Positions 1-44,191 of a DNA stretch of 44,191 nucleotides are shown here, piece after piece. The notes under the pieces are model-generated. The model did not search any database. It saw nothing but the letters and a program-made list of their open reading frames with translations, and was not told the origin of the DNA. The translations under genes and the position numbers were made by a program. The DNA is from Candidatus Mediterraneibacter surreyensis. Its GTDB lineage: Bacteria; Bacillota; Clostridia; Lachnospirales; Lachnospiraceae. Where the stretch lies: positions 1-44,191 of the forward strand of contig DWYB01000053.1 of the NCBI GenBank assembly GCA_019118885.1, read 5' to 3'. Every line of letters starts with the position of its first letter. The stretch's first letter is position 1.

Positions 1-280
1 AAAGCCTTTTCTTCTCATTTTAGAAAGAGACGAAAAGGCTTGATTTCCGTGGTACCACTCTTATTCATCCGCCCGGGAGCAGATGCACTCATTGATTCTG
101 TAACGGGAATTCCCGCTTCCGGCTGCCTGTGTCACTCGACGAGGTTCTTACAAGTTCACCGAAAGAACTCCAAGATGAGTTCAGAGTTTACGCTGCTGCC
201 TCACACCTCCCGGCAGCTCTCTGGAAACGATACGCTCCTACTACTTCTCTTCTTTGTCTTTGCAATATACTCAATTATTA
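1..280 (-). promoter_or_regulatory. T-box leader, probable leucine specifier; downstream gene lies beyond the left edge
   Basis: Read on the minus strand, 61-47 carries the conserved T-box core AGAGTGGTACCACGG. It is followed by a terminator hairpin whose 10-bp arms are 32-41 and 2-11. Upstream, about 240-120, lies a Stem I-like region. The sequence CTGAACTCATCTTGGAG places a candidate CTC (Leu) specifier at 179-177. The TGGT of the T-box bulge would pair with a tRNA whose discriminator base is A, which fits tRNA-Leu. T-boxes sense uncharged tRNA and control aminoacyl-tRNA synthetase or amino-acid genes, so a leucine-related gene such as leuS is expected to the left. The class is clear from the core and terminator; the specifier is read by eye without a folded model. 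Confidence 0.85.
2..41 (-). terminator. Terminator hairpin of the left-edge T-box
   Basis: Perfect 10-bp arms at 2-11 and 32-41 surround a 20-nt loop. This is the terminator that competes with the antiterminator formed by the T-box core at 47-61. The U-run that should follow on the minus strand falls at the window edge. Confidence 0.75.
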
Positions 281-312
281 TAGAAAGAACCTTAAAATAA
301 GTCAAGGGAATT

Positions 313-852
313 TTACACTCCTCTTTTGACTTTTGGCTCCCACAGAATTATTTCACCACTCTCCATACTTTTCTTCACATCAATGATCCGCTGATTGGAC
401 GATCCGCGGAACACCAGCCTGATATCCTTCAGTGCTTCCACAAATCTCCCGTCCACAAGCACATCTATCATGGACAGCATTTCGTCCGTATACTCACATC
501 TTGCTCGGCTTTCGCTGAGCAGTTCTTTGTCATAGAGATAGCCGGTATAACACCAGATGTTTTTCTCTGGGTACTGCTCTCTCACTTTTCTTAAGAGCTG
601 TACGAGCACCTGCTGATTCTGAGGTTCAAAAGGCTCTCCTCCGAGCAGTGACAGCCCGTTTACATATTCCGGTGAAAGAGCATCCAGAATCTCCCGCTCT
701 GTCTCATCTGTATATTCCTTTCCATAACCGAAATCCCATGTATCCTGATTAAAGCATCCCGGACAGTGATGGGTACAGCCGGAAACGAAGAGGGAGACTC
801 TGACTCCCTCTCCGTTGGCGATATCGCATTTCTTAATTTCTCCGTAATACAT
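313..852 (-). CDS. nrdG: Anaerobic ribonucleotide reductase activating protein NrdG
   Basis: This is a radical-SAM enzyme that uses a 4Fe-4S cluster and S-adenosylmethionine to place the glycyl radical on NrdD, allowing dNTP synthesis without oxygen. The cluster motif is visible near residues 26-33 as CTHHCPGC (CxxxCxxC), and a glycine-rich LLGGEPF segment follows near residue 69. The length of 179 aa is typical. It begins 16 bases after the nrdD stop codon, so the two are co-transcribed. The ATG at 852 has only a weak purine-rich site upstream, consistent with translation coupled to nrdD. It shares the NrdR-type promoter at 3120-3172. Confidence 0.95.
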   Translation of the reverse strand: MYYGEIKKCDIANGEGVRVSLFVSGCTHHCPGCFNQDTWDFGYGKEYTDETEREILDALSPEYVNGLSLLGGEPFEPQNQQVLVQLLRKVREQYPEKNIWCYTGYLYDKELLSESRARCEYTDEMLSMIDVLVDGRFVEALKDIRLVFRGSSNQRIIDVKKSMESGEIILWEPKVKRGV

Positions 853-868
853 GATAAGTTTCGCTTTC

Positions 869-3028
869 TTATAAGTGTAATACTCTTTCCTTAATCTCCT
901 GCGTCCTGCCCTGATTCCAGAACTGGGTTCCGATATAACCGCAGGTACGTCTCGCCACGTTCAACTTATCCTGATCTCTGTTGCCGCAATGCGGGCACTC
1001 CCACTCGAGCTTGCCGTCTTCCGTCGTCACGATCTGGATCTCTCCGTCGTATCCGCATACCTGGCAGTAATCGCTCTTTGTGTTCAGCTCCGCATACATG
1101 ATATTATCGTAGATAAAACGCATCACCTGGAGCACTGCCGGTATGTTGTCCTGCATATTCGGCACTTCCACATAGCTGATCGCACCTCCTGTGGAAAGCG
1201 CCTGGAACTGAGACTCAAATTTCAGCTTGGAGAATGCATCGATTTCTTCCGTCACATGTACATGATAGCTGTTTGTAATATAGCTCTTGTCCGTCACACC
1301 CGGCACAATGCCGAATCTCTTCTGCAGACATTTTGCGAATTTATAAGTTGTGCTCTCGATCGGTGATCCGTAAATGCTGAATCCTATATTCGTTTCTTCT
1401 TTCCACTTGTCACATGCCTCGTTCATATGTTTCATTACATCCAGAGCAAACGGCGTTGCTTCCGGATCAGTATGGGATTTGCCTGTCATGTACTTCACAC
1501 ATTCATACAGCCCTGCATAACCAAGGGAGATCGTGGAATATCCGCCGTAGAGCAGCTTATCGATAGGCTCGCCTTTTTTCAGCCGCGCCAGCGCGCCGTA
1601 CTGCCAGAGAATCGGCGCCGCGTCCGAGAGTGTTCCTTTCAATCTGTTGTGTCTGCACATCAGGGCACGGTAGCACAGATCCAGTCTGTCATCGAAGATC
1701 TTCCAGAATTTGTCCATATCTCCGCCTGAAGAAAGCGCCACATCTACAAGATTAATTGTTACGACTCCCTGGTTGAAACGTCCGTAGAATTTATATTCTC
1801 CGTTCTCGTCTTTCCACGGGCTCAATGCACTTCTGCAGCCCATCACAGGGAAACAGTTTCCTTCTTTGAGTTCTTTCATCTTCTTCTCGGAAATGTAATC
1901 CGGAACAAGACGTTTTGACGTACATTTTGCGGCAAGCTCAGTCAGATAATAGTACGGTGTTCCCTCATCTACGTTATCTTCCTCAAGCACATAGATCAGT
2001 TTCGGGAACGCCGGCGTTACCCAGACTCCCGCCTCGTTCTTTACACCCTGATAACGCTGCTTGAGCGTCTCTTCGATGATCATTGCAAGGTCTTTTTTCT
2101 CCGCCTCGGTTTTTGCCTCATTTAAATACATAAATACTGTAAGAAACGGAGCCTGTCCGTTTGTCGTCATCAGTGTAATAACCTGATATTCGATAGTCTG
2201 GACACCTTTTGTGATCTCCTTTTTCAGACGTCCTTCCACGATCTCGTTAAGCTGGTCCGCCGGACAGTCAAAACCGATCACACGCATCTCTTCTTCCACT
2301 TCCGCGCGGATCTTATCTCTTGAAACCTGCACAAACGGCGCCAGATGAGCAAGGGAAATACTCTGTCCGCCGTACTGGTTGCTGGCCACCTGAGCGATGA
2401 TCTGTGTGGCGATATTACATGCAGTTGAAAAACTGTGAGGCTTCTCGATCATAGTACCGCTGATAACAGTACCGTTCTGCAGCATATCCTCCAGATTTAC
2501 CAGATCGCAGTTGTGCATGTGCTGCGCATAGTAATCCGAATCGTGGAAATGGATGATTCCCTGTTTATCCGCCTCCACGATATCCTCCGGAAGAAGCATC
2601 CTCTGGGTAAGATCGCGGCTTACTTCTCCTGCCATGTAGTCTCTCTGTACGCTGTTGACCGCCGGATTCTTGTTGGAGTTTTCCTGTTTCACGTCCTCAT
2701 TATTACACTCGATCAGGGAAAGAATCCTGTTATCCGTCGTGTTTGCCTTGCGGACAAGGGAACGCTTATAACGGTATCTGACATATCTCCTTGCAAGGTC
2801 AAAAGCTCCCGTCGCCATGATCTGATTTTCCACCATATCCTGTATCTCCTCAACGGATACGGCGCGGTTCAGTTTATTGCACTTGAATTCTACGAACTCA
2901 GCGATATCATCGATCTGAGCGTCCGTCAGGCTTCTGCTCTCAGACTTTGTATCCGCTTTTGTGACCGCCCTTATGATTTTTTTAATGTCGAATGCTTCTT
3001 CAGAACCATTTCTTTTAATAATCTTCAT
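869..3028 (-). CDS. nrdD: Anaerobic ribonucleoside-triphosphate reductase NrdD
   Basis: This is the class III ribonucleotide reductase, a cytosolic glycyl-radical enzyme reducing NTPs to dNTPs in anaerobes. The 719 residues begin with an ATP-cone allosteric domain (about 1-95, starting MKIIKRNGSEEAFD). The catalytic barrel follows. The C-terminal part holds four zinc-binding cysteines (CQVCG and CPHCG) and then the glycyl-radical loop RRTCGYIGTQ near residue 695. A strong AAGGAGAG ribosome site precedes the ATG at 3028. It is first in the nrdD-nrdG operon, and the upstream promoter contains two NrdR boxes. Nothing is truncated and all hallmark residues are present. Confidence 0.97.
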   Translation of the reverse strand: MKIIKRNGSEEAFDIKKIIRAVTKADTKSESRSLTDAQIDDIAEFVEFKCNKLNRAVSVEEIQDMVENQIMATGAFDLARRYVRYRYKRSLVRKANTTDNRILSLIECNNEDVKQENSNKNPAVNSVQRDYMAGEVSRDLTQRMLLPEDIVEADKQGIIHFHDSDYYAQHMHNCDLVNLEDMLQNGTVISGTMIEKPHSFSTACNIATQIIAQVASNQYGGQSISLAHLAPFVQVSRDKIRAEVEEEMRVIGFDCPADQLNEIVEGRLKKEITKGVQTIEYQVITLMTTNGQAPFLTVFMYLNEAKTEAEKKDLAMIIEETLKQRYQGVKNEAGVWVTPAFPKLIYVLEEDNVDEGTPYYYLTELAAKCTSKRLVPDYISEKKMKELKEGNCFPVMGCRSALSPWKDENGEYKFYGRFNQGVVTINLVDVALSSGGDMDKFWKIFDDRLDLCYRALMCRHNRLKGTLSDAAPILWQYGALARLKKGEPIDKLLYGGYSTISLGYAGLYECVKYMTGKSHTDPEATPFALDVMKHMNEACDKWKEETNIGFSIYGSPIESTTYKFAKCLQKRFGIVPGVTDKSYITNSYHVHVTEEIDAFSKLKFESQFQALSTGGAISYVEVPNMQDNIPAVLQVMRFIYDNIMYAELNTKSDYCQVCGYDGEIQIVTTEDGKLEWECPHCGNRDQDKLNVARRTCGYIGTQFWNQGRTQEIKERVLHL

Positions 3029-3119
3029 TCTGCCCTCTCCTTAATTGTCTCTATTCAGAACAGTCCCCACATCCGCCCGGCGGTTCTTCCTGTAAGGTCT
3101 ATATATCTGTCTGAAATCC

Positions 3120-3148
3120 ATTCTAATACAAAATATAGTGTAATGCAA
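3120..3148 (-). promoter_or_regulatory. nrdDG promoter
   Basis: On the minus strand TTGCAT (3148-3143) and TAGAAT (3125-3120) are separated by exactly 17 bases. The whole spacer is occupied by the proximal NrdR box, so bound repressor would block RNA polymerase directly. Confidence 0.7.
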
Positions 3149-3172
3149 TCCCCAAAACACATTATCATGTAT
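3126..3172 (-). promoter_or_regulatory. Tandem NrdR boxes controlling nrdDG
   Basis: Two 16-bp sites fit the NrdR palindrome acaCwAtATaTwGtgt. The distal box is ATACATGATAATGTGT (3172-3157) and the proximal box is ACACTATATTTTGTAT (3141-3126). By eye they match about 13 and 14 of 16 positions. They are 15 bp apart, so their centres are 31 bp or three helical turns apart, as usual for NrdR pairs. NrdR is an ATP/dATP-sensing repressor of ribonucleotide reductase genes; its own gene is not in this window. Confidence 0.82.
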
Positions 3173-3303
3173 TTTCAGAACAACACTATTCTCTATATAG
3201 ATTATCAAGAAAAAGAAATCATTTTATATTTTTGTAATGACAACAGATTCTCTTTTATAAAATATTCTGTTATTTTCAAAAAACAATCACTAACTAACAA
3301 AAT

Positions 3304-3342
3304 GGACAGCCTTTATTCAGATGCTCCAAATAAAGACTGTCC
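3304..3342 (-). terminator. Terminator after the AgcS symporter
   Basis: Inverted repeat with arms at 3304-3316 and 3330-3342 (13 bp, one mismatch pair). On the minus strand it is followed by ATTTTG. It lies 34 bases beyond the symporter stop codon and would separate it from the nrdDG promoter. Confidence 0.7.
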
Positions 3343-3375
3343 TTTCCACTATAGCAAATAAATTACCAATCCTGT

Positions 3376-4788
3376 CTATTTCATCGTTTTGAGCCTCGTA
3401 AAGTAGTCTTTCGATTCTTTTACAACGACTCCATTCAATGCCAGCAGCGCCACAAGGTTCGGGAACGCCATCAGCGCATTAAATACATCCGCAATATTCC
3501 ACACTGCAGCTACTGTCATGTAAGGCCCGATAAAGACTGCAGCAATATACAGCCATCTGTACCCCTTTACCACGGATTTGTTTCTGTTAAAGAGATATTC
3601 CACACAGCGTTCTCCATAATAGTTCCATCCGAGTATCGTCGTAAATGCGAAGAACACAAGACAGATCATCAGCGAGAACGTTGCCACTTCCGGCGGAAAC
3701 GGAAGCCCTTTCTGGAATGCGTCCATCGTAATCTCCACGCCTTCCAGATCCGGATTCATCCATGATCCTGCGATCACAACAGAAATACCTGTCATCGTAC
3801 AGATTACGATCGTGTCGATAAAAGTTCCTGTCATCGATACAAGTCCCTGACGCGCCGGTTCTTTCGTCACCGCTGCCGCTGCCGCGATCGGAGCGCTTCC
3901 AAGTCCTGATTCATTGGAAAAGATACCCCTCGCGATACCCTGCTGCATTGCAACCACCATGCTTCCCATAGCGCCGCCTGCAAGCGCACTGCCTGTAAAT
4001 GCGGATTTCACAATAGATACAACCGCCGCCGGAACCGCTGTAATATTTGTAAAGATAATAATCAGTCCCAGCACGACATACAGAACCGCCATGAATGGTA
4101 CAACGATCTCAGATACTTTCGCGATTCTTTTGATTCCTCCGATCACGACCAGTCCGACGCAGAGAGTCAGAATGATACATGTGATCACCGTGCTCCATGA
4201 ATATGTTCTTCCAAACAGCGAAACCACATTGTTCGCATTCGGATCAAAGAAGTTCGTCACTGCGGATGAAATACTGTTCACCTGAGTAAATGTACCGATT
4301 CCGAAAAGACCTACACATGCGCCGAAAAACGCAAAGATCTTAGCCAGCCATTTCCAATTCTTTCCCATACCATTCTCAATATAATAGAACGGTCCTCCGA
4401 GAATGTGTCCGTCCTTGTCCACAGTACGGTACTTAATCGCCAGCAGTCCTTCTGCATACTTTGTGGCCATTCCGAAAAACGCAGCCACGATCATCCAGAA
4501 CAGCGCTCCCGGTCCTCCGGCTGCAAGCGCAGTCGCCACACCGGCGATATTTCCGGTTCCGATCGTCGCGGACAGTGCGGTACACAGCGCCCCGAAACTG
4601 GTCACTTCCCCGTGTCCTTCTTCTTCATTTTTGATCATGAATTTGAATGCTTTGCCGAGATGCCTTACCTGTAAAAGCCCCAGCCTGACTGTGAGTAGAA
4701 ATCCTGTAAACAGGATAAGAAGAATCAGCGGCAGCCCCCACACAGCGCCCTGAACTGCAGTAATGATTTTGTTGATCTGCTCCAACAT
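3376..4788 (-). CDS. Alanine/glycine:cation symporter, AgcS family
   Basis: A membrane transporter of the alanine or glycine:sodium symporter family (AgcS/AlsT), taking up small neutral amino acids with Na+. The 470 residues and roughly eleven hydrophobic segments are normal for the family. Family-typical stretches include GAVWGLPLILL near residue 14, ALSATIGTGNIAGVA near 72-86 and GIFSNESGLGSAPIAAA near 288-304. The ATG at 4788 has a GGAGG site at 4802-4798, directly after the 3' end of the glycine riboswitch. This points to glycine as substrate or signal. Alanine is equally possible as a transported substrate. Confidence 0.93.
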   Translation of the reverse strand: MLEQINKIITAVQGAVWGLPLILLILFTGFLLTVRLGLLQVRHLGKAFKFMIKNEEEGHGEVTSFGALCTALSATIGTGNIAGVATALAAGGPGALFWMIVAAFFGMATKYAEGLLAIKYRTVDKDGHILGGPFYYIENGMGKNWKWLAKIFAFFGACVGLFGIGTFTQVNSISSAVTNFFDPNANNVVSLFGRTYSWSTVITCIILTLCVGLVVIGGIKRIAKVSEIVVPFMAVLYVVLGLIIIFTNITAVPAAVVSIVKSAFTGSALAGGAMGSMVVAMQQGIARGIFSNESGLGSAPIAAAAAVTKEPARQGLVSMTGTFIDTIVICTMTGISVVIAGSWMNPDLEGVEITMDAFQKGLPFPPEVATFSLMICLVFFAFTTILGWNYYGERCVEYLFNRNKSVVKGYRWLYIAAVFIGPYMTVAAVWNIADVFNALMAFPNLVALLALNGVVVKESKDYFTRLKTMK

Positions 4789-4800
4789 TCCTTTATACCT

Positions 4801-4950
4801 CCATCCTTTTGCCTGAGAGACTCACGTTTTCGCTCCGTTTTCCCGCATGAACAGGAATACCAAAGCATCAACGCTTACACCTTCGGCGCCCTTCTACAGA
4901 TATACCGCCTTGCCTTTCCGGTATGGTACTGTAAAAGAGACTCTCCTGAG
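4801..4950 (-). promoter_or_regulatory. Glycine riboswitch, single aptamer
   Basis: On the minus strand the leader contains GGAGAGTCTC (4946-4937), then CGCCGAAGGTGTAAGC in the middle, and at the 3' end CTCTCAGGCAAAAGGAT. These are the conserved blocks of the glycine riboswitch. Only one aptamer is seen, with no tandem copy. The 3' end runs straight into the symporter ribosome site at 4802-4798 and no terminator intervenes, so control is probably at translation initiation. The sign of the response cannot be told from sequence. Confidence 0.9.
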
Positions 4951-4984
4951 TACTTTTTCACTGTGTATTGACACAGCAAAATAA

Positions 4985-5013
4985 AGGATAGCACTAGTGG
5001 AATATAAATGCAA
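4985..5013 (-). promoter_or_regulatory. Promoter of the riboswitch-symporter transcript
   Basis: TTGCAT (5013-5008) and TATCCT (4990-4985) on the minus strand are separated by 17 bases. This places the start about 30 bases upstream of the aptamer. The left end of the long palindrome at 5016 abuts this promoter. Confidence 0.5.
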
Positions 5014-5015
5014 GT

Positions 5016-5392
5016 GTAAATTTGTGTTTGCCAGAGAGACATTCCTTGATAAAACATCCAAAAACCAATCGGATACAATGGAATGACATATATATTCGGA
5101 TCAGTGGGGATTATGATACTTCCGGCTCCGGTTACAGGACGTAAGACAAAGTAACAAGCCTGCAATATGGCTAAATACGATCAAGCAAATGAAGCAACTC
5201 GTTTCACTCAGACAACTTCATTTGCTTGATCAACGCCATATCACAGGCTTTAACTTTGTCTAACGCCCTTACACAGTCACCGTCAGCATCATAATCCCCA
5301 CTGATCCGAAAGGTACGTCATATCGGCTGTATCCGTTTGATTTTCTGTGTTCATCCAGGCGGAAGTGTCTCTCCGACAATCGCGGAATTTAC
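5016..5392. repeat. Long imperfect palindrome A1 (family A)
   Basis: About 377 bp that fold back on themselves around position 5205. Perfect inner arms are 5179-5194 and 5216-5231 (16 bp, 21-nt loop). A second perfect 21-bp pair is 5097-5117 with 5288-5308. Looser pairing (GGAGAGAC, CGGATACA, and GTAAATT at the termini) extends to both ends. A related copy, A2, is at 34946-35207 in the same orientation, with the same outer modules but a shorter tip. A 96-residue open frame at 4875-5165 crosses the riboswitch and this arm and is not credible as a gene. Function unknown: mobile palindromic repeat, structured RNA or processing/termination signal. Confidence 0.85.
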
Positions 5393-5457
5393 AGACAAGC
5401 AATCAAAAGGATAGACTTTATTGACGAAGTTCCGCTTTCTTCTGGTTTGTACAAGTT
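5391..5457. repeat. Module B1, smaller hairpin following A1
   Basis: An imperfect hairpin directly after A1 that aligns with 35205-35270 after A2. Shared pieces include GAATTTACAGA, GACTTTAT/AACTTTAT and GTTCC. The internal pairing is weaker than in the A2 copy. Because it follows palindrome A in both places, A and B seem to form one composite unit. Confidence 0.55.
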
Positions 5458-5756
5458 TTTGTTGAAGAATGGCTCTGCGGCTGAAAAAAGTGTACTGACC
5501 GGATGAGACAGCAGAAAAAGAAGATACTGCATAAGCTATGCATCGACATGGAGTGTTCCGAATACACCTCGTTCTCCATGTTAGCGATATTAAAATGCGA
5601 GTTCCAATGGACGAGCATTTTGATATTGCGTTACATGGATTCGAGGGGATGAGGTAAAGCGGGTCGGCATAGCGTTGCGGTACCTTCTTTTTCTGCGTCC
5701 GCTATTTGATTAGTATATCTTTTCTACTATAGCGGAATCTGTTCAACAAATACAAA
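5453..5756. repeat. Long imperfect palindrome C1, ends next to the thrS stop
   Basis: About 300 bp folding around position 5605. Inner arms are 5576-5598 and 5615-5638 with a 16-nt loop. Further out GCAGAAAAAGAAG (5511-5523) pairs with a matching stretch near 5682-5694, and TTTTTGTTGAA (5456-5466) pairs with TTCAACAAATA (5742-5752). The left arm carries a private side hairpin, ACATGGAG/CTCCATGT at 5546-5553 and 5574-5581. The right end lies 2 bases from the thrS stop codon (5759-5761), so this is also where thrS transcription would end. A 66-residue open frame at 5418-5618 is only the shadow of the arm. Confidence 0.8.
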
Positions 5757-5758
5757 TT

Positions 5759-7660
5759 TTATTTCTTCAGATCAATCTCTTCTTTGATCTTCTCTACAAA
5801 CTCTCCAAGTCCGCACTGTCCTTCATCGCCATTTTTTCTGCTTCTGACGGACACTTTTTCTTCTTCCTCTTCTTTTGCACCGACTACGAGCATGTACGGG
5901 ATCTTCTTCATCTGGGCCTCGCGGATCTTGTATCCGATCTTTTCAGCTCGGGTATCGATCTCGGCGCGGATGCCTGCTGCCTGCAGTTCGTTCAGGACTT
6001 TCGTGCCGTACTCCATATGTTTGTCGGAAATCGGCAGGACTTTCACCTGTACCGGTGCAAGCCATGTCGGGAACGCGCCTGCGAAGTGCTCGATCAGGAT
6101 ACCGATGAAACGCTCGATAGAACCGAACACAACACGATGGATCATGATCGGTCTGTGCTTCTCCCCGTCTGCTCCTGTATATTCCAGATCGAACCGCAGC
6201 GGGAGCTGGAAATCGAGCTGGATCGTACCGCACTGCCATGTTCTTCCAATGGAATCTTCCAGATGGAAGTCGATCTTCGGTCCGTAAAACGCGCCGTCCC
6301 CTTCATTTACGACATAGGAAAGACCGATATCATCGAGGGCTGCTCTGAGGGCGTCTGTCGCCATCTCCCAGTCTTCATCGCTCCCCATGCTGTCCTCCGG
6401 GCGTGTAGAAAGCTCTACATGATATTTGAATCCGAAGAGGCTGTATACTTCGTCGATCAGTTTTACAACGCCTTTGATCTCGTCCTTGATCTGCTCCGGA
6501 GTCATGAAGATATGCGCATCGTCCTGTGTAAAGCAGCGCACGCGCATCAGTCCGTGGAGCTGTCCGGATTTCTCATGGCGGTGCACCAGACCGAGCTCAC
6601 CCATACGGATCGGAAGATCACGATAGGAACGCGGTTCTGACTCATATACAAGGATACCGCCCGGACAGTTCATCGGCTTGATGGCAAAATCCACATCATC
6701 GATCACTGTTGTATACATATTTTCTTTATAGTGATCCCAGTGTCCGGAAGTTTCCCACAGATGACGGCTCAGCATGATCGGCGTGCTGATCTCCACGTAT
6801 CCTGCCTTGCGGTGGATTTCTCTCCAGTAGTCGAGCAGTGTGTTCTTAAGCACCATGCCGTTCGGCAGGAAGAACGGAAATCCGGGTCCCTCCTCACGCA
6901 TCATAAACAGCCCCAGCTCTTTTCCGAGTTTTCTGTGATCACGCTTCTTCGCCTCTTCGAGCATAGTCAGATACTCTTCCAGTTCCGCTTTCTTCGGGAA
7001 CGCAGTACCATAAATTCTCTGAAGCATCTTATTGTGCTCGTCGCCTCTCCAGTATGCGCCTGCAAGGCTTGTCAGCTTGAAAGCTTTTACCGGTTTGGTA
7101 GTCATAAGGTGAGGACCTGCACAGAGATCTGTAAATTCCCCCTGGGAATAGAAACTGATCGTCTCATCCTCAGGCAGGTCTTCGATCAACTCTACTTTGT
7201 ACGGCTCGTCTTTCTCTTTAAAGTACTCGATCGCCTCATTTCTCGGCATCGTATACTGTTTGATCTCAAGGTTCTCCTTGACGATCTTCTTCATCTCCGC
7301 CTCGATCTTCTCCAGATCTTCTGACGTAAACGGAGTCTCTCTGTCTACATCATAATAGAATCCGTCTGCAATTGACGGTCCGATGGCAAGCTTTGTCTCA
7401 GGATACAGGCGCTTGATCGCCTGCGCCATAATATGGGAAGCTGTATGGCGGAACGCTCCCTTTCCTTTTTCATCGTTAAATGTCAGGATACTAAGCTCGC
7501 AGTCATGGTCGATCACCGTCCTCAGATCAACGATTTCTCCGTCAACTTCACCGGATGTAGCAACTCTGGCAAGTCCTTCACTGATATCAGCAGCGATCTC
7601 ATATACACTCTTTGGTTCCTGATACTCTTTAAATGAGCCGTCTTTTAATGTGATCTTCAT
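5759..7660 (-). CDS. thrS: Threonyl-tRNA synthetase
   Basis: A class II aminoacyl-tRNA synthetase charging tRNA-Thr. The 633 residues hold an N-terminal TGS domain (about 1-60), the editing/SAD domain (HTASHIMAQA near residue 72), the catalytic core and the C-terminal anticodon-binding domain (about 535-633). MNCPGG near 333 is part of the zinc/active-site region. Motif 2 is RVRCFTQDDAHIF and motif 3 contains GSIERFIGILIEHF. The length matches bacterial ThrRS. The ATG at 7660 follows an AAGGAAGAGG site. It stands alone behind a Thr T-box, and the long palindrome C1 starts just past its stop codon. Confidence 0.98.
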   Translation of the reverse strand: MKITLKDGSFKEYQEPKSVYEIAADISEGLARVATSGEVDGEIVDLRTVIDHDCELSILTFNDEKGKGAFRHTASHIMAQAIKRLYPETKLAIGPSIADGFYYDVDRETPFTSEDLEKIEAEMKKIVKENLEIKQYTMPRNEAIEYFKEKDEPYKVELIEDLPEDETISFYSQGEFTDLCAGPHLMTTKPVKAFKLTSLAGAYWRGDEHNKMLQRIYGTAFPKKAELEEYLTMLEEAKKRDHRKLGKELGLFMMREEGPGFPFFLPNGMVLKNTLLDYWREIHRKAGYVEISTPIMLSRHLWETSGHWDHYKENMYTTVIDDVDFAIKPMNCPGGILVYESEPRSYRDLPIRMGELGLVHRHEKSGQLHGLMRVRCFTQDDAHIFMTPEQIKDEIKGVVKLIDEVYSLFGFKYHVELSTRPEDSMGSDEDWEMATDALRAALDDIGLSYVVNEGDGAFYGPKIDFHLEDSIGRTWQCGTIQLDFQLPLRFDLEYTGADGEKHRPIMIHRVVFGSIERFIGILIEHFAGAFPTWLAPVQVKVLPISDKHMEYGTKVLNELQAAGIRAEIDTRAEKIGYKIREAQMKKIPYMLVVGAKEEEEEKVSVRSRKNGDEGQCGLGEFVEKIKEEIDLKK

Positions 7661-7746
7661 TTTCCTCTTCCTTTCTTTTTATCTCTTCTTTGTTTTCCGG
7701 CTGACTCAGATGAAAAGTTCTATATACATAATTTTATAGAAAACAA

Positions 7747-7772
7747 AAGAGACATTCCACGGAATGTCTCTT
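7747..7772 (-). terminator. T-box terminator hairpin before thrS
   Basis: Perfect 12-bp arms at 7747-7758 and 7761-7772 followed on the minus strand by a T-rich run. This is the attenuator that the T-box antiterminator disrupts. Confidence 0.88.
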
Positions 7773-8022
7773 ACTTTTCTGAAGTCTATGCAGTCACACG
7801 GAAACACTCCACACAGGGACGGGAAATACTCCCGCGGTTCCACCCTGCTTGTTTTCCATGGAAAACCATCTTAATTCATATGATGATAACGGAATCACCG
7901 TGCCTGATTAGGGCCGCTCAGAGGTGGTCTTCAGTCATGCCGTACAACAGGATCGTTTCAGCCTGGGATCCCTCTCTGTCGATGCACCGACAGCTTACTG
8001 TCCTCTTCAACGCTTTCTCTAC
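7747..8022 (-). promoter_or_regulatory. Threonine T-box leader of thrS
   Basis: On the minus strand the leader has the GAAGAGGACAGTA 5' block near 8014-8002, a Stem I, and the specifier ACC (Thr) at 7928-7926 within TGAAGACCACC. The T-box core AGGGTGGAACCGCGG lies at 7846-7832. Its TGGA bulge expects discriminator base U. A 12-bp terminator hairpin follows at 7772-7747, then TTTTGTTTTC. This senses uncharged tRNA-Thr and allows read-through into thrS. Specifier, core and gene all agree. Confidence 0.95.
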
Positions 8023-8029
8023 ACCGGTT

Positions 8030-8059
8030 ATTCTACCCCAGGCAGCATGGCCGTGTCAA
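8030..8059 (-). promoter_or_regulatory. thrS promoter
   Basis: TTGACA (8059-8054) and TAGAAT (8035-8030) on the minus strand are separated by 18 bases. This fits a transcript start just upstream of the T-box. Confidence 0.7.
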
Positions 8060-8071
8060 GGTGAAATAATT

Positions 8072-8352
8072 TTATTTTTCCTTGATCCAGCTACGGACTA
8101 TGTTGACGTTCTCCTCACCCGCCTGAGCGATCTGATCCACTGTCATCCCCATCTTATTCAAATTTATAGCTGTATCTCGTTTCCCCTCTTCTTATCTGTT
8201 ACAATAAGACTCGATTCTCCTTTCTGTTCCTTCAGATCTTCCGCGAGCACAACCTCCTCCCCTTGGAATACTGTTCCATTGAACAAATCGGCAAACCGTT
8301 CTTTGTCGCCCAGCCACCGCCTGACAGCGACGTCCGCTCTTCCCATAAGCAT
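8072..8352 (-). pseudogene. Remnant of an Rpn-family nuclease/transposase-like gene
   Basis: The first part (8352-8164) encodes 62 residues, MLMGRADVAVRRWLGDKERF and onward, resembling the conserved N-terminus of Rpn family (recombination-promoting nuclease, PD-(D/E)XK) proteins that are abundant in Lachnospiraceae. It stops early. A second piece in another frame (8152-8072) reads MGMTVDQIAQAGEENVNIVR and ends after SWIKEK, like the C-terminal end of the same family. The middle, including the nuclease core, is missing, so this looks like an internal deletion plus frameshift. A family member is normally about 250-330 residues. The family call rests on memory of the N-terminal motif. Confidence 0.7.
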
Positions 8353-8442
8353 GTCCTCCTTTGAATTTTTCGATCAAAACTGAATTACCGGCTGAAACAG
8401 CCCTGATAATAAGATGTGCCTTCTCTATATTTTCAGAAAGCA

Positions 8443-8475
8443 CAGGCGGCTGAATATGTGAAATATAGCCGCCTG
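8443..8475 (-). terminator. Hairpin after the maltodextrin operon
   Basis: Perfect 9-bp arms (8443-8451 and 8467-8475, CAGGCGGCT/AGCCGCCTG) lie 45 bases beyond the stop of the last gene of the operon. The U-run is poor (GTGCTTTCTG), so the terminator role is probable rather than certain. The rest of 8353-8519 shows nothing recognisable. Confidence 0.55.
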
Positions 8476-8519
8476 AAAATTTTGATGTGCAATCACTATA
8501 GCATATTTAATCTACTGGT

Positions 8520-10169
8520 TCAATTCTTTCTGTATAATATAAACGCCTCATAAGGTCTAAGCCTCAGACAATCCCCCGTTTGCTCCGGCGCACCGTCCTT
8601 ATAATTATGGATCAGCAGCTGTGCGTCCTTCCACTCTCCGCTTATCGTACACTCTGCCGGCTTCCCGGTAAAGTTGACGCAGATAAGCATCTGTGAATCA
8701 TCGTCCCTGCGCACATAGGCGAAGATCTGCTCGTCGTCGGGAAGGAGAAGTTCAAATTTTCCATCTACAAAAACCGGATATTCTTTCCTCATATGGATCA
8801 GTCTCCGATAGAAATGGTACACCGAATCCGGATCTTTCCTCTCACTCTCTGCATTGATCTCCGTATAATTCGGATTCATACGAAGCCATGGCTTACCTGT
8901 TGTAAATCCGGCATTTTCTTCGGAGCTCCACTGCATCGGTGTGCGGGCGTTATCGCGGCTTTTCGCGTAAATGGAGCGCATGATATCATCCTTCTTATAT
9001 CCAGCTTCCATCCTCTCATGATACATGTTGACCGTCTCGATATCCTCATAATAGCTGATATCCGGGAACTTCACATTTGTCATGCCCAGTTCCTCGCCCT
9101 GATAAACATAGGGCGTTCCCTGCATTCCATGGAGCACAAGGGCAAGCATTTTGGCGGATTTTTCGCGGTATGCGCCGTCATCGCCCCATCGCGAGACAAT
9201 GCGGGGCAGATCATGATTGTCGAAAAACAGGCTGTTCCAGCCTTTCCCGTACAGTTCATTCTGCCATTTTGCCAGGCATTTCTTCAGTTTTACAAAGGGA
9301 AGAGGCGCAAGATCCCATTTTTCCTTTCCCTCCTGCTGGTCCATCACCATATGTTCAAACTGGAATACCATGGAGAACTCGCTTCCGTCCGGATTGCTGT
9401 AGAGCTTTGCGATCTCCGGAGTCGCTCCCCACGCCTCTCCTACCGTGATCAGATTTCCTTTCTGGAATGTCTCCCTGCTCATCTCCTGCAGGAATTCATG
9501 GAGCCTCGGTCCGTTGTTGGTGATCATTTTATCCGGCTCCTTGGCGATCTGGTCGATCACGTCAAGGCGGAATCCTCCCACGCCTTTGTCCATCCACCAG
9601 AGGATCATGTCGTAGATCTCACGGCGCACCTTCGGATTTTCCCAGTTCAGGTCAGGCTGTTTTACGGAGAACTGGTGGAAATAGTACTGTTTCAGCTCCG
9701 GAACCCACTCCCATGCCGGACCTCCGAACGTAGCCTTCATATCATTCGGATATATTCCTTCCTCGCCGTCTCTCCACACATAGTAATCGTGATAAGGATT
9801 GTCCTTTGACTTTTTCGCCTCCTGAAACCACCGGTGCTCGTCTGAAGTGTGGTTCAGCACCAGATCCATAATGATCCGTATATTCTTTTCTTTTGCTTTC
9901 GCGATCAGCTCTTCCATATCATCCAGGCTGCCGAACATGGGATCGATGTCCTGATAATCGGAAATATCATAACCGTTATCATCCTGAGGAGAGCAGTACA
10001 TGGGAGAAATCCACACCGCATCGATTCCCAGGTCTTCAAGGTAATCAAGCCGGCTGATAATTCCCTGAATGTCTCCTATGCCATCCCCGTTGGAATCCTG
10101 AAAGCTTTTCGGATAAATCTGATAGACTACTGCGTTTTTCCACCACGGCTGTTTCTTTTCTGTCATCAT
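8520..10169 (-). CDS. Oligo-1,6-/alpha-glucosidase, GH13
   Basis: A cytosolic GH13 enzyme, most like the oligo-1,6-glucosidase/alpha-glucosidase group (MalL/TreC type), releasing glucose from short maltodextrins or isomalto-oligosaccharides. Its 549 residues are the usual size and there is no signal peptide. The GH13 blocks are visible: DLVLNHTS (about 101), GFRLDVIDQ with the nucleophile Asp (about 199), TVGEAWG with the acid/base Glu (about 244) and FFDNHDLPR (about 317). The start overlaps the stop of the upstream GH13 gene by one base (TAATG), so translation is coupled. Trehalose-6-phosphate hydrolase is a less likely alternative, since the neighbours handle maltodextrin and there is no PTS gene. 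Confidence 0.9.
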   Translation of the reverse strand: MMTEKKQPWWKNAVVYQIYPKSFQDSNGDGIGDIQGIISRLDYLEDLGIDAVWISPMYCSPQDDNGYDISDYQDIDPMFGSLDDMEELIAKAKEKNIRIIMDLVLNHTSDEHRWFQEAKKSKDNPYHDYYVWRDGEEGIYPNDMKATFGGPAWEWVPELKQYYFHQFSVKQPDLNWENPKVRREIYDMILWWMDKGVGGFRLDVIDQIAKEPDKMITNNGPRLHEFLQEMSRETFQKGNLITVGEAWGATPEIAKLYSNPDGSEFSMVFQFEHMVMDQQEGKEKWDLAPLPFVKLKKCLAKWQNELYGKGWNSLFFDNHDLPRIVSRWGDDGAYREKSAKMLALVLHGMQGTPYVYQGEELGMTNVKFPDISYYEDIETVNMYHERMEAGYKKDDIMRSIYAKSRDNARTPMQWSSEENAGFTTGKPWLRMNPNYTEINAESERKDPDSVYHFYRRLIHMRKEYPVFVDGKFELLLPDDEQIFAYVRRDDDSQMLICVNFTGKPAECTISGEWKDAQLLIHNYKDGAPEQTGDCLRLRPYEAFILYRKN

Positions 10170-11926
10170 TACACCTCTTTCTTTCTGATCAGCGTACCAT
10201 TCTTTCCCAGAATGCCGCCGTCATAATTTCTCTCGAACAGGATCTCTCCGCCCTCTTCTACGGAAACCGGCTCTTCCGAGCAGTTCAGGATGACTTCCAT
10301 CTTCCGGTTTTCCGAGTCGAGCTTGATATACTCCACACATCGGCTCTTGGCATAATAGTTCGGGAAATGGAAATGCGGGCTCCTGCACGTCTCTTCTGTC
10401 CGCCGCATCTGGATCAGTTGTCTCATGGATCGGATCTTCTCCTGATTTTCCTCGTTTCCAATCTCATCCCACGGCATACACCTGCGGCAGTCCGGGTCAA
10501 ATCCGCCCTCCATGGCGATCTCCGTACCATAGAAGATGCACGGGCTTCCCGGCAGAGTAAACAGAACGGCAAGCTGCTGATAAAAGATGTCCAGGTCATG
10601 GAACCTGTTCATCAGCCTCTCCGTATCGTGGGAGTCGAGAAGATTGAACAGCACATTGTTGTTCTGCTGCATATACATCGTATAACAACGGTTGACCATG
10701 TACTCAAACTCTTTTTTATCCATAGAAGTATCCAGGAAGAAGTCATGAATACCGCTCATCAGCGGATAGTTCATGACAGAATCATATTCGTCTCCCATCA
10801 GCCACTGGCTGGCATCATGCCAGATCTCTCCCAGCAGATAGATGTCCGGTTTGATCTTTTTCAAATGTATGCGCATCTGTTTTAAAAACCGATGCGACAC
10901 TTCGTTCCCTACGTCAAAACGGATAGCGTCAATATCAAAATCCCGCACCCACTGTTCGCATACCTTACAGAAATATCCGATCACTTCCGGGTTATTCGTA
11001 TTCAGCTTCGGCATCTCATCCGCAAAGGCAAAGGAATAGAACCTGCCGTCTCTCGTATCTTCTCTTTTCCTGATCTGAGTCCAGTCATTGACCATGAACC
11101 AGTCCGCATAAGGTGAGTCCGCTCCCTTTTCCTGCACGTCCAGCCATGGGGCAAATTTTCTTCCGCAGTGGTTGAACACTGCATCCACCATCACCCGGAT
11201 GCCCAGATCATGCGCCTCGGACACAAGTCTCTTCATCGTCTCCGCATCTCCGAAAGAGGGATCTATCTTCGTATAGTCTTTTGTGTCATATTTATGGTTC
11301 GTCTCTGCTTCCATGATCGGAGTCAGATAGATACCTGTGATCCCCAGATCACTTAAATATGGCAGTTTCTGCCGGATCCCCTCCAGATCGCCGCCGTATT
11401 TTTCCTCATTTGTCACCGGTCCGGTCTGCCATGGAAGTATGCCTTCTTCTCTGCGGTCAGTCCTGCCGTTGCAGAACCTGTCCGGAAAGATCTGATACCA
11501 TACCGTATCGTTGACCCATGCAGGGGTACGGTTCACATCCGCAGGGTTCATCCACGGCACGATAAAATACTGAAGCAGGCGCCCCGGCATGTTGACCTGT
11601 TCTTCTGTGAGGAACCCGTCCTCGAAGTAATACCAGACTTCATCTTCCGTGTGCAGTTCAAAGTAATATTTACACCGTTTATAAGGCGGTACAAGTGTGG
11701 TCGTCCACCAGATCTGATGCGGAAGACTCTTTTTATAGACGACCTCCTCCCTTTTTCCCGTCCACCTCTCGTTTCCGCCCAGTATCCCGGCGTCAAATGG
11801 ATCTCCGTGGATAATAAACACTCTCTTTACGTCGTATCCTGTTTTCAGATTGACTATCAGCCGGTCCTCATCCAGCGCATAGCTCATCTGTTCTGATGTC
11901 TTGTGATATACTGCTGCAAAATCCAT
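10169..11926 (-). CDS. Neopullulanase/cyclomaltodextrinase-type GH13 enzyme
   Basis: An intracellular GH13 enzyme with an N-terminal beta-sandwich (about 1-125), as in the neopullulanase/cyclomaltodextrinase/maltogenic amylase group that linearises cyclodextrins and cuts short maltodextrins. The barrel carries VMVDAVFNHCG (about 244), DAIRFDVGNEV with the nucleophile Asp, LLGEIWHD with the Glu and LLDSHDTERL. The 585 residues are normal and there is no signal peptide. It sits between the pullulanase fusion (54-base gap upstream) and the alpha-glucosidase (one-base overlap downstream) in the maltodextrin operon. Exact substrate preference cannot be told from sequence. Confidence 0.88.
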   Translation of the reverse strand: MDFAAVYHKTSEQMSYALDEDRLIVNLKTGYDVKRVFIIHGDPFDAGILGGNERWTGKREEVVYKKSLPHQIWWTTTLVPPYKRCKYYFELHTEDEVWYYFEDGFLTEEQVNMPGRLLQYFIVPWMNPADVNRTPAWVNDTVWYQIFPDRFCNGRTDRREEGILPWQTGPVTNEEKYGGDLEGIRQKLPYLSDLGITGIYLTPIMEAETNHKYDTKDYTKIDPSFGDAETMKRLVSEAHDLGIRVMVDAVFNHCGRKFAPWLDVQEKGADSPYADWFMVNDWTQIRKREDTRDGRFYSFAFADEMPKLNTNNPEVIGYFCKVCEQWVRDFDIDAIRFDVGNEVSHRFLKQMRIHLKKIKPDIYLLGEIWHDASQWLMGDEYDSVMNYPLMSGIHDFFLDTSMDKKEFEYMVNRCYTMYMQQNNNVLFNLLDSHDTERLMNRFHDLDIFYQQLAVLFTLPGSPCIFYGTEIAMEGGFDPDCRRCMPWDEIGNEENQEKIRSMRQLIQMRRTEETCRSPHFHFPNYYAKSRCVEYIKLDSENRKMEVILNCSEEPVSVEEGGEILFERNYDGGILGKNGTLIRKKEV

Positions 11927-11980
11927 TATCGTCTCCTCCGTTTTATCATGATCTTTCCATCCCCCGCTCTGTTCCCGGAT

Positions 11981-14900
11981 TTACCGGAAAGATTCCCCTC
12001 TTTCCAGCGCCTCATACACCCGGAGCAGTTCACCCGTGCTCCACGCCTGTGCGAAACATCCTTTAGACGAGACCGGATCCTCTCCGTCGTAGATCTCCGG
12101 AAGCTGTCCGATACACCCTTCCCGAAGAGCGCTCTCAAGGACTTCCATCTGCCTTCTGACATATGCCTTTGCAGCGTCACTGTATCCGTTGACCTTCAGA
12201 TATGCCAGATAGTACGCGCCAAGCGGATAGGTCCACACGGTTCCCTGATGGTAGGCAAGGTCTCTTTTCAGCACTTCGCCTCCGTATACCGGCTGAAATT
12301 CCGGGTCGTCTTTGTCGAGAGTCCTGAGTCCGTATGAAGTATACAACTTTTCAAATACAGTGTCCACCACCTGGCTTTCTTTCTCCGCATCCAGCATCGT
12401 GAACGGCATGGACACAGCCCATATCTGATTACAGCGTATCTGCTTGTCAGCACTTGTTCCCGAGATCACATCTTTCAGGCAGTGATGTTCCTCCATCCAG
12501 AACTTCTCCGCAAATGCTTCTTTTACCTTTTCCGCAATCCTTTCATATGCTGAGGGATCTTTCTGCAGCAGACGCGCGCACTCTCCCATGATCCTGAGGG
12601 CATTGTACCAGTATGCATTGATCTCCACCGGTTTCCCGTGGCGGGGTGTGGGAAGGATATCATTGACACGCACATCCATCCATGTGACCTGGTCAAGACC
12701 GCTGCCGGCTGCGATCAGACAGTCGTCATCCATATGTATCTCATAGTCTGTTCCATCCTGGTAGCTGGCGATGATCCGTTCCATGACCGGATACATCTCT
12801 TCTATAAACGCCGCATCCGCTGACGCCCTGTAATACAGCCAGACACAGTTGATAAAAAGGAGCGCCGCATCCGCTGTATTATAGCGCGGTTCACTCTTTC
12901 CTTCCGGGAACAGGTTCGGCATAAGGCCTTGTCTTTCATAGCGGGCGAATGTTCTCAGGATGGATCTGGCGTCCTCGTACTGACGTGTGGACAGACATAC
13001 TCCAGGAAGAGCGATCATCGTATCGCGGCCCCAGTCCTCGAAGAAAGGGAACCCCGCCAGGATCGTTTTCCCTCCGGTAGATTCCCGGCGGGAAACAAAC
13101 TGATGCGCACTCTTTGCAAGAAAACGGGCTGTTTCGCCGCGCAATCCCGACTGGCGCTCCAGTTTCTTCCGTTCCTCTTTCATCTCCTGTATGACGGATC
13201 CAGCCACATCAACAGCGCTTCGCGCCTGCTCTTCTGTGAAATCCCTTTCCACACTGAACACAACAGCCAGTGTGCTGCTGCCGCCGCTCTCCACATCCAG
13301 GCTGATCTGATGGCATGCCGCCGCTTTCCCCGTGCTCTCCCTGCCGTCACAGGCGTCATACGAATAATAGTACTGTTCCACGGTCTCCGGGATCTCTGTC
13401 TCTTTGCCGTTCGTCATATAGTACAGCCGCATCTGTCCGTTCTCCACCCTGCCGGCTAAGCAGCGGAATGTTCCATTTAATTTCTCCCCGTCGCCTTTCG
13501 GGGCGAACTGATAAAACGGCGTTACCGTCAGACACGCATCGCTGCGGCTGCGGTTCGTCACTCTGTAGCAGACTACAGCCGTATTTTCTCCCTGCTTTAA
13601 GGCTGCTTCCTTTTCAATTTCCACGCCGTTTATAAGGAAACGCCACACAGGCGTATCTTCGTAAGAAAATTCTGCCAGATACCGACAGCCGTATTCGCAG
13701 CTTCTGTCTGAAAATTCCTGGGATGACAGAGTGTAAGTTTCCTGTTTTATCTCCAGGCGTTCCGCCAGCCGGTGGATCATATTATACCGGTTATTCGGCG
13801 CTTTCGTACATGCCATAAGAAATGCATGGTCATTGCGGGCGGCTGATCCCATCATAGTCAGTGAGGAATATCCTCCCAGTCCGTTTGTCATAAGATAACA
13901 GTTTTCCTGCCCTCTCTCAAATGTCTTCCAATCCTGTTTCCCGTAGATCCATTTCATACTGCCTGTTCCACCTTCCATTTTTTCTGCAAGCCTCCCCAGG
14001 ATCAGCACACTCTGAGGCGCTGCCTGAAGATCCGGGCTCACATGCTTTTCAGACGTCCATATCCTGCTGTCCTCTCCGTCGCAGAGGACCGTCCATCTTT
14101 CTCCCTCTGCCGAGACCTTCTTGTATTCGCGGGTTCTGTTATATATGATCTTCAACCGATCCCATTTCCGGCAGCCTGTTTCTGACCGGTTATCCACCTC
14201 AAAGCTCACCAGCCCGTCTGATATCTCCACACTGCCGATCCGCTCCGAAGCCCGGGAAGACTTGTCGCAAAGACCCGGGAGCCTGGTGCGCAGGGCAATC
14301 AGTCCTTTATAGTATTCTACAAGAGACTGATTCTCCCATGCCTGTTTCCAGTCCAGACGATTCAGTGCGATCGGCGCGTTGAACGAATCTTCCAGTCCGT
14401 TTTTCGTCCGTGCGAACTCCTCTCCGGAAAGCAGGAACAGATTTCCCTGACACGTCATATAAAGAGCCGCCGCCATACGGTTCAGCCGCATCAGCTCCGC
14501 TGTGTCCGCCTCCGGCAGCGTCTCGGCGAGCTTATCCCACAGTGTCTGGTTGTCATGCGACGATACGTACGTAATGATCTGTGACGGCGCTTTGACGCCT
14601 GTCACAGCGTCGCTGCCCGCATCTGTATTATCTTTATCCGCACTGTCTGCATCTGCGCTTCCGCGCTGCGGCGCACACCAGGCTCGGACGCTTTGGACGA
14701 TATCGTTCTCTTTTCCCGGCGCCCCGTTGATAAACCCAGGCCGTTTGATCTTTAGAGCTGATCCTTTCACTGCATCTCTTGTGTCATCGCAGAACATCCC
14801 GATATTCTCATCGAGAAGCCCGATATTCTTCTTCAGTGCCGGAACAGCATCTCCTTCCATGGCAGTCTCCGCCGCTGCCCACGGTTCTCCGAAGAGGATC

Positions 14901-15982
14901 TTCTCCCCTTTGCCGTAACGCGCGTCCAGTTCCATGCGGATCCGGTTCATCAGGTCTACATCCAGAAGCCCCATCAGGTCAAAGCGGAAACCGTCGATAT
15001 GGTATTCTTCCGTCCAGTACATAACCGACTCCAGTATATATTTGGCGCACATTTCACGCTCGCTCGCAACATCATTGCCGCATGCCGATCCGTTTGAGAT
15101 ACGGCCGTCGTCGAATACACGGTAGAAATACCACGGCGCCGTCCTCTGGAACCATGAGTCCAGGGAATAGGTATGATTGTAGACCACGTCCATTATAACA
15201 CGAAACCCCTGGGAATGCAGTGCCTGGATCATCTCTTTCATCTCCCGGATACGTACCTCGCCATGTGCCGGATCCGTAGAGTAGGACCCTTCTGGTACAT
15301 TATAGTTCACGGGATCATATCCCCAGTTGAACTCCGTATCTTTTCCGGCCTCATTGACAGAACCATAGTCATAGGCCGGCATAATCTGCACATGGGTAAC
15401 GCCCAGATCTTTCATATATCTTATTCCTGTCGGATGGATGCCGTCTCTGAACAGCGTTGTGTCCGGGCATGTAAATGCTTTATATTTCCCCCTGTACTGT
15501 TCCGGAAAACCGCCGGACGGATCCCAGGAAAACTCCTTGACATGAAGCTCATAGATGATCTGTTCCGTTCCTTTTGCGGGCGCCCGGTCATTTTCCCATC
15601 CTTCCGGATCCGTCCTCTTCAGATCCACTGCCATGCTCCGTCTTCCATTGATGCCGCAGGCATATGCATAAGGATCTGCTGAGCGCACGCTCTCCCCCTC
15701 GAACATCAGGGAAAAATCATAATAGACCCCGTGCAGATTTTCATCTGAAAACCAGCTCCATACCCCTTTGTCTTCTTTCTCCATGGGGATATGCGCATAT
15801 GCTTCTCCCCCGTTTCCCTCCTGATACAGATTCAGGGTGACACTGTCCGCCGAAGGACTCCACAACTTGAAAGAAGTTCCGCTGTCCGTACAGTTCACCC
15901 CCAGATCGTTCTTATCATAGATATAATGTTCCCGGAATTCCGGGCTGGAATAATACTTTTTCCACTCTAATGCTGTCTTCAT
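11981..15982 (-). CDS. pulA: Type I pullulanase fused to glycogen-debranching enzyme (GH13-GH133)
   Basis: A 1333-residue fusion of two debranching activities. Residues about 1-665 form a type I pullulanase: a CBM48-like N-terminal part (GTSFKLWSPSADSVTLNLY), the signature FNWGYDPVNY, and GH13 blocks VIMDVVYNHTY, GFRFDLMGL, ILFGEPWA and YVSSHDNQTLW. From Met676 the protein reads as a complete bacterial glycogen debranching (amylo-1,6-glucosidase, GH133) enzyme, with an N-terminal domain (MKWIYGKQDW) and a catalytic domain containing FFEDWGRDTM and YHQGTVWTYPLG. The join is a short GGTGS linker. A D/S/A-rich insert (about residues 437-461) lies between catalytic blocks III and IV. No signal peptide, so it is cytosolic. 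It follows the MalG gene in the operon. Both halves look intact. Confidence 0.93.
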   Translation of the reverse strand: MKTALEWKKYYSSPEFREHYIYDKNDLGVNCTDSGTSFKLWSPSADSVTLNLYQEGNGGEAYAHIPMEKEDKGVWSWFSDENLHGVYYDFSLMFEGESVRSADPYAYACGINGRRSMAVDLKRTDPEGWENDRAPAKGTEQIIYELHVKEFSWDPSGGFPEQYRGKYKAFTCPDTTLFRDGIHPTGIRYMKDLGVTHVQIMPAYDYGSVNEAGKDTEFNWGYDPVNYNVPEGSYSTDPAHGEVRIREMKEMIQALHSQGFRVIMDVVYNHTYSLDSWFQRTAPWYFYRVFDDGRISNGSACGNDVASEREMCAKYILESVMYWTEEYHIDGFRFDLMGLLDVDLMNRIRMELDARYGKGEKILFGEPWAAAETAMEGDAVPALKKNIGLLDENIGMFCDDTRDAVKGSALKIKRPGFINGAPGKENDIVQSVRAWCAPQRGSADADSADKDNTDAGSDAVTGVKAPSQIITYVSSHDNQTLWDKLAETLPEADTAELMRLNRMAAALYMTCQGNLFLLSGEEFARTKNGLEDSFNAPIALNRLDWKQAWENQSLVEYYKGLIALRTRLPGLCDKSSRASERIGSVEISDGLVSFEVDNRSETGCRKWDRLKIIYNRTREYKKVSAEGERWTVLCDGEDSRIWTSEKHVSPDLQAAPQSVLILGRLAEKMEGGTGSMKWIYGKQDWKTFERGQENCYLMTNGLGGYSSLTMMGSAARNDHAFLMACTKAPNNRYNMIHRLAERLEIKQETYTLSSQEFSDRSCEYGCRYLAEFSYEDTPVWRFLINGVEIEKEAALKQGENTAVVCYRVTNRSRSDACLTVTPFYQFAPKGDGEKLNGTFRCLAGRVENGQMRLYYMTNGKETEIPETVEQYYYSYDACDGRESTGKAAACHQISLDVESGGSSTLAVVFSVERDFTEEQARSAVDVAGSVIQEMKEERKKLERQSGLRGETARFLAKSAHQFVSRRESTGGKTILAGFPFFEDWGRDTMIALPGVCLSTRQYEDARSILRTFARYERQGLMPNLFPEGKSEPRYNTADAALLFINCVWLYYRASADAAFIEEMYPVMERIIASYQDGTDYEIHMDDDCLIAAGSGLDQVTWMDVRVNDILPTPRHGKPVEINAYWYNALRIMGECARLLQKDPSAYERIAEKVKEAFAEKFWMEEHHCLKDVISGTSADKQIRCNQIWAVSMPFTMLDAEKESQVVDTVFEKLYTSYGLRTLDKDDPEFQPVYGGEVLKRDLAYHQGTVWTYPLGAYYLAYLKVNGYSDAAKAYVRRQMEVLESALREGCIGQLPEIYDGEDPVSSKGCFAQAWSTGELLRVYEALERGESFR
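13955..13976 (-). promoter_or_regulatory. Possible internal ribosome site and start at the GH133 half
   Basis: Inside the fusion gene GGAAGGTGG (13976-13968) stands about ten bases before the in-frame ATG of Met676 (13957-13955). That is exactly where a free-standing debranching enzyme would begin. It may be a fossil of two separate genes or may still produce the C-terminal half on its own. Confidence 0.4.
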
Positions 15983-16046
15983 ATATCATGCCCTTTCTTG
16001 TATTATTTCATTTTCTGCCCGAAACGGGCAGTCTTTTATATGCCAG

Positions 16047-16103
16047 AATATGAGATGAACATAGGTTACGGTGTGAACTGCACCTGACTGTCCATCTCAT
16101 ATT
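16047..16103 (-). other. Hairpin between the MalG gene and the pullulanase fusion
   Basis: Perfect 11-bp arms AATATGAGATG (16047-16057) and CATCTCATATT (16093-16103) enclose a 35-nt loop with further pairing. It lies just after the permease stop codon. There is no U-run, so it may be an mRNA-stabilising or partial-termination hairpin inside the operon that uncouples transporter and enzyme levels. Confidence 0.5.
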
Positions 16104-16118
16104 TGTTACATTTTTGTA

Positions 16119-16991
16119 TTAACCTTTGACCGCTCCTGACAGTCCGTCCACATAGTATCTCTGCATGTACAGGAATAGCGCCGCGATCGGAATCGAAATC
16201 AATACCGCACCGGCTGCGAAACAGGTATACCAGTTATCAATATACTCCTTCTGGAGCATGTTCCAAAGACCAATGGCGATCGTATACTGGTCTGAGTTTG
16301 CGCGGCAGATGACTTTTGCAAAGATAAAGTCCAGCCATGGCGCCATAAAAGATGTAAGTACTGTATAGATGACGATCGGCTTACTCAGCGGAAGCGTGAT
16401 CTTTGTAAAGATCTGCCATCTCGTACATCCGTCCAGAAGAGCCGCCTCGTCCACTGCAAACGGAACCGTATCGAAGAATCCTTTTGCGATCTGGAAGCTC
16501 AAGCCCGCTCCTCCTGAGTACACAAGGATCAGCGCCAGCTTGATCAGATTTCCCTCTGTAAGGCCGATAGCCTTGAGGATGAAATACACTGCGATCATTG
16601 ACATGAAGCCCGGGAACAGTCCGAGGATCATCGCCATGTTCATGTACGGCTTTCTCAGCTTAAAGCGGAGCCTTGACAGGCAGTAGGAAACTGCCAGCAC
16701 ATAAAATGTGGACAGAATGCATGAGAAAATGGCGATAAACAATGTGTTCATAAACATCTGCGGGAAGTTCAGGATCGTCGTGTCAGTAAACAGTCTTATA
16801 TAGTTGTCCAGTGTATAGGACTGCGGGAAAAACGTTGACACATAGGAGCCCTGCTCTGCACGGAAACTTGTCAGTACCACCCACACGATTGGGAATACCC
16901 AGATCACTGCCAGGATCGCCAGGATCACATGGACGATCGAATTGTTGATAAAACGCTTTCTTTTTGCCGACTGTATTTTCTTTCCTGCCAT
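16119..16991 (-). CDS. malG: Maltodextrin ABC transporter permease, MalG type
   Basis: Inner-membrane subunit of a carbohydrate ABC importer (CUT1 family). The 290 residues hold about six membrane segments (the first, VHVILAILAVIWVFPIVWVV, near 16-35) and the EAA loop that contacts the ATPase, seen as EAALLDGCTRWQIFTKITLP near residue 188. It starts 2 bases after the stop of the MalF-type gene, so the two are made together. No ATP-binding subunit is encoded here; CUT1 importers in Clostridia often share an MsmX-type ATPase encoded elsewhere. The substrate, maltodextrin, is inferred from the linked GH13 enzymes. Confidence 0.92.
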   Translation of the reverse strand: MAGKKIQSAKRKRFINNSIVHVILAILAVIWVFPIVWVVLTSFRAEQGSYVSTFFPQSYTLDNYIRLFTDTTILNFPQMFMNTLFIAIFSCILSTFYVLAVSYCLSRLRFKLRKPYMNMAMILGLFPGFMSMIAVYFILKAIGLTEGNLIKLALILVYSGGAGLSFQIAKGFFDTVPFAVDEAALLDGCTRWQIFTKITLPLSKPIVIYTVLTSFMAPWLDFIFAKVICRANSDQYTIAIGLWNMLQKEYIDNWYTCFAAGAVLISIPIAALFLYMQRYYVDGLSGAVKG

Positions 16992-16993
16992 GC

Positions 16994-18403
16994 CTAGAAC
17001 CCTCCTTCTTCTTTATATGACTTCGTGTTTCTGTAGGTCAGCAGTGCCGCTACAGCAAGGATGACGAATGTCAGGATACCTATGACAGCACCGATATTAT
17101 AGTACTGTTTGTCAATGGTCAGTTTATACAGCCATGTAACAAGCAGATCCGTCTTACCCGCGGTAGACGACAGATCGGTAACGGGATCGCCGCCGGACAG
17201 CAGGTATATGACATTGAAGTTATTGACATTTCCGGTAAATGTAACGATCAGGTACGGCGTCGTCACATACAGCATATACGGAAGCGTGATCTTCGTGAAG
17301 ATCTGCAGTGCATTCGCCCCGTCCACTCTCGCCGCTTCGTAGAGCTCTGCCGGGATATTCTGCAGCACACCGGTGAGCTGAAGGAGCGTGTACGGCACGC
17401 CGACCCATACATTGATCACGATGACCGTCACTCTCGCCCATGTGGGGTCTGTAAAGAACGGAAGGCTCGCATCCTGTGCGATCAGTCCGAGATTTCTCAA
17501 GAGAACGTTGACCGCGCCTTCCGGCTGGAGCATCGTCCGCATGATCAACAGGGAAACGAACATCGGCACTGCACAGGAGAGAACAAAACAGAATCTCCAG
17601 AAGCCTTTTGCCCTTGTTCCTTTGCGGTTGATCAGAAGCGAGACGATCATACCGAATATGTAGTTTGAGAACGTTGCGAAGAACGCCCAGACAAGAGTCC
17701 ATCCAAGCACCGACCAGAATGTACTTCCCAGGATACTGGTGGAATCAAACAGCGCTTTGAAATTATCAAGTCCCACCCAGTCAAAAAGCATCAGATGGCT
17801 GTCAATCTTGCTGTAATTTGTAAAAGCCATACAGATCATGAAAATCAGCGGCAGGATCGTAAATGCTCCGATAAAAAACATCGGCGGCGTCATGAGCAGT
17901 CTCTGCAGGTTCTCATGGAGCAGTGTCTTTAAATCCTCTGCGAAATTATTGACATGCTTCCCTTCTTTTGCGAGGCATTCTGCCTTGTACGCGCTCCTTA
18001 AGGTTCCTCTCCATGCACACACCATAAGGAATGTGATCAGCACGGTCGCCACGCCGAACAGCAGGATCAATATAGACTGATCTCCTTCTGTGTAGGTGTA
18101 AATCTGCTGTGCTTCATCCCATACCTCTTCCTGTGCAACACTTCCGAGCGACGGCAGCATTGCAAGACAATGTGCTCCTGTCATAACCATAAATACGATG
18201 TATGCCACTTCCACAGCCAGATACAGCAGACCTTTAACGATCTGTCCGTGAACAATATTTCCAAGCCCCATCAGCACCATGGAAAGCTTTGTCTCAAGCC
18301 CGCCCTCACGGATCGCCTTTGTGCATGTATACGGTGTCGGAAACTCATTTACTCTCTTTTTTAATATTCCCATCCTCGTCACCTCATTCTCAGATTCCAT
18401 CAC
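16994..18403 (-). CDS. malF: Maltodextrin ABC transporter permease, MalF type
   Basis: Partner permease of the same CUT1 importer. Its 469 residues are longer than a minimal permease because of an N-terminal extension (about 1-170) with two hydrophobic segments before the conserved permease domain (from about PPMFFIGAFTILPL). The EAA loop is YEAARVDGANALQIFTKITL near residue 365. Its 5' end overlaps the binding-protein gene by 14 bases and its 3' end is 2 bases from MalG, so the three form a tight operon. N-terminally extended MalF proteins are also found in other bacteria, so this is not abnormal. Confidence 0.92.
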   Translation of the reverse strand: MMESENEVTRMGILKKRVNEFPTPYTCTKAIREGGLETKLSMVLMGLGNIVHGQIVKGLLYLAVEVAYIVFMVMTGAHCLAMLPSLGSVAQEEVWDEAQQIYTYTEGDQSILILLFGVATVLITFLMVCAWRGTLRSAYKAECLAKEGKHVNNFAEDLKTLLHENLQRLLMTPPMFFIGAFTILPLIFMICMAFTNYSKIDSHLMLFDWVGLDNFKALFDSTSILGSTFWSVLGWTLVWAFFATFSNYIFGMIVSLLINRKGTRAKGFWRFCFVLSCAVPMFVSLLIMRTMLQPEGAVNVLLRNLGLIAQDASLPFFTDPTWARVTVIVINVWVGVPYTLLQLTGVLQNIPAELYEAARVDGANALQIFTKITLPYMLYVTTPYLIVTFTGNVNNFNVIYLLSGGDPVTDLSSTAGKTDLLVTWLYKLTIDKQYYNIGAVIGILTFVILAVAALLTYRNTKSYKEEGGF

Positions 18404-19625
18404 TGTTCATTGCTTCGTTCATCTGCTCGGTCTGTTCCGCCGAATTTTCATGGGTGATCGATCCGTTTCGGATTCCTTTTCCCATATTTTCCACCGGCGT
18501 CCAACAGTTGCTCATCTCAGCCAGATTCGGCTGCAGGATCGACGTACGGTTAAATGTTTCATTGACCGCAGCCACAACTTCATCTGACATAATATCTTCA
18601 TTTTCAAGAAGCCTGGTATTACACGGAACTACGTTCTCCAGTTCATAGTGGAGGCGCTGGGAATATTCATTTCCAAGGAAAATGGCAAGTTCTACAGCCT
18701 GTACCATATAATCGCTCTGCGTGTTCACTCCTACTGCTTTTGTTCCGGCATAAGAATACATCTGTTTTTCTTCCCCGTTCAGAGTATATGCAGGCAGAGC
18801 CGCCACACCCATGTTATCGCCGAGCGCTTCCTCTATTGCCGCCGCATCCCATGATCCGGTAAACATGGCATTGATACTGCCGTCACGTATTCCTGCGATA
18901 CCGGAACCGTCCGCATCGATCCGGAAGTTCGGATTGGATTCAAGATCAATGAGGTAATCTGTCACTTCCTGTGCTTTCTCGCCGCCGAAATCAACTCCGG
19001 CAGATGCGTCTGTTCCGTCTCCAAAGAGAGTACAGCCGTTTCCGATATAGAATGACGCCAGGTACCAGGAGTTCGTAAACGGGAATGACACAACTCCTTT
19101 CTCCAGCATGGTATCCAGATTCTTGACATCCTCCTCCGAAAATACACTCTTGTCATAGAACATAAACCATGTGTTGATAGCGAACGGCACGCCATATATC
19201 TCGCCGTCCTTTGTCACTGAATCGAGAGACGTCTGCGAGTTTGTCGCCTCAATTTCCTCTCTGTACTTTCCCCCGAATTTCACCAGAGCATTTGCATCCG
19301 TCATTGTTGTCAGGTTATCATTTGCGTACAGAAATACATCCGCGCTCGCATCTGCATCCTGTGAAACCTGGCCTGCGGAACTGGCCTCATCCGCTACACC
19401 GTAGACAAATGTGATATCCCACTCCGGATGTTCCTCAGCGAAAGCATTACAGCAGGTCTGCAGCCATTGTCCCTGATCAACCGACTGATCGCCCTGCGGC
19501 GACCAGACCATCAGACGTACAGACTCTTTTCCGCCGTCTCCGCTCCCGCATCCCGTGAGTCCTGTTACAGCCAGCGATGCGGCCATAACTGCCGCTGTCA
19601 GCGCTGACACCGCTCTTTTTCTCAT
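18390..19625 (-). CDS. Maltodextrin-binding lipoprotein (MalE-like)
   Basis: An extracellular solute-binding protein (family 1) delivering sugar to MalFG. The N-terminus is a lipoprotein signal: charged MRKR, a hydrophobic core, and the lipobox LTGC with the acylated cysteine at about residue 26, followed by a GSGDGG tether. The mature part has the family pattern (VRLMVWSPQGD near 37 and GVPFAINTWFMFYDKSVFS near 145). The 411 residues are normal. A GGGAGG site precedes ATG 19625. It is the first gene of the maltodextrin operon, with a good promoter 50-75 bases upstream, and is divergent from the LacI-type regulator. Confidence 0.93.
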   Translation of the reverse strand: MRKRAVSALTAAVMAASLAVTGLTGCGSGDGGKESVRLMVWSPQGDQSVDQGQWLQTCCNAFAEEHPEWDITFVYGVADEASSAGQVSQDADASADVFLYANDNLTTMTDANALVKFGGKYREEIEATNSQTSLDSVTKDGEIYGVPFAINTWFMFYDKSVFSEEDVKNLDTMLEKGVVSFPFTNSWYLASFYIGNGCTLFGDGTDASAGVDFGGEKAQEVTDYLIDLESNPNFRIDADGSGIAGIRDGSINAMFTGSWDAAAIEEALGDNMGVAALPAYTLNGEEKQMYSYAGTKAVGVNTQSDYMVQAVELAIFLGNEYSQRLHYELENVVPCNTRLLENEDIMSDEVVAAVNETFNRTSILQPNLAEMSNCWTPVENMGKGIRNGSITHENSAEQTEQMNEAMNSDGI

Positions 19626-19672
19626 ACCTACTTCCTCCCTTGCATAAGTTTCGTATTGTTTCGTTAATTCAT

Positions 19673-19701
19673 ATCATACGCTTTTCAGAACTAGTCGTCA
19701 A
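19673..19701 (-). promoter_or_regulatory. Promoter of the maltodextrin operon
   Basis: TTGACG (19701-19696) and TATGAT (19678-19673) on the minus strand with a 17-base spacer. The 5' leader after it contains ACGAAACTT near 19653-19645, a motif that recurs twice in the regulator promoter region. It is therefore a candidate half-site for the divergent LacI-type regulator. Confidence 0.7.
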
Positions 19702-19801
19702 TCAGTTTTCATTTTTCACATATATTTTATCTGTAATGCACAATTTGATCATCTATTTTTTGTGCATATTTATTATTTCATAGCTTATTTTTATCAATAT
19801 T

Positions 19802-19887
19802 CGAAACTTTTCTAAACCATTTTGAGCAGGTAATCATTCGCATTGATTTCAATGCTGTTTTTTTATATAATATTTTTAGAAACTTTT
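19802..19887. promoter_or_regulatory. Repeated GAAACTTTT motif, candidate operator sites
   Basis: CGAAACTTTT starts at 19802 and AGAAACTTTT at 19878 on the plus strand, 76 bp apart; a related ACGAAACTT lies on the minus strand near 19653. The second copy is just downstream of the regulator's -10 box. These are possible half-sites of the LacI-type regulator. None forms a full palindrome of the usual LacI kind, so the call is tentative. Confidence 0.3.
19843..19871 (+). promoter_or_regulatory. Promoter of the LacI-family regulator
   Basis: TTGATT (19843-19848) and TATAAT (19866-19871) with a 17-base spacer, 40 bases before the ATG at 19912. A GAAACTTTT motif immediately follows the -10 box, suggesting autoregulation. 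Confidence 0.75.
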
Positions 19888-19911
19888 GGAATATAAAGAG
19901 GATAGCAGATC

Positions 19912-20916
19912 ATGACAACTATACAGGATATCGCTGATAAACTGGGCATTTCCAAAGGTACCGTCTCAAAAGCACTGAATGGCGCCCCTGACATCAGCGA
20001 AACATTACAAAAACAAATACTGGAAACGGCAGTTGAACTCGGATACACAAAACTGCGCCGTTATAAGAAACCGGCAAAGAAACTGTGCGTCATTGTGCAG
20101 AAGAATAATATTCAATATGAAGAGCCTCATCACTTTGCCTATGATATCATCATGGGATTTCGCCAGATTGCAGAACCGGCGGGATATGAGGTGGCAATCG
20201 TTCCGGTGGACGCCGATGCTCAGAGAGAAATGTCCTATGATGCATTCATGCTGCAGCATGACTTTTCCGGAGCCTTTCTCCTCGGATTTTCTCTTGTGGA
20301 GCCATGGATGAAAGACTTCCATACCTGCCATACGCCTGCCGTACTCTATGACAACCATATCATCGGCAATCCTATGACCTCTTATGTAGGTATCGATAAT
20401 GAAGAAGGCATGGACCTGGCCATCGGGCACCTGAAAAAACTGGGGCACAAGAAGATCGGTTATCTGAGCAGCGCGCTCGGCTCCCATATCATGCAGGTAC
20501 GTCACAGGGCATTTTTTCAGGCAATGCGCAGCCACGGGCTGAAAGCGGACTCATCATACGCCGGATGCTCCTATTATCTGTCCGAGTGTATGGAAAAACA
20601 CCTGCCTCGTTTTCTCGATATGGGCATGACAGCGATCATCTGCTGCCAGGATACATTTGCCAGTGCGGCGATCACCCAGTGTCAGCAGCTTGGATTTCGG
20701 GTTCCGAGAGATATCAGTATCATCGGCTTCGATGACATTCCCCTCTCAGCATACACATCTCCGCCGCTCACCACTGTCCGTCAGGACCGCATCCAGCTCG
20801 GGAAAAGCGGGTTCAATGCCCTGAGCGGACTGTTAAACGGGGTGCCGCTGGGCACTGTCCTGCTCCACGCGGATCTTATTGTTCGTGATTCCACTTCCGG
20901 GCCGGCCCGGACTTAA
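19912..20916 (+). CDS. LacI-family regulator of the maltodextrin operon
   Basis: A 334-residue repressor with an N-terminal LacI helix-turn-helix (TTIQDIADKLGISKGTVSKA at 2-21) and hinge, followed by a periplasmic-binding-protein-like sensor domain (about 60-330, with DISIIGFDDIPLSAYTSPPL near 272). It is divergent from the maltodextrin operon with about 290 bases between. By position it probably represses those genes and releases on a maltose-type sugar. The start is preceded by AAAGAGGA. The next gene follows after 13 bases on the same strand. Confidence 0.9.
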   Translation: MTTIQDIADKLGISKGTVSKALNGAPDISETLQKQILETAVELGYTKLRRYKKPAKKLCVIVQKNNIQYEEPHHFAYDIIMGFRQIAEPAGYEVAIVPVDADAQREMSYDAFMLQHDFSGAFLLGFSLVEPWMKDFHTCHTPAVLYDNHIIGNPMTSYVGIDNEEGMDLAIGHLKKLGHKKIGYLSSALGSHIMQVRHRAFFQAMRSHGLKADSSYAGCSYYLSECMEKHLPRFLDMGMTAIICCQDTFASAAITQCQQLGFRVPRDISIIGFDDIPLSAYTSPPLTTVRQDRIQLGKSGFNALSGLLNGVPLGTVLLHADLIVRDSTSGPART

Positions 20917-20929
20917 AGGAGGCGTTGCT

Positions 20930-21757
20930 ATGACAGTATTAAAGATCGCACAGGCACAGATTCCTGTATACACCCAGAGAGAACAGATTGCTGCGATGCT
21001 TGAGCGCGCAGCCGGAAAGGCCGCAGGGGAAGGAGCTGATCTTCTTGCCCTTCCTGAAATGTTCTGCTGCCCCTATGATATCACCTGCTTTTCCGCTTAC
21101 GCCGAAGAGCAGGGCGGGCCAATCTGGCAGATCTGTTCAGGCATCGCCCGTTCTTACCATATTTATCTCTCTGCCGGTACAATCCCGGAGCGAGGCGAAA
21201 ACGGGCGGATTTACAACACCGCCTATGTATTTGACCCCAGCGGCAGACAGATCGCCAAGCACCGCAAGATGCATCTCTTCGATATCGACATTGACGGCGG
21301 ACAGCATTTTCAGGAGTCTGCTGTCCTCACCCCCGGAGACAGCATTACGACTTTCGAGACAGAATACTGCACAATGGGGCTGGCCGTCTGCTATGACATC
21401 CGTTTCCCGGAGCTCTTCCGGCTCATGGCGCTCAGAGGAGCCGATGTCATTCTCGTTCCCGCATCTTTTAATATGACTACCGGACCGATGCACTGGGAAC
21501 TGCTCTTTCGTTCCCAGGCGGTATTTCATCAGACATTTATCGCAGGCACCGCCCCCGCACGAAATGAGAACGCCTCCTACATATCATGGGGCCACAGCAT
21601 TATCACCGATCCATGGGGCAATACCGTTTCCATGATGGACGCCGGGGAGGAAATCCGCATCACGGCGATCGACCTCGACGAATGCAGAAAAGCAAGGCAG
21701 CAGATCCCGGTGTTCCGGCACAGACGGGAAGATGTATACACACTGAAAGAGCGCTGA
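20930..21757 (+). CDS. Carbon-nitrogen hydrolase, omega-amidase (Nit2)-like
   Basis: A cytosolic nitrilase-superfamily amidase, likely acting on alpha-ketoglutaramate or a similar omega-amide. The catalytic triad is visible: Glu in LALPEMFCCP (about 43), Lys in KHRKMHLFDID (about 113) and Cys in VCYDIRFPE (about 155). I chose the ATG at 20930 because AAAGGAGG stands at the right distance and the protein then begins TVLKIAQAQIPV, as family members do. This gives 275 residues; the longer frame back to 20879 overlaps the regulator. A regulator and an amidase in one transcript have no obvious link, so co-transcription may be incidental. Confidence 0.9.
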   Translation: MTVLKIAQAQIPVYTQREQIAAMLERAAGKAAGEGADLLALPEMFCCPYDITCFSAYAEEQGGPIWQICSGIARSYHIYLSAGTIPERGENGRIYNTAYVFDPSGRQIAKHRKMHLFDIDIDGGQHFQESAVLTPGDSITTFETEYCTMGLAVCYDIRFPELFRLMALRGADVILVPASFNMTTGPMHWELLFRSQAVFHQTFIAGTAPARNENASYISWGHSIITDPWGNTVSMMDAGEEIRITAIDLDECRKARQQIPVFRHRREDVYTLKER

Positions 21758-21774
21758 GTTTCCTCCGCGCTCTT
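21747..21774 (+). terminator. Terminator after the amidase gene
   Basis: Arms AAGAGCGC (21747-21754) and GCGCTCTT (21767-21774) overlap the amidase stop codon. On the plus strand they are followed by CTTTGTTCTATATTTTTTTT. The converging HD-domain gene ends at 21782, so the hairpin may serve both directions. Confidence 0.7.
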
Positions 21775-21781
21775 CTTTGTT

Positions 21782-22555
21782 CTATATTTTTTTTGCTTCA
21801 TGTATATATGACACAAGTCTCTTCTCCAGCTCTTCCATCGTCTCCGCCGTTTCCGGATTTGTATATGGGATCCTGTGTATGATCCGGCGGACATAATCAT
21901 TTTCCTCCACGATATCCAGGCTCTCCCGGAAGTTGAGGTCATAGAAATATGCCAGATAGGAGACCCAGTAATCCATCAGCGTCACACGTTCCGCCGACAG
22001 GATGCTCTTTCCTTCCAGGGCATCCTTACATATTTTCGGAGATATTGACGAAGCTCCGATCTCATCCGCTCCTGCACCCATAAATGTCTCCAGGTCGTCC
22101 ACAAGTTTCACCCGGCAGTTATCCAGTTTATCCGCGTCACGGATGATGCGCGCATGGAGAAGCGTCCTCTCATCTTCTATTCCTTCCAGGACAAAGTCAC
22201 TGTGTTTGGCGATCGCCGTCTCGATGATATCATCCCACATATCTTCCGGCACAAACCTGCGGATCATCCCCTCCCGGAACAGAACCTGTACGCCGTAGGC
22301 CGCATGATCCATCGTCTCCGGCATGAAACTGTCATATATCTTCAGCTGTTCAAATCTCCCGATATCATGCAAAAGAGCGATGATCCGGGCAAGCGAACGA
22401 TCCTCTTCGGAAAGCTCCATGCGCCTTGCGATCTCCGTGCTCTGCGCCACTACGCCATAAGTATGAACGATCTTGAGTTTCACCTTATCGTTGTTCCTGT
22501 CATAACCGTTCAGATATTGCTCGAATGTCTCTTTCGCCGCTCTGTAATCTATCAT
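21782..22555 (-). CDS. HD-domain phosphohydrolase
   Basis: A 257-residue HD-superfamily protein, likely a metal-dependent phosphohydrolase acting on a nucleotide or phosphomonoester; substrate unknown. The metal-binding HD pattern is seen as HTYGVVAQ (about 31), LLHDIGRFEQ (about 64), AKHSDFVLEG (about 121) and RDADKLDNCRV (about 145). I chose the ATG at 22555 because CGGAGG stands upstream; the frame back to 22615 lacks a site and adds a non-conserved leader. The ZIP gene ends 66 bases upstream on the same strand, so the two may be co-transcribed. Confidence 0.88.
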   Translation of the reverse strand: MIDYRAAKETFEQYLNGYDRNNDKVKLKIVHTYGVVAQSTEIARRMELSEEDRSLARIIALLHDIGRFEQLKIYDSFMPETMDHAAYGVQVLFREGMIRRFVPEDMWDDIIETAIAKHSDFVLEGIEDERTLLHARIIRDADKLDNCRVKLVDDLETFMGAGADEIGASSISPKICKDALEGKSILSAERVTLMDYWVSYLAYFYDLNFRESLDIVEENDYVRRIIHRIPYTNPETAETMEELEKRLVSYIHEAKKI

Positions 22556-22621
22556 AACTTTCGTACCTCCGATTCTTCTATGCTTCTGAGTATCATACAT
22601 CCAGCCTGACAGCATGCATAC

Positions 22622-23404
22622 TCAGCCCAGCGCTACATCCAGTATCATCATAAGTACGAATCCGACAGCCACTCCCACAGTGCTGATATTAGAATGGGGG
22701 CCGGTCTGAGCTTCGGGAATCAGCTCTTCCACCACAACATAGATCATTGCTCCGGCCGCAAAAGCAAGGAGATACGGAAGCAGCGGAACCACAAGCCCGG
22801 TCAGCAGGATCGTAATAAACGCTGCTGCCGGCTCCACGACTCCTGAAAGCGCCCCGTAAACAAACGCTCTCGTCTTTGACAGGCCATGGCTTTTCAACGG
22901 CATGGAGATAATCGCCCCTTCCGGGAAATTCTGAATAGCAATACCAACGGACAGGGCAAATGCTCCTGCCAGAGTCATCGTTGTATTCTCAGCCAGAACG
23001 CCTGCAAAAGTAACTCCCACCGCCATGCCTTCCGGAATATTGTGCAGCGTCACCGCAAGGACAAGCATGGTTGTTTTTTTTAAATGCGCAGGAACTCCTT
23101 CCGGCTCCTCATCCGTAAAATGAAGATGGGGCGTCAGTGTATCCAGCACCAGCAAAAATCCCATTCCCAGAAGGAAGCCCACAGCCGGCGGAAGCCATGG
23201 TATCCCGCCCTTCTGTTCTGCCATATCAATAGCGGGAATCAGCAGCGACCATACCGAAGCTGCTATCATGACGCCCGAGGCAAATCCAAGAAGCATTTTC
23301 TGCAGCCGCTCATTCATTTCCTTTCTCATAAAAAATACCATTGCCGATCCAAGAGCGGTCCCGGCAAATGGTATCAATATTCCGATCAGCGTATTCTGGT
23401 TCAT
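22622..23404 (-). CDS. ZIP-family divalent metal transporter
   Basis: A membrane importer of divalent metals (zinc, iron or manganese) of the ZIP/GufA-ZupT type. The 260 residues contain about eight hydrophobic segments. The two metal-site helices are explicit: TLHNIPEGMAVG near residue 120 and IAIQNFPEGAIIS near 157. A GGGAGATAAAAT site precedes ATG 23404. It lies downstream of the Fur-type DUF3793-flavodoxin operon, 173 bases away; a common iron theme is possible, but no Fur box is seen directly before it. Confidence 0.92.
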   Translation of the reverse strand: MNQNTLIGILIPFAGTALGSAMVFFMRKEMNERLQKMLLGFASGVMIAASVWSLLIPAIDMAEQKGGIPWLPPAVGFLLGMGFLLVLDTLTPHLHFTDEEPEGVPAHLKKTTMLVLAVTLHNIPEGMAVGVTFAGVLAENTTMTLAGAFALSVGIAIQNFPEGAIISMPLKSHGLSKTRAFVYGALSGVVEPAAAFITILLTGLVVPLLPYLLAFAAGAMIYVVVEELIPEAQTGPHSNISTVGVAVGFVLMMILDVALG

Positions 23405-23577
23405 ATTTTATCTCCCTTTTTATCCGGCAATTATATATCTATGATATTCCTTGTCGGTAATTTTTATCGTTATCTTATGATATGCATGAGGTAAAGATTT
23501 TGTCAACGCTTTTCGGACATATACGCGTTCTTATTTTGGCGTCCGGAGTTTCGGGCGCCGGAATTTCATCTGAAGTT

Positions 23578-24009
23578 TCAGAAACCTGAAGCCAGATCTT
23601 TTCCTGCGGCCCGGCACTCTTCAAGCGCTTCGTCATCAGGAGCCTCGTTTGCTATAACGCCCTCGTCTCTCACGAGAACTGCTCCGGCATTCTTCATGCG
23701 GTCCGCCCAGTCTCTCATCCACTCTCCATCACCCCATCCGTAGGATCCGAACAAAAGGATCTTCTTTCCTGATACCAGGGGCTCCAACGATTCCACGAAT
23801 GGTTCCATCTCCGTCTCTTCCAGCTGTTCCGCTCCCATAGAGGGGCAGCCCAGGGCAAACGCATTCTCCGATGCCAGCGCCGCCGCATCGGCATTGGCCA
23901 CTTCCATCACATTTGCCTCCGTTCCGGCCGACCTGATTCCCTCTGCAACAGCTTCCGCCATAGCCTGAGTATTCCCAGTTCCACTCCAATATACTACTGA
24001 TACGCTCAT
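23578..24009 (-). CDS. Flavodoxin
   Basis: A small FMN electron carrier that replaces ferredoxin when iron is short. The 143 residues start with SVVYWSGTGNTQAMAEAVAE, the phosphate-binding loop (SGTGNT at 9-14), and later have the isoalloxazine loops GCPSMGAEQ (about 54) and GSYGWGDGEWM (about 88). The size fits short-chain flavodoxins. A GGAGGAG site precedes the ATG. It follows the DUF3793 gene by 60 bases and probably shares its Fur-type promoter. Confidence 0.95.
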   Translation of the reverse strand: MSVSVVYWSGTGNTQAMAEAVAEGIRSAGTEANVMEVANADAAALASENAFALGCPSMGAEQLEETEMEPFVESLEPLVSGKKILLFGSYGWGDGEWMRDWADRMKNAGAVLVRDEGVIANEAPDDEALEECRAAGKDLASGF

Positions 24010-24069
24010 TTTTTCTCCTCCGTTTCATATTCTTTTGTCCGCAACAGCCGCTCCCGAACAGCAGATCTG

Positions 24070-24657
24070 TTATACGGCAATTTCCCGGACGCTTTTTCCG
24101 GTAATAAATTCATTTACCGCACATTCTTTCGCGCGGTCAAACTCCTTGAATATCATTCTGGCTTTTGCAAGATTACCGTATACTTTCCAATATCCGATCA
24201 TCAGATATTTTCTGCCCTCGTTTTCGATAAAGCCTTTTACATCTTCTGGAGGATATCCAAGGAATGCGCCGATCTCATGGGGAAATCCGATGCCGAGTCT
24301 CGCGAAATCCTTCACCCGTGAACACAACCGCTCAAGCATATTGTCAAGATTATTGTCTGTGTATCCATATTCCCGGATCAGGCGGCGTATCTCCGTACTG
24401 TTCAGATACCCGGACAGCTGGTCAGAACGGTAAAAAAGGACAAGACATTTTCCATCGGAACAGGACAGTCTATGATACGAAATCCCCGTATCGTCCAACA
24501 ATTCCATAAGACCTTCATAAAGCTCCTCCTCCAGTGATATCACGCAGGATACTTTCAAGCCTTTCAGGAACGGCGCGCACTGCAGTACCACCTGAAATGC
24601 CAGACGAATCTTTTGATCACCATTTTTCAGAAAATAAGACAAAACTTCCGCGGGCAT
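24070..24657 (-). CDS. DUF3793 family protein
   Basis: A protein of the DUF3793 family, whose function is unknown. I recognise the pattern RLAFQVVLQCAPFLKG near residue 19 and GRKYLMIGYWKVYGNLAKA near 155. Start chosen at 24657, after a good AAAGGGGG site; the longer frame to 24726 runs through the promoter and a Fur box. The 195 residues have no signal peptide or membrane segment. Two Fur boxes overlap the promoter and a flavodoxin gene follows, so a role under iron limitation is a reasonable inference. Confidence 0.85.
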   Translation of the reverse strand: MPAEVLSYFLKNGDQKIRLAFQVVLQCAPFLKGLKVSCVISLEEELYEGLMELLDDTGISYHRLSCSDGKCLVLFYRSDQLSGYLNSTEIRRLIREYGYTDNNLDNMLERLCSRVKDFARLGIGFPHEIGAFLGYPPEDVKGFIENEGRKYLMIGYWKVYGNLAKARMIFKEFDRAKECAVNEFITGKSVREIAV

Positions 24658-24673
24658 AGTTCCCCCTTTATTA

Positions 24674-24729
24674 TGAGAATGATTTTCAATTGAATTAATA
24701 CTATCATATTTGATAATCGTTTTCAATAT
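24674..24729 (-). promoter_or_regulatory. Two Fur boxes over the DUF3793-flavodoxin promoter
   Basis: TGAGAATGATTTTCA (24674-24688) and TGATAATCGTTTTCA (24711-24725) each match 13 of 15 positions of the Fur core TGATAATNATTATCA. On the minus strand a promoter TTGAAA - 17 bases - TAGTAT lies in between and overlaps the distal box. This predicts repression by iron-loaded Fur and expression in iron shortage. Confidence 0.82.
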
Positions 24730-24897
24730 TTTTTATGAGAACATTTATCACTTTGCTTATATGGTCAATATGCTCAATTATTTTTGTTTTTTTATCCTTT
24801 TTTTAGTTGTTCCCCACATAGCTTTAGTGTATAATGAATATATGATATTTGAGAGGTGATATTCTCAAAGAATACATACATAAAGGAGAGATTCGCC

Positions 24898-25320
24898 ATG
24901 GTAAATTTAATTACAGGCCCAAGAGGCAGCGGAAAAACACAGCAAATGATTGATCTTGCAAATGAGAAGGTGAAAACTTCCAACGGCAACGTAGTATTTA
25001 TTAAAAAGAGCCACAAGGATACATACACGGTAGATTTTAACATCCGCGCAATCCGTATGGCTGATTATCCAGATATCCTTACCCTTGAAGAATTCGTAGG
25101 ATTCCTTTACGGCATGGTAGCCGGCAATCACGACATCGAAACAATCTTTATCGACAGTGTGCTGAAACAGGCAAACATCACTCTTGAAAGTCTCCCTGTT
25201 TTCCTGCAGAAACTGAATAAGATCAGCTCTGAAAACAATATCGATTTCTATCTCAGCATAGGAGCGGACAAAAATGAGATTTCCGGTATCGACTCATCTG
25301 ATTACAATGTAATCTCATAG
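24898..25320 (+). CDS. Small P-loop ATPase-like protein, unknown function
   Basis: A 140-residue protein with a Walker A motif GPRGSGKT at residues 6-13 and a Walker B-like stretch IETIFIDS near residue 81. It is much shorter than a typical ATPase and lacks recognisable helicase, AAA+ or kinase features. Start taken at 24898, with AAGGAG 9 bases upstream; the longer frame to 24856 has no site. Similar small proteins occur in Lachnospiraceae and are sometimes named PilT-like, but I see no evidence for twitching motility. It is monocistronic, between the divergent Fur-type promoter and a terminator at 25384. Confidence 0.75.
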   Translation: MVNLITGPRGSGKTQQMIDLANEKVKTSNGNVVFIKKSHKDTYTVDFNIRAIRMADYPDILTLEEFVGFLYGMVAGNHDIETIFIDSVLKQANITLESLPVFLQKLNKISSENNIDFYLSIGADKNEISGIDSSDYNVIS

Positions 25321-25383
25321 CCAAAGTATACCGATATACCTGAACAGATGTATTATCATCTGCAAAACTAATAGAAAATATTC

Positions 25384-25415
25384 AACGGCGGCAGAATCAT
25401 TTATCTGCCGCCGTT
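25384..25415. terminator. Bidirectional terminator
   Basis: Perfect 12-bp arms AACGGCGGCAGA (25384-25395) and TCTGCCGCCGTT (25404-25415) lie between the converging P-loop gene and the 562-residue membrane protein gene. A TTATTTCT tail is present on the plus side. Confidence 0.85.
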
Positions 25416-25421
25416 TTATTT

Positions 25422-27110
25422 CTACTTAGCTGTCTGGTCTTCTGTTATATCCTCGTTTTGCTGATCTGTCTCGCCTGCATCGGTCTTTTCCGATACGCCG
25501 GTCACCTCAGTTCCGTTCATGGACAGAACTGTATTTGTCTCTTCCCCCTCTTTATACTCGATCGTCACCGCATCTCCCACATCAAACCGGATAACATTGA
25601 TATAGTCGACAACAGGCACGTCAAAGATAGCATCTGAACCCTCTACCATAATATAATAATGAGAATTTCCTTCGACGACCGCCTGGGCGATCTTCGTGAT
25701 CTTTCCCGTAACTGTCAGAATCTCTCTGGTATCTTCTTCCACTTCTTTGATCCCATTCTTATACATCAATGAGGTATACTGCTCTTCACACTCGCTCACG
25801 GTATTCCCGGTAGCCACAATCTGATATTTCTGAACATTGACCATGGCATACATCTTCACCAGACCGGCATCGTCTTTCAACGCTATAAAATATGTCGGTT
25901 CCCCGGATATATTGAGCAGCAGAGGAAATGTAGCGGTATAATGCAGGTTCTGCACCTGTCCCTCGGCAGAATCCATCGCAGACTGTTCCGTCGCCCCCTC
26001 TACCTCATAGAACTTCGTTTCCATCGTCCTCTGATTCATCAGTACAAAGCCGACATTAGACTGGTCTCCTGTAATAGAGGTAACCCCCGTGTAGACCCAC
26101 ACATCGTCATCAATAGCCAGATAGTTATATCCATCCGTAGTCACCAGACAGTCTTTTTGTCCGAATACACTGTTGATAAAACCGTGCTGCAGCGTTCCGT
26201 GATAGTCATAAAGTTCTACAAGAAGATCCGCGGAATATGCACGGTCGATCCACTGAGGAGCGTCCTCTATAGCATAATCCTCTGTCTCTCCCGTAATGGC
26301 ATTACACAGCACAACCCGTCCGATAGTCACGCCGCCAAACAGACCGATATTATACTTTTTCACCGGACAGATCCAGTATGGAGTTCCCTCTTCATCCACC
26401 TCGAAACTTAAATCGTTGAAGATATAAGTTGGATATCTGAATCTCAAATGGCGGTAGATATTACGGTTGAAATGATCACTGGTTGTATATTTCATACCTT
26501 CATCCAGCTTAACAAGTTCCGTATCCTGGGTCGCCATGTCAATCTTCATATATGCGGGAATCCCCTCACCGTTGTTTGTCAGCCACTTGATAATACTGGC
26601 ATATTTCAACGGAGATACACGTACAGGACGGTCCTGATAGTTAATCTGTGAATACAGTTCATCCACCTCAAACTGAGAGACCATATCCACCATGCTTCCC
26701 ATCTCCCGATTGCCAAGAAGCGTAGCCGAATCCCGGTCCAGAAGCGGGATCTGGTCAAAAGAGAGTTCTTCAATATCTCTGGTAAATTCTCCCGTCTCCA
26801 CTGTCATAAGATTCTGATATTTATCTGCATTTACAACAGGCGAAGACAAAAGCGCACCTGCCAGATATACGATAACTACTGCGGCGAAAAGTCCCAGTAT
26901 GACTTTCATCCCTTTTGACTCTTTTAATTCATACCTGTTCAGCCCTTTTCGCTTTGCAAACAGAGCCGCAATCAACAGGATGAGTACGCCGAGAAAGATC
27001 CAGAATTCCGTGGAATGAATGTTAATTGCCGGCAGCGTTACATAATAGTATATCCCCAGCAAAAGGATCACGATCAGTGTAATGACAATTTTTCGTCTGA
27101 TATTTTTCAT
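25422..27110 (-). CDS. Large membrane-anchored protein of unknown function
   Basis: I do not recognise a named family with confidence. The 562 residues begin with three hydrophobic segments (about 8-26, 36-50 and 69-89). A long predicted extracytoplasmic part follows, rich in beta-type sequence (repeats of the kind WVYTGVTSITGDQ). The C-terminal 100 residues resemble an OB/NfeD-like beta-barrel (ILTVTGKITKIAQAVVEG) and end in an acidic tail. A GAAAGGGG site precedes ATG 27110. A terminator upstream (27127-27156) separates it from trkH, so it needs its own promoter or read-through. No catalytic motif is visible. Confidence 0.75.
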   Translation of the reverse strand: MKNIRRKIVITLIVILLLGIYYYVTLPAINIHSTEFWIFLGVLILLIAALFAKRKGLNRYELKESKGMKVILGLFAAVVIVYLAGALLSSPVVNADKYQNLMTVETGEFTRDIEELSFDQIPLLDRDSATLLGNREMGSMVDMVSQFEVDELYSQINYQDRPVRVSPLKYASIIKWLTNNGEGIPAYMKIDMATQDTELVKLDEGMKYTTSDHFNRNIYRHLRFRYPTYIFNDLSFEVDEEGTPYWICPVKKYNIGLFGGVTIGRVVLCNAITGETEDYAIEDAPQWIDRAYSADLLVELYDYHGTLQHGFINSVFGQKDCLVTTDGYNYLAIDDDVWVYTGVTSITGDQSNVGFVLMNQRTMETKFYEVEGATEQSAMDSAEGQVQNLHYTATFPLLLNISGEPTYFIALKDDAGLVKMYAMVNVQKYQIVATGNTVSECEEQYTSLMYKNGIKEVEEDTREILTVTGKITKIAQAVVEGNSHYYIMVEGSDAIFDVPVVDYINVIRFDVGDAVTIEYKEGEETNTVLSMNGTEVTGVSEKTDAGETDQQNEDITEDQTAK

Positions 27111-27126
27111 ACTTTCCCCTTTCTTT

Positions 27127-27156
27127 TAAAAAAACCCCGCAGCAATCCCTGCGGGG
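27127..27156 (-). terminator. Terminator after trkH
   Basis: Arms CCCCGCAG (27135-27142) and CTGCGGGG (27149-27156) are followed on the minus strand by eight T residues (27134-27127). A textbook intrinsic terminator closing the trkA-trkH operon. Confidence 0.92.
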
Positions 27157-27190
27157 CATCATTTGCTATTTCCTTTACGTCAGCACTCTG

Positions 27191-28636
27191 TCAGAACTTC
27201 TTTCTCCAGAGCGCCGGTGATAAAAGGAGCAGGAACGGTATGATCTCCAGCCTTCCCACCAGCATGTCAAAACAGAACACAAGTTTAGAAAGCGGTGAGA
27301 GCATATGGAAATTCTCCACAGGACCCACTTTAGAGATACCCGGTCCTACGTTATTTATTGTTGTCAGAACGCCGCTGAAAGATGTGGCAAAATCAAAATT
27401 ATCGATAGCCACGATCAGTACGGATGCGACTAATATAAATACATATGCGGCGAAATACACATTGATCCCTCTAAGAGTATCCTGACCCACTCTCTTTCCA
27501 TTGAGCTTTACGACAGTCACAGCATTCGGATGCAGGACTTTATGGATCTCCTGCCGGATCGACTTGATCAGGATCACAAACCTGCACACTTTGATACCGC
27601 CTCCTGTAGAGCCGGCGCTGGCGCCGATAAACATAATCGCCAGCAATATCGCTTTTGACAGTTCAGGCCACAATTCATAATCCGCCGTATAAAATCCCGT
27701 CGTCGTAATGATCGACGCCACCTGGAATGCCGCATAACGGAAAGCGTGGAACACATTCTCATATATGCTCAGGATATTGACTGTTATCACTGCAGTAGAC
27801 GCGGCTATAATCCCGAGATATGCGCGAAGTTCCTCATTCTTTAACACACTTTTCCAGTCTTTTAAGAGAAGAAGGAAATACAGGTTGAAGTTGACTCCAA
27901 ACAGGATCATAAATATAGTGATCACACCGTCGATATAAGCGCTGTCGTAAAAAGCCACACTGGTATTCCTGTTGTTGAATCCACCGGTTCCAGCCGTACT
28001 GAACGAATGAACCAGAGCGTCGTAAAGATTCATTCCACCCAGCATGAGCAGGACCACTTCCACAGCCGTCAGCACAAAGTACATTCCATAAAGGATTGTC
28101 GCCGTATTTCTTGCTTTCGGAACCAGCTTATCCGACTCCGGCCCCGGCATCTCCGCGCGCATAAGAGGCATGGAATTCTCATCATCCAGAGAAGTGATCA
28201 TCAGAACAAAGACAAGCACTCCCATACCGCCGATCCAGTGGGTCAGACATCGCCAGAAATTAATTCCCATAGGCAGGCTCTCGATCTCCTGAAGGATCGT
28301 CGACCCCGTCGTCGTAAATCCTGACACCGTCTCAAAGAAAGCATCGATATAGTTTGGGATACTTCCCGATATCACAAACGGGAGCGCCCCGAAAACAGAC
28401 CACAGAAGCCATGCCAGCGCCACGATAGCAAAGCTCTCTTTCCCGTATATTCTCGTGCACTTTGGTCTCTTTCTACCGAATATCAGAAAAATAACGCCGA
28501 GAATCACACTTACGATCAGGAAAGAAAAACCGCTCTTTTCTCTGTAAATAAGCGAGACGAGCGCGGGGATCAATAGTACCGCCCCCTCTACGCCCAGCAT
28601 TTTTCCCAGTATATATACAATCATTCTTTTATTCAT
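27191..28636 (-). CDS. trkH: Potassium uptake channel subunit TrkH/KtrB family
   Basis: The membrane pore of a Trk/Ktr K+ uptake system. Its 481 residues have the fourfold M1-P-M2 architecture, and each pore loop shows its filter glycine: VSGFTTTGSTIL (about 107), TAGTGGFNN (about 215), ITTTGFYTADY (about 310) and TINNVGPGISK (about 435). It begins 10 bases after the trkA stop codon and is co-transcribed with it. Length suits TrkH. Complex formation with the neighbouring TrkA is expected. Confidence 0.95.
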   Translation of the reverse strand: MNKRMIVYILGKMLGVEGAVLLIPALVSLIYREKSGFSFLIVSVILGVIFLIFGRKRPKCTRIYGKESFAIVALAWLLWSVFGALPFVISGSIPNYIDAFFETVSGFTTTGSTILQEIESLPMGINFWRCLTHWIGGMGVLVFVLMITSLDDENSMPLMRAEMPGPESDKLVPKARNTATILYGMYFVLTAVEVVLLMLGGMNLYDALVHSFSTAGTGGFNNRNTSVAFYDSAYIDGVITIFMILFGVNFNLYFLLLLKDWKSVLKNEELRAYLGIIAASTAVITVNILSIYENVFHAFRYAAFQVASIITTTGFYTADYELWPELSKAILLAIMFIGASAGSTGGGIKVCRFVILIKSIRQEIHKVLHPNAVTVVKLNGKRVGQDTLRGINVYFAAYVFILVASVLIVAIDNFDFATSFSGVLTTINNVGPGISKVGPVENFHMLSPLSKLVFCFDMLVGRLEIIPFLLLLSPALWRKKF

Positions 28637-28646
28637 TTCGCTGCAC

Positions 28647-30005
28647 CTACATTAAAATATCCTCAAGATCTTCTATATGACTGTCCATCGTAACTACAAT
28701 CACACTGTCGCCCACTTCCATACAGTCATCTCCGCCCGGAATGATGATCTGTCTCTTTCTGGAAATACATGCGATCAGGTTATTTGATCTAAGCGTCAGA
28801 TCCTTAAGTGGTATTCCAGTGTATCTGGTCTCTGATTTTATAATGAATTCCAATGCCTCGATCTTATCATCGACAAGCTGGTAAAGTGTCTCAACGTTAG
28901 AACTTCCCTGTGAATTTTTCCTTGCCCTCACATAGCTCAAAATAGCATCCGCCGTCGCCGTCTTGGCCGAAACAATGCTGTCAATCCCGAAATCCTCAAC
29001 CATACTGGCCCGTCGATCCTCATTTATCTTTGCTATGATCTTGGACGCCCCCTGGCTTTTTGCAAACAGCGCCGTAATGATATTCTCCTCGTCCATTCCC
29101 GTCAGCCCGACAAATGCATCCGCCTCCTCGATTCCTTCCTCGATCAGAAGGTCGTGGTCCGTAGCATCGCCGTTGATGATCGTTGCTTTTGGGAGCAGCT
29201 CACACAATTCCTCGCATCTGTTTACATCGCGCTCGATGATCTTGATCTGCATTCCCAGCTTACAGAGCTGTAACGCAAGATAATACGCCACCCTGCCGCC
29301 GCCGCAGATAATTACTTTTCTGATCTTCCCTTTATGTTTACCGAACATACGGAAAAACCGTTCCATCTCACTGTGTGAGACAGCGATATGCAGTCTGTCG
29401 CCCTCCCGTATCTCGTAATCTCCATCAGGGATCAATACGTCTCCGCAATGTTCCACCGCACAGACAAGAAGTTTGATCTGGAACTTATTATACATGTCCG
29501 CAAGAGACATCCCTACGAGCTTGCTTTCTTTCTGGATCAGATATTCGATCAGTTCTACTCTTCCTCTTGCAAACGTCTCTATCTTGCTGGCATCGGGGAA
29601 CAGCAGAAGTCTGCTGATCTCATCCGCCACGATCAGTTCCGGATTCACTGCCATACTCAGATGCAGATCCTCCTTTAGCAGACCAATCTGTTTAAAATAA
29701 ATCGGATTACGCACACGCGCAATCGTATGCCTTGCTCCAAGACGCCTTGCGATCAGGCAGCTTAACATATTACACTCATCCGCCGATGTACATGCGATCA
29801 CAAGATCCGCATGAGGCACATCTGCCCGTCTCTGTACTTCCGCATCTGCTGCATCCCCTATCACACAGGCGATATCCAGCCGGTCCACAGCATATTTCAG
29901 TTTCTTCTCATTGCTGTCGATCATCACCACATCATAGCTTTCGACAGAAAGCTGCTTCGCAAGCTTATAGCCCACTTTTCCATCTCCAATGATAACAATC
30001 TTCAT
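28647..30005 (-). CDS. trkA: Trk potassium uptake regulatory protein TrkA
   Basis: The cytosolic NAD(H)/nucleotide-binding gating subunit of the K+ uptake system. Its 452 residues are a tandem of two RCK units: TrkA_N (MKIVIIGDGKVGYKLAKQL at 1-19), TrkA_C (about 145-225), a second TrkA_N (RKVIICGGGRVAYYLALQL near 230) and a second TrkA_C (about 370-452). The tandem form is typical of TrkA rather than the half-size KtrA. It leads the trkA-trkH operon, with a promoter 76 bases upstream of the ATG. Confidence 0.95.
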   Translation of the reverse strand: MKIVIIGDGKVGYKLAKQLSVESYDVVMIDSNEKKLKYAVDRLDIACVIGDAADAEVQRRADVPHADLVIACTSADECNMLSCLIARRLGARHTIARVRNPIYFKQIGLLKEDLHLSMAVNPELIVADEISRLLLFPDASKIETFARGRVELIEYLIQKESKLVGMSLADMYNKFQIKLLVCAVEHCGDVLIPDGDYEIREGDRLHIAVSHSEMERFFRMFGKHKGKIRKVIICGGGRVAYYLALQLCKLGMQIKIIERDVNRCEELCELLPKATIINGDATDHDLLIEEGIEEADAFVGLTGMDEENIITALFAKSQGASKIIAKINEDRRASMVEDFGIDSIVSAKTATADAILSYVRARKNSQGSSNVETLYQLVDDKIEALEFIIKSETRYTGIPLKDLTLRSNNLIACISRKRQIIIPGGDDCMEVGDSVIVVTMDSHIEDLEDILM

Positions 30006-30080
30006 TACTTTTCCCTCTGTTGTATTAAATTATAGTATCTGTATACAAAGACTCTGATTTTATGTATATACAGCAGAGCA

Positions 30081-30109
30081 ATTATAGCACCTCCGGATAT
30101 AAAGCACAA
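30081..30109 (-). promoter_or_regulatory. trkA promoter
   Basis: TTGTGC (30109-30104) and TATAAT (30086-30081) on the minus strand with a 17-base spacer. A second TATAAT-like element lies nearer the gene but lacks a matching -35. Confidence 0.6.
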
Positions 30110-30161
30110 CAATCTTAGCACTTTCTTAACGCAAATCAATCCGAACCTGTACTTGCGCAAT

Positions 30162-30207
30162 GAAAGGAGACAGAAGATTGTCTCTTTTCAACCTTCTGTC
30201 TCCTTTC
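30162..30207. terminator. Strong hairpin after the EF-G paralogue
   Basis: Perfect 15-bp arms (GAAAGGAGACAGAAG at 30162-30176 and its complement at 30193-30207) enclose a 16-nt loop 37 bases past the EF-G-like stop codon. On the minus strand it is followed by ATTGCGC, not a U-run, so it is an unusual intrinsic terminator or an mRNA 3'-end stabiliser. Confidence 0.6.
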
Positions 30208-30243
30208 TGACATCCTTATTATTCCCGGAATATCATTCTTTGT

Positions 30244-32319
30244 TTATTCCTCTGACGCCCTTGCCGCAATCTCTCTCTCCTGAACATCCAACGGAGCCTG
30301 CTCATATCTGGCAAATGTATACTCATAGGTGCCGCGTCCGCCTGTCATGGATCTCAGCGTCGTACAGTAACCGAACAGTCCTGTCATGGGGATATCCGCC
30401 TCGATCGCCTGCTTGCCGCCCGCAATCGGATTCATGCCGAGCACACGGCCGCGCCTCTTGTTCAGATCTCCCATCACATCGCCTGTGTAATCATCCGGAA
30501 CCGTAACCTTCAGAGAAGCAATCGGCTCAAGCAATACAGGTGAAGCCTCCATGAAGCCTTTCTTGAACGCCTGTATGGTGGCCGTCTTAAACGCCATCTC
30601 CGAAGAATCTACCGGATGATAGGATCCATCGTAAAGGATCGCTTTCACGCCTACAACCGGATATCCGGCAAGAGGGCCTTTGACAACAGATTCCTGAAGA
30701 CCTTTTTCCACAGCCGGGAAGTAATTCTTCGGAACTGCTCCGCCTACAACGCATTCTTCAAATACATACGGCGTATCCAGGTCGCCTGACGGCTCGAATT
30801 TCATCTTGACATGTCCATACTGTCCGTGTCCGCCTGTCTGTTTCTTATACTTCATATCCACATCGGAATTCTTGCGGATCGTCTCGCGGAAGGCCACTTT
30901 CGGCGTCTCCAGCGTAATCTCTACTTTATATCTCGCAGCCAGCTTGCTTGCTGTGATCTCCAGATGCTGATCTCCCATGCCATAGAGCAGAGACTGTCTG
31001 TTCTCGCTGTCGTTTACGACCTTAAGCGTCACATCCTCGGCTGTCATTCTTGCCAGAGCCTGCGATACTTTATCCTCGTCACCCTTGTTCTTCACTACAT
31101 ATTTCATATATGTATAAGGTACAGAATAGTCTGTCTTCGCATAGGACACCTGATTTGCTTTCGTGGAAAGCGTATCCCCTGTGCGTGTGTTTGCCAGCTT
31201 TGCGATAGCTCCGATATCTCCTGCAAACAGCTCGCTGACTTCAGACGGCTTATTACCGCACATCGTATAGAGCTTGCCCGGTTTTTCTTCGGCTTCCGTA
31301 TCTGCGTTGTAGAGAACGTCATCGCCTTTGAGCACGCCGGAGCACACTTTTATAAATGAATACTTTCCGATAAACGGATCCACCATCGTCTTAAACACAT
31401 ATGCTGTCTTTGCCTTCGAGAAATCATAATTAGCCTCAAAGATATCGTTTGTGGTCCGGTTGATGCCCGCGCACGTTCTCTTATCCGGACTCGGGAAGAA
31501 ACGCACGATATCCGACAGCAGGTTGGCAACACCCTGTGCCTGGACATTGGATCCCATCGCTACCGGAACGATATCGCCATCCATAACCTCTGTACGCATA
31601 GCTGCACGGATCTCCTCGATTGAGAACTCTTCACCGTTGAAGTAGCGCTCCATAAATTCTTCGCTCGTCTCGGCTACCGCTTCCATGAGAGAATCTCTCA
31701 GGATCTCAAGATTCGGTTTACAGTAATCCGGGATCTCGCACTCTTCTCTCTGTCCGATTCCTGTATAGCGACGCCCCGCATTCTTTATGACATTGATATA
31801 GCCGACGAGCTTTTCATTCTCACGAATCGGCTGAAAATGCGGCGCGATCTTCTTGCCGTAGCGGGCAGTCAGATCTTCGACTACCTGGCGGAAACTTGCA
31901 TCATCTACGTCCATCTCTGTTACATATACCATTCTCGGAAGATTATATTTATCACACAGTTCCCACGCTTTTTCTGTACCGACCTGAACTCCGGCTTTTC
32001 CGGATACCACGATAACAGCTGCGTCCGCTGCGCTGACCGCTTCCTCTACCTCACCGACAAAATCAAAATATCCCGGTGTATCAAGGATATTGATCTTCGC
32101 TTTCTCCCACTCGATCGGAATCAGGCTTGTGCTGATCGAAAATCCACGTTTCTGCTCCTCTTTATCAAAGTCGCTGACCGTACTGGCATCTGATACTTTA
32201 CCCATGCGGTTCGTTGCTCCCGATACGTACAGCATTGCCTCAACAAGACTTGTCTTTCCGCTTCCGCCGTGTCCAAGCAATACCACGTTTCTTATTTCGT
32301 CCGTTCTGTAAACCTTCAT
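30244..32319 (-). CDS. Elongation factor G-like GTPase (EF-G paralogue)
   Basis: A 691-residue translational GTPase with the full EF-G domain order: G domain (about 1-270), domain II, and domains III-V (HGQYGHVKMKFEPSG near 510 in domain IV). G1 is GHGGSGKT (16-23) and G3 is DTPGYFDF (about 80). The guanine-specificity motif G4, normally NKMD, reads TEMD (about 134-137). The gene is isolated, with its own promoter, not in the str operon (rpsL-rpsG-fusA-tuf). This suits the EF-G2/EF-G-like group, some of which act in ribosome recycling or are not true translocases. A GGAGG site precedes ATG 32319. Confidence 0.9.
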   Translation of the reverse strand: MKVYRTDEIRNVVLLGHGGSGKTSLVEAMLYVSGATNRMGKVSDASTVSDFDKEEQKRGFSISTSLIPIEWEKAKINILDTPGYFDFVGEVEEAVSAADAAVIVVSGKAGVQVGTEKAWELCDKYNLPRMVYVTEMDVDDASFRQVVEDLTARYGKKIAPHFQPIRENEKLVGYINVIKNAGRRYTGIGQREECEIPDYCKPNLEILRDSLMEAVAETSEEFMERYFNGEEFSIEEIRAAMRTEVMDGDIVPVAMGSNVQAQGVANLLSDIVRFFPSPDKRTCAGINRTTNDIFEANYDFSKAKTAYVFKTMVDPFIGKYSFIKVCSGVLKGDDVLYNADTEAEEKPGKLYTMCGNKPSEVSELFAGDIGAIAKLANTRTGDTLSTKANQVSYAKTDYSVPYTYMKYVVKNKGDEDKVSQALARMTAEDVTLKVVNDSENRQSLLYGMGDQHLEITASKLAARYKVEITLETPKVAFRETIRKNSDVDMKYKKQTGGHGQYGHVKMKFEPSGDLDTPYVFEECVVGGAVPKNYFPAVEKGLQESVVKGPLAGYPVVGVKAILYDGSYHPVDSSEMAFKTATIQAFKKGFMEASPVLLEPIASLKVTVPDDYTGDVMGDLNKRRGRVLGMNPIAGGKQAIEADIPMTGLFGYCTTLRSMTGGRGTYEYTFARYEQAPLDVQEREIAARASEE

Positions 32320-32389
32320 GCTGCTGCCTCCTTGTTATGTAGTTATTCTGCCTGTTCCAAAATTGATCTGGCAGGCACATCATGGGTAT

Positions 32390-32418
32390 ATTGTACTAAA
32401 ATTTCGTAATGATTACAA
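32390..32418 (-). promoter_or_regulatory. Promoter of the EF-G paralogue
   Basis: TTGTAA (32418-32413) and TACAAT (32395-32390) on the minus strand with a 17-base spacer. The leader between it and the gene can form a small CTGCCTG/TGGCAGG hairpin (about 32348-32376). Confidence 0.55.
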
Positions 32419-32544
32419 CTATTTTATTCATATTTCACATATATTATTTATCGTTTACTTTTACAATGTAAAGTGCTAAGATATCTCTGTGAGCGTGGAA
32501 TTCTTTGACTTCCCGCTATTATAATGAAAGGAATACAGCTTATC

Positions 32545-33642
32545 ATGGCTTCTACCAAGATTGGATTTATCGGTCTCGGGCTGATCGGCGGATCCGTCGC
32601 CAAAGCCCTCCGCAAATATTATCCCGACTACGAGATCATCGCATTTGACAAGAACCGGGAGACACTTGCCCTGGCCGTTCAGGAGGATATCATACATACG
32701 GCATGCTCTTCCATCGACGATAATTTCAGGGAGTGCAGCTATATCTTCCTGTGTGCTCCTGTATCATGCAACACCGCATATCTGTCGCAGTTAAAGGATC
32801 TCATAACCCCGGACTGCATCCTGACAGACGTGGGAAGCGTAAAAACTTCCATCCACGAGGAGATCTCAGCGCTGGGCATGGAAGAAAACTTCATCGGAGG
32901 ACATCCGATGGCCGGTTCTGAAAAGAGCGGATTCGCCAACTCCAAGGCGCATCTCATCGAGAACGCCTACTATGTCCTGACTCCCACGGATAAGATATCC
33001 CCGGAAAAGACAGAGGCTTACCGGGATCTTGTCGCTTCTCTGAAAGCGATTCCCATCGTACTGAACTACCGGGAGCATGATTTCATCACGGGAACGATCA
33101 GTCACCTTCCTCATATCATTGCCTCGACTCTCGTGAATTACGTGCGCGACACCGACACAAAGGATGAACTGATGAAAGCGCTGGCGGCAGGAGGATTCAA
33201 GGATATTACAAGAATCGCCTCCTCCTCCCCCGTGATGTGGCAGCAGATCTGCCTGAAGAATCGTTCAAACATTTCCCGTATCCTGGACGGATACATTGCT
33301 TCTCTGGAAAGAGCAAAAGAACTGGTGGACGCCGGAAATGAAACCGGGCTTTACTCACTGTTTGAGACCTCACGCGATTACCGGGATTCCATGCCGAACA
33401 GCTCCGCCGGGCCGATCAAGAAGCAGTTCGCATTTTACTGCGATATCATCGATGAGGCAGGCGGGATCGCTACCATTGCGACGATCCTTGCAAGCAATAA
33501 CATCAATATCAAGAATATCGGCATTATACATAACAGGGAATTTGAGGAAGGCGCCCTCAAGATTGAGTTCTACGACGAGGCTTCCTCCGTGAAAGCGGCA
33601 TCCCTTTTACAGAAATACCACTATATCATCTATGAAATCTGA
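32545..33642 (+). CDS. tyrA: Prephenate dehydrogenase TyrA
   Basis: Converts prephenate to 4-hydroxyphenylpyruvate in tyrosine synthesis. The protein starts with the NAD-binding loop IGFIGLGLIGGSVAKAL and has GGHPMAGSEKSG near residue 117 and the SHLPHIIAS helix near 193. A C-terminal ACT-type regulatory domain follows (from about 297, GGIATIATILASNNINIKNI). I prefer the ATG at 32545 (365 residues) to that at 32524, because the first ATG overlaps a TATAAT at 32520-32525 that is likely the -10 box. AAAGG lies upstream of the chosen start. aroA follows after 17 bases. Confidence 0.93.
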   Translation: MASTKIGFIGLGLIGGSVAKALRKYYPDYEIIAFDKNRETLALAVQEDIIHTACSSIDDNFRECSYIFLCAPVSCNTAYLSQLKDLITPDCILTDVGSVKTSIHEEISALGMEENFIGGHPMAGSEKSGFANSKAHLIENAYYVLTPTDKISPEKTEAYRDLVASLKAIPIVLNYREHDFITGTISHLPHIIASTLVNYVRDTDTKDELMKALAAGGFKDITRIASSSPVMWQQICLKNRSNISRILDGYIASLERAKELVDAGNETGLYSLFETSRDYRDSMPNSSAGPIKKQFAFYCDIIDEAGGIATIATILASNNINIKNIGIIHNREFEEGALKIEFYDEASSVKAASLLQKYHYIIYEI

Positions 33643-33659
33643 CAGAAAGGATAAATGAA

Positions 33660-34949
33660 ATGGAATTATGCAGTATCACAGGACTGAAAGGAAAAATATC
33701 CGTCCCCGGCGATAAATCCATCTCACACCGGTGTGTGATGTTCGGATCCATAGCCAGCGGAATGACGGAGATACACAACTTCCTGGAAGGGGCGGACTGT
33801 CTCGCAACGATCCGTTGCTTCCGCACCCTCGGCATCGACATCGAAGAAAAGGACAGCACTGTCCTCGTACACGGCAAAGGCCTCCACGGCCTGTCAGCCC
33901 CCTCGAATATCCTTGACGTGGGAAACAGCGGCACAACCACCCGTCTCTTGTCGGGCATCCTTGCAGGTCAGCCCTTTGAATCAAAATTATCCGGCGACGA
34001 ATCACTCAACTCCCGCCCGATGAAAAGGATCATCGATCCACTGACCCAGATGGGGGCTAATATCTCAAGTATTCTGCGCAACGGATGCGCTCCGCTGTAC
34101 ATCTCACCCGGAAAACTTCACGGGATCCACTATGACTCTCCGGTCGCTTCCGCTCAGGTCAAATCCTGCATCCTGCTGGCCGGACTGTATGCAGACGGCG
34201 AGACTTCCGTCACCGAGCCGTCTCTCTCAAGGAATCATACAGAGCTTATGCTCAGGGAATTTGGCGCGGATATCCGTTCCACACATGAGCTGGGGAGCAC
34301 AAAGGCGACCGCTTCCATCTCTCCCTGCGAAGAACTGTACGGTCAGAAGATTACCGTGCCTGGCGACATCTCTTCCGCCGCTTATTTCATCGCAGCAGGA
34401 CTGATTGTACCGGACTCTGAAATTCTCATTGAAAATGTAGGTATTAACCCGACCCGGTCCGGTATCCTGAAAGTATGCGAGGACATGGGCGGAGATATCA
34501 CTCTTCTCAACGAGCGCATCGAAGGCGGAGAAAAGATTGCCGATATCCTCGTGCGTACAAGTAAGCTACACGGTATCACCATACAGGGCGACATCATCCC
34601 CACGCTCATCGACGAAATCCCGGTCATCGCAGTCATGGCCGCTGTAGCGGAAGGAACAACCGCCATAAAAGACGCCGCCGAACTGAAAGTCAAAGAGACC
34701 GACCGTATCGAGACAGTCTGCGACAATCTGAAATCAATGGGCTGCAACGTAACGCCGACACCGGACGGCATGATCATCACCGGCGGGAAACTTACAGGCG
34801 CATCCATCCATACCCTGCTTGACCACCGCATCGCAATGGCATTCAGCATCGCGGCGCTGGTGGCAGAAGGGAATACGAAGATACTGGACAGCAAATGCGT
34901 GGATGTGTCGTATCCGACGTTCTATGATACATTCGAGGAGTTGTTGTAA
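33660..34949 (+). CDS. aroA: 3-phosphoshikimate 1-carboxyvinyltransferase (EPSP synthase)
   Basis: Catalyses the sixth shikimate step, joining shikimate-3-phosphate and phosphoenolpyruvate. The 429 residues are typical. Active-site motifs include PGDKSISHR (about 16-24), LDVGNSGTTTRLLSG (about 83-97), LNSRPMKRI (about 117) and the C-terminal DHRIAMAFSIAA (about 386). It is co-transcribed with tyrA for aromatic amino-acid synthesis. Its TAA stop (34947-34949) falls inside the terminal GTAAATT of the long palindrome A2, so the element appears to supply the stop codon. Residues up to the end look complete. Confidence 0.97.
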   Translation: MELCSITGLKGKISVPGDKSISHRCVMFGSIASGMTEIHNFLEGADCLATIRCFRTLGIDIEEKDSTVLVHGKGLHGLSAPSNILDVGNSGTTTRLLSGILAGQPFESKLSGDESLNSRPMKRIIDPLTQMGANISSILRNGCAPLYISPGKLHGIHYDSPVASAQVKSCILLAGLYADGETSVTEPSLSRNHTELMLREFGADIRSTHELGSTKATASISPCEELYGQKITVPGDISSAAYFIAAGLIVPDSEILIENVGINPTRSGILKVCEDMGGDITLLNERIEGGEKIADILVRTSKLHGITIQGDIIPTLIDEIPVIAVMAAVAEGTTAIKDAAELKVKETDRIETVCDNLKSMGCNVTPTPDGMIITGGKLTGASIHTLLDHRIAMAFSIAALVAEGNTKILDSKCVDVSYPTFYDTFEELL

Positions 34950-35207
34950 ATTCGTGTTTGTCGGAGAGACATCCTATGATAAATCGACCGAAAATCAATC
35001 GGATACAGTGAAATAACTCACGTATTCAGATTAGGCGGGATTGTAATGCTTCCGGCTCCGGTTACAAAAGAAAGATAAACTTTCTCCACAGTCACCGTCC
35101 GCATTACAATCCCGCCTAATCCGAAAGGTTCATCATATAGGCTGTATCCGTTTAATTTCCTGCGTTCATCCAATCGGAAGTATCTCCCTGGCAATAGCAG
35201 AATTTAC
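34946..35207. repeat. Long imperfect palindrome A2 (family A)
   Basis: About 262 bp folding around 35076. A perfect 21-bp pair lies at 35029-35049 and 35101-35121. Inside it CGGTTAC faces GTCACCG and a GAAAG-ATAAA-CTTTC tip closes the hairpin. Outer pairing (CGGATACA, GGAGAGAC-type pieces and GTAAATT/AATTTAC ends) matches copy A1 at 5016-5392. The 21-bp core differs from that of A1 at several positions, and each change is matched on the opposite arm. The left end contains the aroA stop codon. No transposase is encoded in it. Confidence 0.87.
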
Positions 35208-35270
35208 AGAAAACCAGTGGAAAGGGGAAACTTTATCAACTTTGTTCCCTATTTCAACCGGTTTTGTGTC
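35205..35270. repeat. Module B2, hairpin between A2 and the VanZ-like stop
   Basis: An imperfect hairpin: ACAGAAAACCAGTGGAAAGG on the left pairs with CAACCGGTTTTGTGT on the right around an ACTTTATCAACTTTG tip. It aligns with B1 (5391-5457) and its right end reaches the stop codon of the converging VanZ-like gene (35271-35269). A2 plus B2 thus fill the whole gap between two converging genes and could act as a terminator for both. Confidence 0.6.
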
Positions 35271-35775
35271 AGGTTAAATAGTTTACCCCTATCAGAAGTG
35301 CCATGAATGCTGTTATTGCGATCGTGCATATGATTGCTGCTATGTTAAGGATTTTTACTGTTTTTTCTTTCAGAAGTTTAGTAATCAGAAATACCAGAAA
35401 GATGCCTATTGCTCCGCCCAGTGTATTCATGATGAGATCTGTGATATCGCTGGCGCCTATCGCAAAGATAAACTGGATTACTTCGTACAGCAGGCTGAGT
35501 CCGAAGATCGGAGCAATCTTTTTTATTGCAGGAACCTTTGGCATCAGCATACCCAGATACAGACCGACTGGAATAAACACAATAAAGTTATTCATAATCT
35601 CGTCCATATCCATTTTTCCGTTTATCACAACAGAACCGGCAAAAGGAATCAAATTGACAGATCTGTAATGTCCTAAAGCCGAAAACGAAAACTGAGTCTT
35701 AAGTAAAATAATCCATGTTAATATAGTCAAATAAATAATAAGCAGGACGAGCGTAATTTTTTGCTCTTTCTTCAT
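35269..35775 (-). CDS. VanZ-like family membrane protein
   Basis: A 168-residue protein with about five hydrophobic segments and the VanZ-like pattern: an N-terminal helix with TWIILLKTQF, then RSVNLIPFAGS near 39, NNFIVFIPVGLYLGML near 63 and SDITDLIMNTLGGAIGIFL near 113. VanZ itself gives low teicoplanin resistance, but most family members have no known role, and no van genes are nearby. A GGAGGGAAAAG site precedes the ATG. It is a single gene flanked on both sides by long palindromes. Confidence 0.88.
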   Translation of the reverse strand: MKKEQKITLVLLIIYLTILTWIILLKTQFSFSALGHYRSVNLIPFAGSVVINGKMDMDEIMNNFIVFIPVGLYLGMLMPKVPAIKKIAPIFGLSLLYEVIQFIFAIGASDITDLIMNTLGGAIGIFLVFLITKLLKEKTVKILNIAAIICTIAITAFMALLIGVNYLT

Positions 35776-35924
35776 ATCTTTTCCCTCCTGTTCCTTTTTC
35801 TGTATACAGCATACGAGGGAATTTTTCAGATTGAGCTATAGAAATCTTTAATATTTTTTGAATTTTAAAACAAACTTTCCCGGCTACATCCCTATTGCAA
35901 CCAGTTTTTTTGACTTTCATATTT

Positions 35925-36275
35925 ATCGGAATGAGTGCCGTATCCGATAAAGCAGAAAACGGGCGGAGATGGGACGCAGGAAGACTCAAAAAGAGATGAA
36001 TGGTATGTGAGGAAGGCGACTTCGAAGTAATTCGAGAGAAAAAGTTAAGGCTCCGGAAGATGATATTAAGTCTGTATATGGAGTGTTTGAGGCGAAGCCG
36101 AGTTCTCCATTTGCAGGCTTTGTATTTAATCATCTTCCGGAACCTTTAATTTTTTCCGAATTACGTAGCGGAGCCTGAAGCACATGCCGGTCATCTCGAA
36201 AAAGTATTTGCGTGTCTCATCTCCGTCCGTTTTCGAACTTTATATAATTGCCATTCAGTCCGGCACATACGGAAT
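35925..36275. repeat. Long imperfect palindrome C2, ends next to the ribulokinase stop
   Basis: About 330-350 bp folding around 36095. Paired blocks are ATGGAG (36078-36083) with CTCCAT (36105-36110), TCCGGAAGATGAT (36052-36064) with 36129-36141, and the outer GAAAACGGGCGGAGAT (35955-35970) with 36219-36234 (one G-T type mismatch). GTGCCG (35935-35940) also faces CGGCAC (36261-36266). Its tip, ATGGAGTGTT...GTTCTCCAT, is shared with the side hairpin of C1 (5547-5580), so C1 and C2 are probably one family. The right end is within about 10 bases of the ribulokinase stop (36278-36276). Confidence 0.8.
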
Positions 36276-37880
36276 TTAGATCCCGGCGTCCACCGCTGCT
36301 CTTTCGATCGTCAGCCCTTTTGTGTACTTCTCCATAAATTTCTCATAACCTTCCACATCTTCCGGCACCGGATCCATTCCCGAGCCTTTTGTATCATGGA
36401 ATACTTTATTATTTAAGTAGTCTGTCAGGCTTTCGCCGTCTTCTTTTCGGACAAGATAATCTGCCAGCAGAGCGATCCCCCACGCGCCGCCTTCGCCGGC
36501 GGTCTCCATGACGTATACAGGGGTGTCGATAGCTCCGGCAAGGATCCGCTGTCCGACGCCTTTTGTCTTGAACAGGCCGCCATGGCCCATCATGCGGTCA
36601 AGTTTTACATTCTCTTTTTTAAGCAGGATATCCATTCCTGTCTTCAGAGCACCGAGAGATGTGTAGAGATTCACTCTCATAAAGTTTGCAAGGTTGAATT
36701 TGCTCTCAGGGGAGCGCACAAAGAGAGGCCGGCCCTCGTCAAATCCGGTGATATGCTCGCCTGAGAAATAGTTATATGCGAGCAGTCCGCCGCAGTCGGC
36801 GTCGCCTTCAAGGGCTTTATTGTAAAGGGTCCCGAACAGCTTGTTCATATCCACGTCGATGCCGAAGCTCTCGGCAAATTCTTTGAACAGTCCTACCCAT
36901 GCATTCAGGTCTGATGTACAGTTATTGCAGTGGACCATTGCCACCAGATCTCCGGCAGGTGTTGTCACAAGATCAATCTCTTCATACGGTTTTGTCAGAT
37001 CTTTCTCAAGGACCGCCATGGCGAATACGCTTGTTCCGGCGGATACATTACCTGTTCTTACGGCAACACTGTTTGTGGCTGTCATACCGGTTCCCGCATC
37101 GCCCTCCGGCGGACACATAGGAATGCCTGCTGACAGATTACCGGAGGGATCAAGGAGTTTCGCTCCCTCTTCCGTCATGCTGCCCGCATCTTCACCTGCC
37201 AGAAGCACTTTCGGAAGGAGCTCGCGGATCTTCCACGGGAATCCCTTGTCTGCCACCAGATCATCGAACTGATCCAGCATCCTGCTGTCGTAATCTTTCG
37301 CCTCTATATTGATCGGGAACATACCGGCTGCATCACCGCTTCCGATCACTTTCTGTCCGGTCAGCCTCCAGTGAATATATCCTGCAAGTGTTGTAAAGAA
37401 ACGCACTTTTCCCACATGATCCTCGCCGTTTAAAACCGCCTGATACAGATGGGCAATACTCCAGCGCTGAGGAATATGGTATGCGAAAAGCTCGGATAAT
37501 TTTGCTGACGCCTGGCCCGTGATCGTATTTCTCCATGTACGGAACGGTACGAGCAGTTCGTCATTCTCATCAAATGCCAGATAACCGTGCATCATAGCGC
37601 TGACACCTGCTGCCGCCAGGTTCGTGACCGTGACTCCGTATTCTTCCTGAACATTTTTCACAAGATCCTGATAGCTGCCCTGCAGCCCTTTCCATATCTC
37701 ATCGATATCATATGTCCAGATGTGATTCACATACTGGTTCTCCCAGTCGTAACTGCCGGACGCCACAGGCGACTTATCCACATCGATAAGTACTGACTTG
37801 ATCCTGGTCGATCCCAGCTCTATTCCAAGTATCGCCTGTCCGGCGCTTATCATTTCTCTGATTTCCTCTTTGCTTCGCAT
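36276..37880 (-). CDS. araB: FGGY-family carbohydrate kinase, probable L-ribulokinase
   Basis: An ATP-dependent sugar kinase that in this setting would phosphorylate L-ribulose between AraA and AraD. The 534 residues contain FGGY_N (about 15-290, starting [17 protein letters not shown]) and FGGY_C (about 300-495, with [20 protein letters not shown] near 465). It belongs to the longer Clostridial type rather than the E. coli AraB subgroup, so xylulokinase is possible by sequence alone; the ara neighbours favour ribulokinase. An AGGAGG-like site precedes ATG 37880. It is last in the cluster and separated from araA by ddh. Confidence 0.82.
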
Positions 37881-37972
37881 TTGCGCGTTCCTCCTTCTAT
37901 AGAATTCTGCCGCCGTATAAACCGGCAGACGCCTTACATCTTTCCCCGCCTGCCGGTCCGCGGTTCCGCGCC

Positions 37973-38959
37973 CTACAGCATCATCTTCCGCAGTTCTTCA
38001 CCGCTCTTCGCGCTTAAATATGCCGGTGGGATATCGAACACTGTCCTGCATCCGCACTGTCCTTCTGCGGACAGACGATATGCCGCCCGTGCATATGCGA
38101 TCAGAACCGAGGAAGTGAATTCCGGGTTGGAATCCAGCTTCAGGCTGTATTCAATGAGGTGGCTGTTCTCACCGTTCCACCCGGTCTTTCCGCTTCTGAG
38201 CACAAAGCCTCCGTGGGGAATACCGCTGTGATCTCTTTTTAATTCCTCCTCACTGATAAAATGTACTGTTGTATCATAATCCGAGAAATAGTTGGGCATG
38301 GTCTTGATCTCTTCCTCAACCTTGGCTGCATCTGCGCCTTCTTCGAGGACGACGAAGCACTCTCTCGTATGTTTCTGCCTCGTAGTAAGATCCGGATTTT
38401 CTCCATTTCTGACAGCTTCAAGCGCCGCATTTACAGGGATCGTATACTGCTTCGCATCCTTAACGCCCTCAACTCTGCGAATAGCGTCAGAATGCCCCTG
38501 GCTTACACCCTTGCCCCAGAAAGTATAATCCTTTCCGTCCGGCAGAATCGCATTAGCGTACAGTCTGTTCAGGGAAAACATTCCCGGATCCCAGCCTACG
38601 GAGATGATGCCGATCTTGCCGGCTTCTTTCGCGGCCGCATCCACATTCGCATAATGCTCCGGGATCTTTGCGTGGGTATCAAAGCTGTCGATGACATTGA
38701 ACATGCGTGCATACTCAGGCGTCTGCGTCGGAAGATCCGTAGCGCTTCCGCCGCAGAGGATCATAACGTCAATCTTATCTTTCCACTCTCCAGCCTCATC
38801 CGCCCGGCATACGGGTACACCTTCCGTCAATATCGTAACGTCGGCAGGATCCCTGCGGGTAAATACAGCCGCAAGTTCCATGTCCGGATTCTGTTTTACG
38901 GCACACTCGATACCTCTCCCGAGATTTCCATAACCTGATATACCTATTCTGATACTCAT
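37973..38959 (-). CDS. ddh: meso-Diaminopimelate D-dehydrogenase
   Basis: NADPH-dependent enzyme that makes meso-diaminopimelate directly from tetrahydrodipicolinate and ammonia, supplying lysine and peptidoglycan. The 328 residues match the family (about 326). The nucleotide loop is [16 protein letters not shown] (3-18). Substrate-site stretches include [18 protein letters not shown] (about 69), [16 protein letters not shown] (about 119) and [12 protein letters not shown] (about 248). It has a GGAGTAG site. It lies between araA and the ribulokinase gene on the same strand, which is not expected for a cell-wall/lysine gene; gaps on both sides (about 90-105 bases) leave room for its own control. 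Confidence 0.95.
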
Positions 38960-39065
38960 TTTCTTCTACTCCTTTACTTCTTGTAGTATTTCGCTGTTAT
39001 TATACAGTTCCCCGGGCGGGTTTGCAATGAATACCGGTAAAACAGGCCCAACATTTCTGTACTGT

Positions 39066-40565
39066 TTATTTCCTGTATGCAACTTCATTCCATCTCAGTT
39101 CGTTCTTGAGATTTCTGATAGTCGTATCCTTGTCAATATAAACCGCCTCGATACCCATGGCTGCCGCCCAGTCTCCCATCTGCTCGCTTGTCAGATCGTA
39201 GGAGAACGCCGTATGATGCGCACCGCCGCAGAGGATCCACGCCTCTGCACCTGTCTGCAGGTTCGGCTCCGGAGTCCAGAATGCTGTTGCCACCGGAAGT
39301 TTCGGCATCGGTTTCTCAGTCTTCTTACAATTCACATCATTGATGATCAGGCGGAACCGGTCGCCGAGATCAATCAGGGAAGTAGCCACAGCCGGACCTG
39401 TCTTCGCTGTGAATACAAGTCTTGCCGGGTCTTCTCTGTCTCCCATGGAGAGGGGCTGCACTTTGATACTGATCGGACCGTCGGAGATCGTCGGACACAC
39501 TTCCAGCATATGTGCCTGAAGGATTCCTTCTTTGCCCGGAACCAGGTTGTATGTGTAGTCTTCCATAAAGGATGTTCCCTTGGCGTCTTTCATGCCCTCT
39601 GTCATGATCTTCATAATACGCACCATAGCGGCTGTCTTCCAGTCTCCCTCCGCTCCGAAACCGTAGCCCTTCTGCATCAGTCTCTGGATTGCAAGACCCG
39701 GAAGCTGTTTCAGGCTGCCCAGATCGCCGAAATGCGTAACGATGGCCTGATAGTTCTTCTCCTCCAGGAACCGCTCGAATCCGATCTCAATCTGAGCCTG
39801 TACAGCCACATGGCGGCGGAACTCTTCCGGATCTCTTCCTTCAAGCAGGATATCATATGTATCGTAGTACTCATCTGTAAGCGCCTTCACATCACTCTCA
39901 GATACGGCTTCTACAGCCTCCGCAATCTCGTTGACCGGATAAGCGTCTACCTCCCAGCCGAACTTGATCTGCGCCTCTACTTTATCGCCGTCCGTCACAG
40001 CCACATTTCTCATGTTGTCGGCCACTCTCATGACACGGACATGGCTGCTCTCGATGACGCCCACTGCCGTGCGCATCCAGGATGCGATCTTCTTCTGCAC
40101 TTTTTCATCTTCCCAGTAACCCACGATCACTTTCCTCTCGATACCCATGCGTGTGAAGATATGGCCGAACTCACGCCCGCCGTGGGCAGACTGATTTTCA
40201 TTCATGAAGTCCATGTCGATCGTATCATATGGAATCTCACGGTTAAACTGGGTATGCAAGTGAAGCAGCGGCTTCCTGTACTCCTGAAGTCCGAGGATCC
40301 ATGATTTTGCGGGGGAAAACGTATGCATCCATGTGATAACACCTGCACACGTCTCGTCCATATTCGCCTCGTTGAATGTTTTTCTGATCAGCTCATTTGT
40401 GATCAGCGTCGGCTTCAGTATAACCTCATAGGGAAGGTTTCCCGACTCGTTGAGCTTCCCCACAATGATTCTGGAGTGCTCCGCCACATGGGCAAGACAC
40501 TCATCTCCGTAAAGATCCTGTGATCCTGTGCAGAACCAGAATTTGTACTCTTTTCTTTTTAACAT
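39066..40565 (-). CDS. araA: L-arabinose isomerase
   Basis: Converts L-arabinose to L-ribulose with Mn2+. I chose ATG 40565, where AAGGAGGATACAAAA precedes the start; the frame to 40610 has only a spurious leader. That gives 499 residues, as in other AraA proteins (500). Recognisable parts are KFWFCTGSQDLYGDECL at the N-terminus, GFGAEGDWKTAAMVRIM near 300 and MLEVCPTISDGP near 345, holding metal-binding Glu residues, and LCGGAHHTAFSYDL near 445 with a catalytic His. It follows araD by 52 bases in the arabinose operon. Confidence 0.97.
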   Translation of the reverse strand: MLKRKEYKFWFCTGSQDLYGDECLAHVAEHSRIIVGKLNESGNLPYEVILKPTLITNELIRKTFNEANMDETCAGVITWMHTFSPAKSWILGLQEYRKPLLHLHTQFNREIPYDTIDMDFMNENQSAHGGREFGHIFTRMGIERKVIVGYWEDEKVQKKIASWMRTAVGVIESSHVRVMRVADNMRNVAVTDGDKVEAQIKFGWEVDAYPVNEIAEAVEAVSESDVKALTDEYYDTYDILLEGRDPEEFRRHVAVQAQIEIGFERFLEEKNYQAIVTHFGDLGSLKQLPGLAIQRLMQKGYGFGAEGDWKTAAMVRIMKIMTEGMKDAKGTSFMEDYTYNLVPGKEGILQAHMLEVCPTISDGPISIKVQPLSMGDREDPARLVFTAKTGPAVATSLIDLGDRFRLIINDVNCKKTEKPMPKLPVATAFWTPEPNLQTGAEAWILCGGAHHTAFSYDLTSEQMGDWAAAMGIEAVYIDKDTTIRNLKNELRWNEVAYRK

Positions 40566-40617
40566 TTTTGTATCCTCCTTATATAAATAAATTATTTGTG
40601 TCCTGTGCACGACGGTA

Positions 40618-41322
40618 CTATTTTTCTCCCGGCTGTCCGTAATATGCGTTCGCTCCGTGTTTCCTGTAGTAATGTTTGTCCTGGAGTTCCTGCGGTGCAG
40701 GCTTTACCTCCGGATTGATCAGCTCGCAACGTGCAGCCATCTTTGCCACTTCCTCCGTGACAACAGCATTGTGCACCGCCTCATGAGCGTCCTTGCCCCA
40801 TGTAAATACACCGTGATTCTTGCAGAGAACCGCTGGAACCGCAATATAATCTTTGTTCAGTCTCTCAAACTCATCAGCGATCAGAACGCCTGTATTTTTC
40901 TCATATGCTTCTTCGATCTCCTCTTTCGTAAGATTTCTCACGCAGGGGATCTCGCCATAGATATAATCCGCATGTGTGGTTCCATAGCATGGAATATCTC
41001 TTCCCGCCTGGGCCCAGCTCGTCGCCCATGATGAATGTGTGTGTACGACCCCGCCGATCTGCGGGAAACGATTGTAAAGCACCATGTGGGTCGGTGTATC
41101 TGAGGAAGGATTGTATCTTCCCTCAACTTTATTTCCATTCAGATCGACAACAACCATGTCGTCGGGCGTCAGCCTGTCATACTCTACCCCGCTTGGCTTG
41201 ATAACGAACAAGCCGCTCTCACGGTCTATCCCGCTTACATTTCCCCAGGTAAATGTTACAAGGTTGTATTTGGGCAGAAGCATATTCGCTTCATAGACTT
41301 CTTTCTTTAATTGTTCCAGCAT
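40618..41322 (-). CDS. araD: L-ribulose-5-phosphate 4-epimerase
   Basis: Class II aldolase-fold zinc enzyme producing D-xylulose 5-phosphate for the pentose phosphate pathway. Its 234 residues are the usual size. The metal site is visible as [12 protein letters not shown] near residue 93 (two His) and KNHGVFTWG near 168, with the flanking [14 protein letters not shown] as in other AraD proteins. A strong AGGAGG site precedes the ATG. It lies between araR (26-base gap) and araA. Confidence 0.96.
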
Positions 41323-41348
41323 AATTATTTCCTCCTTATCCTGTCTTT

Positions 41349-42428
41349 CTAAATCTCATGGATCACCCGCACGGAGCTGCGTATCACAAGTTCCGGCTCA
41401 AATTCCTCTGTCTCCAGCTCTTCCTTCCTCAGAATCCGGCCAATGATCTTTTCTGCCGCAGTCTTTCCCAGACTTTCCACAGGGTTTTCCACAGAAGTTA
41501 ACGGCACAGAACAGAATTTTGCAAGCCCGGAATTGTCGATTCCTACAATGGACAGATCTTCCGGCACCCGCAGCCCGGACTTCTGAAAAATGCCGACCAG
41601 CTTATACGCCGTCTCATCGTTATAACAGACACAGGCCGTACACCCTTTCAGCCTCTTTAAAAACTTTGCGCTCTCCTCTTCCATGGATCTTAATTCCTCT
41701 GAATCGATCCATATGACCTGATCCCCGCGTATCCTGATATCCCGTTCCATCAGAGCATCTGTATAGCCCGCATATCTGAGATGCCCCTGTCCGTCATCCG
41801 CTTTAAATATGCCGCCTATCCGGATATGTCCGCACTCTGCGAGATGTTTCGCGGCAAGATATCCCGCCTTCTGGTCATCCATACTGACATGTGGAATATC
41901 CAGTTCCCTGTAATAGCTGTTTACAAACATGACCGGTATCCCGAGCCTTTCAAGTTCTCTATACAGCTCCAGGTTCGGATTGGGCAGGGCGCTCTTCACG
42001 GTCTCTGCAATGATCCCGTCCACCGACTGAGTGCGGATGAACTCCCGCAGCAGCATCCTCTCCTTTTCCACTGCATTGTCCGTCATGGAAATCTGCAGCG
42101 TACATCCCTCCCTGGAAAGCACAGACTCAATCCCCTTTATAATAGAAGGGAAGATATATGTATCTACATAAGTCAGCATGACGGCAATCCGGATCTCTTT
42201 TCCCGTATAACGCCGCGTATTCACTGTCACATAGGTTCCGCTGCCTCGTCGCCCCTCAACGATCCCGTTCTCCGTGAGTTCCTCCATGGCACGCCGGACG
42301 GTCTGCCGGCTGACACCGAACTGTTCCATCAATTCGTTTTCGGAAGGCAGCTTATCCCCCCGGCATAACATTCCATTTTCAATCTCCTGCCGGATCCATT
42401 CTACAATCCGCTCATATTTTTTCTGCAT
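41349..42428 (-). CDS. araR: AraR-type arabinose repressor (GntR/LacI hybrid)
   Basis: A 359-residue repressor with an N-terminal GntR winged helix (about 1-70, with [20 protein letters not shown] and [10 protein letters not shown]) joined to a LacI-type sugar-binding domain (about 75-355, with [20 protein letters not shown] near 291). This architecture defines AraR of Bacillus and relatives, which is released from DNA by L-arabinose. It is first in the arabinose cluster and shares its upstream region with candidate operators (42503-42596). The start is preceded by AAAGGGG. Confidence 0.93.
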
Positions 42429-42479
42429 CCGCCAGCCCCTTTCTTTGTTTCTCCCATCCGTTCACCACTTTATAAATAA

Positions 42480-42515
42480 ACTATATAGCATAACAACTTT
42501 CAATACAATTCGCAA
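42480..42515 (-). promoter_or_regulatory. Promoter of the arabinose operon
   Basis: Two overlapping -35/-10 pairs are possible on the minus strand, both with 17-base spacers: TTGTAT (42508-42503) with TATAGT (42485-42480), and TTGCGA (42515-42510) with TATGCT (42492-42487). GAATTGTATTG within this promoter resembles the halves of the inverted repeat at 42554-42596. Confidence 0.55.
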
Positions 42516-42553
42516 TTCAGCTAAATATTTTATCGGATTTTTGGCATAAAATA

Positions 42554-42596
42554 AGAAGTTGTACTGTTTTTTGTTTTCATAAGCAATACAACTTCT
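42554..42596. promoter_or_regulatory. Inverted repeat, candidate AraR operator
   Basis: Perfect 10-bp arms AGAAGTTGTA (42554-42563) and TACAACTTCT (42587-42596) with a 23-bp spacer. Each arm extends to an AGTTGTAYTG motif, and GAATTGTATTG in the araR promoter is a third related site. Bacillus AraR sites contain TTGTAC halves, so autoregulation by AraR is likely. The region also lies between the tsf terminator and the araR promoter. Confidence 0.5.
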
Positions 42597-42615
42597 ATAT
42601 TCAATCCTCATTACA

Positions 42616-42661
42616 AAAATCCCCTATAAACAGTGAATATTCACTGTTTATAGGGGATTTT
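42616..42661 (-). terminator. 46-bp perfect palindrome, terminator of rpsB-tsf
   Basis: Positions 42616-42661 read identically on both strands, centred between 42638 and 42639 (AATATT at the centre). The terminal AAAA/TTTT give a five-T tail on the minus strand, 28 bases after the tsf stop codon, so it acts as an intrinsic terminator. The full symmetry would let it work for either strand and also lets duplex DNA extrude a cruciform. Confidence 0.88.
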
Positions 42662-42688
42662 ACTCAAAATCTCAACACAGACTCCGCA

Positions 42689-43612
42689 TTACGCGTTCAT
42701 CTGTTTTGCTACTTCCTCTGCAAAGTTCTCTTCTTTCTTCTCGATTCCTTCGCCTGTCTCATAACGAACAAACTTTGTAACTGTTACTTTTGCGTTGTTT
42801 TCTTTTGCTACTTTATCAACGTATTTTGCAACAGTCAGATCGCTGTCCTGTACATATACCTGATCAAGCAGGCAGATCTCTTTCATCTCTTTGTTGAGAC
42901 GTCCAATGATCATCTTCTCGATAATGTTGTCCGGTTTCTCCGGGTTCTCTTTCTTAGCCTGAGCAAGAAGAATCTCTTTCTCGTGATCCATGAACTCCTG
43001 AGATACTTCATTTCTGGATACATACTTCGGAGACATAGCTGCAACCTGCATAGCCACATTCTTCAGGCATGTCTTAATCTCATCGTTTACTACGTCTGTA
43101 TCAGCAACTACGAGAACACCGATACGTCCGCCGCCATGGATATAGGATACAACACATCCGTTCTCAGCTTCTACTCTCTCGAATCTTCTGATATTCAGAT
43201 TCTCTCCGATCACTGCGATCTTCTCTACAAGAGCATCTTTTACGGTCTTGGATGTATCTGCTGCCCAAGCCTCTGCCATGAAAGAATCCATGTCAGCCGG
43301 GTTGTTATCTGCAACCTGATTTACAACTGTCTCAACGAATCCCTGGAACTCATCGTTCTTTGCAACGAAATCCGTCTCAGAGTTAACCTCAACGATAGCT
43401 GCAACCTTGTCATCTCTTACGACAGTCTTAACAATACCCTCTGCTGCGATTCTGCCGGCTTTCTTCTCAGCCTTTGCCTGTCCGTTCTTTCTGAGGAACT
43501 CAACAGCTGCGTCCATATCGCCGTTTGTCTCTGTAAGGGCTTTCTTGCAGTCCATCATTCCTGCGCCTGTCATTTCTCTTAATTCTTTTACCATTCCTGC
43601 TGTGATTGCCAT
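42689..43612 (-). CDS. tsf: Translation elongation factor Ts
   Basis: Nucleotide exchange factor for EF-Tu. I chose ATG 43612, since TGGAGGA precedes it and the protein starts MAITAGMVKELREMTGAGMM like other EF-Ts; the frame to 43627 adds five residues. The 307 residues have the UBA-like N-terminal domain (about 1-52, with CKKALTETNGDMDAAVEFLR) and the core (EVNSETDFVAKNDEF near 80). It follows rpsB by 27 bases, the usual bacterial order. Confidence 0.97.
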   Translation of the reverse strand: MAITAGMVKELREMTGAGMMDCKKALTETNGDMDAAVEFLRKNGQAKAEKKAGRIAAEGIVKTVVRDDKVAAIVEVNSETDFVAKNDEFQGFVETVVNQVADNNPADMDSFMAEAWAADTSKTVKDALVEKIAVIGENLNIRRFERVEAENGCVVSYIHGGGRIGVLVVADTDVVNDEIKTCLKNVAMQVAAMSPKYVSRNEVSQEFMDHEKEILLAQAKKENPEKPDNIIEKMIIGRLNKEMKEICLLDQVYVQDSDLTVAKYVDKVAKENNAKVTVTKFVRYETGEGIEKKEENFAEEVAKQMNA

Positions 43613-43639
43613 GATAAATTCCTCCATTAAATCAAGATA

Positions 43640-44191
43640 TTACTCTTCTACAGCCTCTTCAACTTCTGCCTCTTCAGCAGCCTCTACTTCATAGTAGTCT
43701 TCCTCTGCATCAGCAGCTGCTCCCTGGTTTGCTTCGATGACAGCATCAGCCATCTTGGAAACGATCAGTTTCACTGCTCTGATTGCATCGTCGTTACCCG
43801 GGATTACATAGTCAAGCTCTTCCGGATCACAGTTTGTATCACAGATACCGATCAGTGTGATTCCCAGTGTGTGCGCTTCCTGTACGCAGATTCTCTCTTT
43901 TTTCGGGTCAACTACGAAGATTGCATCCGGCAGTCTCTTCATCTCTTTGATACCGCCAAGGTTCTTTTCAAGTTTAGCCCACTCTTTTTTCAGTGCGATA
44001 ACTTCTTTCTTCGGAAGTACGTCGAATGTTCCGTCTTCTGACATAGCCTCGATCTCTTTCAGACGTTTTACACGGCTCTGGATCGTCTTGAAGTTTGTGA
44101 GCATACCGCCCAGCCATCTCTCGTTTACATAGAACATACCGCAGCGCTCTGCCTCTGTCCTGATGGCATCCTGAGCCTGCTTCTTTGTTCC
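43640..44191 (-). CDS. rpsB: 30S ribosomal protein S2, 5' part missing
   Basis: Partial gene running off the right edge, which cuts the N-terminal region (start codon not in the window). The visible reading frame starts [20 protein letters not shown] and includes [32 protein letters not shown] and the S2 core [20 protein letters not shown]. About 183 residues are present out of roughly 245. The C-terminus carries an acidic extension ([20 protein letters not shown]) beyond the core, common in Clostridia. It is co-transcribed with tsf. Confidence 0.97.

Follow-up and report, generated by a model that had tools for sequence, protein, structure and literature searches.

Several classes of bacterial palindrome resemble the elements described below. 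The REP, BIME and REPIN sequences are extragenic palindromes of 20–40 bp that occur in inverted pairs and lie mostly between convergent or co-directional genes, with ends able to supply a stop codon and G-T pairs in the stems (PMC3733652). EFAR is named there as a MITE (PMC3733652). The bacterial MITEs Correia/NEMIS, ERIC, YPAL/RU-2 and RUP are likewise non-coding, dispersed sequences with inverted repeats and long hairpins that are often found near genes; they are about 100–170 bp long where a length is given, and several have target duplications and 5'-TA ends (PMC2229807). In addition, the stem-loops of Firmicutes, together with intrinsic terminators, are described as lying directly downstream of stop codons with a preference for convergent spacers, and they have stems of 30–50 nt, many of which are terminator-like (PMC1590033).

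The window is a stretch of 44,191 nucleotides from Candidatus Mediterraneibacter surreyensis, and it contains two long palindromes, A1 and A2 (Table 1). Our preferred explanation, to which as a whole we assign a probability of roughly 0.55, is that both belong to a genus-restricted superfamily of palindromic elements, dispersed and without coding capacity, that occupy the 3' spacer next to stop codons and have kept their pairing, and that combine an inferred ability to spread with a putative role as an RNA 3' end. The first-pass annotation had described A1 and A2 as lying about 30 kb from each other and pointing the same way, with common outer modules and one long hairpin each, and this picture is borne out: the common outer modules are 80% identical, and the plus-strand RNA folds have an MFE of -162.4 (z -15.5) for A1 and -94.1 (z -9.2) for A2, with no shuffle as good in either case. 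The minus strand of A1 folds better than the plus strand (MFE -203, z -18.5). The cores also pair as had been claimed, perfectly over 23 bp in A1 and over 25 bp with one mismatch in A2, where a perfect 21-bp core remains, and the difference in tip length, given earlier as about 110 bp, measures 115 bp that are missing from the tip of A2. As A1 and A2 are dispersed repeats placed on stop codons, much of the difference between them may be due to exchange between dispersed copies and to tip loss.

Table 1. Features of the palindromic elements and their neighbours in the window, and the Y1-transposase ORF elsewhere in the same genome
Feature	Position	Strand	Remarks
A1, long hairpin H of the composite	5016..5392	+	end motif (G)TAAATTTGTGTTTG on the left, inner mirror GGAATTTAC on the right
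Small middle hairpin	5393..5450	n/a	from right-flank alignment and fold
H2, second long hairpin of the composite	5497..5709	+	
Right end of the composite	5746..5758	-	AATTTGTATTTG in minus-strand reading; immediately follows the thrS stop (5759-5761)
A2, tip-deleted single H hairpin	34946..35207	+	starts on the aroA stop codon (34947-34949)
Middle-type small hairpin adjoining A2	35208..35264	n/a	ends just before the stop of the VanZ-family ORF
VanZ-family small ORF	35269-35775	-	between A2 and the third element
Third, diverged member	35908..36275	-	far end approximate; directly after the FGGY-kinase stop
FGGY-kinase gene	36276-37880	-	Pfam domains
Y1-transposase ORF, own genome	L363 1099-1908	-	269 aa; PF01797

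A1 is only the left half of a composite and not a whole element. The composite is 740 bp long (5019-5758) and consists of H, an inner mirror end, the middle hairpin, H2 and an outer end at thrS. The middle hairpin is kept in most aligned copies, and positions 5393-5760 used as a query have matches in 19 of the 41 genus genomes. The third member was matched by model S at 36274-36120 (E 2.5e-13) and contains an inverted repeat of its own (36039-36064/36129-36154). Gene identities were taken from domains, among them those of thrS, the stop codon of which adjoins the right end of the composite, and of aroA, the EPSP synthase gene. Among the aroA loci examined, the arrangement of aroA and the VanZ-family ORF recurs in genomes G002 and G026 and in no other.

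The window also holds other structured sequences. Two T-box leaders (23-263 and 7812-8019) reach Rfam gathering scores, as does a glycine riboswitch on the minus strand at 4791-4958, which lies just to the left of A1 and upstream of a gene for a sodium:alanine symporter (3376-4788, minus strand). A perfect 46-bp palindrome with two 23-nt arms and no loop (42616-42661) is located between the minus-strand ORFs 41349-42428 and 42689-43627, and is possibly an ordinary terminator.

The basic unit of the superfamily is a single long hairpin of about 350–415 bp with terminal inverted ends, and two such hairpins, inverted and mirror-symmetric, make up composites of 719–954 bp (719 in the own genome). 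Complete elements fall mainly into classes of about 346–415 bp and about 740–954 bp, together with a few of 118–149 bp. Ten elements with two ends were examined, and in these the terminal inverted repeats AATCTG/AATTCG are present at both ends, with one end slightly offset in two of them (L419 and L430). The ten are 346–954 bp long, and the elements are short, non-coding and present in many copies. TA flanks both sides in some of them (L411 and L414) and is absent in others, and their flanks contain no consistent target duplication. In genome G062 the end pattern has 63 matches, compared to one for the reversed control. A further hairpin module, GGAGGTATGTATTG...CAATACATACCTCC, was seen inside the second half of composites or in its place (L111 1856-2840, L117, L112, L114 and L115), and a similar module occurs in L062 and in L248, in the latter close behind the thrS stop.

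The first-pass annotation had named the existence of only two copies as a point that would count against its reading, and this is not what was found, since A1 matched 22 stretches at 16 places in its own genome, A1 and A2 among them. Among 61 relatives A1 was found in 16, all of which belong to the 37 of the same genus, and in none of the 24 others. With the superfamily model R2, a sequence model built from 17 diverged members, matches were obtained in 32 of 41 genus genomes, with 39 matches in the own genome and no fewer than 72 in each of four others of the genus. In a family-wide search of 200 genomes, the own genome included, strong R2 matches were confined to the own genome and two of the other 199 matched marginally (E 5.7e-4 and 8.4e-4). 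Both this search and that of the 41 genus genomes used the stricter filters that apply to searches over more than 40 genomes and by which weak matches are lost. A pattern for the conserved core found 76 stretches in named genomes, of which 57 are titled Mediterraneibacter, 12 uncultured Lachnoclostridium, 3 uncultured Ruminococcus and 1 uncultured Eubacteriales bacterium, the last 3 being unrelated. These three (L135, L148 and L203) match the family model over only 22–29 nt around the pattern and look like chance matches. In the more distant species of the genus, orthologous gene ends have diverged versions with the short blocks CGTCCGAAAAC, ACGTATTC and GGCTCCG in common. Genome G019 contains similar copies that are 97–98% identical over 392–448 nt (one genome per species was compared). 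Many draft contigs, including those of G029 and G013, begin or end inside elements, so that copy numbers in drafts are probably low and neighbouring sites have been lost.

Searches for a described relative gave little. As the first-pass annotation had stated, there is no credible Rfam match; at the gathering cut-offs and at E<=1 only miRNA hairpin models appeared, far below their cut-offs. Plasmids and phages searched in distant mode had no match, and neither had viral contigs searched with one pattern. In the titles and abstract openings of the open-access literature, no such family is described in this genus.

The position of the elements relative to genes is highly regular. The 135 loci examined (the window, L057-L130 and L388-L447) provided 142 outer ends for assessment and four more at contig edges, with genes defined as open frames of at least 300 nt and not by curated annotation. 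A stop codon within 60 nt is faced by 118 of the 142 ends, and in 112 of these 118 it lies within -8 to +4 nt of the start of the model, which for S falls on the base that follows the stop or close to it. Another 22 ends face a gene start within 500 nt, at distances of 4–450 nt, and two ends face neither, although a few of these 24 may face a stop beyond the 60 nt that were searched. In a narrower window 53 of 74 ends are at such a stop, as opposed to 5.5% of random positions; when inner ends are included, the values are 56 of 102 and 3.8%. The stop codons at the 53 ends are TAA (38), TGA (9) and TAG (6), a distribution that is biased toward TAA-flanked ends in so far as the end model E contains the stop codon common at the sites. 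Where genes converge, an element often takes up the entire space from one stop codon to the other.

At the ends of aroA, glmM and an S1-domain gene, the aligned reading frames of most genomes stop at the same place or close to it, with or without an element, and the same applies to thrS among the closer genomes, although its end varies in distant ones. The alignments therefore indicate that the stop codons at the element ends are native to the genes. M. catenae SW178 has the same stop-flush ends, which makes it unlikely that this position is only an artefact of metagenome assembly.

Other species carry an ordinary spacer at gene ends that are occupied elsewhere. One series comes from a convergent pair formed by an amidase gene and a gene that we take to be glmM, both with domains found by search. 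The element extends exactly from stop to stop in four genomes (359, 372, 372 and 741 nt), and these four occupants represent at least two subfamilies. In eight other genomes the spacer is 59–230 nt long and has no credible family match; six of these contain a terminator-like run of five or more T, and of the remaining two, that of G061 (134 nt) has no such run and that of G028 (230 nt) has a different large hairpin. In G023 the spacer is 615 nt long and contains a diverged member (E 4e-13 with the H model), the ends of which are not judgeable. Behind four genes, a T5 run within 100 nt was present at 1 of 27 sites with an element and at 31 of the 87 others (Fisher p 0.001), the latter being sites with no model match near the stop and possibly including diverged members; such a deficit is as expected if the terminator was lost. 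In a comparison of 15 pairs of elements at 11 shared gene ends, the other genome's best match was the partner itself in 4 pairs; in the remaining 11 the partner stood 2nd to 8th, so that many shared sites have been filled more than once, or refilled. The apparent replacement could also have come about by insertion with subsequent loss of the old spacer, or by insertion into an already tiny gap; G035, for example, has a gap of only 1 nt behind aroA.

The covariation that had been proposed from A1 and A2 turned out to be real and large in the wider family. In an alignment of 38 of the 47 copies with a consensus fold of 98 pairs, 96.5% of cells in paired columns are paired, compared to 86.2% after shuffling, and 48 of the 98 pairs have changes on both sides, compared to 34.5. 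The covariation score is 0.366, as opposed to 0.174 for shuffled alignments and 0.07–0.10 for slid structures, and no shuffle reached the observed values.

Pairing of this kind can be kept by selection on a structure or by the DNA itself, and the first-pass annotation had held that self-correction of the palindrome would have to be ruled out. In its strongest form this alternative regards the elements as selfish fold-back MITEs, which stay palindromic only because the DNA corrects itself, by template switching or arm-to-arm conversion, and because copies recombine, and which have no role as RNA. It would account for the 50 of 136 double changes on the tree that are of the transversion type and hence unreachable through G-U, and for private changes that are nearly equally frequent in paired and unpaired columns (0.434 and 0.51 per column) and show little wobble preference (G-U to A-C 29:22 to 30:26, depending on the structure used). 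One of five pairs of similar copies, both from G036, likewise differs by 14 double and 8 single changes in paired columns, and the inner tips may have been exchanged between copies as blocks. The other four pairs, however, have 1, 1, 5 and 1 double changes and 3, 4, 7 and 10 single ones, so that correction is not immediate. Furthermore, on the better-folding strand, changes from Watson-Crick to G-U outnumber those to A-C by 89 to 47 (86 pairs, tree of 47 copies; p 0.0004), a modest and largely inherited preference that comes from one tree of copies that recombine; at unpaired columns, which are those outside the consensus fold and include partly pairing outer arms, the corresponding changes stand at 288:254 (Fisher p 0.012). 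A wobble excess that is seen at paired and not at unpaired columns favours selection on a single-stranded form. The strands point in the same direction: the minus strand folds better in 45 of 46 copies of H, the plus strand in 16 of 16 of H2, and for the type II halves, taken from the outer end, it is again the minus strand (8 of 8), although these counts come from copies that share ancestry. For each hairpin, the best predicted fold is thus obtained on the strand that runs outward from the element's centre. Self-correction by itself appears insufficient and the purely selfish reading is unlikely, but such correction may still contribute, and the earlier interpretation is supported in part.

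Two further explanations appear more doubtful still. The elements could be giant relatives of REPINs, with two opposed hairpins downstream of genes that are moved by a RAYT (REP-associated tyrosine transposase) acting on single-stranded hairpins. The composite does hold two inverted hairpins, a Y1 (PF01797) match is present in 36 of 41 genus genomes, and exactly one is present in 13 of the 41, the own genome included, as an open frame of 260–286 aa. We take the Y1 ORF of the own genome, which adjoins a class II aminoacyl-tRNA synthetase gene, to be RAYT-like. GTAG REPs are likewise reported to lie downstream of genes and often to supply the stop codon (PMC3733652). On the other hand, 30 Y1 loci with up to about 1.5 kb on each side contain no E, H, H2 or superfamily match, G035 (a 92% complete draft) has many copies and no Y1 match, and the units are about ten times longer than REPs of 20–40 bp, with ends that are neither GTAG nor CGTC. 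Membership in the REP/RAYT class was rejected, as neither its unit length nor its foot nor, in the 30 loci, a flanked RAYT was found, and we regard movement by a RAYT as improbable. A free-standing family of structured non-coding RNA genes with their own promoter seems slightly more improbable again: strong covariation and the better folding of one strand would fit such genes, but a scan of 4950-5800 found 2 promoter-like sites where 2.7 are expected, no Rfam family corresponds, and both the mirror symmetry of the composite and the fixed position on stop codons of unrelated genes speak against it.

Searches around the copies turned up no dedicated machinery. Pfam analysis of 20 proteins identified the Y1 ORF as the sole transposase and none among the 19 neighbours, cluster representatives and site genes; one protein had no family. 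Among 343 ORFs near copies (window and L057-L130), inspection of the 25 largest clusters by eye found no transposase and no recurrent cargo, only genes of housekeeping type and ORFs read inside the hairpins. In G062, the one genome scanned for an autonomous partner, no pair of ends 1–5 kb apart was present, within the limits that contig breaks set to such a scan. An intrinsic terminator was also considered for the A1 composite and rejected, as the scan of its region (4950-5800), which covers loops up to 8 only, found no site with a GC-rich hairpin and a T-run.

To conclude, we prefer the explanation in which the element would spread like a miniature non-autonomous transposon or an extragenic palindrome, and its hairpin would act in single-stranded form, most probably as the 3' end of an RNA in place of a lost terminator. 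Such a putative 3' end may block or process read-through between facing genes. A more far-reaching version, in which mobile palindromes exchange whole 3' spacers, either recognizing stop codons or being kept only there, and in which all that lies between the stops of convergent genes, the terminator included, gives way to a large hairpin that assumes the 3'-end role, is put forward tentatively and is possible rather than probable. If it is true, genomes in parts of the genus have each lost the native 3' spacer at up to more than 70 gene ends, and gene ends are exchangeable wholesale. The family would also offer a natural series of large covarying hairpins on which selection on RNA can be set against self-correction of DNA, and it would raise the question of what positions the elements so exactly at stop codons.

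Compared to the systems outlined at the beginning, the elements have the extragenic position, inverted pairing and G-T-containing stems of REP, BIME and REPIN sequences, but at about 350–950 bp they are far longer, they carry no GTAG/CGTC tag and have no RAYT gene found beside the repeats, and their ends are flush on stops with the old spacer gone at the compared sites (PMC3733652). They are non-coding and dispersed as the bacterial MITEs are, with inverted repeats and long hairpins often near genes, but are longer and multi-hairpin, lack a consistent duplication and are highly diverged within one genus (PMC2229807). With the stem-loops of Firmicutes they share the place directly behind the stop codon and the preference for convergent spacers, but they are repeats of about 350–950 bp and the A1 composite has no terminator-like site (PMC1590033). 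What is surprising is that the ends sit flush on stop codons and that the old spacer has gone in its entirety; in its behaviour the element resembles a MITE or an extragenic palindrome, and in its position a replacement 3' end.
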